Of a stretch of DNA of 64,000 nucleotides, positions 1 through 64,000 are shown one piece after another. Below the pieces are notes generated by a model. That model was not told the DNA's origin and ran no database searches. It worked only from the letters and a program-made list of their open reading frames with translations. Source of the DNA: Capnocytophaga gingivalis ATCC 33624 (GTDB taxonomy: Bacteria; Bacteroidota; Bacteroidia; Flavobacteriales; Flavobacteriaceae); contig NZ_ACLQ01000018.1 in assembly GCF_000174755.1 (NCBI RefSeq), positions 1 to 64,000 on the forward strand, given 5' to 3'. Both the position numbers and the translations under genes were made by a program. The first letter of the stretch is position 1; each line of letters begins with the position of its first letter.

Positions 1-121
1 CCTGCTCAGGAGGGATTGAGGTGAGGCTCATCCTAAATACCAATAACAATAAGATAATCAAAGTCATGATTATCGAAGTAAGAACAAAAGATTTTTGCTT
101 ATGAACTGTATCTAATACCAT
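1..121 (-). CDS. TonB-like energy transducer (N-terminal fragment)
   Basis: Only the first 40 codons are inside the window; the gene continues past its left edge. The start ATG lies 8 nt after the exbD stop, so it is the third gene of an exbB-exbD-tonB operon. The visible peptide has a short basic cytoplasmic stretch (HKQKS) and then one hydrophobic segment (about residues 11-29), the topology of a TonB inner-membrane anchor. TonB transmits proton-motive-force energy from ExbB/ExbD to outer-membrane receptors, two of which are encoded at 5.3 and 25.7 kb. The C-terminal domain that would prove the family is not visible, so the call rests on context and the anchor. Confidence 0.7.
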   Translation of the reverse strand, partial: MVLDTVHKQKSFVLTSIIMTLIILLLLVFRMSLTSIPPEQ

Positions 122-129
122 AATAATAA

Positions 130-519
130 TTATTTAGGACGTACTGCCAGTATCAGTTTATACTGATTTTGGTTGGCAATATCCATTACCAAGACAGCAT
201 TCTCAATAGGAACACTCTCTTCCACCCGAAGGATAATAGTAGGATTTTCGACTCCTGAGAGCGCACTTTTCAGTTCGTTCTCCATATCAGAGGTGGTTAC
301 ATGCTTGTTATTGACAAAGTATTGCAAATCCTTATTGATACTCACAGCCACATTCTGAATGCCAGAAGTTTTTCCATGGGCTTTAGGCAACAACATATCC
401 AAGACTTTAGGATTGTTGGACGCTGTAAGCATGAAGAAGATTAAGAGCAAGAAAACGATGTCCGTCATGGAGGACATACTGAATTCTGGCGTTACTTTAT
501 TGCTTGATTTGATACTCAT
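130..519 (-). CDS. exbD: ExbD/TolR-family biopolymer transporter
   Basis: The 129-residue protein has the standard ExbD layout: a short cytoplasmic N-terminus, one transmembrane helix at about residues 19-34, and a periplasmic domain. The helix starts with the motif MTDIVFLLLIFFM, whose Asp20 matches the conserved proton-conducting aspartate of the family. ExbD works with the ExbB pentamer in the inner membrane to couple proton flow to TonB. The gene begins 3 nt after the exbB stop and is followed 8 nt later by the tonB-like gene, so the three are co-transcribed. TolR is the alternative family member, but the TonB-like neighbour favours ExbD. Confidence 0.92.
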   Translation of the reverse strand: MSIKSSNKVTPEFSMSSMTDIVFLLLIFFMLTASNNPKVLDMLLPKAHGKTSGIQNVAVSINKDLQYFVNNKHVTTSDMENELKSALSGVENPTIILRVEESVPIENAVLVMDIANQNQYKLILAVRPK

Positions 520-522
520 TTT

Positions 523-1218
523 CTAAACAGGTTCGTTCAACATATCCAAGAAGTCTACTGTGGTAGCCTCAAGTTTTTGAGTGACATTATTAATTCTCAT
601 AACCAAGTGGTTATAAGCTAAGTAAGCGACAATGCCGACGATAAGTCCTGCGACAGTCGTTGTCATCGCGGTATAGATACCTCCAGCTAAGATACTCATA
701 TCCGCCTGTCCGCCACTGGTAGCCATAGCATGGAAAGACATGACCATCCCGACAACTGTTCCCAAGAAACCAATCATAGGACCTACCCCAGCCAGAGTAG
801 CCAATAGAGATACATTCTTCTCTAACTTATATACCTCCAAAGATCCTGCATTCTCAATAGCTTTATGGATGTCGTCAATAGGCTTTCCTATACGAGAAAT
901 TCCCTTGGCTACCAAGCGAGCTACAGGATTATTATATTGATAACAGAGATTCTTAGCTGCTTCTATTCTGCCAGAAGAAATATTATCACGGATAACATTC
1001 ATGAAATTGCTGTCAATCTTCTTGGCGGCACCAATGGCAAAACTTCTCTCGAAATAAATGTAAAGACTCATGGCTAACATCAGAAACAAGATACCTATAA
1101 TAATGCTATTGGCCAGACCACCATTGAAAATAAGGTCCATTATAGACAAACTCTCCTCTTGCACCTCAGCAGAAGGTTGTCCAGCATCTGCTAATGTATT
1201 TGCTTGTAATAATAACAT
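523..1218 (-). CDS. exbB: MotA/TolQ/ExbB proton-channel protein
   Basis: The 231-residue protein has three hydrophobic helices (about residues 37-55, 136-165 and 178-205). The last two carry the glycine- and threonine-rich signature of the MotA/TolQ/ExbB family (LLATLAGVGPMIGFLGTVVGM; GGIYTAMTTTVAGL). It forms the proton channel that powers TonB with ExbD, encoded 3 nt downstream. A -7 box (TAATTTTG on the minus strand, 1244-1251) lies 26 nt before the start and makes this the first gene of the operon. The polar N-terminal extension before helix 1 is usual for Bacteroidota members. Confidence 0.93.
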   Translation of the reverse strand: MLLLQANTLADAGQPSAEVQEESLSIMDLIFNGGLANSIIIGILFLMLAMSLYIYFERSFAIGAAKKIDSNFMNVIRDNISSGRIEAAKNLCYQYNNPVARLVAKGISRIGKPIDDIHKAIENAGSLEVYKLEKNVSLLATLAGVGPMIGFLGTVVGMVMSFHAMATSGGQADMSILAGGIYTAMTTTVAGLIVGIVAYLAYNHLVMRINNVTQKLEATTVDFLDMLNEPV

Positions 1219-1243
1219 ATCTTTTTTTATTAGTTTTCGGTAG

Positions 1244-1251
1244 CAAAATTA
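1244..1251 (-). promoter_or_regulatory. -7 box for exbB operon
   Basis: TAATTTTG on the minus strand matches the Bacteroidota -7 consensus TAnnTTTG, 26 nt upstream of the exbB ATG. There is no clear TTG at the -33 position (TTT is found), so this is the weaker half-site only. Confidence 0.55.
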
Positions 1252-1381
1252 CATCTTTTCCTATAAAGAAAAATATTTTTAAATATTTTTATCATTTTAC
1301 CTTTCAAAACGCAATAGTATTAACAGATTTAAACAAAAAAACGAAGGGAATTATTTTTAACTTTTTTTATCATTGTTTTTT

Positions 1382-1411
1382 TTGTTGGTTCAAAAAACCT
1401 TTGTATCTTTG
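1382..1411 (+). promoter_or_regulatory. Promoter for a putative small RNA
   Basis: TTG at 1382-1384, a spacer of 19 nt and TATCTTTG at 1404-1411 make a full match to the Bacteroidota promoter consensus. No open reading frame with a convincing start follows; a strong intrinsic terminator lies about 150 nt downstream. Confidence 0.75.
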
Positions 1412-1416
1412 CACTC

Positions 1417-1567
1417 GAAATAAAGAGGTATTATATACTGCAATTTTTCATAAGTATTGAAATAATAAAGTGAGTTATCAAGGATATAGCTTACTTATAG
1501 AAGATAATCTTATAATTGTTTAGTTTTTTCACGAAAGTCCGAGCTACAAAAGTACTCGGATTTTTTG
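1417..1567 (+). ncRNA. Putative small structured RNA, about 150 nt
   Basis: A consensus promoter ends at 1411, and a strong terminator hairpin ends in a T-run at 1567, with no plausible ORF between them. An internal hairpin at about 1469-1496 pairs AGTGAG with CTTACT and TATC with GATA around an AAG loop. The terminator stem (1538-1560) is TCCGAG, a bulged C, TAC, an AAAA loop, then GTACTCGGA. I do not recognise the family. It lacks the SRP RNA, RNase P and tmRNA signatures. 6S RNA or a Flavobacteria-specific motif remain possible. The transcription start is estimated from the -7 box. Confidence 0.5.
1538..1567 (+). terminator. Intrinsic terminator of the small RNA
   Basis: A GC-rich stem (TCCGAG / CTCGGA plus TAC / GTA, with a single bulged C) closes an AAAA loop and is followed directly by seven nucleotides of which six are T. 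It can only serve a transcript that starts in the preceding gap, which supports the small-RNA call. Confidence 0.8.
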
Positions 1568-1755
1568 TTTACAAATCAGAGTACAAAGGTAAGAAAAAAA
1601 TGTAGAAGGAAAAAACAAATTTTCTTATGTAGGGGGTGGAAAAATTCCTATTTTTTCGGTGGATTTAAGGTTGTTTCTCGGATAATAAAGCAATTATATT
1701 TGTAATATATTGATAATCAAAATATTATAAAGGTGTAAATTTTTTCAATATAATT
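1568..1755. other. Intergenic, nothing recognised
   Basis: AT-rich DNA between the small-RNA terminator and the tRNA promoter. A TATATTTG sequence near 1695 resembles a -7 box, but the nearest upstream TTG is about 21 nt away and nothing recognisable starts there before the tRNA promoter. Confidence 0.5.
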
Positions 1756-1785
1756 TTGGATATACCAAAAAAAAGTGTAATTTTG
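1756..1785 (+). promoter_or_regulatory. Promoter of tRNA-Met
   Basis: TTG at 1756-1758, 19 nt, then TAATTTTG at 1778-1785 matches the Bacteroidota consensus and places transcription start about 12 nt before the tRNA. Confidence 0.75.
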
Positions 1786-1803
1786 CAACCTGAAAAAAAT
1801 GAT

Positions 1804-1877
1804 GGCGAGGTAGCTCAGTTGGTTAGAGCGTTGGATTCATAACCCAAAGGTCACGGGTTCAAATCCCGTCTTCGCTA
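1804..1877 (+). tRNA. tRNA-Met (CAT anticodon)
   Basis: The 74-nt cloverleaf is complete: acceptor GGCGAGG with CTTCGCT (two G-U pairs), D-arm GCTC/GAGC, anticodon loop TTCATAA, T-arm ACGGG/CCCGT with loop TTCAAAT, and discriminator A. CCA is not encoded. The anticodon is CAT. The G1-U72 pair and D-arm fit an elongator tRNA better than the initiator. A lysidine-modified tRNA-Ile2 also has CAT and cannot be fully excluded by eye. There is an A-C mismatch at the base of the anticodon stem (31-39). Confidence 0.93.
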
Positions 1878-1895
1878 CAAAATGTAAATCTTTGA

Positions 1896-1931
1896 AAGAG
1901 AGTGATTTGTATTAAAAATCACTCTTTTTTT
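1896..1931 (+). terminator. Terminator after tRNA-Met
   Basis: A perfect 10-bp stem (AGAGTGATTT at 1899-1908 with AAATCACTCT at 1916-1925) is followed by a run of T. Confidence 0.85.
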
Positions 1932-2106
1932 ATTGCTGAAATTTTCTATATTTTACGAACCGAATACGCTATCGAATACATTATGAGTAACAGAGGTCAG
2001 TACTCAACGTCCAAAAGAGAATTAGGATAAGAGTATAATAATTGAGGGCTAAATATAGAGTAAGAGGTAGAGGAATCGGCAAAGTGTAATTTTTTTACTT
2101 TTTTCC
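1932..2106. other. Intergenic, nothing recognised
   Basis: No convincing ORF, hairpin or promoter is visible between the tRNA terminator and the greA promoter. Confidence 0.5.
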
Positions 2107-2136
2107 TTGTGGAATAGATTTAAGTTTGTATCTTTG
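2107..2136 (+). promoter_or_regulatory. greA promoter
   Basis: TTG (2107-2109), 19 nt, TATCTTTG (2129-2136) is a full consensus match. The predicted start near 2142 leaves an unusually long leader of about 150 nt before greA. Confidence 0.75.
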
Positions 2137-2146
2137 CCCCGAAGAA

Positions 2147-2185
2147 ATCAAGTCCCATAGTTTTTAGCTATAGGGCTGATTTTTT
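2147..2185 (+). promoter_or_regulatory. Terminator-like hairpin in the greA leader
   Basis: AATC pairs with GATT and CCCATAG pairs with CTATAGGG across a TTTTTAG loop (2161-2167), with small bulges. Six T follow (2180-2185). Placed about 40 nt after the predicted transcription start and more than 100 nt before the greA ATG, it looks like an attenuator or premature terminator. E. coli greA has a comparable leader terminator that yields the short GraL RNAs. The similarity here is of arrangement, not of sequence. Confidence 0.55.
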
Positions 2186-2291
2186 AGTATTTACGTCATT
2201 CCAGACAGAGAGGGATTAGTCATTTGCTTAATTGGACTTTGCTGGAGTGTCATTTTTTTATTAATTTGTCAAACTAAAAAAGAAATAAATT

Positions 2292-2762
2292 ATGAAAGTA
2301 GCTTATTATACAGAAGAAGGATTAAAAGCACTTAAGGCAGAGCTAGATCAGCTACGAGATGTAGAGCGCCCAAGAGCCTCACAAGCTATAGCAGAAGCCA
2401 GAGATAAGGGAGACCTTTCTGAAAATGCTGAGTATGATGCTGCTAAGGAAGCACAAGGGCTTCTGGAGATGAAAATAGCCAAGTTAGAAGAGCTTGTCGC
2501 TAGTGCCCGTGTGATAGATGAATCACAGTTGGATACCTCAAAAGTATTGATCCTCTCAACAGTAAAACTCAAGAACAAAGCCAACAATGCTGTAATGACC
2601 TATACTTTGGTTGCTGAAAGTGAGGCAGACCTAAAGACAGGGAAGATTTCGGTAAGTTCTCCTATAGGGCGTGGGCTTTTAGGTAAGTCTGTAGGCGATA
2701 TAGCTGAGATAAAAGTACCTAATGGTATCCTTCAGATGGAAATTATAGAGATAACCCGCTAA
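2292..2762 (+). CDS. greA: Transcription elongation factor GreA
   Basis: The 156-residue protein has the N-terminal antiparallel coiled coil (about residues 1-75) and the C-terminal FKBP-like domain (about 80-156) of Gre factors. The coiled-coil tip carries the conserved acidic motif DLSENAEYDAA (Asp41, Glu44), which enters the RNA polymerase secondary channel and promotes cleavage of backtracked RNA. The C-terminal SPIGRGLLGKSVGD motif is also typical. Length matches the family (about 158). It is followed 12 nt later by a HIT-protein gene. A long leader with a terminator-like hairpin suggests transcriptional autoregulation. Confidence 0.96.
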   Translation: MKVAYYTEEGLKALKAELDQLRDVERPRASQAIAEARDKGDLSENAEYDAAKEAQGLLEMKIAKLEELVASARVIDESQLDTSKVLILSTVKLKNKANNAVMTYTLVAESEADLKTGKISVSSPIGRGLLGKSVGDIAEIKVPNGILQMEIIEITR

Positions 2763-2774
2763 TAAAGAATAACC

Positions 2775-3164
2775 ATGGCATCTATTTTTACTAAAATTAT
2801 CAACGGGGAGATACCCTGTTATAAGATAGCAGAAGACGAACATTGTTTTGCCTTTTTGGATATCAACCCCAATGCAATAGGACATACCTTGTGCATTCCC
2901 AAGAAAGAAGTAGATAAGCTTTTTGACTTGGATGAGACACTATATCACCACCTATTAGAGTTTGCCCGCAAGATAGCAATAGCTCAAGAGAAAGCTATTC
3001 CTTGCGAACGAGTAGGGATGGCGGTAGTAGGACTGGAAGTACATCACGCACACATACACCTGATTCCTATCTCGAGGATGAAAGAAATGACCTTTGAGGA
3101 AAAGGTAAGCCTTACAAATGAAGAATTTCAAGAGGTAGCCGATAAGATAAAATCTTACCTATAA
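2775..3164 (+). CDS. HIT family protein (histidine-triad nucleotide hydrolase)
   Basis: The 129-residue protein carries the histidine triad HAHIHLI at residues 91-97 (His91, His93, His95) near the C-terminus and the family's N-terminal FTKIINGEIPCYKI and HTLCIPKKEV motifs. HIT proteins cleave nucleoside phosphoramidates or dinucleotide polyphosphates; the exact substrate cannot be read from sequence. The start lies 12 nt after greA, so it is probably co-transcribed, and a terminator follows at 3194-3230. Confidence 0.93.
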   Translation: MASIFTKIINGEIPCYKIAEDEHCFAFLDINPNAIGHTLCIPKKEVDKLFDLDETLYHHLLEFARKIAIAQEKAIPCERVGMAVVGLEVHHAHIHLIPISRMKEMTFEEKVSLTNEEFQEVADKIKSYL

Positions 3165-3193
3165 TACAATAGGATTCAAGTATATTACAAGAG

Positions 3194-3230
3194 AACTTTG
3201 TCAAGGGTTTTATGCTTTGACAAAGTTTTT
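3194..3230 (+). terminator. Terminator after greA-HIT
   Basis: AACTTTGTCAA (3194-3204) pairs perfectly with TTGACAAAGTT (3217-3227), followed by T residues. Confidence 0.85.
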
Positions 3231-3276
3231 CATTTAAAAAATAAAACAATAAGGCTTATTTTTGATAAAAAATTCT

Positions 3277-3284
3277 TATATTTG
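3277..3284 (+). promoter_or_regulatory. -7 box for the aminolipid acyltransferase
   Basis: TATATTTG matches the -7 consensus. The -33 region has only TT at the right distance, so the match is partial. It lies 80 nt before the start codon. Confidence 0.5.
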
Positions 3285-3363
3285 CAATCTGAAAAAACAG
3301 TCTGTTTTTCTCATACAAAAAATCTATTTTAGAGAGACATTATCAAAAGATTTATGACAACAT

Positions 3364-5166
3364 ATGGGGTTAATCACAGCAAAAGAGTTAGCTAAAGCTA
3401 TCAAGATAGATAAGTTAGGATTTGTAGGGACTTCTGTGGGCTGGGGGCTTTTACACCTACTACGCTTGGCACCATTGAATAGAATATATGATAGGAACAA
3501 GCATTTGCAAGGGGTGGAGTTTCTTTCAGCATTGCTTAAGGAGTTCAAGGTACATTATGAAGTTCCAGAGGAAGACCTCAGAAAGATCCCCAAGGAAGGA
3601 CCTTTTATTACTATCTCTAACCACCCTTTAGGAGGATTGGATGGAATCATACTCCTAAAGATGCTCATAGAGCAGCGGCCAGACTATAAAATAATGGCCA
3701 ATTTTTTGCTTTCCAAGATAGAACCTTTGGCTCCTTATATATTCCAAGTGAATCCGTTCGAGGATCATAAAGAGGCTTCCTCTAGCCTGCAAGGTTTTAA
3801 GCAAGCCATGGCACACTTAGCTGAGGGAAAACCCTTAGGAATGTTCCCCGCAGGAGAGGTTTCTACGCAGATTAGTGGGAATATTTATGTGGATAAGACT
3901 TGGGACAAATCGGCTATTAAGCTTATCAAAAAAGCGAATGTGCCTATTATCCCTATCTATTTCCATGCTAAGAATAGTCCTTTGTTCTACCAATTGGCTA
4001 AGCAGAGTGATATATTGCGTACAGCTAAGCTTCCTTCAGAGCTACTTACCCAGAAGAATAAGAGCATAAAAATCCGTATAGGGCGACCTATATTACCTAA
4101 GACACAGGATGAAATAGAGGATTTGTATGAGTTCTCCAATTTCCTTCGCAAGAAGACCTATCTGCTCTCGAATACTTATGAGCAGAAGAAGCATTTTAGA
4201 CCCTTTGCCTCGATGATAAAGGTCAATACTAACAAGGATCCAGAGGAAGTAGCCCCTCCTATAGCTGAGGAACTATTGGAAAAGGAAATAGAAGCTCTAC
4301 GTCAGCAGAAGGGTACACGCTTATTACAACACAAAGAATATGAGATATTTTTAGCTAAGGCTGAGTATATTCCTAATATTCTTCATGAAATAGGTCGATT
4401 AAGAGAAATTACTTTCCGTGAAGTAGGGGAGGGTACCAACCTCTCTATTGATTTGGACGAATATGATACTTACTATCGTCATCTTTTCCTTTGGGAGAGT
4501 GACACCAAGCGAATAGTAGGCGCCTATCGTATGGGCTTAGGGAGTGATTTCTTCGATATGTATGGGGTGAATGGTTTTTATACTCATAGCTTGTTCCGAT
4601 TTGATTCTGAGCTACATACCATGCTTCGGCAGACTATAGAGATGGGTCGTGCCTTTGTAGTGAGTGAGTATCAACAAAAGCCGATGCCTCTATTCCTACT
4701 CTGGAAAGGGATTGCCTTGACAACACTACATTTCCCAGAACATAAGTACCTATTGGGAGGTGTGAGTATCTCCAACCAATTCTCGGACTTTTCCAAATCG
4801 CTGATGATAGAGTTCATGAAATCCAATTTCTATGACCCTTATATAGCTCAGTATGTGAAGCCTAAGAAGGAATATAAAGTAAAGCTCAAGGATGCTGATA
4901 AGGATTTTATCTTTGATGAGACCCAGTCAGACCTTAACAAATTCGACAAAATTATAGACGAATTGGAACCAGGCGACCTACGCTTACCTGTACTCATTAA
5001 GAAGTATATAAAGCAGAATGCCAAAGTGATCGCTTTCAATGTGGATCCACTCTTTAACAATGCAGTAGATGGGCTTATGTATATTCGCATAGATGATCTC
5101 CCAGAAAGTACCATCAAGCCAGCTATAGAGGAGTTCCAGTCCCAGTTGGAGAAAGGAGAATCCTGA
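3364..5166 (+). CDS. Bifunctional aminolipid acyltransferase (OlsF-type)
   Basis: The 600-residue protein is a fusion. The N-terminal half (about 60-290) is a PlsC-like O-acyltransferase with catalytic motif NHPLGGLD (His87, Asp93) and a second motif FPAGEVS in place of FPEGTRS. The C-terminal half (about 330-560) is a GNAT-fold N-acyltransferase of the OlsB/hemolysin type (GAYRMGLGSDF; the ELGR-like EMGRAFV). This order is that of OlsF, which makes ornithine lipid in one protein: the C-terminal domain N-acylates the amino acid and the N-terminal domain O-acylates the product. In Bacteroidota related enzymes make glycine or other aminolipids, so the amino acid is uncertain. It faces the thiamin receptor gene and shares a palindromic end with it. 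Confidence 0.85.
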   Translation: MGLITAKELAKAIKIDKLGFVGTSVGWGLLHLLRLAPLNRIYDRNKHLQGVEFLSALLKEFKVHYEVPEEDLRKIPKEGPFITISNHPLGGLDGIILLKMLIEQRPDYKIMANFLLSKIEPLAPYIFQVNPFEDHKEASSSLQGFKQAMAHLAEGKPLGMFPAGEVSTQISGNIYVDKTWDKSAIKLIKKANVPIIPIYFHAKNSPLFYQLAKQSDILRTAKLPSELLTQKNKSIKIRIGRPILPKTQDEIEDLYEFSNFLRKKTYLLSNTYEQKKHFRPFASMIKVNTNKDPEEVAPPIAEELLEKEIEALRQQKGTRLLQHKEYEIFLAKAEYIPNILHEIGRLREITFREVGEGTNLSIDLDEYDTYYRHLFLWESDTKRIVGAYRMGLGSDFFDMYGVNGFYTHSLFRFDSELHTMLRQTIEMGRAFVVSEYQQKPMPLFLLWKGIALTTLHFPEHKYLLGGVSISNQFSDFSKSLMIEFMKSNFYDPYIAQYVKPKKEYKVKLKDADKDFIFDETQSDLNKFDKIIDELEPGDLRLPVLIKKYIKQNAKVIAFNVDPLFNNAVDGLMYIRIDDLPESTIKPAIEEFQSQLEKGES

Positions 5167-5203
5167 GAAGAGTTTTAAGAGTAAGCTAAGATAATAGAAA
5201 AAT

Positions 5204-5278
5204 GCGCAATAAAAGGCGTCTCTACAGGAAAGCCATCTTTAGATGGTGATTAAGTGTAGAGGCGCCATTTTATTGCGC
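5204..5278. repeat. Palindromic intergenic element / convergent terminator
   Basis: Two arms of about 23 nt (5204-5226 and 5255-5278) form an imperfect stem, GCGCAATAAAA-GGCG-TCTCTACA against TGTAGAGGCGCCATTTTATTGCGC. They enclose a small inner hairpin CCATC-TTTA-GATGG (5233-5246). The gene pair is convergent, so it can end transcripts from both sides. The arm core (GTAGAG, GCG, CAAT) recurs in the palindrome at 29987-30007, suggesting a dispersed REP-like family. Confidence 0.7.
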
Positions 5279-5304
5279 TTGATTAGAGTGCTTGCGTTTT
5301 TATT

Positions 5305-7416
5305 TTAGAAAGTAAAGGTGATTCCAACCATGCTATTGAGCTCAGCAGCAGGAAAATATAAAGGTTTTCCAGAAGCATATCTTCCATGAGCTACATACTT
5401 CTTGTTAAGTAAATTGTTGGCTGTTACAGAAAAAAGCACAGACTTGAACAACTTTTGAGGAAGAAGTTCATAAGAAAGGTGAAGAGAATGTACTAAAAAA
5501 TCTTCAAGCAGGGCATTCTCTTGGTTTTCATTGGTCAAGTATCTTTCTCCTATATATTTAGAAATCAGACTAATCTGGAAGTTATCAATAGGAGTGAAAG
5601 AGATTGTATTGCCCACAACCCAATCAGGAGAAAAAGAAATGTCAGTATTCCCTAAGTTAATTTTCTGAGTAGGTGTATTGGGATCCTGAATGGTATAGTC
5701 AATATTTTTATTTTTACTAAAAGACACATTAGGAGCCCACTCCCAGCGAGGGGCAAGTGCTACAGTAGCATCAATTTCTACCCCAGTACGATAGCTTTTT
5801 CCACTATTTTTGCGTAAAGAATAGCCCGTATTGCTGATATCACCAGTGAGCACCAACTGATCCTTATAGAGCATGTAGTATACATTGGCATTTAGTTTTA
5901 CTTTTTCAGAGATATAGCGCCATCCCAGCTCGAAGTCATTAACCTTTTCCTGGCGAGGAAGTTCAGCTCCTTTCTTGATATTCTTAGCATATTCCTTGTA
6001 ATCACTTCGGTTAGGCTCTTTGGTAGCATGAGCAAAAGAGAAATAGAGAGTACTGGCAGGGGAGAGAAAATAGCTAATACCTGCTTTAGGATTGATCATA
6101 GGAATAGACTCATTGACTTGAGTTTTCTTAAGAGTAGATCTGAAATTGACTCTTCTGTATTGAATATCCCCGAATAGGCTTAGCTTGGGAGCTATCTGCC
6201 AAGTGAGCTTAGTGAAGGCAGATACTTCCTGCTTGTTCCCGTATACCCAATCGGAGATGTCTCTGTAAGGGTTAGTAGCATTCTCAGTCCAAACGGTTTC
6301 GTTATAGTGATTTCCTTCGTATACATTGGCGGCTCCTCCTAAGATAAGCTCAATAGCCTGTTTGCGGTAGTTAGCAGAGAATACAGTACCATAGAAATCA
6401 TTGTCCAGCTGATAGCGAATCACGAAGTTTCCCTTACTGTCCCCCCAATTGTCCATCTGTTCCCAGTATCCTTTTCCTTTGGTATAGTGGAGAGAAAGAT
6501 TGGTATTCCAATGCTCATCCCACTTTTGAGTCCAATGAAGTTGGGCGTGATCTTGTTGGTAGTTATCAGTCTCGTTATCATAGAAAAATGTTTGTCCACC
6601 AACAGTATATTTTCCTGCGGGATTGTACCTTCTATCCTTTTGTAATTGTTCGGCAGATATTCCCTTGTAAGTAAGGTAAGTCTTTTCTGTACCTCCGAAG
6701 ACCAATCCCTTAATCAGTGTGTTGCTATTGCTATAAGCTCCCTGAAGGAAATAAGACTTAAGGTCAGAAGAAGCCCGATCAATATACCCATCAGAATTGA
6801 TTTTGGAGAAGCGTCCGGCCAGTTCGAAATGCTCCTTGAGTTTTCCTGTAGAGAACTTAATGGCATGCTTATGGGTCATATAAGATCCGAGGTAATTGGC
6901 AATTTGTGCATAAGGTTTTTCCGATGAGGCATCGGAAAGGATATTTAGGCTAGCCCCGAAGGCACCTGCCCCATTGGTAGAAGTACCTACTCCTCGCTGT
7001 AGCTGGATATTTTCGGCAGAGGAGGCGAAATCAGAGAGATTGTAGAAGAAAACCCCTTGAGATTCAGCATCATTGTAAGGAATCCCATTGATAGTCACAT
7101 TGGTTCGATAAGTGTCATTTCCACGAATAAAGAGCGCAGTGGCACCATAGCCTGCCCCATCTTCAGAATAAGAAACCACATTAGGTAGGTTGCCCAGCAA
7201 GATCGGTAGCTGTTGCCCAGTGTTTTTTTGTTGGATTTCTTTTTTAGACACATTGGAGAAACTTATAGGAGTGTTTTCTCGGGCGCGGATACCTTGTACC
7301 ACGACCTCATCCAATGAGATAGTTTTCTCTGAGAGAGAATCCTTGATAGCGGGCATCTCTTGAGCAAAAGAGGGAAGCGAAAGAACTAATGCCCCACAAA
7401 ACAATGTTTTTTTCAT
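5305..7416 (-). CDS. TonB-dependent receptor for thiamin (TPP-riboswitch controlled)
   Basis: The 703-residue protein has a signal peptide ending SFAQ (about 18 residues), a TonB-box-like LDEVVVQG, a plug domain (about 50-160, with the RGNDTYRTNVTINGIPYND stretch) and a C-terminal beta-barrel ending in an aromatic residue (GITFTF). It imports a scarce solute across the outer membrane using TonB energy. The substrate is indicated by a TPP riboswitch with its own promoter and terminator immediately upstream (7469-7625), so thiamin or a precursor is the likely cargo, as for the riboswitch-controlled receptor of Bacteroides thetaiotaomicron. It has no N-terminal carboxypeptidase-like domain, unlike the receptor at 25.7 kb. 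Confidence 0.93.
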   Translation of the reverse strand: MKKTLFCGALVLSLPSFAQEMPAIKDSLSEKTISLDEVVVQGIRARENTPISFSNVSKKEIQQKNTGQQLPILLGNLPNVVSYSEDGAGYGATALFIRGNDTYRTNVTINGIPYNDAESQGVFFYNLSDFASSAENIQLQRGVGTSTNGAGAFGASLNILSDASSEKPYAQIANYLGSYMTHKHAIKFSTGKLKEHFELAGRFSKINSDGYIDRASSDLKSYFLQGAYSNSNTLIKGLVFGGTEKTYLTYKGISAEQLQKDRRYNPAGKYTVGGQTFFYDNETDNYQQDHAQLHWTQKWDEHWNTNLSLHYTKGKGYWEQMDNWGDSKGNFVIRYQLDNDFYGTVFSANYRKQAIELILGGAANVYEGNHYNETVWTENATNPYRDISDWVYGNKQEVSAFTKLTWQIAPKLSLFGDIQYRRVNFRSTLKKTQVNESIPMINPKAGISYFLSPASTLYFSFAHATKEPNRSDYKEYAKNIKKGAELPRQEKVNDFELGWRYISEKVKLNANVYYMLYKDQLVLTGDISNTGYSLRKNSGKSYRTGVEIDATVALAPRWEWAPNVSFSKNKNIDYTIQDPNTPTQKINLGNTDISFSPDWVVGNTISFTPIDNFQISLISKYIGERYLTNENQENALLEDFLVHSLHLSYELLPQKLFKSVLFSVTANNLLNKKYVAHGRYASGKPLYFPAAELNSMVGITFTF

Positions 7417-7468
7417 TGTAAAAAAGCGTTTTTTACAAATAAAGGGGCATTATTTGTCATTAGATAAT

Positions 7469-7510
7469 AAAAAAAGGCTTATCTTTGCTACCCAAGTGCA
7501 AAAATAAGCC
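7469..7510 (-). terminator. Expression-platform terminator of the TPP riboswitch
   Basis: On the minus strand GGCTTAT and TTTGC pair with GCAAA and ATAAGCC around an ACTTGGGTA loop, followed by seven T. It lies between the aptamer and the receptor start, as expected for control by transcription termination when TPP is bound. Confidence 0.85.
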
Positions 7511-7539
7511 AAGTGATATAGTAATTAGATAGACTTCAT

Positions 7540-7612
7540 TTTTTCCTTTGACTGCATTACCAGCCTAAGTTCTATGGGTATAATCTCAGCTTTTTACAGC
7601 ACCCCTTGAGAT
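7540..7612 (-). promoter_or_regulatory. TPP (thiamin pyrophosphate) riboswitch
   Basis: Read on the minus strand, the conserved blocks appear in order and spacing: GGGGTGC (7599-7605), GCTGAGAT (7583-7590), TACCC (7576-7580), GAAC, CTGG, TAATGC (7554-7559) and the closing AAGGAAA. These are the P2-P5 core signatures of the THI element. The receptor gene begins about 125 nt downstream after a terminator hairpin. The riboswitch would switch off receptor synthesis when intracellular TPP is plentiful. Confidence 0.94.
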
Positions 7613-7617
7613 GACCA

Positions 7618-7625
7618 CAAAATTA
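7618..7625 (-). promoter_or_regulatory. -7 box of the TPP-riboswitch transcript
   Basis: TAATTTTG on the minus strand places the transcript start at the 5' edge of the aptamer. The -33 position reads ATT, not TTG. Its presence downstream of trmN6 means the receptor has its own promoter. Confidence 0.6.
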
Positions 7626-7665
7626 CGAATTATTTTTGAATACGAATTATATTTTAAGAATTTAT

Positions 7666-8379
7666 TTAGAATCGTAAATAAAAATTTTTGGTAAGTTCTT
7701 GATATTCTTGTGTATATTGATGGCGTTCTTTTTCGATAATAAGCTTTTCAGCAGTAGGCAAAGGGCTTTCCTGAGCACGTAATAAAAGTAGGCTTCGCTT
7801 TATAGGAGAGAGGGAATTCCCCTGAACATGAAGGATTTGAGTAGGGAAGAGGCCGTTTTCCATTGCTATTTGTAAAAAAGACTCCTCTTCTCTGTAGGGA
7901 ATAATCACAGAGAAAAAGCCCTGAGGGGCTAATAATAAAGGAATACAAGAGAGTAAATCGGAGAAAGGGAGATACTCATTGGAACGTGCCATAGCTCGTA
8001 CCCTGTCGGGTGAGAGCGTATTTTCGGAGAAAAAAGGCGGATTACTGATGATAAGATCATAGGCAGTAGCACTTGTCGAGGCGAAATCACGGATATCCAT
8101 TTCGAAGACTTCAACAGCCTGATGCCAAGGGGAGAGAGATACGTTCAGCCTACATTCCTTGGCCGATAGAGGGTGAAGCTCTACCGCATGGATATGGGAG
8201 AGAGGGAAGCGCTGTGCCATCATCAGGGAAAGTACTCCCGTTCCGGTTCCTATATCTAATATATAATTAGGATTGATAGCAGGTGTCCATGCTCCCAGTA
8301 ATACACTATCGGTGCCTACCTTCATAGGGCTATACTCCTGAGAGATAGAAAATTGTTTGAAGCGAAAAGGACTGCTCAT
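7666..8379 (-). CDS. trmN6: tRNA1(Val) A37 N6-methyltransferase TrmN6
   Basis: The 237-residue class I SAM methyltransferase has the SAM-binding motif LDIGTGTGVLSLMMAQ (about 41-56) and the amino-methylase motif NPPFF (about 111-115), followed by SENTLSPDRVRAMAR, which is characteristic of the YfiC/TrmN6 subfamily. The enzyme methylates N6 of A37 in tRNA1(Val). The start lies 2 nt after the smpB stop, so the two translation-related genes form an operon. RNA specificity is inferred from the family. Confidence 0.9.
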   Translation of the reverse strand: MSSPFRFKQFSISQEYSPMKVGTDSVLLGAWTPAINPNYILDIGTGTGVLSLMMAQRFPLSHIHAVELHPLSAKECRLNVSLSPWHQAVEVFEMDIRDFASTSATAYDLIISNPPFFSENTLSPDRVRAMARSNEYLPFSDLLSCIPLLLAPQGFFSVIIPYREEESFLQIAMENGLFPTQILHVQGNSLSPIKRSLLLLRAQESPLPTAEKLIIEKERHQYTQEYQELTKNFYLRF

Positions 8380-8381
8380 AA

Positions 8382-8840
8382 CTATTGGTAAGCCTTTTTG
8401 ATACGATCCAGCTGACGCTTGTTGTCCCTTTCCTTGATCGTCTCACGTTTGTCATGAAGTTTTTTACCCCTTACCAGAGCAATTTCCATTTTAGCGAACC
8501 CCTTTTCACTGAGAAATACCCTTAGAGGTACGATAGTAAGCCCCGAGTTTTTGACTTCTTTGTGTAACTTTTTGAGTTCCTGTTTTTTCAGTAGTAGCTT
8601 TCTTTCACTTTTAGGCTTGTGATTGTAGTAAGTACCCCAAGCATATTCCTCAATAGTCATATTGATCACGAAGAGTTCTCCCTTCTCATTGAACTCGCAG
8701 AAACTTTCAGCGATGGAGGCCTTTCCCAAGCGGATAGATTTGATCTCGGTACCCCTAAGGACGATACCCGCAATATATTTATCTAAGAGTTCATATTCGA
8801 AACGTGCACGTTTGTTCTGTATATTGACGTTATTTTGCAT
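8382..8840 (-). CDS. smpB: SsrA-binding protein SmpB
   Basis: The protein matches SmpB throughout: NKRARFEYELLDKYIAGIVLRGTEIKSIR at the start, the central SFCEFNEKGELFVINM, and a basic C-terminal tail (HDKRETIKERDNKRQLDRIKKAY). SmpB binds tmRNA and brings it to stalled ribosomes. I chose the internal ATG giving 152 residues (MQNNVNIQNKR); an upstream ATG at 8870 would add the hydrophobic MFSILLFTLT, which the family lacks. A -7 box (TATATTTG, 8889-8896 minus) is upstream. Confidence 0.95.
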   Translation of the reverse strand: MQNNVNIQNKRARFEYELLDKYIAGIVLRGTEIKSIRLGKASIAESFCEFNEKGELFVINMTIEEYAWGTYYNHKPKSERKLLLKKQELKKLHKEVKNSGLTIVPLRVFLSEKGFAKMEIALVRGKKLHDKRETIKERDNKRQLDRIKKAYQ

Positions 8841-8973
8841 AGTTAAAGTAAATAATAGAATAGAAAACAACCTTTAAAAATTCAGGCGCAAATATACGTT
8901 ATTTTTATCTAAAAATACTTTTATATGAATTAAAAGTTGTACTTTTGCACCATATTCACAGAGATATTAATTT

Positions 8974-9945
8974 ATGGCACGTGTACTTACTGGTATCCAA
9001 AGCACAGGAACTCCTCACTTAGGGAATTTGTTAGGCGCCATATTGCCCGCCTTAGAAATGGCAAAGGATACCCAAAATGACTCTTTCCTTTTTATAGCAG
9101 ATTTGCACTCCCTTACCCAGATCAAAGATGGCGCATTACTTAGGAGAAACACCTATGAAGTGGCAGCTACTTGGTTGGCTTTTGGATTGGATTATGAGCG
9201 AGTTACCTTTTACCGCCAGAGTGATGTAGCGCAAACTGCGGAATTGGCATGGTATTTGGAATGCTTTTTTCCCTATCAGCGACTTACCTTAGCACATTCT
9301 TTCAAGGATAAGGCCGATCGTTTGGAGGATGTCAATACAGGTCTTTTTACCTATCCCATGCTCATGGCCGCCGATATATTACTCTATGATGCTGAGATAG
9401 TTCCTGTGGGTAAGGATCAATTGCAACATTTGGAGTTTGCTCGCGATGTAGCTGGTCGCTTTAACTACCAGATGGGAGAGACCTTTGTACTCCCTAAGGA
9501 AAGTATTCGAGAAGATATTATGATTATTCCAGGAACTGATGGGGAAAAGATGAGCAAATCTCGAAGGAACTATATCAATATCTTTTTGTCAGATAAAGAA
9601 TTGAAAAAACAAATCATGTCTATACAAACGGATAGTACCCCCTTGGAAGCGCCTAAAGATCCAAACAATTGTAATGTTTTTGCCCTGTATAAGCTATTAG
9701 CCACAGAAGCACAGACCGCCCAGATGGCCGCCAATTACAGAGGAGGGAACTATGGATTTGGACATGCCAAAACTGCTCTATATGAGCTTATTTTAGAAAA
9801 ATTTGCTCAACCCAGAGAGAAGTTTGCCTACTATATGGATCACCTTTCTCAAGTGGATGAGATACTCAGAGAAGGTGCTGAAAAAGCCTCCCAAGTGGCA
9901 AAGCAAACCCTACAACGTGTAAGAGAAAAATTAGGATATTTGTAA
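8974..9945 (+). CDS. trpS: Tryptophan--tRNA ligase
   Basis: The 323-residue class I aminoacyl-tRNA synthetase carries TGTPHLGNLLGA, which contains the HIGH-type motif, and GEKMSKSRRN, the KMSKS loop (about residue 190). The PVGKDQLQHLEFARDVAGRFN stretch is typical of TrpRS. It charges tRNA-Trp. The length matches bacterial enzymes (about 325-340). A -7 box TACTTTTG lies about 25 nt upstream, diverging from smpB. The next gene follows after 12 nt. Confidence 0.96.
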   Translation: MARVLTGIQSTGTPHLGNLLGAILPALEMAKDTQNDSFLFIADLHSLTQIKDGALLRRNTYEVAATWLAFGLDYERVTFYRQSDVAQTAELAWYLECFFPYQRLTLAHSFKDKADRLEDVNTGLFTYPMLMAADILLYDAEIVPVGKDQLQHLEFARDVAGRFNYQMGETFVLPKESIREDIMIIPGTDGEKMSKSRRNYINIFLSDKELKKQIMSIQTDSTPLEAPKDPNNCNVFALYKLLATEAQTAQMAANYRGGNYGFGHAKTALYELILEKFAQPREKFAYYMDHLSQVDEILREGAEKASQVAKQTLQRVREKLGYL

Positions 9946-9957
9946 AAAACATAAAGA

Positions 9958-11877
9958 ATGAGAAAAATACTATTATTTTTGTGTGTACTTACAGGATTTA
10001 GCCTATGGGCACAACCTAAACAACACAATAGCTATACAGTAAAAGAGGGAGATACCCTTGAGAGTATAGCCAAGGTATTCCGTGTATCCCCCAGTGATAT
10101 AAAGTCCCTAAACCCTACTTTGGAAAAAGGCTTACAGAAAGGAATGCTGCTTATCATACCTGGAGATGAAATAAGCTACTTTAACAAAAAACAACCTACT
10201 GGTTTTGAGAAGTATACAGTAAAAGACAAAGAGACACTTTATGGACTGGCGCAGAGGTTCCATATTACACAAGATGACCTACGTCGCTACAATATGGTAT
10301 TGTACAAGAAAGAGTTGCGCAAAGGACAGGAAATTACGATTCCTCTTTACCGAGATGCCCCTAAAGAAATATCCAAAGGCAAGGAAGGACTTACCAAATA
10401 TATCGTAAAGCCAGGAGAAGGCTTATGGCGTATAGCTCAGAACTATGGAGTAACTCAAGAAACCCTAGAACGACTCAACCCCAACCTGCCCAATCCGCTA
10501 AAAGAAGGCATGGAAATATGGGTACCTGCAGGGAAATCAGGTGTTCCAGAAGTGACTACAGACAAGGCTTTGGTACTTTATCAAGTAGAGAAAGGGGAAG
10601 GGTTTATGAGCTTAGAACGCAAGTTTGGCCTTTCACAGAAAGAGCTGGAAAAGCTCAATCCGGAGCTCAAAGACGGAATCAAGTTAGAAGCCCAGATCTG
10701 GATACCTAAGAACAATTTCTTAGACTATGTAGCTACATTAGGAGGAGCCTCCCAAACAGATGTAGCCACAGGCAATGCCACTGATGCAAATCCTAAGATA
10801 AAATCCGGCATGAATCCCTCCAATATCAAGACAGTTTCCTTCGTATTGCCATTTAGAGTTAATGGAATACAGGCGGGGAATATAGCTGATATTAAGATCA
10901 AATTGCAGAAAGAAAAAATAACAGCCATAGCCTCAGATTTCTATTCAGGAGCTCTAATGGCCTTGGATTCTCTGCAGAAAATGGGATTCTCCCTTACGGT
11001 GAATGTGTATGATAGCAATGGGAATGCTCAAGGAGTGAAAGCCATATCCTCCAGTGAAGGTCTGAAGAACTCACAAGTGATTATAGGTCCCTTTTCTCCT
11101 TCAGCCTTCAATGCTCTATCGGAGACAATCACCTCCGACAATATTGCTATATTGGCACCTCTTTCCAACAGAAATATAGAACTCCGTCCCAATGTATTCC
11201 AGACAGTCCCTACAATAGAGGTACAACAGAATAGCATGATAAGCTTTATCAATCAGAAATATCCAGATGCCAATATTGTATTACTATCCGATGCCAAGAG
11301 TAAGGATATGAATGAAAAACTATTATCCTCTTTTTCTCAGGCTAAAAATGTAGATAATATACAAGGTATACAAAGAGCATTGAACAAAGAGGCGACAAAT
11401 ATAGTTTTTGTATCATCAGATGATGTGGTATTCCTCTCCGATGCGATACGTATACTATACAACATAGCTGGAATCAATGGGAAGAATAAGAACTATAATA
11501 TTATTATGGCTACTTTGGATAAGGGAGATGCTTATGACCACAATAGTATATCCAATAGCCAGCTATCAGCACTGAAATTCACCTATCCAGCAGCCAATAG
11601 ATATGCAGGTGAGAGCAATCCTTTTATAAAGAAATACCTCAAGACCTATAAAATATCGCCTAGCAAATATGCCTTTAGAGGATTTGATCTCACGATGGAT
11701 GCAGTATTGCGAACTAGTTTGGTAGGGAATTTTATCAAAGAAGCCAATATAGGAGAAACCTCCTATCAGGAGAACAAATTCCAATATGTAAAGAATGCAA
11801 CAAAGGGAGGAGGATATGAGAATAGAGCAGTTTACATATTGCGTTATGAGGATTTGCAAATAAGTGAAATTTATTAG
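9958..11877 (+). CDS. PBP1 and LysM domain cell-envelope protein
   Basis: The 639-residue exported protein begins with a signal peptide (MRKILLFLCVLTGFSLWAQ). Four LysM repeats follow (about 24-68, 86-130, 148-191, 208-250), each with a form of YTVKxGDTLxxIA and LNPxLxxGLxxGxxIxIP. They bind peptidoglycan. The C-terminal half (about 285-639) resembles a type 1 periplasmic binding fold (VIGPFSPSAFNALSETI...NIAILAPLSNRN). The combination is common in Bacteroidota and its ligand is unknown; a role in sensing or remodelling the wall is inference. It is 12 nt after trpS. Confidence 0.87.
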   Translation: MRKILLFLCVLTGFSLWAQPKQHNSYTVKEGDTLESIAKVFRVSPSDIKSLNPTLEKGLQKGMLLIIPGDEISYFNKKQPTGFEKYTVKDKETLYGLAQRFHITQDDLRRYNMVLYKKELRKGQEITIPLYRDAPKEISKGKEGLTKYIVKPGEGLWRIAQNYGVTQETLERLNPNLPNPLKEGMEIWVPAGKSGVPEVTTDKALVLYQVEKGEGFMSLERKFGLSQKELEKLNPELKDGIKLEAQIWIPKNNFLDYVATLGGASQTDVATGNATDANPKIKSGMNPSNIKTVSFVLPFRVNGIQAGNIADIKIKLQKEKITAIASDFYSGALMALDSLQKMGFSLTVNVYDSNGNAQGVKAISSSEGLKNSQVIIGPFSPSAFNALSETITSDNIAILAPLSNRNIELRPNVFQTVPTIEVQQNSMISFINQKYPDANIVLLSDAKSKDMNEKLLSSFSQAKNVDNIQGIQRALNKEATNIVFVSSDDVVFLSDAIRILYNIAGINGKNKNYNIIMATLDKGDAYDHNSISNSQLSALKFTYPAANRYAGESNPFIKKYLKTYKISPSKYAFRGFDLTMDAVLRTSLVGNFIKEANIGETSYQENKFQYVKNATKGGGYENRAVYILRYEDLQISEIY

Positions 11878-11935
11878 AAAACAGCCAAAGAAATTATAAA
11901 ATACCGAAAGAGGGGTAAAAAGTTAAAGAAAAGTT

Positions 11936-11965
11936 TTGTTGAAATGAAAAAAAGTTATACCTTTG
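11936..11965 (+). promoter_or_regulatory. ompA promoter
   Basis: TTG (11936-11938), 19 nt and TACCTTTG (11958-11965) form a full consensus promoter 45 nt before the ompA start, consistent with high expression. Confidence 0.75.
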
Positions 11966-12009
11966 CCCCTACGTTAATGAAATTTAATTAAGGATTAAAA
12001 ATCACATTT

Positions 12010-13191
12010 ATGAGAAAGCAAATTTTAGCTTTGACAGCACTTGTAGCCTTGGGAGCAAACGCTCAAGAATACAACAAATGGTCGATAGATGTAAATGGAG
12101 GGGTTAACAAACCTGTTCGCGAATTTACATCAGGATATGCGACAAAAACCCCAAACTTCTTTACAGTTAACGGAGGTGTTCGTTATATGTTCAATAACAA
12201 GTTTGGTTTGCGATTAGGAGGAGGATACGATAAGTTCGAAGAAGGTGATAATTCTCCTAAATTCAATTCCAACCTATGGAATGTAAACTTGCAAGCAGTG
12301 GCCAATGTAGGTCGTGTGCTTTCTTTCGAAGATTGGACTCGTGATCTTGGTCTATTGGTACACACAGGTGTAGGAATTGGCCAATTGAAAAGTGATAATT
12401 TTGACAAAGCAGACAACTTAGGGTTCGTTACCTTTGGTGTTACTCCACAAGTTCGTCTTAGCAATCGTGTAGCTTTATTGCTTGATGGGTCTGTATACTG
12501 GTATGCTAGACAAAACAAAACTTTCGATGGTCTTAGCAATACTACTCACGATGGTTTCAAAGGGTTAAACTTTACTGGAACTATTGGTCTTCAAGTAGCT
12601 TTGGGTCGTCACATGATCCACGCAGACTGGTATAGTGAAGGAAAAGAACTTGAAAGAAAACTACAAGCTGCTGAAGATCGTATAGCAAAAGCAGAAAGCG
12701 ATGTAGCAAACTTGGCTAAAAAATTGGATGAAAAAGAAGATAGAATGGTGGATACTAACGGAAACCGTATTCCAGACGAATTGGAAAACTATCTTAATGA
12801 AAAATATGGTTCCAATGCTCAAAACAAATATGCTACAGGAGATGCTGCTCGTGAGCTTATCGAAAAAGGATACATCAATGTATACTTCGATTTCAACTCC
12901 TCAAAACCTCAAAAATCATCTTTGTGGGCAGTGGACTTTGTTGCTAACTACTTGAAACAAAACTCTGGTGCAAGTGTGAACGCAGTAGGTTATGCTGATG
13001 AAAAAGGAAGCGAAAACTACAACCAAAAACTATCTGCTAAACGTGCTGAAGTTATCAAACAATTGTTAGTAGACAGAGGTATCAATGCTTCACAGCTTTC
13101 TTTCGAAGGAAAAGGAGAAGATAAGACAGTTAATGCTAATTCTTCTAACGCTCGTCAGTTAGCACGTCGTGTAACATTCGAATTGAAATAA
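12010..13191 (+). CDS. OmpA family outer-membrane protein
   Basis: The 393-residue protein has a signal peptide (ending GANAQ), an N-terminal eight-stranded-barrel-like region (about 20-205), a coiled-coil/linker (about 215-245) with a calcium-binding-like DTNGNRIPDELE motif, and a C-terminal OmpA domain (about 285-393: VYFDFNSSKPQ, then NYNQKLSAKRAEVIKQLL). That last domain binds peptidoglycan and anchors the outer membrane to the wall. A consensus promoter precedes it and a strong terminator follows, so it is a single-gene unit and probably abundant. Confidence 0.95.
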   Translation: MRKQILALTALVALGANAQEYNKWSIDVNGGVNKPVREFTSGYATKTPNFFTVNGGVRYMFNNKFGLRLGGGYDKFEEGDNSPKFNSNLWNVNLQAVANVGRVLSFEDWTRDLGLLVHTGVGIGQLKSDNFDKADNLGFVTFGVTPQVRLSNRVALLLDGSVYWYARQNKTFDGLSNTTHDGFKGLNFTGTIGLQVALGRHMIHADWYSEGKELERKLQAAEDRIAKAESDVANLAKKLDEKEDRMVDTNGNRIPDELENYLNEKYGSNAQNKYATGDAARELIEKGYINVYFDFNSSKPQKSSLWAVDFVANYLKQNSGASVNAVGYADEKGSENYNQKLSAKRAEVIKQLLVDRGINASQLSFEGKGEDKTVNANSSNARQLARRVTFELK

Positions 13192-13210
13192 TTGAAAATA
13201 TTAGTATTTT

Positions 13211-13243
13211 GAAAACCGCCCTCACATGAGGGTGGTTTTTTTA
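13211..13243 (+). terminator. ompA terminator
   Basis: A GC-rich stem (AAACC-CCCTCA with TGAGGG-TGGTTT) closes a very short loop and ends in seven T. Confidence 0.9.
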
Positions 13244-13253
13244 TAAAAAAACT

Positions 13254-13283
13254 TTTCATATTTGAAGAAAAGTAGTATATTTG
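13254..13283 (+). promoter_or_regulatory. Arginine decarboxylase promoter
   Basis: TATATTTG at 13276-13283 with TTT at the -33 position (13254-13256). The predicted transcript has a leader of about 270 nt before the decarboxylase. Confidence 0.6.
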
Positions 13284-13341
13284 CGCTCTCTATAGGAGAT
13301 ATATTATTTAGGTAAATAATAATCTAATTGCTTGATAATCA

Positions 13342-13494
13342 ATGAAGAAACTTATTGAGCCTCCCTCAATTTCTTTTTCCATAAGAAAGACTCTGCAGCT
13401 GCTTAGGTGTAGAGCTTCTGTTCTTTTTCCTATTTTAATAACAAAGGAGCCACTACAGAGAATAGATAAGAGGACTTTTTCCCTAAGAATTTGA
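13342..13494 (+). CDS. Possible leader peptide upstream of arginine decarboxylase
   Basis: A 50-codon ATG-initiated ORF lies in the 270-nt leader and ends 64 nt before the decarboxylase start. Its product begins MKKLIEPPSISFSIRKTLQL and includes LLRCRASVLF; six of 50 residues are arginine. It is not a recognised family. Placement and arginine content would fit a leader peptide that senses arginine or polyamine, conceptually like the E. coli speFL leader, but the ORF could be chance or the DNA could act as structured RNA: a 7-bp hairpin, CTCTGCA with TGTAGAG, lies inside it. Expression is unproven. Confidence 0.35.
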   Translation: MKKLIEPPSISFSIRKTLQLLRCRASVLFPILITKEPLQRIDKRTFSLRI

Positions 13495-13558
13495 ATTTTA
13501 TTTTCTATTTATTCAGTACCCATTAATTTTCAACAATTAAAATAAATACGTAAATAAA

Positions 13559-14950
13559 ATGAAAAATAAATATATAGATCTGATAGATCAAACCTACTAT
13601 TTCCCCCAAGATGAATTTACTTTGGAGGGGGACGAACTTCGCTTTCATGATATAGACCTAATGGAACTTGTGCGTGAATATGGGGCACCACTGAAGTTCA
13701 TGTATCTGCCTAAAATATCAGAGAATATCCAAAGAGCTAAAAAATGGTTTGAAAAAGCCATTAAGAAGCATAAGTATAAGGGTGCTTATAACTATTGTTA
13801 TTGTACCAAGAGTTCTCATTTTAAGCATGTGATGGTTGAGGCTCTCAAGAATGATATCCAGATGGAGACCTCATCGGCGTTTGATATTAATATCATTAAT
13901 AACCTCATTAGTGAAGGGCTTATCACCAAGGAAAATTATATCCTATGCAATGGCTTCAAGCGTGATGCTTATATAGATGGTATCGCTGATCTTATCAATC
14001 GAGGATATGATAAGTGTATGCCTATCATAGACAACTATGAAGAGATTAATCTCTTTGATGAAAAAATAAAGGAAAATTACAATATAGGAATCCGTATAGC
14101 CTCCGAAGAGGATCCTCGTTCGGAGTTCTATACCAGTAGGTTAGGGATAGGCTATAAGAATATTGTGCCTTTTTATAACAAAGAGATAAAAGATAATAAG
14201 AAGGTAACCCTCAAGATGTTACACTTCTTTATCAATACAGGGATTAAGGACAATGCTTACTACTGGAATGAGCTACTCAAGTGTTTGAAAGTGTATATAC
14301 AGCTTAAGAAGGTAGCCCCAGAGTTGGATAGCTTGAATATAGGAGGAGGATTTCCGATAAAGACCTCTTTGGCTTTCGAATATGACTATGCCTATATGGT
14401 AGATGAGATCATTCGACAGATAAAGATAGCTTGTGACCAAGAGAAAGTGCCTGTACCAAATATCTTTACTGAGTTTGGTAGCTTTACAGTAGGAGAGGCA
14501 GGAGGTGCCATTTATGAAATCATGTACCAGAAACAACAGAATGACCGTGAGAAATGGAATATGATCAATTCCTCCTTTATTACCACCCTTCCCGATACTT
14601 GGGCGATTAACAAGCGCTTTGTGTTGCTCCCTATCAACCGATGGAATGATGAGTATGAGCGTGTGCTCTTAGGAGGACTCACTTGTGATGGCGATGATTA
14701 CTATAATAGTGAGCAGAATATGAACGCTATTTACCTACCTAAGTATAACAAAAACAAGCCTTTGTATATAGGATTTTTCAATACAGGAGCTTACCAAGAC
14801 TCTATAGGAGGGGTAGGAGGATTGCAGCACTGCTTGATCCCTCAGCCTAAAATAGTTCTTATAGATAGGAACAAGGATGGAGCGCTCACTACACGCCTAT
14901 TTATGGAACAACAGAAGGCGGAAGAAATGCTCAAAATACTTGGATATTAG
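13559..14950 (+). CDS. Arginine decarboxylase (short, PLP alanine-racemase fold)
   Basis: The 463-residue protein belongs to the fold-III PLP decarboxylases (Orn/DAP/Arg decarboxylase 2). The PLP lysine lies in YNYCYCTKSSHFKHV, the phosphate-binding glycine loop is LNIGGGFPIK (about residue 260), and the catalytic C-terminal stretch is GLTCDGDDYY (about 385). It is shorter than E. coli SpeA (about 660) and matches the Bacteroidota form annotated as arginine decarboxylase, which makes agmatine for polyamines. Specificity for arginine over ornithine is inferred from that family. It is transcribed alone, between a long leader and a shared terminator at 14977-15014. Confidence 0.82.
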   Translation: MKNKYIDLIDQTYYFPQDEFTLEGDELRFHDIDLMELVREYGAPLKFMYLPKISENIQRAKKWFEKAIKKHKYKGAYNYCYCTKSSHFKHVMVEALKNDIQMETSSAFDINIINNLISEGLITKENYILCNGFKRDAYIDGIADLINRGYDKCMPIIDNYEEINLFDEKIKENYNIGIRIASEEDPRSEFYTSRLGIGYKNIVPFYNKEIKDNKKVTLKMLHFFINTGIKDNAYYWNELLKCLKVYIQLKKVAPELDSLNIGGGFPIKTSLAFEYDYAYMVDEIIRQIKIACDQEKVPVPNIFTEFGSFTVGEAGGAIYEIMYQKQQNDREKWNMINSSFITTLPDTWAINKRFVLLPINRWNDEYERVLLGGLTCDGDDYYNSEQNMNAIYLPKYNKNKPLYIGFFNTGAYQDSIGGVGGLQHCLIPQPKIVLIDRNKDGALTTRLFMEQQKAEEMLKILGY

Positions 14951-14976
14951 TGAAAAATAAGAAAAGGTAATTATAT

Positions 14977-15014
14977 GAAAAAAGTGAGTTAGACTTTGTC
15001 TAACTCACTCTTTG
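14977..15014. terminator. Bidirectional terminator between speA-like gene and patB
   Basis: A perfect 12-bp stem (AGTGAGTTAGAC at 14983-14994 with GTCTAACTCACT at 14998-15009) has a TTT loop. A-rich flank on the left serves the minus-strand gene and a T-rich flank on the right serves the plus-strand gene. Confidence 0.88.
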
Positions 15015-15033
15015 TATCTGAGAAGTGCTAATT

Positions 15034-16200
15034 CTATTTAGAAAAAGCCTCTTTGAGTTGGTCAAGTGCTTTTTTGATTACCGAGCGTGGAGAAGCTAAG
15101 TTGATACGCATAAAGCCTGTACCTTCTTTGCCAAAGACACTACCATCGACCAAGGCTAAGTGAGCTTGATTGGTACAGAAGGCAACCAATTCTTTTTGGG
15201 AAAGGCCTAATGCTCTGAAATCCAAAAATACCAAGTAAGAAGCCTGAGGAACAAGGTATTTTACCTTAGGCAAGTGTTCATCAATATACTGGATTAGAAA
15301 ATCAATATTCCCTTGCACATAAGTCAGTAGTTGGCTGAGCCATTCTTCTCCTTCTCGGTAGGCAGCGACCGTTGTCTGGAAAGCAAAGATATTTCCATCG
15401 GTGAGCATATAGCCTACGGTTTTGTCCAAGAATTTTTGCCTAATCTCTGGATTGGGGATAATGGCATAAGCACTGGCAAGCCCTGCCATGTTAAAGGTCT
15501 TGCTGGCAGAAGAAAAAGTAACACAGTTGGCTGCTACTTCCTGCGAGAGGCTTGCTAAGGAAACATGCTGATAGGAAGGAAGTGTCAAGTCAGCATGAAT
15601 CTCGTCAGAGATCATCAGTACCTTGTACTTGAGACAGATAGCAGCCAAGCGTTCCAATTCGGCTTTTGTCCACACACGCCCCCCAGGGTTATGAGGATTG
15701 CAGAGGATAAAGAGCTTGCAAGTTTTAGCTTTTTCTTCAAAGTCTTCAAAATCGATATGATACTGTCCCTCTTGGAGTAGTAGAGGATTGGTGACTACTT
15801 TTCGTCCTGTATTGCGGATAGCTGCGGCAAAAGGATAATATACAGGTGGTTGTATAAGTACATTGTCGCCTACATGAGTGAAAGCCTCAATAGCCATGAC
15901 CAAGGCAGGTACCACTCCTGGGATGAAACAAATCATCTCCTTATCGATGGAGAGTTGATGGCGTTTTTTTTGCCAATCAATTATAGATTGATACCAAGCT
16001 AAGGGTTTTTCAGTATAGCCAAAGATTTCGCATTCTATACGTTTTTTTACCGCTTCTACGATGAAGGGAGGTGTTTTGAAATCCATGTCGGCTACCCACA
16101 TAGGGATCAAGTCTTCGCGTCCCCAGCGAGGGAGAAGAGCTTCCAATTTTAGAGAATCGGTACCTCTTCGGTCGATAATTTCGTCAAAATTATATATCAT
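15034..16200 (-). CDS. patB: MalY/PatB family aminotransferase (cystathionine beta-lyase)
   Basis: The 388-residue protein is a fold-I PLP enzyme of the MalY/PatB subgroup. It has the N-terminal RRGTDSLKLEALLPRWGREDLIPMWVADMDF, the aspartate motif SDEIHADL (about residue 200), and the PLP lysine in FSSASKTFNMAGL (about 234). Members act as C-S beta-lyases on cystathionine or cysteine conjugates, releasing homocysteine or thiols and pyruvate. The precise substrate is not determinable. The gene is followed by a terminator on its side and preceded 42 nt upstream by dciA, possibly in one transcript. Confidence 0.9.
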   Translation of the reverse strand: MIYNFDEIIDRRGTDSLKLEALLPRWGREDLIPMWVADMDFKTPPFIVEAVKKRIECEIFGYTEKPLAWYQSIIDWQKKRHQLSIDKEMICFIPGVVPALVMAIEAFTHVGDNVLIQPPVYYPFAAAIRNTGRKVVTNPLLLQEGQYHIDFEDFEEKAKTCKLFILCNPHNPGGRVWTKAELERLAAICLKYKVLMISDEIHADLTLPSYQHVSLASLSQEVAANCVTFSSASKTFNMAGLASAYAIIPNPEIRQKFLDKTVGYMLTDGNIFAFQTTVAAYREGEEWLSQLLTYVQGNIDFLIQYIDEHLPKVKYLVPQASYLVFLDFRALGLSQKELVAFCTNQAHLALVDGSVFGKEGTGFMRINLASPRSVIKKALDQLKEAFSK

Positions 16201-16242
16201 AGTTAAATAATTTAGTTACAATGATAAAAGAAAAACAGGAGT

Positions 16243-16536
16243 CTATGAGATGACAATCTCCTTTACCACTTCCTTTTTCAGGAAATCATTGATGAGTTGG
16301 ACTAATTCACTTCTGCGGAGGTTTAAGTCCTCTCTCAGGGAGGCATTGTTTAGCGAAATGAACAATTTGTCTCCTTGCAGACGTACATTTTCGGTATATT
16401 TCACCACTCCCATACCTGCAATTTCTACCCAAGCCTCCTTTACACGTACCTTGTCAAGGCCATAGTTAAGGTTGTATTGGCTAAAGAGAGCAGGGATAAT
16501 CTCCTTCAGGGAGCTTTCATTGTAAAAGTTGGCCAT
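16243..16536 (-). CDS. dciA: DUF721/DciA family protein
   Basis: This 97-residue protein matches the DUF721 family: SLKEIIPALFSQYNLNYGLDKVRVKEAWVEIAGMGVVKYTENVRLQGDKLFISLNNASLREDL is the core domain. DUF721 includes DciA, which loads or recruits the replicative helicase DnaB in bacteria without DnaC/DnaI. It is a single small domain with no membrane segment. It lies upstream of patB on the same strand. The role in replication is inferred from the family. Confidence 0.88.
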   Translation of the reverse strand: MANFYNESSLKEIIPALFSQYNLNYGLDKVRVKEAWVEIAGMGVVKYTENVRLQGDKLFISLNNASLREDLNLRRSELVQLINDFLKKEVVKEIVIS

Positions 16537-16681
16537 ATCTTCATAAAAAACAGTACAAAGGTAGTGATATTTTTTTGAAAAAACATAAGAAAAAGAAGAA
16601 AATATATTAACCCATAACTAAGAGATTTTTTAGCAAAAAACCATATAAAAAGGGAGTGTAGAAAAAAATTGCGAAAATAAT

Positions 16682-16712
16682 TTGGTTACTACTAAAAAAA
16701 ATCTTATTTTTG
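16682..16712 (+). promoter_or_regulatory. thrS operon promoter
   Basis: TTG (16682-16684), 20 nt and TATTTTTG (16705-16712). Transcription would begin near 16718, after an in-frame upstream ATG at 16710, so translation must start at the ATG at 16740. Confidence 0.7.
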
Positions 16713-16739
16713 CCGAGTTTTTTAACAACTATTACACCC

Positions 16740-18689
16740 ATGATAAAAATTACACTGCCTGACGGTTCTGTCAAGGAATACAAGAAGGGAATCACCCCTG
16801 CTGAAGTAGCCCAAAGTATTAGTGAAGGCTTGGCTCGTAATGTGATATCAGCCAGCTACAATGGTAAGACTATAGAGACGGTTACGCCCCTTGAGACGGA
16901 CGGAAGTTTAGTGTTATATACTTGGGATAGTCCTGAAGGGAAGAAAGCCTTTTGGCACTCTTCCGCGCACATATTAGCGCAAGCCTTGGAGGAACTATAC
17001 CCTAATATCAAGCTTACTATAGGGCCAGCTATTGCCAATGGTTTTTATTATGATGTGGATTTCAATGGAAATACGATTACAGACAAGGATTTTCCAGCGA
17101 TAGAAGCCAAGATGCTTGAGATAGCTCGTGGTAAGTATGAGTTCAAGATGCGCCCAGTGAGCAAGGCAGAAGCTCTTTCTTACTATAAGGGAAAAAATGA
17201 GTATAAGACAGAACTGATAGAAGCCTTAGAAGATGGTAGTATCACCTTCTGTGATCATAGCACTTTTACAGACCTCTGTAGAGGAGGGCACTTGCCTAAC
17301 ACAGGCTTTGTAAAAGCTGTAAAGATACTCAGTGTAGCGGGTGCTTATTGGCGAGGTAATGAGAACAATCCACAACTTACACGAGTGTATGGTATCTCAT
17401 TCCCTAAGCAGAAAGATCTCACAGAGTATCTTACACTCTTGGAAGAGGCCAAGAAGCGTGATCACCGCAAGCTCGGTAAGGAGTTAGAGCTCTTTACCTT
17501 CTCCAACAAGGTAGGACAAGGGTTGCCCTTGTGGTTGCCTAAAGGAGCTGCGCTGAGAGAACGATTAGAAGCCTTCTTGCGCAAAGCACAGAAACAAGCG
17601 GGATACGAACAAGTGGTAACCCCACACATAGGACATAAGAACCTATATGTAACCTCAGGACACTGGGAAAAATACGGAAAGGATAGTTTCCAACCTATTG
17701 CAACCCCTAACGAAGGAGAGGAATATTTGCTCAAGCCAATGAACTGTCCTCACCACTGTGAGATATACAACTCTCACCCATGGAGCTACAAGGATCTGCC
17801 TAAGCGCTTTGCGGAGTTCGGTACTGTATATCGCTACGAACAGAGTGGGGAACTCCATGGACTTACTCGTGTACGCTGCTTTACTCAAGACGATGCCCAC
17901 ATCTTCTGTACGCCAGAGCAGCTCGATGCTGAGTTCAAGCATGTGATAGACTTGGTACTCTATGTGTTTGGTTCCTTAGGATTTGATAACTTTACCGCAC
18001 AGGTATCCTTGCGAGATCCAGAGAACCTATCCAAATATATAGGAACTGATGAGAATTGGGCAAAGGCAGAGAATGCTATTATTAATGCCGCTAAAGAAAA
18101 GAATCTAACCTATGTGATAGAAACTGGAGAAGCAGCTTTCTATGGTCCTAAGCTTGACTTCATGGTCAAAGATGCATTAGGCAGAAGCTGGCAACTGGGA
18201 ACTATCCAAGTAGACTATAACCTACCAGAACGTTTTGACCTATGGTACAAAGGAGCTGATAATGAACTGCATAGACCAGTGATGATCCACAGAGCACCTT
18301 TTGGTAGTATGGAACGCTTTGTTGCCATCCTACTGGAACATACCGCAGGAAACTTGCCACTTTGGTTGGTGCCAGAACAGGTGAATATTCTCTGTATCAG
18401 TGAGAAATATGAAGGCTATGCCCACAAAGTAGCCAATTTATTACAAGAAGCAGATTTGCGCCCTCATGTGGACAATCGCAACGAGACTATTGGGAAGAAG
18501 ATTCGTGAAGCAGAAACACAGAAATTCCCTTACATGGTCATCGTAGGAGAAGAAGAGGAAAAGAATGCTACTCTTTCGGTACGTCGTCATGGAGGTGAAG
18601 ACTTAGGTAGTATGAAGATAGCTGATTTTATCACCTTGATACAAGAAGAAATAAACAAAAATGTACGACCTTTCTCAATAGAAGTTTAA
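16740..18689 (+). CDS. thrS: Threonine--tRNA ligase
   Basis: The 649-residue class II synthetase has the N-terminal TGS domain ([20 protein letters not shown]), the editing domain with [17 protein letters not shown] and [17 protein letters not shown], the catalytic core ([35 protein letters not shown]) with its zinc ligands, and the C-terminal anticodon-binding domain. The start is the ATG at 16740, because the alternative at 16710 overlaps the -7 box. The gene heads a thrS-infC-rpmI-rplT cluster, a widely conserved order. Confidence 0.97.
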
Positions 18690-18707
18690 CCTAAAAATTG
18701 AAAAGCC

Positions 18708-19259
18708 ATTAATAACAAAGTACCCAATAGTAAGAGCGCTGGTGAAGAAAAGACTTCACATCGGATCAACAGAGACATACGTGTCCCCGAAGTGCGTTTG
18801 GTAGGAGACAATGTGGAAACAGGTGTCTATCCTACAAAGGAAGCCTTACGGCTTGCAGAAGAAATGGAATTGGACTTGGTAGAGATCTCTCCCAATGCCC
18901 AGCCTCCTGTGTGTAAAATCGTAGACTATAAGAAATTCCTCTACGAGCAGAAGAAACGTGCAAAGGAACTAAAAGCAAAAGCAACTAAGGTGGAAATCAA
19001 GGAGATTCGCTTTGGTCCTCAGACCGATGATCACGATTATGAATTCAAGAAAAAACATGGGGAGAAATTCCTCAAAGAAGGTGCTAAGGTAAAGGCTTAT
19101 GTATTCTTCAAAGGCCGTTCCATCGTCTACAAGGATCAGGGGCAAGAGCTCCTCTTGCGCTTAGCGGTGGACTTGGAAGAGTATGGAAAGGTAGAACAAA
19201 TGCCTAAGCTCGAAGGAAAGCGTATGACGATGTTCATCGCTCCTATCAAGAAGAAATAA
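18708..19259 (+). CDS. infC: Translation initiation factor IF-3 (probable AUU start)
   Basis: The conserved IF-3 N-terminus reads [19 protein letters not shown] and extends well upstream of the first GTG (18792). Between the in-frame stop at 18699 and that GTG there is no ATG, GTG, TTG or CTG. The only plausible start is ATT at 18708, giving 183 residues against about 180 for E. coli IF-3. E. coli infC also starts at AUU, through which IF-3 represses itself. The C-terminal domain ([21 protein letters not shown]...) is intact. A GTG start would delete about 28 residues, including the conserved linker-proximal IRVPEV. Confidence 0.9.
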
Positions 19260-19301
19260 CAAAATAACAGATATTTTCCTCATTAATTTTTAAGTAACAA
19301 A

Positions 19302-19499
19302 ATGCCAAAGATTAAAACTAAGTCCAGTGCTAAAAAACGTTTCAAACTAACGGGCTCTGGTAAAATCAAAAGAAAGCACGCTTTCAAAAGTCACATCTTG
19401 ACTAAAAAAGCTAAAAAACGTAAGTTAGCTCTTACACACGCTACCTTAGTACATACTAATGACGAGGCTAGCGTAAAGAAACAATTAGGCTTAAAATAA
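19302..19499 (+). CDS. rpmI: 50S ribosomal protein L35
   Basis: The 65-residue very basic protein has the L35 signature [36 protein letters not shown]. It lies between infC and rplT, the standard order. Its length is normal. Confidence 0.97.
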
Positions 19500-19588
19500 T
19501 TGTTTCCAGGTTAAAAATAATTGTCTCACCTTGGAGTATGGCTCAAAAAGAACGTAAAGTCGCCTACTACAAAAAAAATTAGAAATTT

Positions 19589-19933
19589 ATGCCAAGATCA
19601 GTAAACGCAGTTGCGCGTAGAGCGCGTAGAAAAAAAATAATGAAGCAAGCCAAAGGGTACTTTGGCCGCAGAAAGAACGTTTGGACAGTTGCCAAGAACG
19701 CGGTTGAAAAAGCATTAGTATATGCTTACAGAGACCGTCGTAATAAGAAAAGAACTTTCCGCGCTTTGTGGATTGTTCGTATCAATGCAGGGGTTCGTCC
19801 TTATGGATTGTCTTATTCAAAGTTCATGGGAGCTCTTAAGGCTAATAAGATAGAGCTTAACCGTAAAGTTCTCGCTGACTTAGCCTTGAATCACCCAGAG
19901 GCTTTCAAAGCAATTGTAGAAAAAGTAAAATAA
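19589..19933 (+). CDS. rplT: 50S ribosomal protein L20
   Basis: The 114-residue protein starts [32 protein letters not shown] and contains [31 protein letters not shown], both typical of L20. L20 is an early assembly protein and, in many bacteria, represses the infC-rpmI-rplT operon. The 89-nt rpmI-rplT spacer has a 14-codon ATG ORF that I do not trust. A terminator follows. Confidence 0.97.
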
Positions 19934-19962
19934 ACGTTTCATCAAAGAAAATATCTGTTTGT

Positions 19963-19995
19963 AAAAAAGGCTATCTCACAAAGGGATAGCCTTTT
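19963..19995. terminator. Bidirectional terminator between rplT and lysA
   Basis: AAGGCTATC (19967-19975) pairs with GATAGCCTT (19985-19993), with A residues on the left and T residues on the right, so it can end both converging transcripts. Confidence 0.85.
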
Positions 19996-20001
19996 AATAT
20001 T

Positions 20002-21207
20002 TTATAAGTCAATCTCTACTTGGTTGCGCAGTAAGTCCTCAAGGGTTTCTGCCTTGCGTATGAGCTTGGCTTGCCCATCTATCCAGAGGACTTCGGCAGG
20101 GCGAGGACGTGAGTTGTAGTTGCTTGCCATAGTATAGCAGTAGGCACCTGCATTCCTAAAACAGAGGATATCCCCTTCGGAGATTTCTGCAATTTGTCGG
20201 TTAGAGGCAAAAGTATCTGTCTCACAGATGTAGCCCACCACCGAGTAAAAGCGTTTCTTTCCCTCTGGGTTAGAGATATTTTCTATAAAGTGAGTAGCCC
20301 CATAGAACATAGGGCGGATCAGGTGATTGAAACCCGAATCAATTCCGGCAAAAACGGTAGAGGTAGTTTGCTTGACTACATTGACCTTTACCAAGAAAAA
20401 GCCCGCTTCACTGACCAAGAATTTCCCAGGTTCAAAAGCCAAGGTCAGGTCTTTCCCATAGAGCTTGCAGAACTCCAAAAAGCGCTGGCTGAGCTTCTCC
20501 CCCAGTTCCTCTATATCTGTCTGAATATCACCTTCCTTATAGGGTACTTTAAAGCCACTACCAAAGTCAATAAACTTCAGTTCCCTAAAGTGCTTGGCGG
20601 CATCAAAGAGGATTTCAGCGGCGTAGAGGAAGACATCTATATCCAAGATATCGCTACCTGTGTGCATGTGAATCCCATTGATGTGCATTTTGGTATTCTC
20701 TACAATACGCAGAATATGAGGTACTTGGTGAATACTTATACCAAACTTACTATCTATATGCCCTACCGAAATCTTAGAGTTGCCTCCAGCCATAACATGT
20801 GGATTGATGCGGATACATACAGGTACCTGTGGGTGCTTGCTGCCGAATTGTTCCAAGATGGAAAGGTTGTCTATGTTGAGCTGTACCCCCAGAGAAGCAG
20901 CCTCCTCAATCTCCTCCATAGAGACCCCATTGGGAGTGAAGATAATCTGTTCGGGAGCAAAACCTGCATGCAGGCCTAACTTAACTTCCTGTATAGAGAC
21001 TGTATCCAAGCCTGCTCCCAGCTTTCGCATAAGCTTGAGAATAGAACCATTGGACAGCGCTTTCATTGCATAGTTGATCCTAAGGCTGGGCACAGCGGCA
21101 AAAGCCTTGATAAGTCGCTCATACTGAGATCTGATTTTGTAAGCATCATACACATACACAGGACATCCATAAGTATGTGCTATAGAAAGTAAATCTTTGA
21201 TTTCCAT
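20002..21207 (-). CDS. lysA: Diaminopimelate decarboxylase
   Basis: The 401-residue fold-III PLP enzyme has the PLP lysine in INYAMKALSN (about residue 48), HMHTGSDI and the glycine loop KFIDFGSGFKVP (about 218). The C-terminal ICETDTFA...GDILCFRNAGAYCYTMASNYN stretch carries the active-site cysteine and tyrosine of DAP decarboxylase. It performs the last step of lysine synthesis. The length is normal. It is transcribed alone and converges on rplT. Confidence 0.95.
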   Translation of the reverse strand: MEIKDLLSIAHTYGCPVYVYDAYKIRSQYERLIKAFAAVPSLRINYAMKALSNGSILKLMRKLGAGLDTVSIQEVKLGLHAGFAPEQIIFTPNGVSMEEIEEAASLGVQLNIDNLSILEQFGSKHPQVPVCIRINPHVMAGGNSKISVGHIDSKFGISIHQVPHILRIVENTKMHINGIHMHTGSDILDIDVFLYAAEILFDAAKHFRELKFIDFGSGFKVPYKEGDIQTDIEELGEKLSQRFLEFCKLYGKDLTLAFEPGKFLVSEAGFFLVKVNVVKQTTSTVFAGIDSGFNHLIRPMFYGATHFIENISNPEGKKRFYSVVGYICETDTFASNRQIAEISEGDILCFRNAGAYCYTMASNYNSRPRPAEVLWIDGQAKLIRKAETLEDLLRNQVEIDL

Positions 21208-21260
21208 ATGAATAAGGGTTAATGGGTTTGTCGGGACAAAGATACAATTTTAAAAAGAAA

Positions 21261-21330
21261 AGTAAAAGGTAATGGGTAAAAGATTAAAAAAAATTATTCA
21301 TTAATCATTCATCATTGCTTATTATTTCGT
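21261..21330 (+). repeat. Degenerate 7-nt-period array before the membrane-protein gene
   Basis: About ten consecutive heptamers can be laid out in phase: AGTAAAA, GGTAATG, GGTAAAA, GATTAAA, AAAAATT, ATTCATT, AATCATT, CATCATT, GCTTATT, ATTTCGT. It runs into the -7 box (TATATTTG, 21330-21337). Five other such arrays occur in this window. Confidence 0.55.
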
Positions 21331-21355
21331 ATATTTGCGCAAAGTTAGTCATAAT

Positions 21356-21832
21356 ATGAAAGCCCCTACTAAGTATATATTGTTGTCTTTGCTTGTAGAG
21401 TATGTGCTTTTTTGTCTCTTTATGCATTTTGTAATAAACCAAAAATCAAATACTTACGTTACCACAATGGGTACCATACGCACCTATGCCGCTATTACAG
21501 CACTCTATATACCTACTTTGGTTTTGGCTTATTTTGTAGGGCAAAAGGTGAAATTTCATCTCTATAGCAGGCTAAAGAACTTTATCTTAGGGGTTTTGCT
21601 CATTTTTATTTTCTATATCACCACTTTTTGGTTTACAATGATGAGTTTTACTTATTTTCTCTGCCCTGAAGATGATAGACGTTATTGTATGGAGATAACA
21701 CAATTTGTAGTGTTTGGATATACAATATATGGAATAGGGAAATGGTTGTTTGTCTTTGTGGCATTGCTCTTAGGAGGGCTTTTAATGATGATAAATAATG
21801 GCAAGCGAATGACTAATGGTAATCGTATATAA
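21356..21832 (+). CDS. Small integral membrane protein, function unknown
   Basis: The 158-residue protein has about four hydrophobic segments (near residues 6-24, 40-58, 70-95 and 125-148) and a polar C-terminal tail. I do not recognise a family. I start it at ATG 21356, because an in-frame TTG 21 nt earlier is the last three bases of a TATATTTG -7 box. The next gene begins 2 nt after its stop, suggesting an operon with the YfiT-like hydrolase. Confidence 0.7.
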   Translation: MKAPTKYILLSLLVEYVLFCLFMHFVINQKSNTYVTTMGTIRTYAAITALYIPTLVLAYFVGQKVKFHLYSRLKNFILGVLLIFIFYITTFWFTMMSFTYFLCPEDDRRYCMEITQFVVFGYTIYGIGKWLFVFVALLLGGLLMMINNGKRMTNGNRI

Positions 21833-21834
21833 AT

Positions 21835-22374
21835 ATGGATGAAATTAGATATCCTATAGGTGCTTTTGAACTTCCTAAGGAAATTACTCAGAAGCATATA
21901 ACCATTTATATAGAAGAACTCAGGCGATTTCCTTATTTGTTAGAGGAAGCAGTGAAGCAATGTCCGCCGAATATACTCAACCTTACCTATAGAGAAGGAG
22001 GCTGGACAATAGCTCAGATAGTACATCACTTAGCCGATGTGGATATGAATAGCTTTATTCGCTGTAAGCTCGCTCTGACAGAGGAAAACCCTATGGTAAA
22101 ACCCTACGAAGAAACCTTGTGGGCAGAGATTCCTGAGGCAAAAGACTTTTATATATCTCCCTCCTTACGTATCATAGAAGGAGTACACTGGCGCTGGTGG
22201 AAGTTCTTGAGAGCCCTCACCCCAGAGGATTTTGAAAAGACTTACCGGCACCCACAGAGTGGACAAACGATATCTATAAAACAAGAAATAGCCAAGAGTG
22301 TATGGCATGGCAAGCACCACTTAGCTCATATTGAGTTGGCTAAAAAGCTCCAAATAAGTAATAATAAATTGTAA
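21835..22374 (+). CDS. YfiT/DinB-superfamily metal-dependent hydrolase (bacillithiol-linked)
   Basis: The 179-residue protein opens DEIRYPIGAFELPKEIT and keeps the DinB/YfiT metal-site histidines in TIAQIVHHLADVDMNSFIR (about 62-77) and WHGKHHLAHIELAKKL (about 158-173). YfiT relatives are four-helix metal enzymes; several act as bacillithiol S-transferases or hydrolases. A bacillithiol synthesis gene (bshC) lies at 53.8 kb, so the thiol is probably made. The exact reaction is unknown. It starts 2 nt after the membrane-protein gene and is followed 11 nt later by WGR-DUF4240. Confidence 0.85.
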   Translation: MDEIRYPIGAFELPKEITQKHITIYIEELRRFPYLLEEAVKQCPPNILNLTYREGGWTIAQIVHHLADVDMNSFIRCKLALTEENPMVKPYEETLWAEIPEAKDFYISPSLRIIEGVHWRWWKFLRALTPEDFEKTYRHPQSGQTISIKQEIAKSVWHGKHHLAHIELAKKLQISNNKL

Positions 22375-22385
22375 AATAAGAATAT

Positions 22386-23240
22386 ATGAAAAGAAGATTT
22401 GTATATCAAGATGCCAAATCGGATAAGTTTTGGGATATTGAGTTTGAAGGTACTACCCAAACTGTCGTTTATGGAAAAACAGGTACCGCAGGGCGTGAAG
22501 CTGTAAAGGAATTTGCTACAGCTGAGGAATGTATCAAGGAAAGCGAAAAGCTCATCGCACAAAAACTCAAGAAAGGCTATACCGAACTTGCCGAAGGCGA
22601 AGCAGCTCCTGAGAAAAGAGAATACTCTGAAGAGGAAAAGGCTGACTATTTCTTCTGGGAAGCTATAGAAAAGAGCTACAAATACAATAAAAAAGACTGG
22701 GAGGCCTATGATTTGGACGAACATATAGAAAAACTCACCACTTACCTTTCCAAATACAGCGAGGAAAAACTGATTCTTTTTGAAAAAACTTTGCAACAGA
22801 AGCTCATCTCTCTTTATACAGCTCCTATAGCAGAACTTTCTATTATTTTAGAGAATGAATATGAAAAAGAAGGTGACACTTACAACTTTGATGGTTATAT
22901 TTCTGATGATGGTTTTATCTATTTCCGCTGTTGGCTACTACTCAAAGGAAAGGAATTTTATGACGATATTACTAAAGATATAGAATCTTTTGTTTCGGGT
23001 AAGTACCATTTTGATATAGGAGATACTTGGGGAGAAGGATTACTTTATGTAGCTAGTAGAGCTAATTCCGAAGCCCGTCCAGATAGTGATGAGGATATCA
23101 TTCGCGATACAGTATATGAAAAATGGCCTGAAATCAATTATGACAGTGGTGACTTTGCTATGGACAGGGAACCCAAGAGTGGAAGAGAACTCCAGAAAAT
23201 GTATCCTAAATTGGTGGCTGAAATCATGCCCATCCGTTAG
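22386..23240 (+). CDS. WGR and DUF4240 domain protein
   Basis: The 284-residue soluble protein has an N-terminal WGR domain (about 1-75; RFVYQDAKSDKFWDIEFEGTTQTVVYGKTGTAGREAVKEF) and a C-terminal DUF4240 (about 85-215; YFFWEAIEKSYK...YISDDGFIYFRCWLLLKG). WGR is a nucleic-acid-binding or ADP-ribosylation-associated module in other proteins; DUF4240 is uncharacterised and often stands beside SMI1/immunity-like genes. No function can be assigned. It follows the YfiT-like gene by 11 nt. Confidence 0.8.
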   Translation: MKRRFVYQDAKSDKFWDIEFEGTTQTVVYGKTGTAGREAVKEFATAEECIKESEKLIAQKLKKGYTELAEGEAAPEKREYSEEEKADYFFWEAIEKSYKYNKKDWEAYDLDEHIEKLTTYLSKYSEEKLILFEKTLQQKLISLYTAPIAELSIILENEYEKEGDTYNFDGYISDDGFIYFRCWLLLKGKEFYDDITKDIESFVSGKYHFDIGDTWGEGLLYVASRANSEARPDSDEDIIRDTVYEKWPEINYDSGDFAMDREPKSGRELQKMYPKLVAEIMPIR

Positions 23241-23301
23241 TAAATAAATTCTTTAATAACGTAACGATATTCTTCAAAAAGTAGTACCTTTGCTGCCAGA
23301 T

Positions 23302-23742
23302 ATGGAAAAACAAGAAAGATACGACCGCGCCTATATGCGTATGGCTCAGGAGTGGGCAAAACTCTCCTATAGCCAGCGAAAGCAAGTAGGGGCTATCATT
23401 GTCAAAGACCGTATGATCATCTCTGACGGGTATAATGGTACGCCTACAGGTTTCGATAATTGTTGTGAGGACGCTCAGGGGGATACCCTATGGTATGTGC
23501 TCCATGCTGAAGCAAATGCCATTCTCAAGGTGGCGGCCTCCACCCAGTCTTGTGCTGGAGCGACGCTCTATATCACCATGTCACCCTGTAGGGAATGTAG
23601 CAAACTCATACACCAAGCTGGCATTGTCCGTGTAGTGTACAAGGATTCCTATAGAGATACCAGCGGGATAGAGTTCTTAGAAAAAGCTGGTGTAGAGATT
23701 CTACATTTGCCAGAGACCTCTTCAGAGGGAGATAGTCTGTAA
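23302..23742 (+). CDS. dCMP deaminase family protein
   Basis: The 146-residue zinc deaminase has HAEANAI (zinc His plus catalytic Glu, about residues 71-77) and SPCRECSKL (two zinc cysteines, about 97-105). DRAYMRMAQEWAKLSYSQRKQVGAIIV at the N-terminus is typical of deoxycytidylate deaminase/ComEB. It would convert dCMP to dUMP for dTMP synthesis. ATG 23302 is preferred to an in-frame TTG at 23290, since that TTG is part of the -7 box TACCTTTG (23285-23292). Confidence 0.9.
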   Translation: MEKQERYDRAYMRMAQEWAKLSYSQRKQVGAIIVKDRMIISDGYNGTPTGFDNCCEDAQGDTLWYVLHAEANAILKVAASTQSCAGATLYITMSPCRECSKLIHQAGIVRVVYKDSYRDTSGIEFLEKAGVEILHLPETSSEGDSL

Positions 23743-23757
23743 CCTTTTCCTTTTGTC

Positions 23758-24231
23758 ATGGCCTTAGTATTAGAATGGGACTTTGAGTCTTACCAAGAGG
23801 AAGAGCTTCTGGTTGCCCTACATGCGAGATTTGCCCCTTGCAAGATGGCTTATTGGCTCAATACCTCCCTTCATATCGGCCTTAAGCGCGAAAGGAAAGA
23901 CTTGTATGACAAGGAATTTGATACCTTTTTTCCGTTTTTCTCCTATGAAGGAGAGAAAAAGTGGTATCTGATAACCAACAAAGTACGCAAAGAAGTCTCT
24001 GTAGGGATGTTTTTGCAAGTAGAAGAAAATCAATTGCTTATAAAAGAATTGCCTAAAGTAGATTATTTCCTGAGAATCACCCCCTTGGAGGAGCCTCTTA
24101 GTGCGACAACACTGCTAAAGGAGCTTCGTTGGATAGACTTTTTCTACGAGATAGCCCTTTTTCCTGAGGGGAAAATCCCAGCCAAAGAGCAGCGAAAACT
24201 CAATGAAATCAAATCAAAATTAATTTTTTAA
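23758..24231 (+). CDS. IPExxxVDY family protein
   Basis: The 157-residue soluble protein lies directly before pyruvate kinase, the usual place for this small Bacteroidota family. The naming motif is present in degenerate form as IKELPKVDY (about residue 95). No catalytic residues are evident and the function is unknown. It is 15 nt after the dCMP deaminase gene and 9 nt before pyk, so all three probably share a transcript. Confidence 0.75.
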   Translation: MALVLEWDFESYQEEELLVALHARFAPCKMAYWLNTSLHIGLKRERKDLYDKEFDTFFPFFSYEGEKKWYLITNKVRKEVSVGMFLQVEENQLLIKELPKVDYFLRITPLEEPLSATTLLKELRWIDFFYEIALFPEGKIPAKEQRKLNEIKSKLIF

Positions 24232-24240
24232 ATATATAGT

Positions 24241-25676
24241 ATGATAGGACGAAAAAAAACTAAAATAGTAGCTACCTTAGGACCTGCTACTGATAGCCCA
24301 GAAATTCTCAGACAGATGATTTTAGCAGGGGCTAATGTATTCCGTATCAACTTCTCTCATGCCAACTATGACGAGGTGAAGCAACGTATAGCCCAAGTAC
24401 GTGCTATAGAAGAAGAACTCAAAACCCATGTAGCCCTATTGGGAGACCTGCAAGGACCTAAGCTCCGTGTAGGAGTGATGGAGGACGATGTGGTAGTAGA
24501 GAATGGAGATCAGATATCCTTCATCACAGGCGAACCTTTTGTAGGGAATAAAGAGCGTGCTTATATGAACTATGCCCAGTTCCCCCGCGATGTAAAAGTT
24601 GGGGAACGTGTACTTTTGGACGATGGTAAGCTCATTTTCGAGGTGATTTCCACCAATGAGAAAGATACAGTAGTAGCCAAAGTACTGCAAGGAGGTGTGC
24701 TCAAATCCAAAAAGGAGTAAACCTACCCAATACTAACATTTCCTTACCAGCTCTTACTGAAAAAGATATCAAAGATGCTATCTTTGCTATAGAACAAGAG
24801 GTGGATTGGATAGCACTTTCCTTTGTACGCCATGCCAAGGATATAGAAGACCTCAAGACACTGATCAAGCAGCATACTACTGAGAATGTTCCCATTATTG
24901 CCAAGATAGAAAAACCAGAGGCTTTAGTCAATATAGATGAGATTATCGCCAACTGTCAGGGACTGATGGTAGCTCGTGGTGACTTGGCTGTAGAGACTCC
25001 TGCTCAGGAAGTACCCCTTCGCCAAAAAGAATTGGTACGCAAAGCCAAGGAAGCACGTATTCCAGTAATCATTGCTACCCAGATGATGGAAACCATGATA
25101 GAGAGTCTGACCCCTACTCGTGCCGAGGTAAACGATGTGGCCAACTCCATCATAGACGGAGCCGATGCAGTGATGCTTTCCGCAGAAACTTCCACAGGGA
25201 AATATCCAGTACAGGTTATCGAGAGAATGTCCAGCATTATCAATAGTGTAGAGGATTGCGAGTTTATCAATGTTCCTCGTATCCCGCCAGTACGTGAGGG
25301 CAATGAACGTTTTGTTACTCAATCTGTATGTTTGAGTGCTGCCAAGCTTGCCGATGATATGGATGCTAAGGTTATTTCCACCCTTACAGGTAGTGGCTAT
25401 ACGGCATTTCAGGTATCTGCCTTGCGCCCCAGTGCTCATATCTTGGTCTTCTCCTCCAACCGACGCCTGCTCACCAAGCTCAGCCTATTATGGGGGGTAA
25501 CGACCTACTACTATGATCGTTATGTATCCACCGATGAGACTATAGAGGACATCAACCGTATCGCTACTCGAGAGGGACACGTGCAAGTAGGGGATATTGT
25601 CATCAGCCTTAGCGCTATGCCTATCAGCTACCAAGGCCGTGTGAACACTGTACGTGCTACACAGATATTAGCCTAA
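24241..25676 (+). pseudogene. pyk: Pyruvate kinase, interrupted by a one-base frameshift
   Basis: Two adjacent reading frames together make a complete pyruvate kinase of about 478 residues, the normal length. The first (24241-24720) ends VLKSKKE-stop. The second continues as GVNLPNTNISLPALTEKDIKD...VDWIALSFVRHAKD and reaches VARGDLAVE, TQMMETM and the C-terminal domain. The frames join at a run of five A (24709-24713) followed by GG; six A, or a -1 slip on AAAAAGG, would restore KSKKGVNLPN. All other motifs are intact, so a sequencing or assembly error, a recent mutation, or -1 frameshifting are the options. The enzyme makes ATP and pyruvate from PEP. Confidence 0.88.
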
Positions 25677-25696
25677 TTTAGAGAAAAGTGAATAGT

Positions 25697-25726
25697 AAAA
25701 AGGTTGCCATTTTGGCAACCTTTTTT
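25697..25726. terminator. Bidirectional terminator after pyk
   Basis: AAAAAGGTTGCC pairs with GGCAACCTTTTT around a short T-rich loop, in the 64-nt gap between converging genes. Confidence 0.9.
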
Positions 25727-25740
25727 ACTGAAAAAGAGGA

Positions 25741-28239
25741 TTAAAATTTGTAAGAGATAGAAATATTGACATTGCGGGGGGCTCCAGGGAAGGAACGTAG
25801 CTTGTCATAGCCGCCTACCCAGTGGGTTTTATTTAGGATGTTATTCAGGTTGGCTTGGAATTGTATTTGGTTAATCTTGTAGTAGAGTACTGCATTCACC
25901 AGACCATAACCTGGGTATACGGTGGTATTGGCACGGCGACCTACTTGTCCATAGCGTTCGGTAACAAAGTTGTACCCAGCCCCAAAGCCTAAGTGCTTGA
26001 GAGAACCTTCAGTGATGATATACTTTGTCCAGATATTCCCAGAGTGGCGAGGGGTTGAGGGACGCTGCATATCGAAGTCCTTTTCGCTATTGGAAGCGGT
26101 CTTGGTGATACGGGCATCTATATAAGCATAGCTGGCTAAAATGCTCCAGTTGGGGGTGATTTCTCCCGCGAGGTCAAACTCGAATCCGTTGGACTCCTCT
26201 TCTCCGATCTGCATTCTTAGGTCAGGCTTACCAGGTACAGCAGGGGAAGCAGGGTAGAGGGAATTCTGCTGGATAATCTTAAAGACAGAAGCGGTAGCAC
26301 TCAGGCGCTTTTGGAACCAATCCGTCTTGACCCCTACCTCATAGAGCTCACTATAGACAGGGTCAAAGGGGCCTCCATAGCGGTCAGGGTCTGCCTGTAT
26401 CGAAGCGGACTGAGGTTCAAAGCCTTTGAGCCAAGTAGAGTAAAAATTAATGTTGTCAGTAGCGGTCACTACCAAGCCTATACGGGGAATAAGAGCTTGT
26501 TGTTCTATCTTTTCCTCATTGTTTTCCTTATAGTTGGTATAGTCCACGAAGAACTCCTTACGAAGACCTAAGAGTACTTTTACCATGCTGATTTCCAATT
26601 GTTCTTGTAGGTAAACCCCGTGGGAAGTCTGTAGGGAAGGCTTGGTATTGCCAGAGGTAAAGATGTATTTGTTGGTCTCTTTCATTACATTACCAGCAGT
26701 AGGGTTGTTTAGGTCAAATACAGCCACATTGGTCAAAGGTTTGCCATTGGCATCCAGTACATAGGTATTGATTTTAGCAGGGTCAAAGGTAGTGGTGGTC
26801 TTTCCATTTTTAAGCAAATAGCCTCCTGCGGTAAGCTGTGATGCTCCAGGGAGTAGCTCTACCTGGAAGTAGTCATAGCCAACCAAGAGGGTGTGTTTCA
26901 GGGCACCTGTGGCAAAGGTATAGTTCAGGTAGTTATTAAAGCTATTGTTGCGGAAGGTACGCTCTCTGAGCAGTGCTTGCATAAGGATTTTGCTTTGATC
27001 CCCCGTGTTGATTTTGTTTCCTTGTTGCATATAGTAGCTATTGGCTTGGTTATGCTCTCTGAGGTCTTCGCTATAGGAGGAATTCAGGTAGGTACTATTG
27101 AAGGAAAGGTCTTCAGTGATCTTGTGAGTAAGCCCGAGTGTGATGTTCATTTGAGTTTCCCTAAGGAAGTCATTGGTGGCACTGAGAGATCGGGTAATAG
27201 GTACCGAGTAGAGGTCAGCATCACCGAAGATGGTCTGACCACGGTCTACCTTACCATCCAAGCGTTGATAGCTTATATCCACATTGAATCGGGTCTTTTC
27301 ATTGGGGATAAAGGAAAAGGAAGGAGCAATGGTCAGGGTGTTGCGTCCTTGTAGATCACGATATCCGTCAGTGGTTTCATAGCCAAGATTCAGGCGGTAG
27401 AGCAGGCTCTTGCTTTCGTTCAAGGGGCCAGTGAAGTCGCCATAGGCCTTGAGCGTACCCCAGCTACCAGTATTTACTGAAATGGTATGTTGGCGCTCCA
27501 AGAGCGGTTTTTTAGTAACTCGGTTGATGATTCCCCCAGGCGCGGCATTGCCAAAAAGCGCTGCGGCGGGACCTTTGATGACTTCTACACGTTCCACATT
27601 GGCCAAGGACGAGGAAGACCAAAGGCTTGTTTGGGCACGCATCCCATTGAGGAGGTTACCCGAATTGCGGTTTCCTGTAGTTCGGAACCCACGGATACTA
27701 AAATCATTATAAGTGGTGTATTGGCTCACTCCACTGATGTTCTTTACCACATCATTCACAGTGGAGGCACCTTGGTCGAGGATTACTTCCTTGGTTACAT
27801 AATTGATTGTCTGAGGAATATCACGAATAGCGGTAGCTGTTTTGGTGCCTGAGAAGGAAGAGGTATTCTTGTAGGAACTCTCTCTTCGTCCGATGATTTC
27901 CACCTCTTGCAGTTTTTGGGTTTCCTCCTGTAGGGCAATATCCAAGTGGGTATGGTTGCCTGAGGGATTGGGAGTGACCTCGAAGGCCTTTTTGACAGTC
28001 TCATACCCGATGGAGCTAAAGATAAAAGTCTGTGAGCCAAGAGGCACACGATGAATCTCGTAGAAGCCTTTTTCATTGGTGGAGGCCCCTTTGGTAGTTC
28101 CTTCCAATATAACACTAACCCCTAAAAGAGGGCTCCCTTGTGTATCGGTAACACGTCCGCGTACCGTAATTGTCTCTTGGGCACATAGCGAAGGGATACA
28201 GCACAATAGCAATCCCCAGAACAATAAATATTTGTACAT
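25741..28239 (-). CDS. TonB-dependent siderophore-type receptor
   Basis: The 832-residue protein has a signal peptide (ending SLCAQ), an N-terminal carboxypeptidase-D regulatory-like domain (about 24-110; VRGRVTDTQGSPLLGVSVILEGTTKG), a plug domain (about 130-240; IRDIPQTINYVTKEVILDQGASTVNDVVKNISGV...SIRGFRTTG), and a long beta-barrel to the C-terminal aromatic residue (NISISYKF). The plug sequence is of the FhuA/FpvA siderophore-receptor subgroup, so ferric-siderophore import is the best guess. There is a -7 box (TATTTTTG) at 28287-28294 on the minus strand; no clear Fur site was recognised. Confidence 0.92.
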   Translation of the reverse strand: MYKYLLFWGLLLCCIPSLCAQETITVRGRVTDTQGSPLLGVSVILEGTTKGASTNEKGFYEIHRVPLGSQTFIFSSIGYETVKKAFEVTPNPSGNHTHLDIALQEETQKLQEVEIIGRRESSYKNTSSFSGTKTATAIRDIPQTINYVTKEVILDQGASTVNDVVKNISGVSQYTTYNDFSIRGFRTTGNRNSGNLLNGMRAQTSLWSSSSLANVERVEVIKGPAAALFGNAAPGGIINRVTKKPLLERQHTISVNTGSWGTLKAYGDFTGPLNESKSLLYRLNLGYETTDGYRDLQGRNTLTIAPSFSFIPNEKTRFNVDISYQRLDGKVDRGQTIFGDADLYSVPITRSLSATNDFLRETQMNITLGLTHKITEDLSFNSTYLNSSYSEDLREHNQANSYYMQQGNKINTGDQSKILMQALLRERTFRNNSFNNYLNYTFATGALKHTLLVGYDYFQVELLPGASQLTAGGYLLKNGKTTTTFDPAKINTYVLDANGKPLTNVAVFDLNNPTAGNVMKETNKYIFTSGNTKPSLQTSHGVYLQEQLEISMVKVLLGLRKEFFVDYTNYKENNEEKIEQQALIPRIGLVVTATDNINFYSTWLKGFEPQSASIQADPDRYGGPFDPVYSELYEVGVKTDWFQKRLSATASVFKIIQQNSLYPASPAVPGKPDLRMQIGEEESNGFEFDLAGEITPNWSILASYAYIDARITKTASNSEKDFDMQRPSTPRHSGNIWTKYIITEGSLKHLGFGAGYNFVTERYGQVGRRANTTVYPGYGLVNAVLYYKINQIQFQANLNNILNKTHWVGGYDKLRSFPGAPRNVNISISYKF

Positions 28240-28286
28240 AAATAATAATTTATTTAAACTAATTTTAAATAGTATTTTTCAGCGTG

Positions 28287-28294
28287 CAAAAATA
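28287..28294 (-). promoter_or_regulatory. -7 box for the siderophore-type receptor
   Basis: TATTTTTG on the minus strand, 48 nt before the receptor start. The -33 element is not convincing. A partly symmetric AT-rich stretch lies just upstream but does not match a known Fur box well. Confidence 0.45.
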
Positions 28295-28331
28295 ATATAT
28301 TCTCATGAATTATAAGTTATAGGAAAGTTAA

Positions 28332-28366
28332 TTAATCACTAATCATTAATAATTGATAATTAAATT
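28332..28366 (+). repeat. Degenerate 7-nt-period array upstream of map
   Basis: Five in-phase heptamers (TTAATCA, CTAATCA, TTAATAA, TTGATAA, TTAAATT) end 2 nt before the TAATTTTG -7 box of map (28369-28376). Confidence 0.6.
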
Positions 28367-28398
28367 CGTAATTTTGCATGTTTGTAAAGTGCTATTCG

Positions 28399-29205
28399 AT
28401 GATAAAAATAAAAACAAAAGAACAGATAGAGATTATGTATGAGAGTGCACAAGTGGTCTCTCGTACCTTAGGGATGTTGGCCCGTGAGATAAAACCAGGG
28501 GTAACTACTTTGTATTTAGACAAGTTGGCTGAAGAATATATACGTTCGCAAGATGCCAAGCCTGGATTTTTGGGCTTATATGGTTTTCCCAATACTCTTT
28601 GTGTAAGTCCTAATGCACAGGTAGTGCATGGGATTCCTAACAACAAGCCTTTGCAGGAAGGGGATATCATCTCGGTGGACTGTGGAGCGCTGAAGAATGG
28701 CTATTATGGAGATCATGCCTATACCTTTGCAGTAGGAGAGGTGAGTCCAGAGGTAGCACAACTGCTGAAAGTAACCAAGGAGTCACTTTATATAGGTATC
28801 CGTGAGTTTAGGCTCGGCAATAGGGTAGAGGATGTGGGCTATGCCATACAGACTTACTGTGAAAAACATGGCTATGGAGTAGTACGCGAGCTGGTAGGCC
28901 ATGGGGTAGGTACCAAGATGCATGAAGACCCAGAGATGCCTAACTATGGAAGGCGAGGGCGCGGAAAGAAGTTTGTAGAGGGAATGGTAGTAGCCATAGA
29001 GCCTATGATCAATATGGGAACTAAGAACATCAACCAGCTGCGTGATGGATGGACGATTCTCACCCGTGATGGTAAGCCCTCAGCACACTTTGAGCATGAT
29101 GTTGCCCTTGTAGATGGTAAGCCTAAATTGCTCTCCACCTTTAAGTATATTTATGAAGCCTTGGGGATAGAAAGCCACGAGGAGGACGAATTTTTGTATA
29201 AGTAA
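28399..29205 (+). CDS. map: Type I methionine aminopeptidase
   Basis: The 268-residue pita-bread metalloprotease keeps the five metal ligands and substrate histidine. They lie in VSVDCGALKNGYYGDHAYTF (two Asp), ELVGHGVGTKMHEDPEMPNYG, MVVAIEPMI and HFEHDVAL. It removes N-terminal methionine from new proteins. An upstream in-frame ATG at 28378 sits 1 nt after the -7 box, upstream of the expected transcript start, so ATG 28399 (MIKIKTKEQIEIMYES) is preferred. The methyltransferase start overlaps its stop (TAATG). Confidence 0.95.
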   Translation: MIKIKTKEQIEIMYESAQVVSRTLGMLAREIKPGVTTLYLDKLAEEYIRSQDAKPGFLGLYGFPNTLCVSPNAQVVHGIPNNKPLQEGDIISVDCGALKNGYYGDHAYTFAVGEVSPEVAQLLKVTKESLYIGIREFRLGNRVEDVGYAIQTYCEKHGYGVVRELVGHGVGTKMHEDPEMPNYGRRGRGKKFVEGMVVAIEPMINMGTKNINQLRDGWTILTRDGKPSAHFEHDVALVDGKPKLLSTFKYIYEALGIESHEEDEFLYK

Positions 29206-29966
29206 TGCGCCTGGTTAAGACCCTTCTCAATACAATACCACGTCCGTGGCTGATCCGTGCCAGCTATTGGGTGAGGCCTCTTTTGGCATTTTACTATAAA
29301 GGGAGTCGCTATACGGATCCGATAGATGGGCGTAGCTTCCGTCGTTTCCTGCCCTATGGTTATGGAAAGGTGCGTGAGGGGGTGCTCTCGCCCTCTACCT
29401 TATCACTGGAGCGCCACCGGTTGCTATGGCTGTATCTCAAGCGGAAAACCTCTTTCTTTTCAGCTCCGCTCAAGGTATTGCACATAGCCCCAGAACAGGC
29501 TTTTTATAAGCGCTTTAAGCGGCAAGCCAACTTGGAGTATATCACTTCAGACCTTTATTCCCCTTTGGCTGATGTCAAAGCCGATATTTGCGCCTTGCCT
29601 TTTGAAGATGAATCCTTTGATGTGGTACTTTGCAACCATGTCTTAGAACATATACCAGACGATACCCAAGCGATGCGAGAACTCTATCGTGTACTCAAGA
29701 AGGGAGGTTGGGGAATCTTCCAAGTGCCCCAAGAGATAGAGCGAGCCGAGACCTTTGCTGATGATTCTATTACTGATCCCAAGGAGCGGGCGCGTATTTT
29801 TGGTCAATATGACCATGTGCGGATCTATGGTATGGATTATTTTGACAAGCTGCGCAGTATAGGCTTTTCGGTGCTGCCCTTGCCATGCACGGAGGTAGCC
29901 TCTGCTGAAGAAATAGAAAAATACCGATTGGTAAAAAATGAAATACTCCCTATTTGCTCTAAGTAA
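29205..29966 (+). CDS. SAM-dependent methyltransferase, class I
   Basis: The 253-residue protein has a methyltransferase domain (about 85-200): KVLHIAPEQAFYKRFKRQANLEYITSDLY replaces the usual glycine-rich motif I, ADICALPFEDESFDVVLCNHVLEHIPDD is motif II/III, and LYRVLKKGGWGIFQVP is the post-motif. Substrate unknown; the fold resembles methyltransferases beside glycan or lipid genes. It overlaps map by 1 nt (TAATG). Its last nine codons form the left arm of the terminator hairpin. Confidence 0.82.
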   Translation: MRLVKTLLNTIPRPWLIRASYWVRPLLAFYYKGSRYTDPIDGRSFRRFLPYGYGKVREGVLSPSTLSLERHRLLWLYLKRKTSFFSAPLKVLHIAPEQAFYKRFKRQANLEYITSDLYSPLADVKADICALPFEDESFDVVLCNHVLEHIPDDTQAMRELYRVLKKGGWGIFQVPQEIERAETFADDSITDPKERARIFGQYDHVRIYGMDYFDKLRSIGFSVLPLPCTEVASAEEIEKYRLVKNEILPICSK

Positions 29967-29980
29967 TAGGGAGTATTTTT
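29942..29980 (+). terminator. Terminator overlapping the methyltransferase 3' end
   Basis: AATACTCCCTATT (29942-29954) pairs perfectly with AATAGGGAGTATT (29965-29977), then T residues. The left arm is inside the coding region and the stop codon lies at the base of the right arm. Confidence 0.85.
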
Positions 29981-29988
29981 ATAGGTAG

Positions 29989-30013
29989 AGACGCAATTTA
30001 TTGCGTCTTTTTT
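29989..30013. repeat. Second palindrome with the GTAGAGACGC core, terminator-like
   Basis: AGACGCAAT pairs with ATTGCGTCT around TT, followed by six T. The GTAGAGACGC/CAAT core is shared with the element at 5204-5278, suggesting a dispersed palindrome family used as terminators between converging genes. Confidence 0.7.
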
Positions 30014-30029
30014 ATAGGGTTATTGTGTG

Positions 30030-31706
30030 TTATGCAAAGAAAACAATCAGCAACTGAGCGACCATGATACGCATGAAAGTTGTCAGAGGGTATACACTGG
30101 CATAGGTCAGAGCCGGTACATCGGAGCCGGTAGAATCATTCGCAAAAGCCAAAGCAGGAGGGTCTGTGGAGGCGCCTGCCAAAAGCCCACAAGTCTCTAA
30201 ATAATTGAGTTTTCCTCTCCAGCGAGAAATCCAAGCTGTGACTACAAGGGGTACTAAGGTAATGATCGCTCCTAACCCCATCCATAATAGTCCGTCCCCC
30301 TCGGTAATGGTTTTGATAAAGTTCTGTCCAGCACCCAAGCCAACACTGGCCAAGAAGAGGACAATCCCAATCTCACGTATCATTAGGTTTGCACTCTGGG
30401 ATACATAGTGTGTTACCGAAAGGCGTCCGCCATAGCGGCTGATAAGGATAGCAACGATAAGAGGACCACCTGCTAAACCTAATTTGACAGGTACAGGAAT
30501 ACCTGGAATATTGAAAGGAATACTTCCTAAGAGTACCCCTAAGGTGATTCCTAAGAAGAGTTCAGCTATATGAGGGGTGCTTAGGCGCTTCTTTGAGTTA
30601 CCAAATTCCTTGGTAGCAGTCTTTATGCGTTCTTCATCCCCTACGATGGTAATCGTATCCCCAAACTGTAATTTGGTATCAGGGGAGGCTACAAACTCAA
30701 TACCAGCTCTGTATACACGCGTAACAGTGACTCCAAAACGCTCATATATGTTCATTTCAGAGAGTTTTTTGGTATAAGCCTCTTTTTGAGTAACATTGAT
30801 ACGGCGGGAAATAAATTTCTTTTCTTTGGCAGCTTCAGTGAAATATTCTTCAGTCTTGACGACAGCCCCAATGAGGTTATTGAGTTTTTCAGTATATTGC
30901 TTATCTACTACAAAGAGAATAATATCTCCTTTTTCTAGAATTATATGGTCATTAGCTAGGATTACTTCCCCATTTTTCGAAATTCTTGAACAGATAAAGT
31001 TGAAATCTAATGTCTGGCGAATAGCATTTAGTTTTTTTCCGAAAAGTGCGGGATTTTCCAGTTGGAAAGCTATTCGCACTATGGTAGAATGCTCGCCTCT
31101 GTGCTTGAAACTATGTAGGCGTTTTTCAGTCTCTATATTGATTCTAAGAAAAGCTTTCATGCCGAGCATGACAAGGATAATTCCCAATACCCCAAAAGGA
31201 TAAGCCACAGCATAGCCAGTGGAGAGTACTGAGTCAGAAGCCGTAGGGGAGAGGTCGCTTAGAGTGGCCTGAGCAGCTCCCAGTCCTGGGGTATTGGTTA
31301 CCGCTCCGGACATAATCCCTACCATAGTAGGCATATCTATCCCTGTGAGGTAGTGGAGGGCAATGACAGTAAGCATACATAGCCCTACAACCAATACAGC
31401 CAAGGCGTTGAACTTAACTCCTTCTCGCTGGAAGGAAGCAAAGAAACCAGGTCCTACTTGTAACCCAATGGTGTAAACAAACAGAATAAGGCCAAATTCC
31501 TTTACAAAATGCTGTACTTCACCATTGACAGTGAAACCAAAATGAGAGGCTGCAATCCCAGCAAAGAGTACACAAGCAATACCGAAGGATACTCCTCCTA
31601 TACGTACCTTCCCAAGAGCTACTCCTACAGCAATGACTATACTGTAAATTATGACAGTATAGGCGACACTTTCGTGGTTGGTCATTAGATTAAAAAACCA
31701 GTCCAT
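30030..31706 (-). CDS. AspT/YidE-type putative transporter with RCK_C domains
   Basis: The 558-residue inner-membrane protein has two blocks of about five or six helices (about 1-175 and 380-558), each with the YidE/YbjL duplication motifs (VGLQVGPGFFASFQREG; GAVTNTPGLGAAQATL; GGLLAGASTDPPALAFA). Two RCK_C-type cytosolic domains lie between them (about 195-365). This is the aspartate:alanine exchanger superfamily; the substrate of the Bacteroidota members is not established. A heptad-period array begins 6 nt upstream of the start. Confidence 0.88.
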   Translation of the reverse strand: MDWFFNLMTNHESVAYTVIIYSIVIAVGVALGKVRIGGVSFGIACVLFAGIAASHFGFTVNGEVQHFVKEFGLILFVYTIGLQVGPGFFASFQREGVKFNALAVLVVGLCMLTVIALHYLTGIDMPTMVGIMSGAVTNTPGLGAAQATLSDLSPTASDSVLSTGYAVAYPFGVLGIILVMLGMKAFLRINIETEKRLHSFKHRGEHSTIVRIAFQLENPALFGKKLNAIRQTLDFNFICSRISKNGEVILANDHIILEKGDIILFVVDKQYTEKLNNLIGAVVKTEEYFTEAAKEKKFISRRINVTQKEAYTKKLSEMNIYERFGVTVTRVYRAGIEFVASPDTKLQFGDTITIVGDEERIKTATKEFGNSKKRLSTPHIAELFLGITLGVLLGSIPFNIPGIPVPVKLGLAGGPLIVAILISRYGGRLSVTHYVSQSANLMIREIGIVLFLASVGLGAGQNFIKTITEGDGLLWMGLGAIITLVPLVVTAWISRWRGKLNYLETCGLLAGASTDPPALAFANDSTGSDVPALTYASVYPLTTFMRIMVAQLLIVFFA

Positions 31707-31711
31707 AAATA

Positions 31712-31774
31712 CAATTGTTAATTGTTAATGGTTAATTATTAATTATTAATAAGTTGATGAGTCAATATGCTAAT
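31712..31774 (-). repeat. Degenerate 7-nt-period array upstream of the transporter
   Basis: On the plus strand the units read CAATTGT, TAATTGT, TAATGGT, TAATTAT, TAATTAT, TAATAAG, TTGATGA, GTCAATA, TGCTAAT. On the transporter's coding strand this is repeated TTAAYMA. It begins 6 nt from the start codon. Confidence 0.65.
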
Positions 31775-31807
31775 AATCATTGGTAGTTCCTTGAGTTTTA
31801 GTTTAGG

Positions 31808-31856
31808 ATTTAGGGAATAAGCAATTAACAATTAACAATTGACAATTATTGTTAGT
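31808..31856 (+). repeat. Degenerate 7-nt-period array downstream of pdxA
   Basis: Units ACAATTA, ACAATTA, ACAATTG, ACAATTA in phase with weaker GATTTAG, GGAATAA, GCAATTA before them. It is inverted relative to the array at 31712-31774, so the two could pair as long AT-rich arms. It overlaps the pdxA stop. Confidence 0.6.
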
Positions 31857-32922
31857 CTCCTTTCTCCTTAGAGAGGAATCCTTTGTCTAAGCTATTAACA
31901 TCCAGTGCATTGGCGATAAGTTCTTCATTCTCAGTACGTCTTCGGAAGATGTCGATGGCGGTATAGACAGCTTGTCGGAAGGAGCTTTCATCAGCTATAC
32001 CCCTGTCAGCAATAGCGTAAGCTGTGCCATGATCAGGAGAGGTACGTATTTTGGAAAGTCCAGCAGTGAAGTTGACCCCCTTGCCAAAGGACATCATCTT
32101 GAAGGGGATCAGTCCTTGGTCATGATAAGGAGCTATAACCCCATCAAAGTGCTTGTAGTCAGATACAAAGAAGCTGTCAGCACTGTAAGTGCCAAATACT
32201 AAAATTCCTTCTTTGTAGAGCTTTTGAACCACAGGGTGAATGATTCTCTCCTCTTCATTGCCGATGACCCCTTGGTCGCCACAGTGAGGGTTGATACCCA
32301 ATACTGCTATTTTGGGGCGAATAACTCCAAAATCCATACGTAAAGAGGCTTCCATCAGGCGGATTTTCTTCTCTACCAATTCCTGACTGAGGTTTTTTAC
32401 GACATCCTTTAGAGGGAGATGATCGGTAAGTAAGCCTACACGAAGCTCATCGGAGACCATGAACATCAGGCTATCTCCTTCCAATTCCTGAGCCAAGTAG
32501 TCTGTATGGCCAGGGAAGTGAAAACTTTCGGATTGTATATTTTTCTTATTGATAGGAGCTGTAACCAGTACATCGACAAGCCCCTCCTTCAGGGCAGCTA
32601 CTGCTGCAGAAAGAGATTCCAAGGCGCACTGACCACTCTCGGGAGTAGGAACCCCCAACTGAATGGGAGGTAGCTCCCGCCAGATATTCATGACATTGAT
32701 TTTGTGATCGATAATAGAATTGAGGTGAACTATACCATTGTAAGTGAAATCAATCCCAAATTGTTTTTTTCCAAAGGCAATCACCTTGTTGGAAGCAAAG
32801 AGTACAGGTGTACAGAAGTCCAACATACGCTCATCGGCAAATGTCTTCATTACCACTTCCAAACCTACCCCATTGAGATCCCCTATGGAAACTCCTATAC
32901 GAATATTTGTTTTTTCGCTCAT
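31852..32922 (-). CDS. pdxA: 4-hydroxythreonine-4-phosphate dehydrogenase
   Basis: The protein (356 residues from the chosen ATG) has the PdxA signatures IGVSIGDLNGVGLEVVMK, APINKKNIQ, the metal histidines in FHFPGHTDYLAQEL, GINPHCGDQG and APYHDQGLIPFKM, and RTSPDHGTAYAIA at the end. It makes the pyridoxal-phosphate precursor. I prefer MSEKTNIRIG (32922) to the ATG at 32940, which would add MQINKK; the -7 box at 32969-32976 (TATTTTTG, minus) permits either. Confidence 0.94.
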   Translation of the reverse strand: MSEKTNIRIGVSIGDLNGVGLEVVMKTFADERMLDFCTPVLFASNKVIAFGKKQFGIDFTYNGIVHLNSIIDHKINVMNIWRELPPIQLGVPTPESGQCALESLSAAVAALKEGLVDVLVTAPINKKNIQSESFHFPGHTDYLAQELEGDSLMFMVSDELRVGLLTDHLPLKDVVKNLSQELVEKKIRLMEASLRMDFGVIRPKIAVLGINPHCGDQGVIGNEEERIIHPVVQKLYKEGILVFGTYSADSFFVSDYKHFDGVIAPYHDQGLIPFKMMSFGKGVNFTAGLSKIRTSPDHGTAYAIADRGIADESSFRQAVYTAIDIFRRRTENEELIANALDVNSLDKGFLSKEKGD

Positions 32923-32968
32923 TTTTTTGTTAATTTGCATCGTCTTTCAGCGCGTGCGTTTGAAGGTG

Positions 32969-32976
32969 CAAAAATA
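32969..32976 (-). promoter_or_regulatory. -7 box for pdxA
   Basis: TATTTTTG on the minus strand, about 47 nt before the chosen pdxA start, in the gap shared with the divergent ribE. Confidence 0.55.
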
Positions 32977-32992
32977 CATAAAATTATTGAAA

Positions 32993-33592
32993 ATGTTTAC
33001 AGGAATTGTTGAAAAAATTGGTCGTGTGGCAAAAATTTCTCTTCAAGATAAAAATCGCCACTTTTTTATAGAGAGTGAGCTTGCTCCAGAGCTCAAGATA
33101 GACCAAAGTGTAGATCATAACGGCGTGTGCCTGACAGTAGTAGGAATCGAAGGAAAAGTGTATGAGGTAGTAGCCATTGATGAAACCCTACAGAAAACTT
33201 CTTTAGGTACTTGGCAGGTAGGTGACAGGGTCAATCTCGAACGTGCTATGAAGCTCGGTGAGCGCTTGGACGGACATATTGTACAAGGACATGTAGATCA
33301 GACAGGGCTTTGCCACTCCATAGAGGACGCTCAGGGGAGCCGGATCTTTACCTTTCATTATGACCCGTCAGTAGGCAATATGACCATAGAGAAAGGTTCT
33401 ATTACCGTCAATGGAGTGAGCCTGACGGTGGTTGGTTCACAAAAAGGTGTTTTCTCAGTGGCAGTGATACCTTATACCTATGAGCATACTTCTTTCCATA
33501 CTCTCAAGGTAGGGGACAAGGTCAATCTGGAATTTGATGTCATAGGCAAGTATGTCTTGGCCAAGGTTGGGGCTTTGGAACTTAAGATCTAA
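32993..33592 (+). CDS. ribE: Riboflavin synthase alpha chain
   Basis: The 199-residue protein is two repeated lumazine-binding barrels: MFTGIVEKIGRV...DQSVDHNGVCLTVVGIE (about 1-95) and LDGHIVQGHVDQTG...SITVNGVSLTVVGSQ (about 96-199). It dismutates 6,7-dimethyl-8-ribityllumazine to riboflavin. The start MFTGIVE is the invariant family start; further in-frame codons upstream run into the divergent pdxA gene and are not coding. The outer-membrane-like gene follows 5 nt after its stop. Confidence 0.96.
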   Translation: MFTGIVEKIGRVAKISLQDKNRHFFIESELAPELKIDQSVDHNGVCLTVVGIEGKVYEVVAIDETLQKTSLGTWQVGDRVNLERAMKLGERLDGHIVQGHVDQTGLCHSIEDAQGSRIFTFHYDPSVGNMTIEKGSITVNGVSLTVVGSQKGVFSVAVIPYTYEHTSFHTLKVGDKVNLEFDVIGKYVLAKVGALELKI

Positions 33593-33597
33593 CGATT

Positions 33598-34266
33598 ATG
33601 AAAAGAATATCTATTAGTTTGTTTTTTCTGCTCTTCTCAGGGACTATGGTGGCACAAAATGGTTTTTTTATGGGCTTGGGAGTAGGAGCGGCGTTCCCTT
33701 TGGGAGACAATCAGCAGGCGGGGGTTATGCTAAACCCTATATCGGTGAGCCTACAGCTAGCAGATGAAGGGAGCTTTTTGGGACTTACCGCAGGCTTTTT
33801 AATGGCTACAAAAAGACAATATCCAGTCCACTATCAGCGAGACACAGGAGAGAAAAAATATGTCTATGACTATGCGAAAGGAACGTTTTCCTCCACTCCT
33901 ATCTATGAACATTTTACCTCCGAGAAAAATAGCCTCTCAGGCGTATTTGTGCTTTTGGAATACTCTTATCCTTTCTTTGAAAATGACTACTATCACTTTG
34001 GTGCTTTGGCTTCTGTGGGAGGCTGTGGGGTAAGTTTCACTCCCAAGGATGAGGGACTAAAGGATAGAAAAGACTTGGATAAGAACGAGAAAACGCGTAT
34101 GGTCTTCGCCTTAGGTGTACAGAATACCTTTGAGCTGGAACGGCATATCGTACAACTGAGCCTTCAGTATTTTTTGCAGAACCCAACCCTATCAGGAGTA
34201 ACACCTTCACTTGAGGGTAATTATTTCCTGATGAGAGTAACCTTTTCAGGAGGATGGTGGCAGTAA
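33598..34266 (+). CDS. Exported protein, probable outer-membrane barrel
   Basis: The 222-residue protein has a signal peptide (MKRISISLFFLLFSGTMVAQ) and alternating hydrophobic/polar strands with glycine-rich turns (FFMGLGVGAAFPLGDNQ; YHFGALASVGGCGV; YFLMRVTFSGGW), ending in an aromatic residue. This pattern fits a small outer-membrane beta-barrel of the porin-like kind, but no named family is recognised. It is 5 nt after ribE, so it may share its transcript. Confidence 0.6.
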   Translation: MKRISISLFFLLFSGTMVAQNGFFMGLGVGAAFPLGDNQQAGVMLNPISVSLQLADEGSFLGLTAGFLMATKRQYPVHYQRDTGEKKYVYDYAKGTFSSTPIYEHFTSEKNSLSGVFVLLEYSYPFFENDYYHFGALASVGGCGVSFTPKDEGLKDRKDLDKNEKTRMVFALGVQNTFELERHIVQLSLQYFLQNPTLSGVTPSLEGNYFLMRVTFSGGWWQ

Positions 34267-34270
34267 TTAA

Positions 34271-34329
34271 GGTAAAAAGTAAAAACGACTAATCACTAAC
34301 AACTAACGACTAATCCCTAAAACCTAAAA
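34271..34329 (+). repeat. Degenerate 7-nt-period array upstream of the DUF695 gene
   Basis: Clean heptamers at 34288-34329: ACTAATC, ACTAACA, ACTAACG, ACTAATC, CCTAAAA, CCTAAAA, ending 3 nt before the start codon. GGTAAAA and AGTAAAA precede them out of phase. Confidence 0.7.
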
Positions 34330-34332
34330 GAA

Positions 34333-35115
34333 ATGACAAATAAAATTCCTCAAGAATGGAACGTTTACCGAAGCTGGCTTGACGATGATCCAGCGGTGTT
34401 CCGATTGAACTTAGCCCTTAATGAAGTAGCTCCTTTGGAAGGTTTTTCCTATTGCGTAAGGATTACAATAGAGCTAAAAAATCCTGACAAAAATGGCTTC
34501 TCTTCCGATGAGGAACGTCCTACGATTTATGCGATAGAGGACAAAGTACTATGTCCCTTGCAGTCCGATAAAGATATACTAGTGGCTGTGCTTACCGTGC
34601 AGGGTGAGGTTACTTGGTATTTTTATTCACAAGCACCTGAGGAGTTGCAAGAACGCTTAAGTGCTACTTGGGATAGTGAGATAGGCTACACTTATCAGGT
34701 GGAATGCTCCGAGGATAAGCCCTGGAATTTCTTCCTGAAGGGTTTGTATCCTAATATTTATGAAAAGCAGACCATCTATAATCGGGAGATTCTTTCCGCT
34801 TGTGAGAAACACGGCGACCAAGTAGAGGTGCCACGCCCTATAGAGCACTGGCTTTATTTTGATACTGAGCAGGATATGCTTAGTGCTATAGAAAAAGCAG
34901 CGACTTTAGGCTTTACCGTGTATAGTAGTGAAAAAGTAGTACCAGAAGAGGGTGAGGAGTCGCAAGAAGATTTAGGCTATTGTCTGATCCTCTCCAAGGA
35001 AAATACACCTATGGATATAGATGGTGACACTTGGAATCTGATAGATATAGCCTTGGACACTCATGGTAATTATGATGGTTGGGAGACTATTTTGGTAACA
35101 GAAAAAACTAATTAA
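34333..35115 (+). CDS. DUF695 and RraB domain protein
   Basis: The 260-residue soluble acidic protein has an N-terminal DUF695-like domain (about 5-135; EWNVYRSWLDDDPAVFRLNLAL) and a C-terminal domain resembling RraB, the RNase E inhibitor (about 165-255; RPIEHWLYFDTEQDMLSAIEKAATLGFTVYS...DGDTWNLIDIALDTHGNYDGWET). DUF695-RraB fusions are found in many bacteria with no assigned function. It is not an obvious RNase E regulator here. A lipoprotein gene starts 2 nt after its stop. Confidence 0.8.
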   Translation: MTNKIPQEWNVYRSWLDDDPAVFRLNLALNEVAPLEGFSYCVRITIELKNPDKNGFSSDEERPTIYAIEDKVLCPLQSDKDILVAVLTVQGEVTWYFYSQAPEELQERLSATWDSEIGYTYQVECSEDKPWNFFLKGLYPNIYEKQTIYNREILSACEKHGDQVEVPRPIEHWLYFDTEQDMLSAIEKAATLGFTVYSSEKVVPEEGEESQEDLGYCLILSKENTPMDIDGDTWNLIDIALDTHGNYDGWETILVTEKTN

Positions 35116-35117
35116 GC

Positions 35118-35984
35118 ATGAAAAAAATCATTTATATTGTAGTTGCATTATGCATAGCAGGTTGTAACTTTTTTTCTAAACCGTCTTCTTCTGATTCGGA
35201 TGAGCTAAAGGAACCGCCTATTGTGGCTGGTGATTATTCACAAGAAGATGATGGTTACCCACAGGTGGATACCATGCCTGATTATAGCCCCAATATTCCC
35301 GATGGGGTGAGTGATATTACCTTCAAAAGAGAGAAAGGGGAGGCTATCCTTATGGGGGATACTATTGCTACCTATGATAAAAAAGGGAAATTCTTGGAGT
35401 ATCGCATGGATCTGGATCGGAAGTTTGTTACAATCAAGGCTATTTCGGAGCTAATGTATAATGATACTCAAGAATATTGTAATGAGTATCATTTTGTAAA
35501 GGCTGAATTGCCCAATGGAGAACCCCTTATTCTTGACGGAAGGCGTGCCTATAAGCTCTTAGAGAAGCCTTTTGAAAAAGTATTTGGCGCTTCACAGGCA
35601 ATTCGGATTTATCGAACAGAATATTATGGACAACCTATCTTTACAGATGAGCTTACAGGCTGTGGCTCTCCTTTTGACCCTGTAGTATTGGTCTCCATAG
35701 ATGGCTTCAAGGGCTTGGTTACTTTGGAGAAAAATGATATCGCTCATCAGGTATTTAATTATGATCATTCTTCAAGGGGAAAAGTAGATTTTTTAGAATT
35801 TTGTAATGACGAAGGTTGCGGAGAGAAAGTACTTAATGCAGCACTAACTTCTGATGGAATCGTGCTTAAAATGCATAGAAATTTCCAAGAAGGCTATACT
35901 AATTACAAGATACTTTTGACCAAAGAAGAACAAGGGTATAAGGCTACTTACTTGGACTACCCAGAGCCCTCCTATGAGGAATAA
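35118..35984 (+). CDS. Lipoprotein, function unknown
   Basis: The 288-residue protein has a lipoprotein signal peptide with lipobox IAGC (Cys at residue 16) followed by a Ser/Asp-rich linker (to about residue 55). The rest is soluble and acidic, with no family I recognise. Isolated cysteines appear in DEGCGEKV, YCNEYHF and ELTGCG. It is co-transcribed with DUF695-RraB (2-nt gap), so the two may act together. Confidence 0.6.
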   Translation: MKKIIYIVVALCIAGCNFFSKPSSSDSDELKEPPIVAGDYSQEDDGYPQVDTMPDYSPNIPDGVSDITFKREKGEAILMGDTIATYDKKGKFLEYRMDLDRKFVTIKAISELMYNDTQEYCNEYHFVKAELPNGEPLILDGRRAYKLLEKPFEKVFGASQAIRIYRTEYYGQPIFTDELTGCGSPFDPVVLVSIDGFKGLVTLEKNDIAHQVFNYDHSSRGKVDFLEFCNDEGCGEKVLNAALTSDGIVLKMHRNFQEGYTNYKILLTKEEQGYKATYLDYPEPSYEE

Positions 35985-36005
35985 AATATAAGTATATCCT
36001 AATCA

Positions 36006-37046
36006 ATGCATCAAGATACTAAACAAAAAAAGCTCCAGCAGCATAAGAACCTTGCCTTAGGACTTTTACTACTCATGTTAGCCCTCTATATAACAGCTGT
36101 TATCTGTCAGCGTAAAGCACCTCAGTGGAGTTGGGTGGGCTATCTGAAGGCTTTTTCAGAAGCGGCTATGGTGGGAGCCTTGGCGGACTGGTTTGCCGTG
36201 GTAGCACTCTTTCGCCGACCTATGGGGCTGAATATCCCACATACCAACCTTATAGAGGAGAGAAAGAACGATATAGGGGAGAACTTAGGAGCCTTTGTAG
36301 TAGAAAACTTTCTTTCCTCAGGCCAAGTACGCCCTTATATCATCAAAATAAAACCTTCCTCTTTCCTCTTGGAATGGCTCTCTAAGGAGCGTACCCTCAC
36401 TCAGCTAACAACTTTTCTCGAAAGTTATCCCCTGCATACCAAAGTAAGTGCCCTCTTGGAGCAGTTTCTTGAGGAACATAAGCATGAGGGGATGCTCACC
36501 GAGGGGCTTAAGAAGGTGGCTATCTATCTTGATACCCATCGAAAGACTCTGGAGCGAGAGATAGATGATCAGTTTCCCCTCCTTGTTCCTGCCTTTATCC
36601 GAGAGGCTATCGCCCAGAAGGTTGCCGAGGGGCTCTATCAGTATATACTGAAGATGGCACAAGATACCACTCATCCTATCCGAGCAGAAATTACTCAGGA
36701 ACTTTACCGTTTTGTCCAACAGCTTGATACTCCCCAATGGCAGGGACAACTCACCAGATTGCTGCACAAAGGAATCTCTCACCTCACCGAGGAGCTACGA
36801 GCCAATACCTCCTTACAATCTCAGATAGATACTTGGGTGCAGAAGGCAGCCTATCAGTTTGTACTAAGAAACAAACAAGAAGTAGGACATCTCATTTCAG
36901 CTACGGTAGCACAATGGGAGGGCAAAGAGTTGAGTGAAAAATTGGAATTGGAGGTAGGCAAAGACCTGCAGTTCATCCGTGTTAATGGTACTTTAGTAGG
37001 CGGAGCAGTAGGGCTTATTATTTACTTTATTACACAACTTTTCTAA
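36006..37046 (+). CDS. DUF445 membrane protein
   Basis: The 346-residue protein has the DUF445 signature near its start: WVGYLKAFSEAAMVGALADWFAVVALFRRPMGLNIPHTNLIEERKNDIGENLG. A hydrophobic helix precedes it (about 14-32), a long helical soluble region follows, and a final transmembrane segment lies at the C-terminus (GTLVGGAVGLIIYFITQLF). The family (YheB/YtxI-type) has no firm function; a cell-envelope role is supposed. Tgt follows after 45 nt with its own promoter. Confidence 0.88.
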   Translation: MHQDTKQKKLQQHKNLALGLLLLMLALYITAVICQRKAPQWSWVGYLKAFSEAAMVGALADWFAVVALFRRPMGLNIPHTNLIEERKNDIGENLGAFVVENFLSSGQVRPYIIKIKPSSFLLEWLSKERTLTQLTTFLESYPLHTKVSALLEQFLEEHKHEGMLTEGLKKVAIYLDTHRKTLEREIDDQFPLLVPAFIREAIAQKVAEGLYQYILKMAQDTTHPIRAEITQELYRFVQQLDTPQWQGQLTRLLHKGISHLTEELRANTSLQSQIDTWVQKAAYQFVLRNKQEVGHLISATVAQWEGKELSEKLELEVGKDLQFIRVNGTLVGGAVGLIIYFITQLF

Positions 37047-37061
37047 AAGCTAAATTTTGAC

Positions 37062-37069
37062 TATCTTTG
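37062..37069 (+). promoter_or_regulatory. tgt -7 box
   Basis: TATCTTTG matches the -7 consensus, with TTT at the -33 position (37040-37042), 22 nt before the tgt start. Confidence 0.55.
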
Positions 37070-37091
37070 CACCCTGAAAATAAGGTACTAT

Positions 37092-38222
37092 ATGAATTTT
37101 GAATTACAGACTACAGATACCACCACCAAGGCACGTGCAGGACGTATTACCACAGATCATGGTGTGATAGAAACTCCTATCTTTATGCCAGTAGGGACAG
37201 TGGCTTCTGTCAAGGGAGTACAACAGCGTGAACTTACCGAGGATATCAATGCAGATATTATTTTAGGAAATACCTACCATCTCTATTTGCGTCCTACTAC
37301 TTCTATACTGGAGCAGGCAGGAGGTTTGCATAAGTTTATGCATTGGGATAGAAATATCCTTACCGATAGTGGAGGGTATCAAGTATATTCTTTTTCCAGT
37401 ACTCGAAAGATAAAAGAAGAAGGAGTGCGTTTCAAAAGCCATATCGATGGTTCCTATCATTTCTTTTCTCCGGAAAAATCCATGGAGATCCAGCGCAGTA
37501 TAGGAGCTGATATTATTATGGCCTTTGACGAGTGTACTCCTTACCCTTGCGAATATGGCTATGCCAAGCGCTCTATGCATATGACCCATCGCTGGTTAGA
37601 CCGTTGTATTGCCTATTTGGGAGAGAATGCTCCTAAGTACGGATATAATCAATCTTTGTTTCCTATTGTTCAGGGTTCTGTATATCCAGATTTGCGCAAA
37701 ATCTCCGCTGAGTATATAGCTTCTAAGGGGGCTGATGGCAATGCTATCGGGGGACTTTCGGTAGGAGAGCCTGCTGAGAAGATGTATGAGATTACCGAGA
37801 TTGTCTGTGATATACTCCCCAAGGATAAGCCTCGCTACCTCATGGGAGTAGGAACCCCTATTAATATATTGGAGAATATTGCCTTGGGAGTGGATATGAT
37901 GGACTGTGTGATGCCTACTCGCAATGCGCGTAACGGGATGCTCTTCACCGCTCATGGAACCATTAATATCAAGAATAAAAAATGGGAAAATGACTTTTCC
38001 CCCATCGATGAGAATGGCTATACCTTTGTAGATACTTACTATACCAAAGCTTACTTGCGCCATCTCTTCGCTGCTGAGGAATCTTTGGGCAAGCAAATAG
38101 CCTCCATTCACAACTTGGGCTTCTACCTCTGGCTGGTGCGTGAGGCCAGACGACATATCATGGAAGGGGATTTCTCCCAGTGGAAAGACCAAATGGTCAG
38201 ACAAATGAACAACCGCTTATAA
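37092..38222 (+). CDS. tgt: tRNA-guanine(34) transglycosylase
   Basis: The 376-residue TIM-barrel enzyme has NTYHLYLRP, TDSGGYQVYS (catalytic aspartate region), FDECTPYP, GGLSVGEP, LMGVGTP and MPTRNARNG, all hallmarks of bacterial Tgt, which puts preQ1 into tRNA position 34. The canonical zinc-binding CxCxxC segment is replaced by ENGYTFVDTYY, so three of the four zinc ligands are missing; the later IHNLGFY histidine is kept. The gene has its own promoter. Confidence 0.94.
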   Translation: MNFELQTTDTTTKARAGRITTDHGVIETPIFMPVGTVASVKGVQQRELTEDINADIILGNTYHLYLRPTTSILEQAGGLHKFMHWDRNILTDSGGYQVYSFSSTRKIKEEGVRFKSHIDGSYHFFSPEKSMEIQRSIGADIIMAFDECTPYPCEYGYAKRSMHMTHRWLDRCIAYLGENAPKYGYNQSLFPIVQGSVYPDLRKISAEYIASKGADGNAIGGLSVGEPAEKMYEITEIVCDILPKDKPRYLMGVGTPINILENIALGVDMMDCVMPTRNARNGMLFTAHGTINIKNKKWENDFSPIDENGYTFVDTYYTKAYLRHLFAAEESLGKQIASIHNLGFYLWLVREARRHIMEGDFSQWKDQMVRQMNNRL

Positions 38223-38243
38223 AATAGCGAAATTTGATAAGGA

Positions 38244-39323
38244 ATGAAAATAATTGACCGATACATACTCAAGCGCTATTTCTTAACCTATTCGGCGCTC
38301 TTTCTGATGTTTATCCCCATTGGTATTTTGGTGGATTATGCGGAGAAGAACCAGAAGATGACGGACAACCATGCTCCCACCGAGGCGATTATCAAGTATT
38401 ACGCCAACTTTGTGGTGCATTTTGCCAATATCCTTTTTCCTATTTTTCTCTTTCTTTCGGTGATATGGTTCACCTCCAAGCTGGCCGAAAAAACGGAGAT
38501 TGTAGCCATGCTCAGTTCGGGAATTTCCTACAACCGATTCCTCAGACCTTACTTCTATGGAGCGACAATACTCTCGGTCTTTGTACTGTTGATGGGGATG
38601 TTCGTGGTACCTTATTCCAGTGGAGTGTACAATGAGTTCTATGGCACTTATCTTTCTAAGGATCTTTATAGCAAAGGGAGTCGATTATACAATCAGGTGA
38701 ATAAGAATGAGTATATCTATGTCAGTAGTTTCGATGCCAATACAAACCAAGGGGCGAACTTTGTCTTGGAGCGTTTCGATGGACTGAGGATGACCGATAA
38801 GATTACAGCCAATTCCATAGAATGGGTGCAGAATGATAGTGTAAAGACCTATCGCCTCTATAACTATACCCATCGCAAGGTAGGAGACTGGAATGATATC
38901 TATGAGAAGGTGTATCAGAAGGATACTCTCTTGAACTTCAAGACCACAGACTTACTCCCGATAGAGTATGCCGCCGAGACTAAAAATTTCTTTGAACTGA
39001 ACAAGTTTATTGCTGAGGAGCGTCAAAAGGGGTCTCCTAATATCCGCATTTATGAGCTGGTATATTATCGTCGCTGGGCAGCTATCTTTAACGTATTTAT
39101 ATTAACCATTATAGGAGTAGCGGTTTCATCGGTCAAGAAAAGAGGAGGTATGGGAGTCAATTTAGCCTTTGGAGTACTTATCGGATTTTCCTATGTCTTT
39201 TTCGAACGTATCTTTGGAATCATGGCCGAAAAGTCAGGGATTACCCCCCTTATGGCGGTGATTATACCGAATGCCATGTTCGCCCTATTGGCAGTGTATA
39301 TGATACGAAAATCAAGGAGGTAA
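38244..39323 (+). CDS. LptF/LptG family permease
   Basis: The 359-residue inner-membrane protein has helices at about 13-33, 55-75, 98-120 and 275-355, with a large periplasmic loop between (about 130-270), the topology of LptF/LptG. The start MKIIDRYILKRYFLTYSALFLMFI and the C-terminal VKKRGGMGVNLAFGVLIGFSYVFF are typical. These permeases, with ATPase LptB, extract lipopolysaccharide to the Lpt bridge. F versus G is not decidable here. It is 21 nt after tgt. Confidence 0.92.
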   Translation: MKIIDRYILKRYFLTYSALFLMFIPIGILVDYAEKNQKMTDNHAPTEAIIKYYANFVVHFANILFPIFLFLSVIWFTSKLAEKTEIVAMLSSGISYNRFLRPYFYGATILSVFVLLMGMFVVPYSSGVYNEFYGTYLSKDLYSKGSRLYNQVNKNEYIYVSSFDANTNQGANFVLERFDGLRMTDKITANSIEWVQNDSVKTYRLYNYTHRKVGDWNDIYEKVYQKDTLLNFKTTDLLPIEYAAETKNFFELNKFIAEERQKGSPNIRIYELVYYRRWAAIFNVFILTIIGVAVSSVKKRGGMGVNLAFGVLIGFSYVFFERIFGIMAEKSGITPLMAVIIPNAMFALLAVYMIRKSRR

Positions 39324-39326
39324 CCT

Positions 39327-40079
39327 ATGAAAAACTATGTGCTATTTCTTGTAAGTATCTTATGTACTTCGTGTTTGGTTTCGCGGATGGCAAGACCTAT
39401 TATCACAGGTCGGGTGCTGGATTACCAAGGAAATCCTATAGGAAAGTGTCAAGTAGGAGAGGTTTTTACCGATAAGAAAGGATATTTTAGACTTCCAGAG
39501 AAAAGGTATCACGAATTTACCTTTATAGGGTTTGAAGCACCGCCAGTCTATGTAAGTGAAGAGGTTAAAAAGGAAGGTTACGAGCCTGATGTGATTGTTA
39601 TGATGAGTCGTTATGGAGGTGGAAATCGCAGGGGAACCCTTTGGCCTGCAAACGATATTTATCTAAAGCGTATAGGAGAAAAAATAACCTTAAAAGAAGT
39701 ATTAGACAATACAGAGAGAGAAGTCATCTATACAAAAGAGGGGCAGCTTATGGGCTTTCTTTGTACAGATACAGGAGATATTCCGGCTACACTCAGGGTA
39801 AATGATAGGTGGAAAATGTTTGATAGTATAAAAAAAGCAGTATATTATCAGCAGCGAAGGGCATACTATGTGGCAACTAAGATGCTTTTTGATAAAGGAG
39901 AATTGTGTTTTTCAGAATATTTGGATGATGAAATGATTCGAGACACTACTTATTACGGGAGGTATGAATTTCTTTCCGATAGTATTGTGCAGATAGAAAT
40001 GAATCATCCTAAGATAAAAAGAAAATATCGCGCGGAGGATTTTGATAGATATTTTTTCAGTCTCCAACCGATAGAATAA
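39327..40079 (+). CDS. Lipoprotein with carboxypeptidase-like repeat
   Basis: The 250-residue protein has a lipoprotein signal with lipobox CTSC (Cys at residue 16). A short regulatory-like beta-sandwich follows (about 25-75; ITGRVLDYQGNPIGKCQVGEVFTDKKGYFRLPE), a fold common in Bacteroidota surface proteins. The C-terminal half is an unrecognised alpha/beta region with many tyrosines. No function is assigned. It starts 3 nt after the LptF/G stop. Confidence 0.6.
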   Translation: MKNYVLFLVSILCTSCLVSRMARPIITGRVLDYQGNPIGKCQVGEVFTDKKGYFRLPEKRYHEFTFIGFEAPPVYVSEEVKKEGYEPDVIVMMSRYGGGNRRGTLWPANDIYLKRIGEKITLKEVLDNTEREVIYTKEGQLMGFLCTDTGDIPATLRVNDRWKMFDSIKKAVYYQQRRAYYVATKMLFDKGELCFSEYLDDEMIRDTTYYGRYEFLSDSIVQIEMNHPKIKRKYRAEDFDRYFFSLQPIE

Positions 40080-40106
40080 AGAATATAACGTATAAATATA
40101 TAAAAA

Positions 40107-40859
40107 ATGAATTTATTACAAGGAAAGACCGCGATTGTTACCGGAGGTAGCCGTGGTATAGGGGCTGGGATCGTAAAAGCCTTTATAGAACAAGGAGCCA
40201 ATGTAGCTTTTACTTTTTATGGTACTGCACCCGAAGAAGCTGAAGCTGAGATACAAGAACTAAAAGACAAAGGAGCTAAAATAAAGTCTTATCAGAGCAA
40301 TGCTGCTGATTTTGAGGCTTGTGAAGCCTTAGTGAACCAAGTGTTGGAGGATTTTGGAGGAATCGATATATTGGTCAATAATGCTGGAATTACCAAAGAC
40401 AACCTACTGATGCGTATGAGTGAGGCTGATTTTGATAAAGTTATAGCCGTGAACCTCAAGTCTATTTTTAATATGACCAAGGCGGTACAGAAGGTATTCC
40501 TCAAGCAGCGCAGTGGTAATATTATCAATATGAGCAGTGTAGTAGGCGTACAAGGAAATGCTGGTCAGGCCAACTATGCTGCTTCTAAGGCAGGGATCTT
40601 AGGCTTTACCAAATCAATAGCTTTGGAATTGGGTTCTCGCAATATTCGTTGTAATGCCATAGCTCCTGGTTTTATAGAAACGGAAATGACAGCTAAGCTT
40701 GCTCCAGAGGTAGTACAAGGCTGGCGTGATTCTATCCCTCTTAAGAGAGGCGGAACCGCCCAGGATATAGCCAATGCTTGTGTGTTTTTAGCCTCAGATA
40801 TGAGTTCCTATATCACAGGACAAGTACTGAGAATAGATGGAGGAATGATTACAGCATAA
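40107..40859 (+). CDS. fabG: 3-oxoacyl-[acyl-carrier-protein] reductase
   Basis: The 250-residue short-chain dehydrogenase has the NADPH motif TGGSRGIGAG (about 12-21), NNAG (about 91-94), the catalytic serine in NMSSVVGVQG (about 143), and YAASK (Tyr about 156, Lys about 160). The RCNAIAPGFIETEMT segment and the length match FabG, which reduces 3-oxoacyl-ACP in fatty-acid elongation. It is 27 nt after the lipoprotein gene. A hairpin at 40874-40902 follows. Confidence 0.92.
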   Translation: MNLLQGKTAIVTGGSRGIGAGIVKAFIEQGANVAFTFYGTAPEEAEAEIQELKDKGAKIKSYQSNAADFEACEALVNQVLEDFGGIDILVNNAGITKDNLLMRMSEADFDKVIAVNLKSIFNMTKAVQKVFLKQRSGNIINMSSVVGVQGNAGQANYAASKAGILGFTKSIALELGSRNIRCNAIAPGFIETEMTAKLAPEVVQGWRDSIPLKRGGTAQDIANACVFLASDMSSYITGQVLRIDGGMITA

Positions 40860-40873
40860 GGGAAAATAAGATT

Positions 40874-40914
40874 ACTGGTATGAGTTACAAGCTCATACCA
40901 GTTTGCGGTTTTTT
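40874..40914 (+). terminator. fabG terminator
   Basis: ACTGGTATGAG pairs perfectly with CTCATACCAGT around TTACAAG. The T-run lies 5 nt after the stem, somewhat far for a classical terminator. Confidence 0.7.
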
Positions 40915-40938
40915 AACAGCCGTGTTAATAACTTTGTT

Positions 40939-40968
40939 TTGTCAATCGCAAAAATAGCCGTACTTTTA
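40939..40968 (+). promoter_or_regulatory. parAB promoter
   Basis: TTG (40939-40941), 19 nt, then TACTTTTA (40961-40968), one mismatch from the -7 consensus. It lies 26 nt before parA. Confidence 0.6.
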
Positions 40969-40993
40969 CCCTCTGAAAAAAGAACAAGATATT

Positions 40994-41764
40994 ATGGGCA
41001 AAATCATAGCTATAGCCAACCAAAAAGGAGGGGTGGGTAAGACTACTTCCTCTATCAATTTAGCGGCTGCCTTAGGTGTTTTGGAAAAGAAAGTACTCCT
41101 GATAGATGCCGATCCACAGGCCAATGCTACCTCTGGATTAGGGATAGAGGTAGAAGGAGTAAAGAGAGGAACCTACGATGTATTGGAGCATTCTGCTACA
41201 GCAGAAAGTGCCATACTTCCTACCTCTTCGCCCAATTTAGATCTGATAGCCGCACATATTGACTTGGTAGCTATCGAGATAGAACTGGTCGATAAGTCCC
41301 GCCGTGAGTATAAGCTCAAGGAGGCTCTCGCACCTATCAAAGACAGATATGATTATATTATTATAGACTGTGCTCCTTCCTTAGGACTGCTAACCCTCAA
41401 TGCTCTTACCGCTGCGGATTCGGTGATTATCCCTATCCAATGTGAATATTTTGCCTTGGAGGGCTTAGGAAAGCTTCTCAATACAATCAAGAGTGTACAG
41501 AAGCTCCATAATCCAGCATTGGATATAGAAGGTCTCTTGCTCACGATGTATGATTCACGCTTGCGCCTATCGAACCAAGTGGTCGAAGAGGTACAAAAGC
41601 ACTTTAGTGAAATGGTCTTTGAGACTGTTATCCAGAGGAACATACGCTTGAGTGAGGCTCCCAGCTTCGGGGAAACAATCATTAGCTACGATGCAGCAAG
41701 CAAAGGAGCTGCGAACTATATCAGCTTAGCTGAAGAAATTATTAAAAAGAATACCAAGGCATAG
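40994..41764 (+). CDS. parA: Chromosome-partitioning ATPase ParA (Soj)
   Basis: The 256-residue deviant-Walker ATPase has MGKIIAIANQKGGVGKTTSSINLA (signature Lys and P-loop) and DADPQANATSGLG, followed by DYIIIDCAPSLGLLTLNALTAAD. It forms ATP-dependent gradients that move ParB-parS origins. ParB follows 1 nt after the stop. Length and motifs are those of chromosomal ParA. Confidence 0.96.
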   Translation: MGKIIAIANQKGGVGKTTSSINLAAALGVLEKKVLLIDADPQANATSGLGIEVEGVKRGTYDVLEHSATAESAILPTSSPNLDLIAAHIDLVAIEIELVDKSRREYKLKEALAPIKDRYDYIIIDCAPSLGLLTLNALTAADSVIIPIQCEYFALEGLGKLLNTIKSVQKLHNPALDIEGLLLTMYDSRLRLSNQVVEEVQKHFSEMVFETVIQRNIRLSEAPSFGETIISYDAASKGAANYISLAEEIIKKNTKA

Positions 41765-41765
41765 C

Positions 41766-42680
41766 ATGGCAAAATCCAATAAAACACAACGATTGGGAAG
41801 AGGATTAGGAGCATTGCTCCCTTCCGAAGATATACAATCAGCTACCGATGCACATGCAGAGAAGCTCATTGGCAATATCTTGGAGCTTCCCTTAGATCAG
41901 ATTACAGAAAACCCCTACCAGCCCCGAACAGTTTTCAGTGAGGAAGCCCTTGAGGAATTGGCTTCTTCTATCAGGGAATTGGGGGTTATTCAGCCTATTA
42001 CCGTACGAAAGATAGCCACAGATAAGTATGAGCTTATCTCTGGAGAAAGACGCTGGCGAGCCTCCAAAATAGCCGGACTTACTGCCATCCCTGCCTTTAT
42101 CCGTATAGCCAATGATGAGGAATCTCTCATGATGGCATTGGTGGAGAATATACAGCGACAGGACTTAGACCCTATAGAGGTGGCTCTGAGCTATAATCGT
42201 ATGATAGAGGAGCTTAGCCTTACTCAAGAGCAGATGAGCGAAAGGGTAGGGAAGAAGCGCTCTACGATCACCAACTATTTGCGCTTGCTCAAGCTTGACC
42301 CAATTATACAAACAGGGATACGCGATGGCTTTATCTCCATGGGGCATGGACGTGCCTTGATCAATATAGAAGATAAAGAAGAACAACTCGAACTATACAA
42401 CCGTATCATAGCCCAAGACCTTTCAGTACGCGATACTGAACAGGCAGTACAACAGCTTAAAAATCCTCAAAAGGTAGCTGTCATTACTCCAAAACAATCC
42501 AAAGAGACTACAGCCTCCCTTCCTCCCTTGGTGGCAGCGAAGGTCGATGGATTGCGCCAACGCTTTGGCAAGCACTTATCGGTGAAAATGGATAAAACAG
42601 GTAAAGGAAAAATAGAAATTCCTTTCCAAACAGAAGAAGAATTCGAACGCATACAAAAAATATTACACGGTGAGGCTTAG
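41766..42680 (+). CDS. parB: Chromosome-partitioning protein ParB
   Basis: The 304-residue protein has the N-terminal RLGRGLGALLP, the ParB/CTPase core (NPYQPRTVFSEEALEELASSIRELGVIQPITVRK; SGERRWRASKIAGL; ALVENIQRQDLDPIEVA), a helix-turn-helix (TQEQMSERVGKKRSTITNYLRLL), and a C-terminal dimerisation tail. It binds parS sites near the origin; I did not see a parS site in the window. It overlaps the DUF5683 gene by 11 nt. Confidence 0.95.
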   Translation: MAKSNKTQRLGRGLGALLPSEDIQSATDAHAEKLIGNILELPLDQITENPYQPRTVFSEEALEELASSIRELGVIQPITVRKIATDKYELISGERRWRASKIAGLTAIPAFIRIANDEESLMMALVENIQRQDLDPIEVALSYNRMIEELSLTQEQMSERVGKKRSTITNYLRLLKLDPIIQTGIRDGFISMGHGRALINIEDKEEQLELYNRIIAQDLSVRDTEQAVQQLKNPQKVAVITPKQSKETTASLPPLVAAKVDGLRQRFGKHLSVKMDKTGKGKIEIPFQTEEEFERIQKILHGEA

Positions 42681-43266
42681 TTTTTGGATAGTAATAGCAT
42701 TTCTTTTGACGGCAAAGTCTTGGTCACAGTCCGATACTCTTTCTGTAAAGATGAAGGATACCATAGTGGCCGCCAAGGCTATTGTTCCTAAGACATGGAA
42801 TACCGATCCCCTCTCCCCAGCCAAAGCTGCTTTCTACTCAGCTATATTACCAGGCTTAGGTCAGGCTTATAACAAAAGCTATTGGAAAATTCCTATTGTG
42901 TATTTGGCCATAGGGATTCCTACCTATTTGTATTTTAAGAATGATAATGAGTTGCAGCGATATCGTACAGCTTACAAACAGCGCTTAGATGGACGTACCG
43001 ATGATGAGTTCTATCAAGGGCGTACCGACGGAAATCCACGCCTAAGTACCGATGCCCTGCGCCGTGCTCAAGACCTATATCAGAGAAACAAAGAGATGTC
43101 CATGCTCTTTGCTATAGGCTTTTATGCACTGAATATCATAGAAGCTAATGTAGATGCCCACCTCAAGCAATTCAATGTAGATGAAAATCTGGCCATAGAG
43201 CCCTTTATGCAGCAGGATATTTACCGTGTTTCCTATGTGGGACTTTCTCTTACTTATAATTTCTAA
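42670..43266 (+). CDS. DUF5683 membrane protein
   Basis: The 198-residue protein has a signal/anchor (RLSFWIVIAFLLTAKSWS), the motif SPAKAAFYSAILPGLGQAYNKSYWKIPIVYLAIGIPTYLYFKNDNELQRYR (about 50-100) with an internal helix, and a second hydrophobic region near its end. DUF5683 often follows parAB in Bacteroidota. Translation starts at GTG inside parB (11-nt overlap). Function is unknown. Confidence 0.82.
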   Translation: MRLSFWIVIAFLLTAKSWSQSDTLSVKMKDTIVAAKAIVPKTWNTDPLSPAKAAFYSAILPGLGQAYNKSYWKIPIVYLAIGIPTYLYFKNDNELQRYRTAYKQRLDGRTDDEFYQGRTDGNPRLSTDALRRAQDLYQRNKEMSMLFAIGFYALNIIEANVDAHLKQFNVDENLAIEPFMQQDIYRVSYVGLSLTYNF

Positions 43267-43304
43267 GAACACTATATAACAAACTTTAAATAAAAATCGA
43301 AGAA

Positions 43305-44327
43305 ATGAAAAAGGTAGTATTTGCTTTTGTTCTTTTATTTTCTTTTTCCCTACAAGCACAAGTAAGAAAGGTGCAATTACAGATGAAACCTGCCTTTATA
43401 GCCCCCAAGGAATTGGATTTCCCTAAAGAGGACTTGGACTATGCTTTTGAAAAAATCCGCCTTCAGAGACAAAGATGGTATAGCTTCAATTCTTTTGGCC
43501 TGAATATGAGTGAGGCAGCATACTCCAACTGGAATGCCGGTGGGGTCAATTCTGTATCTTTCCTTGCCGATGTAAAGCTCCGTCGCCGCTATGTTGTAGA
43601 AAAATACTTCTGGGATAATGAACTCACTGCCAATTATGGAGTGAATATCCAAACAGGAGAGCAATTGAGAAAGACCGATGACCAGATTTCTCTTTCTTCG
43701 GCCTATGGTTATCGTACTGGATTCAGAGATTGGTACTATTCGGGCAAAATCACTTTCAATACCCAGTTCAGCGATGGGTATGACTATCCCAAAAAGCCCG
43801 ATGCGGATCCTATCTCTCGTTTTATGGCACCAGGATACTTGTACTTAGGGGGCGGTTTCGAATATGCTCCAGAGAAGACAAAGCTAACACTCTTTATCTC
43901 TCCTCTTACTATGAAGGCTACCTTTGTAATGGATCAGAAATTGGCCGATAAGGGTTCTTTCGGTTTGGATCCTGCCGAGTATGATCCTGCCGGTAACTTG
44001 CTAAAACATGCCAAACAGCAGGTGGTGGAAGTAGGTTTCCTATTCTCAGGAAAGCATACGGTCGATCTATACGAAAATGTACAGATGACCAACCAATTCT
44101 CTTTCTATACACAATATGATAAAAGTTTTGGCAACATAGATGTAGACTGGCAACTTGCTGTAGATATGAAGATCAACAACTATCTACAAGCACGTGTGGG
44201 TACTCACTTGAAGTATGATGATATCAAGTTCAAAGAAGAGGTACTCCCCAATGGTACAAAACACCTCTATGGAGCACGCGTTCAGTTCAAACAGATATTG
44301 GGGGTAGGACTCAAGTATACCTTCTAA
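43305..44327 (+). CDS. DUF3078 protein, probable outer-membrane barrel
   Basis: The 340-residue protein has a signal peptide (ending SLQAQ) and the DUF3078 core (SFGLNMSEAAYSNWNAGGVNSVSFLADVKLRRRYVV; WYYSGKITFNTQFSDGYDYPKKP). The strand pattern and terminal VGLKYTF suggest an outer-membrane barrel. Function is unknown. Its stop codon overlaps the convergent hemW stop by 3 of 4 nt, so no terminator separates them. Confidence 0.85.
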   Translation: MKKVVFAFVLLFSFSLQAQVRKVQLQMKPAFIAPKELDFPKEDLDYAFEKIRLQRQRWYSFNSFGLNMSEAAYSNWNAGGVNSVSFLADVKLRRRYVVEKYFWDNELTANYGVNIQTGEQLRKTDDQISLSSAYGYRTGFRDWYYSGKITFNTQFSDGYDYPKKPDADPISRFMAPGYLYLGGGFEYAPEKTKLTLFISPLTMKATFVMDQKLADKGSFGLDPAEYDPAGNLLKHAKQQVVEVGFLFSGKHTVDLYENVQMTNQFSFYTQYDKSFGNIDVDWQLAVDMKINNYLQARVGTHLKYDDIKFKEEVLPNGTKHLYGARVQFKQILGVGLKYTF

Positions 44328-45457
44328 AGCATAAACAGATCACTGGCAATACCATCGGAGAGAAACAATCCTTTCTCAGAGGTGATGATATGCCCATTGT
44401 GATATACTAATAAGCCTTTCTCTATATAGGGAAGGGCTTCTTTTTTTAAATAATTTAGAAAGAACTCCCCAAAGTCCCTTTCGATAGCCTCTGTAGAGAT
44501 GCCCTTTTGTATCCTAAGCCCCGTCATGATACGCTCATTATAACGATCTTTCAGAGAAAGTGTTTCCCTTTCCTGAGGCAATATCCCTTGAGAAATTTGT
44601 TCTATATACTTGATATTGTGAGAGATATTCCACATACGCTCTTCTCCTGTATAGCTATGAGCAGAAGGGCCTATGCCTATATAAGGTTTTTGTTCCCAAT
44701 AGGCGGTATTATTGCGACTGAAATAGCCTTCTTTGCCAAAATTGGAGAGTTCATAATGGATAAACCCCTTGGCTTCTAAGAGGTCTTTTAGTAAGTAAAA
44801 ATGCTCTTTGGCTTGCCCATCATTGGTAGGGGGGATTTTTCCTTTTTTGATAAACTGATAGAGGGCTGTTCGGGGCTCTACGGTAAGGGCATAAGCCGAG
44901 AGGTGAGGAATCCCAAAGGAAAGTGCTTGGAGGATATTCTCCTTCCAGCGAGCAAGTGTCATACCAGGAATCCCATAGATAAGGTCAAGTGTTATATTGT
45001 CAAAATATTGTATAGCCTGAGCAATAAAATCCTTAGCTTGCTCAGCCGTATGTGCTCTATTCATCAAAAGAAGATCCTCCTCAAAGAAAGATTGTACTCC
45101 GATACTTAACCGATTGATACCTAATTCTTTTAATAACTCTAAGGAGAGTTCACTCTTAGGGGTAGAGAAATCGTCCGGATTGACTTCCATAGTAATTTCT
45201 GCCCCCGAAGCTATGCGGTAATGCTTGTGAATGGTAGAAAAAATCTCCTGAAGTTCTACAGAGGTAAGTACTGAGGGGGTTCCTCCACCAAAATAGATGG
45301 TCTGCAAGGGCGTAGAGGCTTCAACTCTCCTTAGCTCCAATTCCTTACACAATGCCTTGACCATCTGAGGTTTTCGCTTGAGGGTTGTGGAGAAGTGAAA
45401 ATCGCAATAATGGCAAGCCTGTCGGCAAAAAGGGATATGTATATAGAGACTATACAT
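44324..45457 (-). CDS. hemW: Radical SAM heme chaperone HemW
   Basis: The 377-residue protein has the radical-SAM cluster motif CRQACHYCDF (Cys at about 11, 15, 18), IYFGGGTPSVL, TMEVNPDDF and SIGVQSFFEEDL, and a C-terminal HemW domain. It resembles coproporphyrinogen III oxidase HemN. The HemW subgroup, recognised by length and the CHYC spacing, binds heme and delivers it to proteins. It is 5 nt after ruvC. Confidence 0.92.
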   Translation of the reverse strand: MYSLYIHIPFCRQACHYCDFHFSTTLKRKPQMVKALCKELELRRVEASTPLQTIYFGGGTPSVLTSVELQEIFSTIHKHYRIASGAEITMEVNPDDFSTPKSELSLELLKELGINRLSIGVQSFFEEDLLLMNRAHTAEQAKDFIAQAIQYFDNITLDLIYGIPGMTLARWKENILQALSFGIPHLSAYALTVEPRTALYQFIKKGKIPPTNDGQAKEHFYLLKDLLEAKGFIHYELSNFGKEGYFSRNNTAYWEQKPYIGIGPSAHSYTGEERMWNISHNIKYIEQISQGILPQERETLSLKDRYNERIMTGLRIQKGISTEAIERDFGEFFLNYLKKEALPYIEKGLLVYHNGHIITSEKGLFLSDGIASDLFML

Positions 45458-45462
45458 TCGGC

Positions 45463-46011
45463 TTAAGAAATTCTGTTCTCATTGTGCTTTACAAAAGCCT
45501 CCCAAGAGGAGTAGCTCTTATTCTTCTCAGTCTTTCCCCCATTGAAAAAATGGCAGACAGCTACAGCTAAACCATCGGTGGCATCCAAGTGTTCAGGAAG
45601 TTCTCTAAAGTGAAGTAGTTGTTGTAACATTTTGGCTACCTGTTCTTTAGAAGCATTTCCATTGCCAGTGATAGCCATTTTTACCTTTTTAGGTTCATAT
45701 TCAGTAATAGGTACTTGGCGCGCCAGGCCTGCTGCCATAGCTACCCCTTGGGCACGCCCCAGTTTGAGCATGGATTGTACATTTTTCCCGAAGAAGGGGG
45801 CTTCTATCGCGAGCTCGTCAGGCTTATAGGTGTCGATAAGTTCGGTAGTACGCTCGAAGATGAGCTTTAGCTTTAGGTAGTGATCATCATATTTGCTTAG
45901 GATGAGTTCGTTCATTTGGACAAACTTCATTTGATTCTTCATCACCTGAATAATGCCAAAGCCCATCACCGTAGTACCAGGGTCTACCCCTAAGATAATT
46001 TTTTCCATCAC
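45463..46011 (-). CDS. ruvC: Crossover junction endodeoxyribonuclease RuvC
   Basis: The 182-residue nuclease has [14 protein letters not shown] (first catalytic Asp, about residue 9), [28 protein letters not shown] (catalytic Glu about 69) and [16 protein letters not shown] (final Asp pair). It resolves Holliday junctions with RuvAB, which are not in this window. It sits between manA (10 nt) and hemW on one probable transcript. Confidence 0.95.
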
Positions 46012-46021
46012 AAGGGTAGTT

Positions 46022-46984
46022 TTAACAATGAACCTGCAATACCTCTACCTCTCCCTTGAGCGTAATAGCAGTACAAGTGGCAGGTACAAGTATGGTACTT
46101 CCTTTTTCCAAAATCAGCTCAGTATCTCCATAGTGCAGGCTTCCTTTTCCTTCTACTCCCATATATATATGGAAAGAATCTCCAGAGAGTTCCAAGGGAG
46201 TCTCTTGAGTGATTTTTAGGTAATCTGTAGTAAAATAAGGAGAGGACACGGCAGGATTGACAGTGTTTTCCTTTTTGGAGTAGGACTTGCGGAAATCATC
46301 TTTTCGCTCAAAATCAATAGCCTCCAAAGCAAGTTCTGTATGGAGTTCTCGATAGTTGCCATTTTTGTCCTTGCGGTCAAAGTCATATACACGATAAGTG
46401 ATATCACTGGTTTGCTGTATCTCAGCCAGCAGTACCCCAGCTCCTATGGCATGGATTTTCCCTGCAGGAATAAAGAACATATCTCCATGACCTACCTTCT
46501 CATAGTGAAGCAGTTGGCTAAGAGTCTTATCTGCCAAGTGGGTTTGGTACTCTTCACGACTTACATTTTTATTAAAGCCAATGATAATGGAAGCCTCAGG
46601 GTCAGCCTCCATGATATACCACATCTCCGTTTTTCCAAAGGAGTTATGGCGTTTTTTAGCCAAAGCATCATCGGGGTGTACCTGTATCGAAAGATCTTGA
46701 GCTGCATCGATGAACTTGATGAGCAGCGGGAAGTCTGTTCCAAATCGCTTATATACCGCACGACCTAAGAGAGCCTCAGGTGCTTGCTCTATGAGTGTCT
46801 GTAAGGAAGTACCCTTTAGAGCACCATTGCTAATGATAGAAATATCGCCTTTCACCGTAGAGACCTCCCAACTCTCCCCTATAAGAGGCTGATGGATAGG
46901 CTTATGGAGTTCCTTCTCGAGTTTCTCTCCACCCCAAATACGTTCCTTAAAGATAGGGGTGAAAGTAAGTGGATATAAGTTCAT
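46022..46984 (-). CDS. manA: Class I mannose-6-phosphate isomerase
   Basis: The protein (320 residues from the chosen ATG) has the cupin fold and zinc ligands of type [35 protein letters not shown] and [34 protein letters not shown]. It interconverts mannose-6-phosphate and fructose-6-phosphate. The upstream ATG at 47008 overlaps the -7 box (TACTTTTG, 47006-47013 minus), so 46984 ([19 protein letters not shown]) is the start. It heads the manA-ruvC-hemW set. Confidence 0.93.
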
Positions 46985-47005
46985 TTGTATCAATATTTGA
47001 AGGTA

Positions 47006-47034
47006 CAAAAGTACAATTTTTTTTAGAATTACAA
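47006..47034 (-). promoter_or_regulatory. manA promoter
   Basis: On the minus strand TTG (47032-47034), 18 nt, TACTTTTG (47006-47013). Confidence 0.65.
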
Positions 47035-47101
47035 GCAGACTTAGGAGTGTTCTATATATTGGCTATTTTTGTTATTTATTTGTTAATCATAAATGGTTTG
47101 A

Positions 47102-47131
47102 TTGTAAATAAAAGGATAAATTTTATCTTTG
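47102..47131 (+). promoter_or_regulatory. Promoter of the unknown lipoprotein operon
   Basis: TTG (47102-47104), 19 nt, TATCTTTG (47124-47131): a full consensus match, with a leader of about 178 nt before the lipoprotein ATG. Confidence 0.75.
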
Positions 47132-47150
47132 TACCTTATAAGGAGTAAGC

Positions 47151-47264
47151 ATTTATAATAGAGATGAACTTATTTTTGCAGGGAAAGCAACCCCTTTTCT
47201 GCAAAGAAAAATAGCAAAAGCCCTTGGGTACAACCCTAAAAAGATAGAAAGATTAAATAAATAA
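47151..47264 (+). other. Coding-like stretch in a leader (possible gene remnant)
   Basis: One frame of the 178-nt leader reads without stops as a protein-like 38-residue sequence (IYNRDELIFAGKATPFLQRK, then IAKALGYNPKKIERLNK) and ends in TAA, but has no ATG, GTG or TTG start. A 16-codon ATG ORF (47164-47214) overlaps it in another frame, and a hairpin TTTGCAG/CTGCAAA is present. It may be a decayed gene end or a non-canonical small ORF; I cannot name it. Confidence 0.3.
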
Positions 47265-47315
47265 CCTGAGTTTTACAAACTATTTTTTAAACTCACTATA
47301 GAATAATTGTATAAA

Positions 47316-48029
47316 ATGAAAAGAAAATTACTCATTTTGTTTATAGCCCTTTTAGCTATAGCTTGTAATGGACAACAATCCTCAAAAGAAAATGTAAAAC
47401 CTCTTACCGAGCAGGAAGCACTTGAGGCTTTCAAAAAACAAAAACATCGTTTTGAGATTAAAGGGTATAAGGTGTATTATAATGACCAACTGATGAAGTT
47501 GGATACTATTGCTAACTTCTTCGATACTTTTGGAAAGCCTTCATATAAAGAAGGATATGAATTTGTTTATGACAATATACCTCTTTGGTCAAGAATTTCT
47601 TTAGGAGAAGTTAAAGATAAAAAAGGTAGATTTATAGGGAATGTAGATCGTTTTTTTATCTATTTTCGACCTTATGCAGAAGGGAGAGAGGAACTATCAG
47701 ATCTTTACCCTTTTTATTATGCAGTAAAGAGAATGCCTGAGATAGATGGATATATGCTGGTAGAGGGACATCCTATTCATAAAGATACTACTCCTAAGGA
47801 GCTTTCAGAAATACTGAAACCTATCTATGGAGAGCACTTTGTAAACCTGATGGGGACTCCTACAATCGTTTTTGAGCTTAAGGAAGACGAAATCAAGGAA
47901 ATTATTCCCCATTGGGGGGCTGATAAGTCCTATAAGAATATTTTTATAAGTTTTGATTATTTGATTGATGAACAAACTAAAAAAGTTATTGGATTAAAAA
48001 GTGTAGATTATTCTTATTTTTTGTTATAG
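47316..48029 (+). CDS. Lipoprotein, function unknown
   Basis: The 237-residue protein has a lipoprotein signal with lipobox LAIAC. The body (KGYKVYYNDQLMKLDTIANFFDTFGKP...HWGADKSYKNIFISFDYLIDEQTKKVIGLKSVDY) is not a family I recognise; its small soluble shape recalls immunity or envelope proteins, but that is only an impression. It starts at ATG 47316, 9 nt after a TTG also in frame. The same sequence ATTGTATAAAATGAAAA surrounds the start of the next gene. Confidence 0.6.
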   Translation: MKRKLLILFIALLAIACNGQQSSKENVKPLTEQEALEAFKKQKHRFEIKGYKVYYNDQLMKLDTIANFFDTFGKPSYKEGYEFVYDNIPLWSRISLGEVKDKKGRFIGNVDRFFIYFRPYAEGREELSDLYPFYYAVKRMPEIDGYMLVEGHPIHKDTTPKELSEILKPIYGEHFVNLMGTPTIVFELKEDEIKEIIPHWGADKSYKNIFISFDYLIDEQTKKVIGLKSVDYSYFLL

Positions 48030-48054
48030 GTTTTCATAAGACATATTGTATAAA

Positions 48055-48696
48055 ATGAAAAAAGGAATATGGATACTTTTATTTTTGTATGTCTGTCTCC
48101 CTATAAGGGCACAGAACTCTAAAGAGTTGATAGAGATATTACTTGATTTCTGTCAGCAGGTAACCCAAGAAGAGCCTTCAGAGGAAAAGATATATGCTAT
48201 TTTTCAAAGTATATCCCCTGAAAAAAGGTATCTTCTTCTTGAGGAAAAGAAAAGCAGCTTTACAGGATTCACCCAAGAAAAAGTAGCTTATATAGATTTG
48301 GATGAGGAAAAATATGATAATAATGCCAAGCTAATATCTTATAAAAGAGCAGCAGCGCGCACATACACCTTAGACCTATCCCTCCATAGTCCCTATAGTA
48401 TCAAAGCAGGAAAAGTGAGTTATGAAAGGGCTACATATCCTATTTCTTTTCCTCTGCTGACAGAGAAGTTGGGGCGTGTTTTCTATGATACTATTTTCCA
48501 AGCCAAGGATACCAAAGTGAGTAACTATATTTATCAGAATCCCCAGACACACAAGAAAGTAGTATTTTCTATACTATCCTATAATCCACCTGAGGCGCCC
48601 TATAATATCATATATCGCATTGAGATAGAGGATATTCGTTTCTTTGATGAAGCTTCCTTGAGCAAAGGTAAGTTTTATATGAAAGAAAAGAACTAA
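48055..48696 (+). CDS. Exported protein, function unknown
   Basis: The 213-residue protein has a signal peptide (KKGIWILLFLYVCLPIRAQ). The mature part is rich in Glu, Lys and Tyr with no known domain. It follows the unknown lipoprotein by 25 nt, and the start sits in the same local sequence, so a shared transcript is likely. ATG 48055 is preferred to the in-frame TTG at 48046. Confidence 0.6.
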   Translation: MKKGIWILLFLYVCLPIRAQNSKELIEILLDFCQQVTQEEPSEEKIYAIFQSISPEKRYLLLEEKKSSFTGFTQEKVAYIDLDEEKYDNNAKLISYKRAAARTYTLDLSLHSPYSIKAGKVSYERATYPISFPLLTEKLGRVFYDTIFQAKDTKVSNYIYQNPQTHKKVVFSILSYNPPEAPYNIIYRIEIEDIRFFDEASLSKGKFYMKEKN

Positions 48697-48709
48697 AATC
48701 ACTTGAGGG

Positions 48710-48752
48710 TGGAATTGGCAACAAAAACTTCCACATTGTAGGTGGAATTGGC
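48710..48752 (+). repeat. Short direct repeat GGTGGAATTGGC
   Basis: The 12-mer GGTGGAATTGGC occurs twice (about 48710-48721 and 48741-48752) between the exported-protein gene and the rplM promoter. I do not recognise it as an IS end. Confidence 0.5.
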
Positions 48753-48778
48753 GGGCGAGTAAAAAATAAAAAAATAAA

Positions 48779-48809
48779 TTTGCAGATTTGATAAATTGTT
48801 GTACCTTTG
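48779..48809 (+). promoter_or_regulatory. rplM operon promoter
   Basis: TTTG (48779-48782), 19 nt and TACCTTTG (48802-48809) fit the consensus fully. Confidence 0.75.
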
Positions 48810-48814
48810 CACGC

Positions 48815-48855
48815 TGTTAGAAATCCCAAAAAATGAGAGGGCTAACACAATAGGA
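48815..48855 (+). promoter_or_regulatory. Hairpin in the rplM leader
   Basis: TGTTAG pairs with CTAACA and CCC with GGG across an A-rich loop, near the transcript 5' end and about 30 nt before the GTG start. It may be a binding site through which L13 or S9 represses its own operon; this is inference. Confidence 0.4.
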
Positions 48856-48879
48856 ATGTTTAATTAAAATAATTTAAGT

Positions 48880-49335
48880 GTGGACACATTAAGTTACAAA
48901 ACACGCTCAGTGAACAAGCAATCCGCTGAAAAACAATGGGTTGTAGTGGATGCTGAGGGGCAGAAATTAGGGCGTCTTGCCTCTAAAGTAGCAAAGCTTC
49001 TTAGAGGGAAGTACAAGCCAAGTTATACACCGCACGCAGACTGTGGTGATAACGTGATTATTATCAACGCTGAGAAAATAGAACTTAGCGGACTAAAGAC
49101 AGAAACTAAGGAGTATCTTCGCTATACAGGATACCCTGGTGGACAACGTATTCAATCTTTCAAACAGGTGCTCTCTAAGTTCCCTGAGAGAATTATTGAA
49201 AAAGCTGTAAAAGGAATGTTGCCAAAGAACAAATTGGGTGCGGCTCTATTCCGTAATCTTAAAGTATATGCAGGTAGTGAGCACAATCACGATGCGCAAA
49301 AGCCTGTTTCTATTAACCTAAATGACCTTAAATAA
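48880..49335 (+). CDS. rplM: 50S ribosomal protein L13
   Basis: The 151-residue protein has the L13 core WVVVDAEGQKLGRLASKVAKLLRGKYKPSYTPHADCGDNVIIINAEKIELSG and GMLPKNKLGAALFRNLKVYAGSEHNHDAQ. It starts at GTG (MDTLSYKT), usual in this group. Its stop overlaps the rpsI start (TAATG), and the two are translationally coupled. Confidence 0.97.
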   Translation: MDTLSYKTRSVNKQSAEKQWVVVDAEGQKLGRLASKVAKLLRGKYKPSYTPHADCGDNVIIINAEKIELSGLKTETKEYLRYTGYPGGQRIQSFKQVLSKFPERIIEKAVKGMLPKNKLGAALFRNLKVYAGSEHNHDAQKPVSINLNDLK

Positions 49336-49721
49336 TGGAAGTAATTCACAAAATTGGACGAAGAAAGACCGCTGTGGCTCGTATCTACATGAAAGAAGGA
49401 AGCGGAAAAATCACCATTAACAAAAGAGATTTGGCTAATTATTTTACCACTCCTACCCTTCAGTACGAGGTAAAACAACCATTTGCTCTATTAGGATTGG
49501 AAGATGCTTACGATCTTAATATCAATGTGTACGGAGGAGGAATCACTGGACAAGCAGAAGCTATCCGCCTTGCGATCTCCCGCGCTTTGTGCGAAGTGGA
49601 TATCGAAAACAGAGCGATGCTTAAGCCAGAAGGATTGCTCACTCGTGACCCTCGTATGGTAGAGCGTAAAAAATTCGGTCAGAAGAAAGCTCGTAAAAGA
49701 TTCCAATTCTCAAAACGTTAA
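49335..49721 (+). CDS. rpsI: 30S ribosomal protein S9
   Basis: The 128-residue protein opens HKIGRRKTAVARIYMKEGSGKITINKRDLANYF and ends with the basic DPRMVERKKFGQKKARKRFQFSKR tail that reaches the ribosomal P-site tRNA. It is coupled to rplM by a 1-nt overlap. Confidence 0.97.
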   Translation: MEVIHKIGRRKTAVARIYMKEGSGKITINKRDLANYFTTPTLQYEVKQPFALLGLEDAYDLNINVYGGGITGQAEAIRLAISRALCEVDIENRAMLKPEGLLTRDPRMVERKKFGQKKARKRFQFSKR

Positions 49722-49745
49722 TATTATATTCAACATTTATTTATT

Positions 49746-49839
49746 GCCGTATTTCCTTGTCGCATAAGGAAGTTAGTTTAGCATCCAAATACAATGGGCA
49801 TAAGATATTCAACCACCATTTATTGCTAAATCATACGGA
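49746..49839 (+). promoter_or_regulatory. Structured leader of rpsB
   Basis: A hairpin TTCCTT/AAGGAA (near 49753-49771) sits inside a longer pairing of CCGTAT (about 49747) with ATACGG (about 49833). Together they form a multi-stem leader in the 137-nt gap before rpsB. It could serve S2 autoregulation; the family is not recognised. Confidence 0.4.
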
Positions 49840-49858
49840 ACGTAAACTATTAAAAAAA

Positions 49859-50584
49859 ATGGCAAATTCAATAGAAGTAAAAGACCTATTAGAAGCTGGA
49901 GTGCACTTCGGGCACCTTACCAGAAAGTGGAACCCTAATATGGCACCATATATCTATATGGAAAGAAATGGTATCCACGTGATTAACCTCTACAAAACAG
50001 CTGCTAAGATAGAGGAAGCTAATGAAGCTCTTAAGAAAATTGCTGCCTCTGGCAAAAAGATTCTCTTTGTAGCTACTAAAAAACAAGCTAAGGATATCGT
50101 AGCTGAAAAAGCTACTTCCGTAGGAATGCCCTACATCACCGAAAGATGGCCAGGTGGTATGCTAACCAACTTTGTTACCATCCGTAAGGCAGTTAAGAAG
50201 ATGTCCTCTATCGACAAAATGAAAAAAGATGGTACTTATGATACCCTCTCTAAAAAAGAAAAATTACATATCACTCGTCTTAGAGAAAAGCTCGAAAAGA
50301 ACTTAGGCTCTATCGCGGATATGACACGCCTTCCAGCAGCTCTTTTCGTAGTAGATACTTTAAGAGAACACATCGCTGTCAAAGAAGCCCAAAAATTAAA
50401 CATTCCTATTTTTGCTATGGTGGATACTAACTCCGACCCTCGTGAGGTGGATTATGTAATCCCTGCCAATGACGATGCTTCTCGCTCTATCGAAAAAATC
50501 CTCTCCTATGTAGTCGAAGCTATCAAAGAAGGACTTGAAGATAAAAAAGTAGAAAAAGCAGACGAAAAACCTGCTGAAAATTAA
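49859..50584 (+). CDS. rpsB: 30S ribosomal protein S2
   Basis: The 241-residue protein begins MANSIEVKDLLEAGVHFGHLTRKWNPNMAPYIY and contains RWPGGMLTNFVTIRKAV, KNLGSIADMTRLPAALFVVDT and FAMVDTNSDPREVDYVIPANDDA, all S2 hallmarks. I start it at ATG 49859; an in-frame ATG-like start 102 nt upstream would add residues with no S2 similarity and lies in the structured leader. Elongation factor Ts follows. Confidence 0.97.
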   Translation: MANSIEVKDLLEAGVHFGHLTRKWNPNMAPYIYMERNGIHVINLYKTAAKIEEANEALKKIAASGKKILFVATKKQAKDIVAEKATSVGMPYITERWPGGMLTNFVTIRKAVKKMSSIDKMKKDGTYDTLSKKEKLHITRLREKLEKNLGSIADMTRLPAALFVVDTLREHIAVKEAQKLNIPIFAMVDTNSDPREVDYVIPANDDASRSIEKILSYVVEAIKEGLEDKKVEKADEKPAEN

Positions 50585-50598
50585 ATTGTTAAATTCAT

Positions 50599-50640
50599 AA
50601 AGTGATTATTTAAAACGCCTATTTTAAATAATCACTTTTT
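50599..50640 (+). terminator. Strong hairpin between rpsB and tsf
   Basis: A perfect 17-bp AT-rich stem (50599-50615 with 50622-50638) has the loop CGCCTA, followed by TT and then A residues rather than a clear T-run. It may attenuate or process the rpsB-tsf message. Confidence 0.6.
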
Positions 50641-50656
50641 AAAAAAATATAGAAAA

Positions 50657-51622
50657 ATGTCAAAAATTACTGCCGCAGACGTAAACAAACTCAGACAAGC
50701 TACTGGTGCTGGTATGATGGACTGCAAGAATGCCTTAGTAGAAGCAGAAGGAGATTTCAATAAAGCTATTGAAGTACTTCGTAAAAAAGGACAAAAAGTA
50801 GCTGAAAAACGCGCAGATAGAGAGTCTGCTGAAGGTGCTGCTATTGCAAAAGTTAATGCAAACCATACCAAAGGTGCTATTATCTCTCTTAACTGTGAAA
50901 CAGACTTCGTAGCTAAGAATGAATCTTTCGTAGCCTTGGCTAACCAATTAGCTGAATTGGCTCTTAACTATAATGACAAAGAATCTTTCCTCGCTGCTCC
51001 TTTCCAAGGAATCACTGTAGCAGACAAGCTCACAGAACAAACAGGAGTGATCGGTGAAAAAATAGAAATAGGTCAGTTTGAGATATTGGAAGGAAACTAT
51101 GTAGATTTCTATATCCATGCAGGTAACAAAATTGCTGCTTTAGTTTCTCTTTCTGCTGCGACTGACAAAGCTCACGAAGTGGCCCGCAATGTATGTATGC
51201 AGGTAGCTTCTATGGGGGCTATTGTACTTTCAAGCAAGGATTTCGATCCTGCTTATGTAGCTAGCGAAACAGAAGCACGTATCGCCGCTATTATTAAAGA
51301 CAACGAAGAGCTTCGCCGTCTTGGAAAGACAGAAAAGCATGTGCCTAAATATATCTCTGCCCTTCAGCTTACTCCTGAAGTACTTAAAGAAGCAGAAGAA
51401 GCTGCTAAGGCTGAACTTAAGGCCGAAGGAAAACCAGAACAAATATGGGATAGAATCCTTCCAGGAAAAGTACAACGCTTTATCGATGACAACACTACTC
51501 TTGACCTTGAAAAAGCATTGCTTGACCAATACTATATCAAGGATGAAAGCAAAAAGGTAGCAGACTACGTAAAAGCATACAATGTAGAAATTACAGGATT
51601 TAAAAGAGTTTCCCTCGTATAA
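50657..51622 (+). CDS. tsf: Translation elongation factor Ts
   Basis: The 321-residue protein starts MSKITAADVNKLRQATGAGMMDCKNALVEAEGDFNKAIEVLRKKG (UBA domain) and has SLNCETDFVAKNESFVALA (core) and IWDRILPGKVQRFIDDNTTLDLEKALLDQYYIKDE at the C-terminus. It exchanges GDP for GTP on EF-Tu. It follows rpsB after a strong hairpin; a terminator ends the operon. Confidence 0.97.
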   Translation: MSKITAADVNKLRQATGAGMMDCKNALVEAEGDFNKAIEVLRKKGQKVAEKRADRESAEGAAIAKVNANHTKGAIISLNCETDFVAKNESFVALANQLAELALNYNDKESFLAAPFQGITVADKLTEQTGVIGEKIEIGQFEILEGNYVDFYIHAGNKIAALVSLSAATDKAHEVARNVCMQVASMGAIVLSSKDFDPAYVASETEARIAAIIKDNEELRRLGKTEKHVPKYISALQLTPEVLKEAEEAAKAELKAEGKPEQIWDRILPGKVQRFIDDNTTLDLEKALLDQYYIKDESKKVADYVKAYNVEITGFKRVSLV

Positions 51623-51641
51623 TTTTCCTATAATACTAGTT

Positions 51642-51680
51642 AAAAGGTGTTTCCTTAATCACTTAAGGAAACCCTTTTTT
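51642..51680 (+). terminator. tsf terminator
   Basis: AAAAGG-GTTTCCTTAA pairs with TTAAGGAAAC-CCTTTT and ends in six T. Confidence 0.9.
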
Positions 51681-51770
51681 AGTTTTTAGATAATAAGTAA
51701 AGCCAGCAAGAGCTCACCGCTGGGGAGGTAAGTAAAGCCACATGAGCGAATATATGTAACAGATAATAAT

Positions 51771-51819
51771 CTCTAAAACCTAGCTTAAAACTCAAAACTC
51801 ATAACTCAAAACTCTGTAT
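51771..51819 (+). repeat. Degenerate 7-nt-period array upstream of gmk
   Basis: Heptamers CTCTAAA, ACCTAGC, TTAAAAC, TCAAAAC, TCATAAC, TCAAAAC, TCTGTAT are in phase, ending 4 nt before the gmk start codon. Confidence 0.65.
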
Positions 51820-51823
51820 AATT

Positions 51824-52393
51824 ATGAATTCTAAGATTATCATATTCTCAGCTCCTTCAGGGAGTGGGAAATCTACGATTATTCGGCATCTTCTGCAAGA
51901 GGCAGACCTGAACTTAGCCTTTTCCATCTCTACAACTTCACGTGCTCCCCGAGGAACGGAAAAGGATGGGGTAGAATATTATTTTATTACCGCAGAGGAT
52001 TTCAAGAGAAAAATAGCCGAGAATGCCTTTGTGGAATGGCAGGAAGTGTATGCTGGAAACTATTATGGTACTTATCAGAGTGAGATAGATAGGCTCTCCA
52101 GCCAGGGAAAGAATATTATCTTTGATCTGGATGTTTTCGGAGGGATCAACCTTAAAAAACATTTTGGAGCACAAGCACTTTCTATCTTTATACAGCCTCC
52201 TACCCTTCAGGAATTACGAAGAAGGTTAGAGCATCGCAATACCGAGACCGTGGAGAAGATAGAAATGCGTATTGCTAAAGCACAATATGAGATGGAACAA
52301 GCAATCCATTTCGATAAGGTTATTATCAATGATGATCTCTCGCAGAGTGTAGCAGAAGCCCTCCAAATGGTTCGCAATTTCCTCAATCAATAA
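51824..52393 (+). CDS. gmk: Guanylate kinase
   Basis: The 189-residue kinase has the P-loop SAPSGSGKSTI (about 8-18), the GMP-binding SISTTSRAPRGTEKDGVEYYF and the lid region RRRLEHRNTE. It phosphorylates GMP to GDP. A 7-nt-period array precedes it. nadD follows after 28 nt. Confidence 0.96.
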   Translation: MNSKIIIFSAPSGSGKSTIIRHLLQEADLNLAFSISTTSRAPRGTEKDGVEYYFITAEDFKRKIAENAFVEWQEVYAGNYYGTYQSEIDRLSSQGKNIIFDLDVFGGINLKKHFGAQALSIFIQPPTLQELRRRLEHRNTETVEKIEMRIAKAQYEMEQAIHFDKVIINDDLSQSVAEALQMVRNFLNQ

Positions 52394-52421
52394 TATAAAT
52401 TAACTTATCACTCTTCCCATT

Positions 52422-53006
52422 ATGAAACGAAAAATAGGACTTTACTTTGGTTCCTTTAATCCTGTACATATAGGACACCTTATTTTGGCCAATCACTTAG
52501 TAGAACACAGTGATCTGGATGAAATATGGTTTGTTGTGACTCCGCAGAATCCTTTTAAAGAAAAGAAAACACTCTTGGATAATGCCAATCGGTTAGAGAT
52601 GGTTTCACTTTGCTTAGAAGAGTACGAAAAATTGCGTCCTTGTGATATAGAATTTCATCTGTCACAACCCAATTATACCATTGATACACTCATCTATATG
52701 GAAGAGAAGTATCCTCAGTATACTTTTGCACTGATTATGGGAGAGGATAATCTGAAATCCTTTACTAAGTGGAAGAATTATGAAACTATTCTAAAAAGTT
52801 ATTTTATTTATGTATATCCACGTATTAGCGAAGGAGAAGTTTCTGAATTATTGAAGGGAAATGAACATATCATATATGTGAAGACACCTATTATAGAAAT
52901 ATCGGCAACGGATATACGAGAAGATATTGCTTTAGATAAAAATGTAAAACCTCTCTTACCTACAGAAGTATGGAATTATATAGATAAATGGGGTTTTTAT
53001 AAATAA
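52422..53006 (+). CDS. nadD: Nicotinate-nucleotide adenylyltransferase
   Basis: The 194-residue nucleotidyltransferase has GLYFGSFNPVHIGHLILAN (GxFxPxHxGH), MGEDNLKSFTKWKN and IEISATDIRE (the ISxTxIR motif) at the C-terminus. It adenylates nicotinate mononucleotide in NAD synthesis. It is 28 nt after gmk, with a palindromic terminator downstream. Confidence 0.95.
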   Translation: MKRKIGLYFGSFNPVHIGHLILANHLVEHSDLDEIWFVVTPQNPFKEKKTLLDNANRLEMVSLCLEEYEKLRPCDIEFHLSQPNYTIDTLIYMEEKYPQYTFALIMGEDNLKSFTKWKNYETILKSYFIYVYPRISEGEVSELLKGNEHIIYVKTPIIEISATDIREDIALDKNVKPLLPTEVWNYIDKWGFYK

Positions 53007-53031
53007 AAATACCTTTTTACTTATGTGAAAA

Positions 53032-53075
53032 ATAAAAATTAAGGAATGAATTACAATTCATTCCTTAATTTTTAT
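53032..53075. terminator. Perfect palindrome terminator between nadD and UPF0173
   Basis: Two 21-nt arms (53032-53052 and 53055-53075) are perfectly complementary around AC. It serves both converging transcripts. Confidence 0.85.
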
Positions 53076-53124
53076 AGTAGTATATAGCTATTTTGTAGAT
53101 TTTATAATGTTTTTTACTGTATAA

Positions 53125-53820
53125 TTATATCAAATCATCTACTTCTAAAGAATTTCCGATTTCTAACAAATGCAATCTCTTATGTGCATCACTGAATTTT
53201 CTTTTTGAAGCCTCTTTATCAATCTTTATAACATCAAAAGTATCGTAATGTACCCCTAATACATTATTTGTTTCTACAAATTTGGCAGCAGTAAGTGCAT
53301 CGCGTACGCCCATAGTATAATTATTACCAATAGGAAGAATTGCTAAATCCACTTTATACTGATGAGGAATGATTTTCATATCCATGGTAAGGGCTGTATC
53401 TCCTGAGATATAGATTGTTTGATCCTTGTAGTTGATAAGAAATCCTGCGGGATTTCCTCCATAGCTTCCATCAGGGAAAGAAGAAGAGTGATCGGCTTTG
53501 ACCATTTTTATCTTTACCTTCCCGTCCAAGAAACGGTGAGAGCCTCCTATATTCATATCGTACCCATCAAGCCCTAACTTGCGGTAGTGGCCAAGAATTT
53601 CAGGGTTGGTGATAAGAGGGGCACCTGTACGCTTAGCGATGGCCTCAGCATCCAAAATATGATCCGCATGTGCATGTGTCAGAAGGATGTAGGTAGCCTC
53701 AATACTATTGATATCAATGTGTCCAGCAAGCGGATTGGCACTGATGAAAGGATCTACGAGGAAGTGAGCCCCTTCGATTTGGATATTGACACAAGCGTGT
53801 CCTAAGTAAGTTACTTTCAT
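53125..53820 (-). CDS. UPF0173 metal-dependent hydrolase
   Basis: The 231-residue protein is a metallo-beta-lactamase-fold hydrolase with THAHADHILDAEAIAKR (about 48-65; HxHxDH), VKADHSSSFPDG, ISGDTALTMDM and VGVHYDTFDVI. This is the UPF0173 (YtkL/UlaG-like) family, whose substrate is not established. It is 22 nt after bshC and ends a cdd-bshC-UPF0173 operon. Confidence 0.92.
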   Translation of the reverse strand: MKVTYLGHACVNIQIEGAHFLVDPFISANPLAGHIDINSIEATYILLTHAHADHILDAEAIAKRTGAPLITNPEILGHYRKLGLDGYDMNIGGSHRFLDGKVKIKMVKADHSSSFPDGSYGGNPAGFLINYKDQTIYISGDTALTMDMKIIPHQYKVDLAILPIGNNYTMGVRDALTAAKFVETNNVLGVHYDTFDVIKIDKEASKRKFSDAHKRLHLLEIGNSLEVDDLI

Positions 53821-53842
53821 AATGTTCTATTTTTGAGTGTTT

Positions 53843-55483
53843 TTATATGAAATATTCTATACATTCTCCCTCCCGACAGGAAGTATCATAGCATAGGATA
53901 ACAAAGCGAAAATCAAACGGGTTGAGGTGCTTGATAAGCATTTCTATCAGCTGGCCTTGGGTCTGGATCATATATTCGCTAAAGTTGTCCACCCGTTCTT
54001 GTAAGGATTCCTTCGGAAACAAACTGATACGTAGCGAGAGAATTCGCTCCAACTGCTCTTTGTACTTCTTCTTCTGAGCCTTTAGCAGGCGCTTTTCTAA
54101 CTGTTCCAATCCCTTGAGTTGCTTCTTCTCCTGAGCTTTTACGGCACCTAAGAAAGACTTATCTGTATGTAGAGCTATTTCCAATAGGTCAGCAAATTGT
54201 TTTTCTAACATCTGTTTTTGAGAGGAGAAGTCAATGGGAAATTCTGAGAGCTTTTGGGTGATTTTATTCTCTAATATATTGTTTTTGAGAAAAATATTAT
54301 GATAAGAAAGCCCTAATTTCTCTATATTTTTTCGCTGTTTGTCACTTACAAGAAGTACCGAATTGCGTAGTATAAGCATAGGAAAAGGCACCCCATAGAC
54401 GGCAAACATAGTTTTGAGCTCCAACCAATAGGCAATCTCTCCCCCTCCACCTATATAAGCTAAGTTAGGTAGTATAATCTCCTGATACAGTGGGCGTAGA
54501 ATCACATTGGGAGAGAAGCGTTCAGGGAACTGAGTTAGTTCCTCTTCGAGTGCTTCAGGGGTGAATTCTATATGGGTATTGAGTACTTTATAGACCCCAT
54601 TCTCCTTGACAATACGTTCTCGAATCCCCTTGCTTAGATAGAAAATATTAATCTCACGAGGGTGCACCTGCTCAGGGTAACTCTTGTCTGTTTGTTTGAT
54701 ATAAGAAAGTGTTTTTTTCACTTCTTTTTGGGAGAGCTGTTCGAAGAGTTCTCGCTTGAGATAAGGAGCTAAGCATCCCTTGAGCTTAGGATTATCGCCA
54801 TCAATGATGACCAATCCGTAGGGAGCAAATAGTTCATTGACCAAGTAGCGAGTAGCTTCCGCGAGAGTAGCATGTTCTATATAAGCCTTCTCAAAAAGTC
54901 GCTTGAGAGATTCTCCTTGATGACTTTTACCTAATAAAATATTGAGAACGCTGGCCACTTTATCCAATCCTTCTGTAGAGAAAGTACCTACTGCACCCCC
55001 TTCTTTAGAATGCCAAGAGAGCTTTTGCCCTTGAAAAGTAAAATGGTTAATTTCCTCAAAATCATGATCCTCAGTAGCCATCCAGTAGATGGGAACAAAG
55101 GTGTAGTTAGGATATAGTTGTTTGAGTTGCTGACAACTAACAATGGTCGAGACGATTTTGTAAATAAAATACAAAGGTCCTGTGAAGAGACTTAGTTGGT
55201 GTCCGGTAGTTATGGTAAAGGTATGCTCCTGTTGTAGTGCCTCTATATGGTTATGGGTCTTCTCAGATATGGATAGATTTTGATATTGCTCCTTGAGTAC
55301 TTGAAAAAGAAGAGTTCTGTGCTCCTTTGGGAAATGTGCTTGTTTATCCTTTATCTGTTCTAAGAAATTTGTTGTCAAAGGGAAGCGGTGATACAAACAT
55401 TTGAGAGGTTCCTTTTGAGCGAGGTAGTCCGTGATGAACTTAGAGAAATATCCTGTATCCTCAAAGGGTATATATTGTGTCAT
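53843..55483 (-). CDS. bshC: Bacillithiol synthase BshC (cysteine-adding enzyme)
   Basis: The protein (546 residues from ATG 55483) starts MTQYIPFEDTGYFSKFITDYLAQ and has TITTGHQLSLFTGPLYFIYKIVSTI, YWMATEDHDFEEINHF and PNLAYIGGGGEIAYWLELK, all BshC signatures. It joins cysteine to GlcN-malate to give bacillithiol. An earlier ATG would overlap the cdd gene and add an unrelated N-terminus. bshA and bshB are not in this window. Confidence 0.94.
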   Translation of the reverse strand: MTQYIPFEDTGYFSKFITDYLAQKEPLKCLYHRFPLTTNFLEQIKDKQAHFPKEHRTLLFQVLKEQYQNLSISEKTHNHIEALQQEHTFTITTGHQLSLFTGPLYFIYKIVSTIVSCQQLKQLYPNYTFVPIYWMATEDHDFEEINHFTFQGQKLSWHSKEGGAVGTFSTEGLDKVASVLNILLGKSHQGESLKRLFEKAYIEHATLAEATRYLVNELFAPYGLVIIDGDNPKLKGCLAPYLKRELFEQLSQKEVKKTLSYIKQTDKSYPEQVHPREINIFYLSKGIRERIVKENGVYKVLNTHIEFTPEALEEELTQFPERFSPNVILRPLYQEIILPNLAYIGGGGEIAYWLELKTMFAVYGVPFPMLILRNSVLLVSDKQRKNIEKLGLSYHNIFLKNNILENKITQKLSEFPIDFSSQKQMLEKQFADLLEIALHTDKSFLGAVKAQEKKQLKGLEQLEKRLLKAQKKKYKEQLERILSLRISLFPKESLQERVDNFSEYMIQTQGQLIEMLIKHLNPFDFRFVILCYDTSCREGECIEYFI

Positions 55484-55505
55484 AATATTCTTATTAGTCA
55501 AGGGT

Positions 55506-55985
55506 TTAGTCATAGAAAAAGTCAAAACAGAAAGGCAAAAGATTCTTCACAGAAGGAATCTCCAGCACCTTTCCTTTGGAGCTTACACAGAGTACAGTGA
55601 TAGGGCTTCCCTGTGTGCATTCGTATTCTAATAATGCCTGACGGCAGTTGCCACAAGGGGTGGTAATCTCCCCCTTGGGGTGCTCCATATGATCACCACT
55701 GATGGCTATTTTGATGATTTTCGCCTCAGGGTAATTGGCCTTGGCATAGAACAAAGCTGTACGTTCGGCACATAAGCCAGAAGGGTAGGCTGCATTTTCT
55801 TGGTTATTCCCCAAAACAATCTGTCCATTGTCAAGTAATATAGCGGCGCCTACGCCAAAGTGGGAGTAGGGAACATAGGCATTGGTTCTACACTGAAAAG
55901 CACTCTCTATAAGGGCTTTATCCTTTTCGTTAGCCTCGCTTAATAAATATGTTTTATAGCTAAATTGATAATCTTTCTCACTCAT
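55506..55985 (-). CDS. cdd: Cytidine deaminase
   Basis: The 159-residue zinc enzyme has NQENAAYPSGLCAERTALFYA (zinc Cys plus catalytic Glu) and ITTPCGNCRQALLEYE (two zinc Cys). It converts cytidine or deoxycytidine to (deoxy)uridine. It heads the cdd-bshC-UPF0173 transcript and ends 22 nt before bshC. Length is slightly above the family norm. Confidence 0.93.
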   Translation of the reverse strand: MSEKDYQFSYKTYLLSEANEKDKALIESAFQCRTNAYVPYSHFGVGAAILLDNGQIVLGNNQENAAYPSGLCAERTALFYAKANYPEAKIIKIAISGDHMEHPKGEITTPCGNCRQALLEYECTQGSPITVLCVSSKGKVLEIPSVKNLLPFCFDFFYD

Positions 55986-56130
55986 AAAATATTGAAATAG
56001 AATAATTTACAATTATTTTTTCTCCTTACATGTTCTAAGGGGAGAATAAGAGCAAAGGTAATGAAAAAATAAATAAAATCCAACAAAAAAGAATTTTCTT
56101 TTTTATAGTCCAATAAAAAGTGAGAAAATT

Positions 56131-56160
56131 TTGTAAAGTATGATTTTTTTTGTACATTTG
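56131..56160 (+). promoter_or_regulatory. Promoter of the NfeD-like/flotillin operon
   Basis: TTG (56131-56133), 19 nt, TACATTTG (56153-56160): full consensus. It places an in-frame upstream TTG inside the promoter, so the ATG at 56183 is the start. Confidence 0.75.
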
Positions 56161-56182
56161 TTGCCGATTAAAAAATAAAATT

Positions 56183-56752
56183 ATGGAAATATTTTCAATG
56201 ATGGATACCTACTTACAAGGATTTTGGTTTATAGCCATTCCTGTATCTATTATCTTTATCATTCAGACAATTATGGCTTTCGTTGGGGCTAATGCCTCAG
56301 ATGGTTTGACGGCCGATTTTGACGGAGATTTCTCTGGAGCAGATGCACCTTTTCAGCTCTTTTCACTAAGAAATCTCATTAACTTTCTATTAGGTTTCAG
56401 CTGGACAGGTATTTCTTTCTATGAGGTCATAGATAACAAAATAACGCTTACTATCTTTGCCGTATTGGTGGGATGCCTCTTTGTCTATATTTTCTTTCTC
56501 ACAGTACAGGCTCTTATGAGGCTTGCTGAAGACAATTCTTTTAAGATAGAAGAAACCCTTGGCAAGGTGGCACAGGTATATGTACCTATCCCAGAATATC
56601 TGTCAGGAACAGGGAAGATTACTCTAAGTATTCGCGGCTCTATTCGTGAGCTTGATGCCATGACCGAAGGGGAACGCATTCCCTCCAGTGCTATGGTACA
56701 AATAGTCAAGATAAAGGACGCTATTGTTTTTGTACAGAAGATCGCAGGGTAG
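56183..56752 (+). CDS. NfeD-like OB-fold membrane protein
   Basis: The 189-residue protein has two or three transmembrane helices (about 10-30, 58-75, 85-110) and a C-terminal OB-fold-like domain (ETLGKVAQVYVPIPEYLSGTGKITLSIRGSIRELDAMTEG). Such proteins pair with flotillins, as here; the flotillin starts 61 nt downstream. They are thought to organise membrane microdomains. The detailed role is unknown. Confidence 0.8.
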   Translation: MEIFSMMDTYLQGFWFIAIPVSIIFIIQTIMAFVGANASDGLTADFDGDFSGADAPFQLFSLRNLINFLLGFSWTGISFYEVIDNKITLTIFAVLVGCLFVYIFFLTVQALMRLAEDNSFKIEETLGKVAQVYVPIPEYLSGTGKITLSIRGSIRELDAMTEGERIPSSAMVQIVKIKDAIVFVQKIAG

Positions 56753-56762
56753 TCAAGAAAGA

Positions 56763-56811
56763 AGAATGAATAGAGGATAGGGCTAAGTAGTTAATAATTA
56801 ACAATTAAATA
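56763..56811 (+). repeat. Degenerate 7-nt-period array upstream of flotillin
   Basis: Heptamers GAATGAA, TAGAGGA, TAGGGCT, AAGTAGT, TAATAAT, TAACAAT, TAAATAA are in phase and end 2 nt before the flotillin ATG. Confidence 0.6.
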
Positions 56812-56813
56812 AA

Positions 56814-58370
56814 ATGGATTTTTCATCACCAATTAGTTTGATTGCGATATTTGCAGTCGTATTATTTGTAACGATTGTGTCGCTTACTGCGCGTTACAAG
56901 CGTTGTCCTTCGGACAAGATATTAGTTATTTATGGGCGTACGGGAGGCTCTTCTGCACGCTGTATACATGGAGGAGGGGCTTTTGTATGGCCTGTAATTC
57001 AGGATTTTGCCTATTTGGACTTGCGCCCACTCTCTATCGAGGCCAATCTATACAATGCACTGAGCCGTCAGAATATCCGTGTGGATGTGCCCTGTCGCTT
57101 TACCATAGCTATCTCCACCGAGCCAGAGAATATGAATGCTGCTGCAGAGCGCTTGTTAGGGCTTTCTCCTGAACAAATTCAAGAATTGGCCAAGGATATT
57201 CTCTTCGGGCAACTTCGTTTGGTGATTGCTACTATGACTATTGAGGAGATCAACTCCGACCGAGATAAGTTCCTTGACAACATTTCTAAAAATGTGGATA
57301 GTGAGCTCAAAAAAATAGGTCTGAAACTCATCAATGTCAATGTAACCGATATTAAAGATGAGTCAGGTTATATAGAAGCCCTTGGTAAGGAAGCCGCAGC
57401 TAAGGCTATCAACGAAGCTAAGATTAGTGTAGCTGAACAAGAAAAGATAGGGGAGACTGGTAAAGCTCTTGCTGATAGAGAGCGTGATACACAAATAGCA
57501 GAAACACAAAGAGATAGGGATGTAAAAATCGCTATTACTCAAAAAAATAAGGAAATTAGTATCGCTCAGGCCAAAAAGGATGAAACGGTGGGTATCGCTG
57601 AAGCTAAGAAAGATGAATCCATAGGGAAGGCAGAAGCGGATCGTGATAGCCGTATCAAAATCTCTGAAGCTAATGCCTCCGCCATCAAAGGGGAGAACGA
57701 GGCTAAGATAGAGATTGCCAATTCTGATGCCCTTCGTAGAGAAAAAGAAGCAGAATCCTTGCGTATCGCTATCTCAGCAGAGAAAGTACAGCAGGCTAAG
57801 GCCTTGGAAGAAGCCTATTCTGCTGAAGAGAAAGCCGAATCGGCTCGTGCAGAAAGAGAGCGTGCTACCCAACAGGCCAATATCATTGTCCCTGCTGAAA
57901 TCGCTAAGCAACGCGTCATTATAGAAGCTCAAGCGGAAGCAGACCGCTTACGTGAGAATGCCAAAGGGGAAGCCGATGCCATCTATGCGAAAATGGAAGC
58001 TGAAGCGAAAGGTCTCTTTGAAATCCTCACCAAGCAGGCACAAGGATATAAGGATGTGGTAAGTGCTGCAGGAGGTGATCCTACCAAAGCCTTCCAATTG
58101 TTGCTCATAGAAAAGCTTCCTGAACTGGTAAAAACCCAAGTGGAAGCAGTTAAGAATATCAAGATTGATAAGATTACTGTTTGGGATTCAGGTCAGGGGG
58201 AAAATGGTAATACTTCTACTGCCAACTTTGTCTCTGGTATGATGAAGACCGTACCACCACTTAACGATCTCTTCAATATGGCAGGACTTAATTTGCCAAA
58301 TTATTTAGCCAAGGCAAACGAAACTCCTCAAGAGATACCCTCCGAAGAGGTACCCACAGAGGATAAGTAA
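56814..58370 (+). CDS. Flotillin family protein
   Basis: The 518-residue protein has an N-terminal membrane segment (about 5-24), an SPFH domain (about 30-200; SSARCIHGGGAFVWPVIQDFAYLDLRPLSIE; DVPCRFTIAISTEPENM), and a long alanine/glutamate-rich coiled coil (about 200-400) with repeating QAKKDETVGIAEAKKDE. A short C-terminal region ends with PxE-rich PSEEVPTEDK. Flotillins scaffold membrane microdomains. The NfeD-like partner lies just upstream. A terminator follows. Confidence 0.93.
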   Translation: MDFSSPISLIAIFAVVLFVTIVSLTARYKRCPSDKILVIYGRTGGSSARCIHGGGAFVWPVIQDFAYLDLRPLSIEANLYNALSRQNIRVDVPCRFTIAISTEPENMNAAAERLLGLSPEQIQELAKDILFGQLRLVIATMTIEEINSDRDKFLDNISKNVDSELKKIGLKLINVNVTDIKDESGYIEALGKEAAAKAINEAKISVAEQEKIGETGKALADRERDTQIAETQRDRDVKIAITQKNKEISIAQAKKDETVGIAEAKKDESIGKAEADRDSRIKISEANASAIKGENEAKIEIANSDALRREKEAESLRIAISAEKVQQAKALEEAYSAEEKAESARAERERATQQANIIVPAEIAKQRVIIEAQAEADRLRENAKGEADAIYAKMEAEAKGLFEILTKQAQGYKDVVSAAGGDPTKAFQLLLIEKLPELVKTQVEAVKNIKIDKITVWDSGQGENGNTSTANFVSGMMKTVPPLNDLFNMAGLNLPNYLAKANETPQEIPSEEVPTEDK

Positions 58371-58387
58371 GAGGTAATACAAAAGAT

Positions 58388-58427
58388 AAAAAGGTATAGC
58401 TAAAATCAAACTTAGCTATACCTTTTT
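58388..58427. terminator. Terminator after flotillin
   Basis: A 16-nt arm AAAAAGGTATAGCTAA pairs with TTAGCTATACCTTTTT. It lies between converging genes. Confidence 0.9.
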
Positions 58428-58446
58428 CATTTTACGCACTTTGTTT

Positions 58447-59214
58447 TTACTTAGTAATGATAATAATCTTGGAATCTCCTCTTTCTTTTGGATGCTTGTC
58501 TAATGCATTAAAACTAAATTGTAATGTATGTTCATCTATCTGCTGGAGGTAAGGATGATTTCCTTGAATAGATTTTATCTTTCGATCAAATTTACAAAAG
58601 AGATTGATTTTCATCTGAAAAGGGCTTTCTATTTTTTGTATAGTTTCAGAGGAGGCAGCTGCTTCGGATGTTTCATCAGAAGTAGCTTTAATCTCTTCTT
58701 TTGAGGTCTCACTACTTTCTTCTTCGGGACAGTTTAATTTTTCTTTTTTACCGATCTTAGTAAGCTCTTGGGGATCGAATATAAGAGTTTTTCCATCCCA
58801 CTTGAAAACAGAAGCAAATAAATCTCCATACTTAGTATTTTCACTCTTGGAAATTTTTTCCATTCCACTCCATTGTTTTTGACTTATGCGATCGGCTTTG
58901 AGGGCAAATCCATAAGGTACCTCTCCTTTGTAAAGTCCTTTGAGGAACATTCTTTTGGCCAATTCTATGGAATCTTTATTGGTTATAGGCTCTCCTTTTT
59001 CTTTACTTATTTGGTAAAGACTTTTCCAGTTCTTCGAAAGTTCCTTATTAGTAAAAGACTTCATTATGCTATCTCCTGTAAACTTGAGGATACCTTCCAT
59101 ATCTACTTCTGCTAAGAGAGAGGTTGTTTGGTTCTTATGGAAAGTAAAAGTAGCATTAGTTGTACAGGAACTAAATCCCCATAAGACTACTAAGATGATC
59201 AATAAATGTCTCAT
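58447..59214 (-). CDS. Lipoprotein, function unknown
   Basis: The 255-residue protein has a lipoprotein signal with lipobox FSSC (Cys at about residue 17). The mature part is lysine/glutamate-rich with a low-complexity acidic Ser/Thr stretch (EESSETSKEEIKATSDETSEAAASSE, about 165-190). No family is recognised. It lies 11 nt after the VIT-protein gene, probably on its transcript. Confidence 0.6.
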   Translation of the reverse strand: MRHLLIILVVLWGFSSCTTNATFTFHKNQTTSLLAEVDMEGILKFTGDSIMKSFTNKELSKNWKSLYQISKEKGEPITNKDSIELAKRMFLKGLYKGEVPYGFALKADRISQKQWSGMEKISKSENTKYGDLFASVFKWDGKTLIFDPQELTKIGKKEKLNCPEEESSETSKEEIKATSDETSEAAASSETIQKIESPFQMKINLFCKFDRKIKSIQGNHPYLQQIDEHTLQFSFNALDKHPKERGDSKIIIITK

Positions 59215-59225
59215 ACATTTGTCTT

Positions 59226-62198
59226 TTAGAACTCAAAACTTCCTACTTCTATGACTTCTCTTTGGTTAGAGAGACGTACGGTAGTTTCCTGTTTTTTCTC
59301 TTGAGGAGTACCATAGTGCGTAAAGAAAGTAATACGAAGGCTTACAGGGAAAAGCTGCTTTTGGGAGCGATTTCCATAGTAATTTACCGCTATTTTATAG
59401 GTGCCCTTAGGAGCTTTTTTGAGCATAAACTCTTCAGGCCCATAGCCCCCTGTTACGTCTTGGCTTATGATACCCCCTAAGTAAGTTTGTCTATGTCCAT
59501 AGTAGCATTTTTCATCTTCAGGGTCGGTAACCCACAAGTCCATATCGGAGTTGTCCGTATCCCAAGTGAGTACCACGCGAATATCTACGGGTTCCTTCTT
59601 GAGCAAGCGCTTGTCTATAAAAGAAGTGCGGATACCCTTTTGTGTATTTACAAGATCATTAATTTCGTTCATAACGATTAGTTGTATATCCCTAAAGCGA
59701 TCATCCCAAGGACGTTCCACAACCTTGTAGAGGGTCTCTACAGCCTGTTGATATTCTCCCCCTTGGGAGAGAGCCTGTCCTAAGTCACGATAGGACTGAG
59801 GTTCTTCCTCACGGATAGAGAGCACCTTACGGAATATTTCTATAGCTTCCTTATGAGCCTTGTAGGAAGAGAGTTTGTAGCCCAATACACGGAGTAGTTG
59901 GGCATCCTCCAAGCCCAATTCGGCCAAGTTGGACACCACTAAAACAGCCTGCTCGGTATCCCCTTTTTTGAAGAAGTAATCCGCCACATCCACATAGAAA
60001 GAAGGTGTTTGCCCATATTCCTTCTTGAGCTTATAGTAAGTCTCTATCGCTTTGGCAGGATCGGCATACTCCATCACCTTTAGGTAGGGGGTGTCAGGAT
60101 TATATTGGTTTAATGTTATTTTGGAAGGGTTCATTGTCGGCTCACCACTACGATCTTCATAGTCCTCACTTTGCTCTTCATAATTAAGAACCTGTGCAGT
60201 TTCTTTAGCAGCGTTTTTGTTCTGTCGTCTTTTTTTTCTGGAGGAGCGACTATAGCCTACCATTACTTCAGCCAACTCAGCCTGGCTACTCTCTGAAATA
60301 GAACCTATACCACGTATAACGAGCGTGGAGGCACTAGCACGGGCATTTATACCAGCGGTACTCTCGTTGGAAGATTGATCTGCTGTATTCTTGACAGGTT
60401 TGGTACCTGCGATAGGGAAGGAGGTATTCCACCATTTGCTTTGAGCCTCAGAGAGTTTTACAATATGGTCAAGGTGTGCTTTCTTTGTTTTTTCTTTATT
60501 TTGTTTTTCGGTATTAACAAGACGATTGTACTCTCTTTGGAACTCCTCGGGAGGAGTGATCTGGTAACGTACATAATCCGCTACCGTTTCCAATACGATC
60601 AGAGAATTTCCTTCGGTTACGATACCATATTGGCGCCCTACAGCATCAATATCCTTGGCCTGTGCTCCCTCTCTTTGGAGTTGGGTAATCTTCTTTTCTG
60701 CCCATATACGGCGTAAAAGAGCAAATTCTCCAGCAGAGGCAGAGTTGTTTTTAGAAAAAGTAACCTCTTTTTCTACGACAACCTTTCCTGAATACCCTAA
60801 AGACACCACCAAAGTAGCCTCATCCGAGTTTAGTTCTCCAGAGAAAGTAAAGTTTTCCCCTACCAATGCTCCTTTTTGAGGATATAAGTCAGTTACATTC
60901 CCACTTTTTACCTTATATCCTAAGAGTTGGAAGGACTGATAGCGTAATGCCTTGACCGCATCGAGTAGTTCTTGAGAGGAGAGGTTGATAAAACTACCTC
61001 CTGTAGCCCCTGCTAAGTACTGTAGTTTGTCCATATTGGCCACCAGCTCAGAGGTGATGACACACACAGGAGCATGAAGTCTTTTAACGAGATTGTTGAT
61101 TTGGAATGCCTCCTTGCCAAAATTAAAAATACCATTGGAGAAGAGGAAGTATTCGTCTGCTCCAGCAGGGAATGTCATGGCATTGCCATCGGTAGCCCCA
61201 TCATAGGTAAGTTTGTCCAAATGATCCTTGAGAGCTTGCCAGTTACCTTCTTTGATTTCGAAAGAAATAGGTTTAGAAGCGTAGATGTGGAAGGTAGTGA
61301 GAACTACCTTTACGTTTTTTACTTCTTTGAAATAGCTGTCCAAGAGCATATATTCTTTGGCAAAGTCCCTTTTTTCGCTTGAAGAAGAAACATCCCAAAG
61401 GATTCCTAAGGTTTTCGGAGCTTCTTTAGCCCTTAGTTCTTGTTTTTCCAAAGCAATATTTCCATAGAGGTAACTTTTATCCCCTTGGGAAGCGGTAAGT
61501 AGTTGTGGTTTGTCTATCTTAGGAAAGAGTAGTGCTATATTTTTGTTCAAAGTAAAGTTAGTTTTCTCCACCTCACTGAGATAGCTGTTGCGGCTTTGGA
61601 TAAAGTCCAGTTGTAGGGAGTTTTGGATATCGGCCTTGACAAAGCGAGAGACCACCTCGGTACGAATCTTGAACTTCTTGAGTTTCGCCGCATTGGCAAT
61701 AGGAAGGAAGTAGAAATCCTGTCCGTTCTTTTGGGAGAGTTCCTGCTCAAAAGCAATCAAGATACGGCGAGAGCCCTTGCGCGGCATAGGATATACACGA
61801 GCGCGGAAGTTGTTTCCTTCCGTTTTCTCTAAAAGACCAGGGTCTACCCCACGGCGGACGATATCCTCGAACGCCTTGCGTCCTAAGGATTTGTCCACGA
61901 CTACACCCTCACGGAGCTTGCCGTCAATATCCAAGGCAAAGCGAGAGACTTGCTGCCCTTCGGCGAGGGGAAACTCAAACTCGCCTTCCATCACACGGTT
62001 GTTAGGATTGTAGAAAGTCATTTCCATCGTAGTTACGGCCGTTTGCCCTACTACGAGAATATCCACCGAGAGGTCTTGTAGCTGCATAGGATGAACATTG
62101 TCCTCGCTGACTACTTTTACTTCTGGGATTATTGTTTTTTGCGCCATCGCTACAGATAATCCCCCAAATAAAACGAGAAAAGATAGGAGTTTTTTCAT
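59226..62198 (-). CDS. VIT, vWA, TPR and DUF2135 multidomain exported protein
   Basis: The 990-residue protein has a signal peptide (ending AMAQ), then a VIT domain (about 22-155; VTTMEMTFYNPNNRVMEGEFEFPLAEGQQVSRFALDIDGKLREGVVV) and a vWA-like domain starting LGILWDVSSSSEKRDFAKEY with a DxSxS metal motif (about 255-420). A linker at about 600-680 carries the segment LVIRGIGSISESSQAELAEVMVGYSR, followed by TPR-like repeats (about 705-840) and a DUF2135 domain (VVLTWDTDNSDMDLWVTDPEDEKCYYG, about 865-970). It is a large secreted or outer-surface protein of unknown function. Confidence 0.85.
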   Translation of the reverse strand: MKKLLSFLVLFGGLSVAMAQKTIIPEVKVVSEDNVHPMQLQDLSVDILVVGQTAVTTMEMTFYNPNNRVMEGEFEFPLAEGQQVSRFALDIDGKLREGVVVDKSLGRKAFEDIVRRGVDPGLLEKTEGNNFRARVYPMPRKGSRRILIAFEQELSQKNGQDFYFLPIANAAKLKKFKIRTEVVSRFVKADIQNSLQLDFIQSRNSYLSEVEKTNFTLNKNIALLFPKIDKPQLLTASQGDKSYLYGNIALEKQELRAKEAPKTLGILWDVSSSSEKRDFAKEYMLLDSYFKEVKNVKVVLTTFHIYASKPISFEIKEGNWQALKDHLDKLTYDGATDGNAMTFPAGADEYFLFSNGIFNFGKEAFQINNLVKRLHAPVCVITSELVANMDKLQYLAGATGGSFINLSSQELLDAVKALRYQSFQLLGYKVKSGNVTDLYPQKGALVGENFTFSGELNSDEATLVVSLGYSGKVVVEKEVTFSKNNSASAGEFALLRRIWAEKKITQLQREGAQAKDIDAVGRQYGIVTEGNSLIVLETVADYVRYQITPPEEFQREYNRLVNTEKQNKEKTKKAHLDHIVKLSEAQSKWWNTSFPIAGTKPVKNTADQSSNESTAGINARASASTLVIRGIGSISESSQAELAEVMVGYSRSSRKKRRQNKNAAKETAQVLNYEEQSEDYEDRSGEPTMNPSKITLNQYNPDTPYLKVMEYADPAKAIETYYKLKKEYGQTPSFYVDVADYFFKKGDTEQAVLVVSNLAELGLEDAQLLRVLGYKLSSYKAHKEAIEIFRKVLSIREEEPQSYRDLGQALSQGGEYQQAVETLYKVVERPWDDRFRDIQLIVMNEINDLVNTQKGIRTSFIDKRLLKKEPVDIRVVLTWDTDNSDMDLWVTDPEDEKCYYGHRQTYLGGIISQDVTGGYGPEEFMLKKAPKGTYKIAVNYYGNRSQKQLFPVSLRITFFTHYGTPQEKKQETTVRLSNQREVIEVGSFEF

Positions 62199-62280
62199 AA
62201 ATTTTCTTTTAAAAAATTAGGATAGAAATATTTACACAAAAAACATGCCAAAATTTTGATTATAGTCTTAAAAAAATCAT

Positions 62281-62288
62281 TATCTTTG
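62281..62288 (+). promoter_or_regulatory. -7 box for the L,D-transpeptidase
   Basis: TATCTTTG matches the -7 consensus 20 nt before the start codon; the -33 element is not clear. Confidence 0.5.
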
Positions 62289-62307
62289 CGCCCAAAAAAA
62301 TAATAAC

Positions 62308-63987
62308 ATGTTAAAGCATTTGTGTTTTCTTTTCTTTTCATTACTTCTTATAGGATGTAAGGAAAAAAACAGCAAAGCTGTAGTAGACGAATTTGCCGAT
62401 AGGGAGATTAACGAATCCTATCAGTCTGTATCCCTGCAAGATACCGCAATGGCTACCCTCAAGAAGGTAACCATCAAGGATCCCTTGTACAAGCCCGCCA
62501 TAGAGCGAGAGGTAGTTGATTTTTACAAAAAATATAATTACCAAACCCGTTGGCTCTATCAGAATAAGCCTTCACCTCTTTTTACCTCTTATATACAGGT
62601 ACTTACAGCACTTTCGGATTATGGATTTTTTCCAGAGAACTACCGCCAAAAGGAGCTTTCTCAGAAAGTAGATTCCCTATATAAGGGGAGACTATCCTTG
62701 ACAGACTTGGAGGAGACCGATAGGGAGATTACTGCTTCTTTTCTGCTATTTACCCGTCACCTTACCCGAGGAAGAGTTCCTAAGGTAGGGGATGAGAAGC
62801 GTGTATGGAAGCGTACCCGTCCGCTATTGGACAATGTGGAGCTGCTCCTCAAGCTCAAGGACAATGACAACCTCTCTCAGATCATAGAAGCCCTACAGCC
62901 CCAACAACCTTTCTATAAGGCGATGGCTCAGCGCTATAGAGAGTTAGAGAAGGATACCGCCGAAGTACTAACCCCTTTTGCTATCACAGATCTCAAGAGC
63001 TATACTATAGGCTATGCTGATAGTACCATCTTAGCCCTACGTGCTTGTCTGAAGCATAAGGGATATGAATCCCCTGTACAGGAAAATCCTGAACAGGTGG
63101 ATTCACTATTGGTGGAAGCAGTGAAAGATTTTCAACGAAGTATTGGAATTCCTGCAGATGGGGTGCCAGGAGCCCAAACAATGGGTTATTTGTTAATGAC
63201 AGCCAAGGAAAAAAGAGACTTACTGCTCTTGAATATGGAGCGTTTGCGCTGGCATAATAAGGACTTAGGAGAGGATTATATTTTGGTGAACATACCCGAA
63301 TATCGCTTGCGCCTCTTCCATAAGGATTCTTTGGTCTTCCAAACCCGTGTAGTGGTAGGCAATCCAGAGACTCCCACTCCTATTTTTTCTGATAGCCTAA
63401 GGTATGTAGAGTTCCGTCCTACTTGGTCTGTGCCTCAAAGCATTGTACGTAAGGAGATGATACCTAATATCATAAGCAGTAGAGACTCCCTCAAATATGC
63501 TAAGCGTGGTTATAAGCTCTATGAGAATAATAAGGAAATAGACCCTGCAAAGGTCAATTGGCATGACGAACGCATTAGCAAGCGGGCATTTTACTTTGTA
63601 GAAGCTCCCTCTGAGAACAATTCGTTGGGCTTGGTCAAGTTTGTCCTCTACAATGATATGAGTATATACCTACATGACACTCCCTCCAAGCGCCTTTTTG
63701 GCAATACCCAACGCACCTATAGCCATGGATGTATCCGTGTGGAATATCCAGAAAGATTGGCTACGAAACTGCTCAGAGGCTCTGAAGAATGGGATGCTGA
63801 GAAGGTGAAAGAAGCCATGACCACAGGGCGTGACCAGCGTAGGGTACGCCCTAAGCAGCACTTTGTCATTGATGTCTCCTACCTTACCGCTTGGGTAGAC
63901 GAAGAAGGTAAGCTCATTATTCGAAATGACCCTTATCAGTTTGACAAAGAGCAACTTAAGATACTCAATCGCTATAAGAGTATGTAG
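62308..63987 (+). CDS. L,D-transpeptidase (YkuD) lipoprotein with peptidoglycan-binding domain
   Basis: The 559-residue protein has a lipoprotein signal with lipobox LIGC (Cys about residue 17), an N-terminal scaffold region like YcbB/LdtD, a peptidoglycan-binding domain (about 225-290; SLLVEAVKDFQRSIGIPADGVPGAQTMGYLL), and a YkuD catalytic domain (about 320-500) with the motif YSHGCIRVEYPERLA (catalytic His and Cys). These enzymes make 3-3 peptide cross-links in peptidoglycan or attach proteins. It is divergent from the VIT gene. Confidence 0.93.
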   Translation: MLKHLCFLFFSLLLIGCKEKNSKAVVDEFADREINESYQSVSLQDTAMATLKKVTIKDPLYKPAIEREVVDFYKKYNYQTRWLYQNKPSPLFTSYIQVLTALSDYGFFPENYRQKELSQKVDSLYKGRLSLTDLEETDREITASFLLFTRHLTRGRVPKVGDEKRVWKRTRPLLDNVELLLKLKDNDNLSQIIEALQPQQPFYKAMAQRYRELEKDTAEVLTPFAITDLKSYTIGYADSTILALRACLKHKGYESPVQENPEQVDSLLVEAVKDFQRSIGIPADGVPGAQTMGYLLMTAKEKRDLLLLNMERLRWHNKDLGEDYILVNIPEYRLRLFHKDSLVFQTRVVVGNPETPTPIFSDSLRYVEFRPTWSVPQSIVRKEMIPNIISSRDSLKYAKRGYKLYENNKEIDPAKVNWHDERISKRAFYFVEAPSENNSLGLVKFVLYNDMSIYLHDTPSKRLFGNTQRTYSHGCIRVEYPERLATKLLRGSEEWDAEKVKEAMTTGRDQRRVRPKQHFVIDVSYLTAWVDEEGKLIIRNDPYQFDKEQLKILNRYKSM

Positions 63988-64000
63988 TACTTAGGCCAAT

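Follow-up and report, generated by a model that had tools for sequence, protein, structure and literature searches.

The gene for a TonB-dependent receptor in Capnocytophaga gingivalis ATCC 33624, located on the minus strand of the 64,000-nucleotide stretch analysed here (contig NZ_ACLQ01000018.1, positions 1 to 64,000; hereafter the window), is preceded by a TPP aptamer core, a 5' UCUCA strand and a start-codon block, all of them conserved in relatives. Together, these parts probably form a TPP-responsive OFF switch that controls a thiamin-uptake receptor, and that would do without P1, use P2 as its switching helix and either free or hide the start codon. That most Flavobacteriaceae carry a TPP switch of this design is, in our judgement, as likely as not: an RNA that begins without P1, has UCUCA at its 5' end as a strand opposing the aptamer, and exchanges its P2 strands with the loop of a hairpin by the start codon. 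In Capnocytophaga the terminator loop would take part in this exchange too, so that two loops would read the opening of P2.

On the minus strand, the parts follow one another as promoter box, TPP aptamer, terminator hairpin, start-codon block and receptor gene, the latter encoding 703 amino acids. A preliminary description of this DNA had reported an aptamer core, a terminator stem with seven T and a promoter box directly before the receptor, and all three were found where it had placed them; it did not mention the missing P1, the 5' UCUCA strand or the start-codon block.

A TPP aptamer core below the annotation threshold

The aptamer, comprising P2 to P5 but no P1, matches RF00059 at positions 7616-7527 of the minus strand with 39.9 bits and an E value of 1.3e-6 (cmscan, 321 nt searched). 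Over the whole 2.66-Mb genome the E value of this match is 2.5e-6, and the next match reaches 15 bits (E 3.2). Since the gathering score of RF00059 is 54.3 bits, a default scan of the window omits the aptamer. The alignment spans the full model (positions 1-105), with most P1 pairs non-standard and the optional arm absent, and it is to these two features that the low score can be attributed. The core itself is intact, namely, P2, CUGAGA, ACCC, GAAC, UAAU and P4/P5.

A score of 39.9 against 54.3 bits could be the mark of a decayed aptamer without function, which we consider very improbable: CUGAGA, ACCC and GAAC are invariant across 24 Capnocytophaga-type leaders, and the pattern UCUCA-GGGGUGC-CUGAGA occurs in all 18 good-quality Capnocytophaga genomes (19 of 20 overall). 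The preliminary description had proposed that a covariance score below threshold would speak against a TPP riboswitch. The score does fall short, but because the P1 helix is missing and the type is conserved, the threshold misses this kind of aptamer and the riboswitch reading stands. The same shortfall recurs throughout the family. With stricter filters, and among the matches listed, 140 of 149 Flavobacteriaceae genomes had a TPP match with an E value no higher than 0.01, and only 44 had one above the Rfam cut-off, so that many thiamin switches in the family escape threshold-based annotation.

At the predicted 5' end of the RNA, the place of P1 is taken by AUCUCA (7607-7612, minus strand), whose complement UGAGAU lies at 7588-7583. 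UGAGA, of which UCUCA is the reverse complement, forms the thiamin-binding junction of the aptamer, where, according to the accessible text of PMC2258182, TPP intercalates with its pyrimidine ring. Upstream lies the promoter -7 box TAATTTTG (7618-7625, minus strand), of the TAnnTTTG type, as in the leaders of relatives. Of 111 parsed leaders, 110 have such a box in the 24 nt that precede UCUCA, and in 105 of the 111 the last TTTG ends 5-7 nt ahead of UCUCA. In Flavobacterium psychrophilum the TAnnTTTG box is placed at -12 to -5 (PMC9723704, as far as its available text goes), so that transcription in the window would start at about 7613-7612 and RNAs of this type would be expected to begin 1-3 nt before UCUCA. 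A further TAnnTTTG-type box, TATCTTTG, occurs on the plus strand at 7480-7487, within the terminator stem, and may be there by chance.

In the Flavobacteriaceae set, 82 of 88 receptor leaders have UCUCA no more than 16 nt ahead of the GGGG strand of P2, compared with one of 53 receptor leaders outside the set and none of four thiC-class leaders; ACUUU stands at the UCUCA position in all five thiC-class leaders recognised. These counts exclude the 17 of 109 fetched loci that misfit the aptamer expression, as well as 26 elements of this Flavobacteriaceae set that received no downstream class (four with TCTCA and four with the strict block, three of them having both), and the set so named includes one record named Bergeyella (L037). 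Within the order, UCUCA before GGGGUGC and CUGAGA was found in 26 of 119 genomes, six other families included, so the motif predates the Flavobacteriaceae. Five receptor leaders in the set have neither UCUCA nor the block (L121, L122, L131, L138 and L177), and these count against our model. In one of them, L122, the P2 flank has a different long complement further along the leader (duplex z -3.47), which is perhaps an independent solution.

Two other arrangements of the 5' end were considered and rejected. First, a classic P1 is not apparent, as UGAG within 14 nt 3' of the aptamer occurs in five of 110 leaders against 4.1 expected. Second, UCUCA does not have another copy of UGAGA as its partner, given that 107 of 111 leaders carry only the one in J3-2.

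The start-codon block and its proposed pairing with P2

After the terminator comes the start-codon block (7457-7414, minus strand), which is conserved in relatives and consists of two overlapping hairpins. Hairpin A (7435-7457), the proposed anti-sequestor, pairs ACAAAUAA (7457-7450) with UUAUUUGU (7442-7435) and carries GCCCCUU in its loop; it is supported by its sequence, by its counterpart in relatives and by covariation. Hairpin B (7416-7438), the proposed sequestor predicted by folding, pairs UUGUAAAAAA (7438-7429) with UUUUUUACAA (7425-7416), overlaps bases of hairpin A and extends to the AUG. Most leaders of this kind have the consensus GAAUAA-U-N-R-CCYC-UUU(U)-AUUC-G and then a second hairpin before the AUG; the window reads ACAAAUAA UGCCCC UUUAUUUGU, followed by the hairpin of UUGUAAAAAA and UUUUUUACAA that ends in AUG.

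The block pattern was found in 117 of 149 genomes, as a single match in 110 of these, and the reversed pattern in eight of 149 (counted from the table). The genome of the window is not among the 117, as its U-run is one shorter than the pattern. We fetched 40 block matches, picked by eye and mainly away from any listed Rfam match: 34 lie behind a TPP aptamer core, 33 of these showing the full order of parts, and the other six are stray matches elsewhere. The 34 include all eight block-bearing genomes that had no earlier TPP match (among the matches listed), seven of which have 75-101 nt from P2 to CUGAGA, the eighth, L208, being unparsed. In the seven leaders concerned (L202, L203, L204, L206, L207, L209 and L210), these 75-101 nt between P2 and the CUGAGA of J3-2 represent a long P3 insertion; none has a match at E 0.01 among the matches listed, yet the rest of the leader is intact.

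An expression for the full architecture parsed 111 of 140 loci. Thirteen of the 29 misfits were read by eye, yielding eight variants of the architecture and five loci without it, and the other 16 comprise the stray match L205, the locus L208, in which a block and an aptamer core but no UCUCA were found, and 14 loci outside the counts.

The pairing of hairpin A is supported as follows. First, in 101 of 110 distinct leaders its outer pair is G-C 88 times, A-U ten times, G-U twice and unpaired once; the inner five pairs of these leaders are largely fixed by the search expression, and the outer pair serves as the free test. The remaining nine leaders, of the Lutibacter type, have CGAU(U):(A)AUCG instead. 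Second, among 20 distinct Capnocytophaga-type leaders, seven of the 21 pairs of hairpin A and the terminator stem taken together are changed on both sides, which was seen in none of 500 shuffles, and sliding the pairing lowers the paired cells from 96% to about half. Counting against the model, the outermost pair drawn for hairpin A in the window is unpaired in nine of these 20 leaders.

When the start region is folded on its own, the AUG is hidden, being paired with a mean probability of 0.94 over 111 leaders, compared with 0.63 when the upstream sequence is shuffled and 0.58 in receptors outside the set, of which 30 of 55 have a placeable start. Its partner, in 93 of 111 leaders, is mainly the 11 nt after CCYC, including the 3' strand of hairpin A. 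The AUG of the window is paired with a probability of only 0.50, which counts against the model, and the window may thus have a weaker switch, or one in which the terminator takes a share. The mean energy cost of forcing hairpin A, over 109 of 111 leaders, is 5.6 kcal/mol, and the long-range duplex described below yields -11.8 kcal/mol.

AAGGGGU, the 5' strand of P2 with its flank, has its complement in RCCYCUU, the loop sequence of hairpin A. In the window, this proposed switching strand lies at 7601-7607 (minus strand) and is complementary to GCCCCUU at 7448-7442; this pairing, the terminator and hairpin B all occur in the unconstrained minimum-free-energy fold of the window leader. A purine (A or G), needed for pairing with U, stands before CCYC in 107 of 110 leaders. 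The aptamer itself fixes GGGG and UGAGA, which rules out full covariation with their partners and is a point against the model; run lengths were used instead. The length of the A-run before GGGG tracks that of the U-run after CCYC (Spearman 0.66, among related sequences). When nearest relatives were paired, seven of 53 pairs differed in both runs, six of the seven with the same sign (Fisher p 0.08), which makes the coupling only suggestive. L130, with an A-run of one and a U-run of five, goes against it. L039, which has no A-run, and L056, in which it is one, lack the U-run as well and retain hairpin A.

In energy, the duplex stands out from shuffled leaders only modestly, which counts against the model, with a mean z of -1.91 in 88 leaders of the set (34 of them below -2) and of -0.50 in 43 leaders outside it (set versus outside, p 1e-6). 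These 43 come from 53 outside leaders with an aptamer core, themselves found among 55 receptors outside the set. In the window z is -1.13, and it is near zero in L039 (-0.37), L056 and L171. In raw terms the duplex is stronger outside the set (-13.4 in the 43 leaders) than within it (-11.6), but outside there is no excess over shuffles. It is on complementarity, run lengths and energy that the proposed long-range helix rests.

It could be argued that UCUCA and the RCCYC loop do not act on the aptamer at all, being bound instead by a protein, by a small RNA or by the machinery that starts transcription. Conserved hairpin loops often bind proteins, and the fixed distance of UCUCA behind the TTTG of the promoter box (5-7 nt in 105 of 111 leaders) places it at the promoter edge, where it may have a role as DNA. 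We nevertheless hold this to be a decidedly unlikely account, for ACUUU, not UCUCA, occupies the same place in the five recognised thiC-class leaders, the block is both complementary to the aptamer and found together with it, and in L039 and L056 the U-run is missing along with the A-run, of which at most one base is left.

The OFF switch that we favour could operate as follows. The 5' end of the RNA would coincide with (R)UCUCA or lie just ahead of it. As long as TPP is absent, UCUCA can bind the UGAGA of the thiamin-binding junction and the pocket would stay open. At the same time, the P2 strand AAGGGGU would pair with RCCYCUU in hairpin A, whose loop lies close to the start codon; this pairing would hold hairpin A in place, leave the AUG free and allow the receptor to be made. 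With TPP bound, GGGU would pair with ACCC in P2 and hairpin A would lose its support, so that hairpin B, which shares bases with hairpin A, could pair with the start codon and no receptor would be made. An OFF switch fits both the cost of hairpin A relative to the yield of the duplex and the pairing of the AUG in isolation. The sign, however, is not fixed by the energies alone, and an ON switch, in which TPP opens the start codon, might be envisaged. This we regard as improbable, because the isolated start region hides the AUG and the strand able to free it is itself free only without ligand. In addition, bacterial TPP switches of uptake and synthesis genes mostly repress.

A terminator as a possible second layer in Capnocytophaga

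The terminator hairpin of the window (7476-7510, minus strand) has a stem of 13 pairs, GGCUUAUUUUUGC with GCAAAGAUAAGCC, a loop UGGGUA at 7494-7489 and a fold energy of about -17 to -18 kcal/mol, and is followed by UUUUUUU at 7475-7469. It is the second most stable of the 23 T-tract hairpins that an energy scan detected on the two strands of the window. Its stem is conserved, with covariation, in the 24 Capnocytophaga-type leaders (20 distinct), where five of 13 pairs show two-sided changes. Its loop is complementary to UACCCA, the 3' strand of P2 (7575-7580, minus strand), and in the 24 leaders UACCCA and UGGGU are invariant, the final A of the loop being nearly so. In Capnocytophaga, the terminator may thus provide a second layer of control, in which P2, once open, could be held by two loops, one for each of its strands; the loop of the terminator may instead block termination. 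That the hairpin is a repeat of the genome was rejected, as a loose pattern of its loop has three matches genome-wide, one of them being the window leader.

Such a terminator suggests an ordinary transcription attenuator, in which TPP favours the hairpin at 7510-7469 and the start-codon hairpins are separate and unregulated. Its strength and its conservation with covariation in Capnocytophaga speak for this explanation, which we nonetheless consider unlikely on three grounds. First, as a mechanism for the whole family the terminator had to be rejected: a scan for perfect stems found it in one of 62 leaders, and an energy-based scan found a terminator-like hairpin in 26 of 106, a minority, although above chance (20 of 530 shuffles). 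Second, the block is common, both by its count in genomes (117 of 149) and by its position behind an aptamer core (34 of the 40 fetched matches). Third, no antiterminator strand for this terminator was found in the window. The combination of riboswitch and terminator given in the preliminary description thus captures a strong terminator that is indeed present, but it is incomplete as a mechanism, since it overlooks the start-codon block. With a terminator in only 26 of 106 leaders and the block common, control of translation is more likely to be the main layer.

The hairpin differs outside Capnocytophaga. RCCCC or RCYCC occurs in this stretch of the leader in seven of 19 non-Capnocytophaga leaders with a terminator, compared with four of 84 leaders without one (p 0.0005), the latter including four too short for the energy-based scan. 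By eye, the motif lies at the start of the hairpin and is again complementary to GGGGU, as if the same P2 strand acted as antiterminator in these leaders.

A predicted thiamin importer in a genome without ThiC and ThiE

The receptor gene (5305-7416, minus strand) stands alone, since the minus-strand gene upstream of it ends at 7666 and the one downstream lies on the opposite strand. A domain search found both the Plug (PF07715) and the beta-barrel (PF00593) domains in its product. Its closest relatives are from Capnocytophaga, with 75% identity to that of oral taxon 338 (best 80 of 135 relatives). A TPP aptamer core occurs within 900 nt upstream of 78 of these best 80 of 135, and the same expression has no match elsewhere in 1.98 million strand-bases of their loci; a first, stricter expression matched 64 of these 80. 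The receptor family is thereby tied to thiamin, and the import of thiamin by the window receptor, as put forward in the preliminary description, is well supported by the aptamer linkage, which makes it a predicted receptor for thiamin or TPP. Other routes to the substrate were less informative, as NCBIfam gave no equivalog above its cut-off for this receptor, and solved structures offered one weak match, to the pesticin receptor 4epa, which was set aside as uninformative.

Among the best 80 of 135 relatives, those in records named Bacteroides sp. (L099 and L108) are 36% identical to the window receptor. The record named Bergeyella cardium (L037) has a receptor 61% identical to it, a Capnocytophaga-type leader and the same terminator loop, and may perhaps have acquired receptor and leader by gene transfer.

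The earlier suggestion that uptake may matter to this organism, made from the lack of thiamin synthesis genes in the window, is borne out beyond it: the check for thi biosynthesis genes gave no match to ThiC or to TMP-TENI (ThiE) in the whole genome, which lends support to thiamin import. ThiC is absent from 18 of 20 Capnocytophaga genomes, and the other two (G154 and G166; loci L113, L114, L118 and L119) keep ThiC and TMP-TENI above cut-off. The receptor would thus bring in thiamin or its phosphates for a cell without ThiC and ThiE.

Each of the 20 genomes has one PnuC-family transporter. In the genome of the window, where NCBIfam assigns it to PnuC above cut-off, it lies between a Thiamine_BP (PF01910) protein and an AAA_28 (NadR-like) kinase; the three adjoin on the minus strand of another contig (C19, L180) at 2462-3892. 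This setting suggests a role of the transporter in thiamin. TPK_catalytic had no match in the 20 genomes, in a search that matched only seven of 14 control genomes, and it is tempting to speculate that the NadR-like kinase might stand in for thiamin pyrophosphokinase.

Comparison with known systems

If our model is correct, these leaders contain a TPP switch in which P2, and not P1, is the switching helix, and hiding the AUG would be a natural means of control where Shine-Dalgarno sites are little used. Indeed, translation start of the flavobacterial type relies on other signals, as stated in the available portion of PMC9723704. The type without P1 is widespread in the Flavobacteriaceae and overlooked by thresholds, its mechanism being the part that we infer, and the switch points both to the substrate of the receptor and to a dependence on outside thiamin in Capnocytophaga. 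We found no description of a TPP element of the Bacteroidota without P1 and switching by P2 in the open-access literature, as far as its accessible text goes (including PMC10907184), subscription journals aside.

Predicting the substrate of a TonB receptor from its riboswitch, which the preliminary description held to be rarely possible, succeeds here but is not new. According to the accessible text of PMC5613172, BT2390 of Bacteroides thetaiotaomicron (OMthi), a TonB receptor behind a TPP aptamer and a predicted thiamin importer, was assigned as thiamin receptor through its riboswitch and tested by gene deletion. The two systems are alike by this description, but the strict start-codon block is present in none of 53 leaders outside the Flavobacteriaceae set. 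The same source records that the transport operons of B. thetaiotaomicron did not change significantly with thiamine in RNA-seq, which would fit control at translation.

Like other members of RF00059 (the THI element), the flavobacterial type has the core of P2, J3-2 CUGAGA, ACCC, GAAC and UAAU in a 5' leader, here before a gene whose own link to thiamin is drawn from the aptamer; it differs in lacking P1, in carrying UCUCA where the RNA is predicted to begin, in its proposed switching helix, P2, and in a score below threshold. The thiC-class TPP switches of the same bacterial family (for example L004 and L017) share the aptamer but have a P1-like ACUUU / AAAGU, no UCUCA and no start-codon block. 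According to the part of PMC2258182 open to us, it is the P1 switching helix that, in the majority of riboswitches, provides bases for pairing with the expression platform, and a TPP model built from terminator-type sequences has two nucleotides common to aptamer and platform (PMC13273304, available text). A parallel to a loop pairing with a strand as a switch is offered by AdoCbl riboswitches, in which a C-rich loop forms a pseudoknot with sequence outside the core (PMC2258182, same part); these have another aptamer and ligand, whereas the C-rich loop of the flavobacterial leaders sits in the expression platform.
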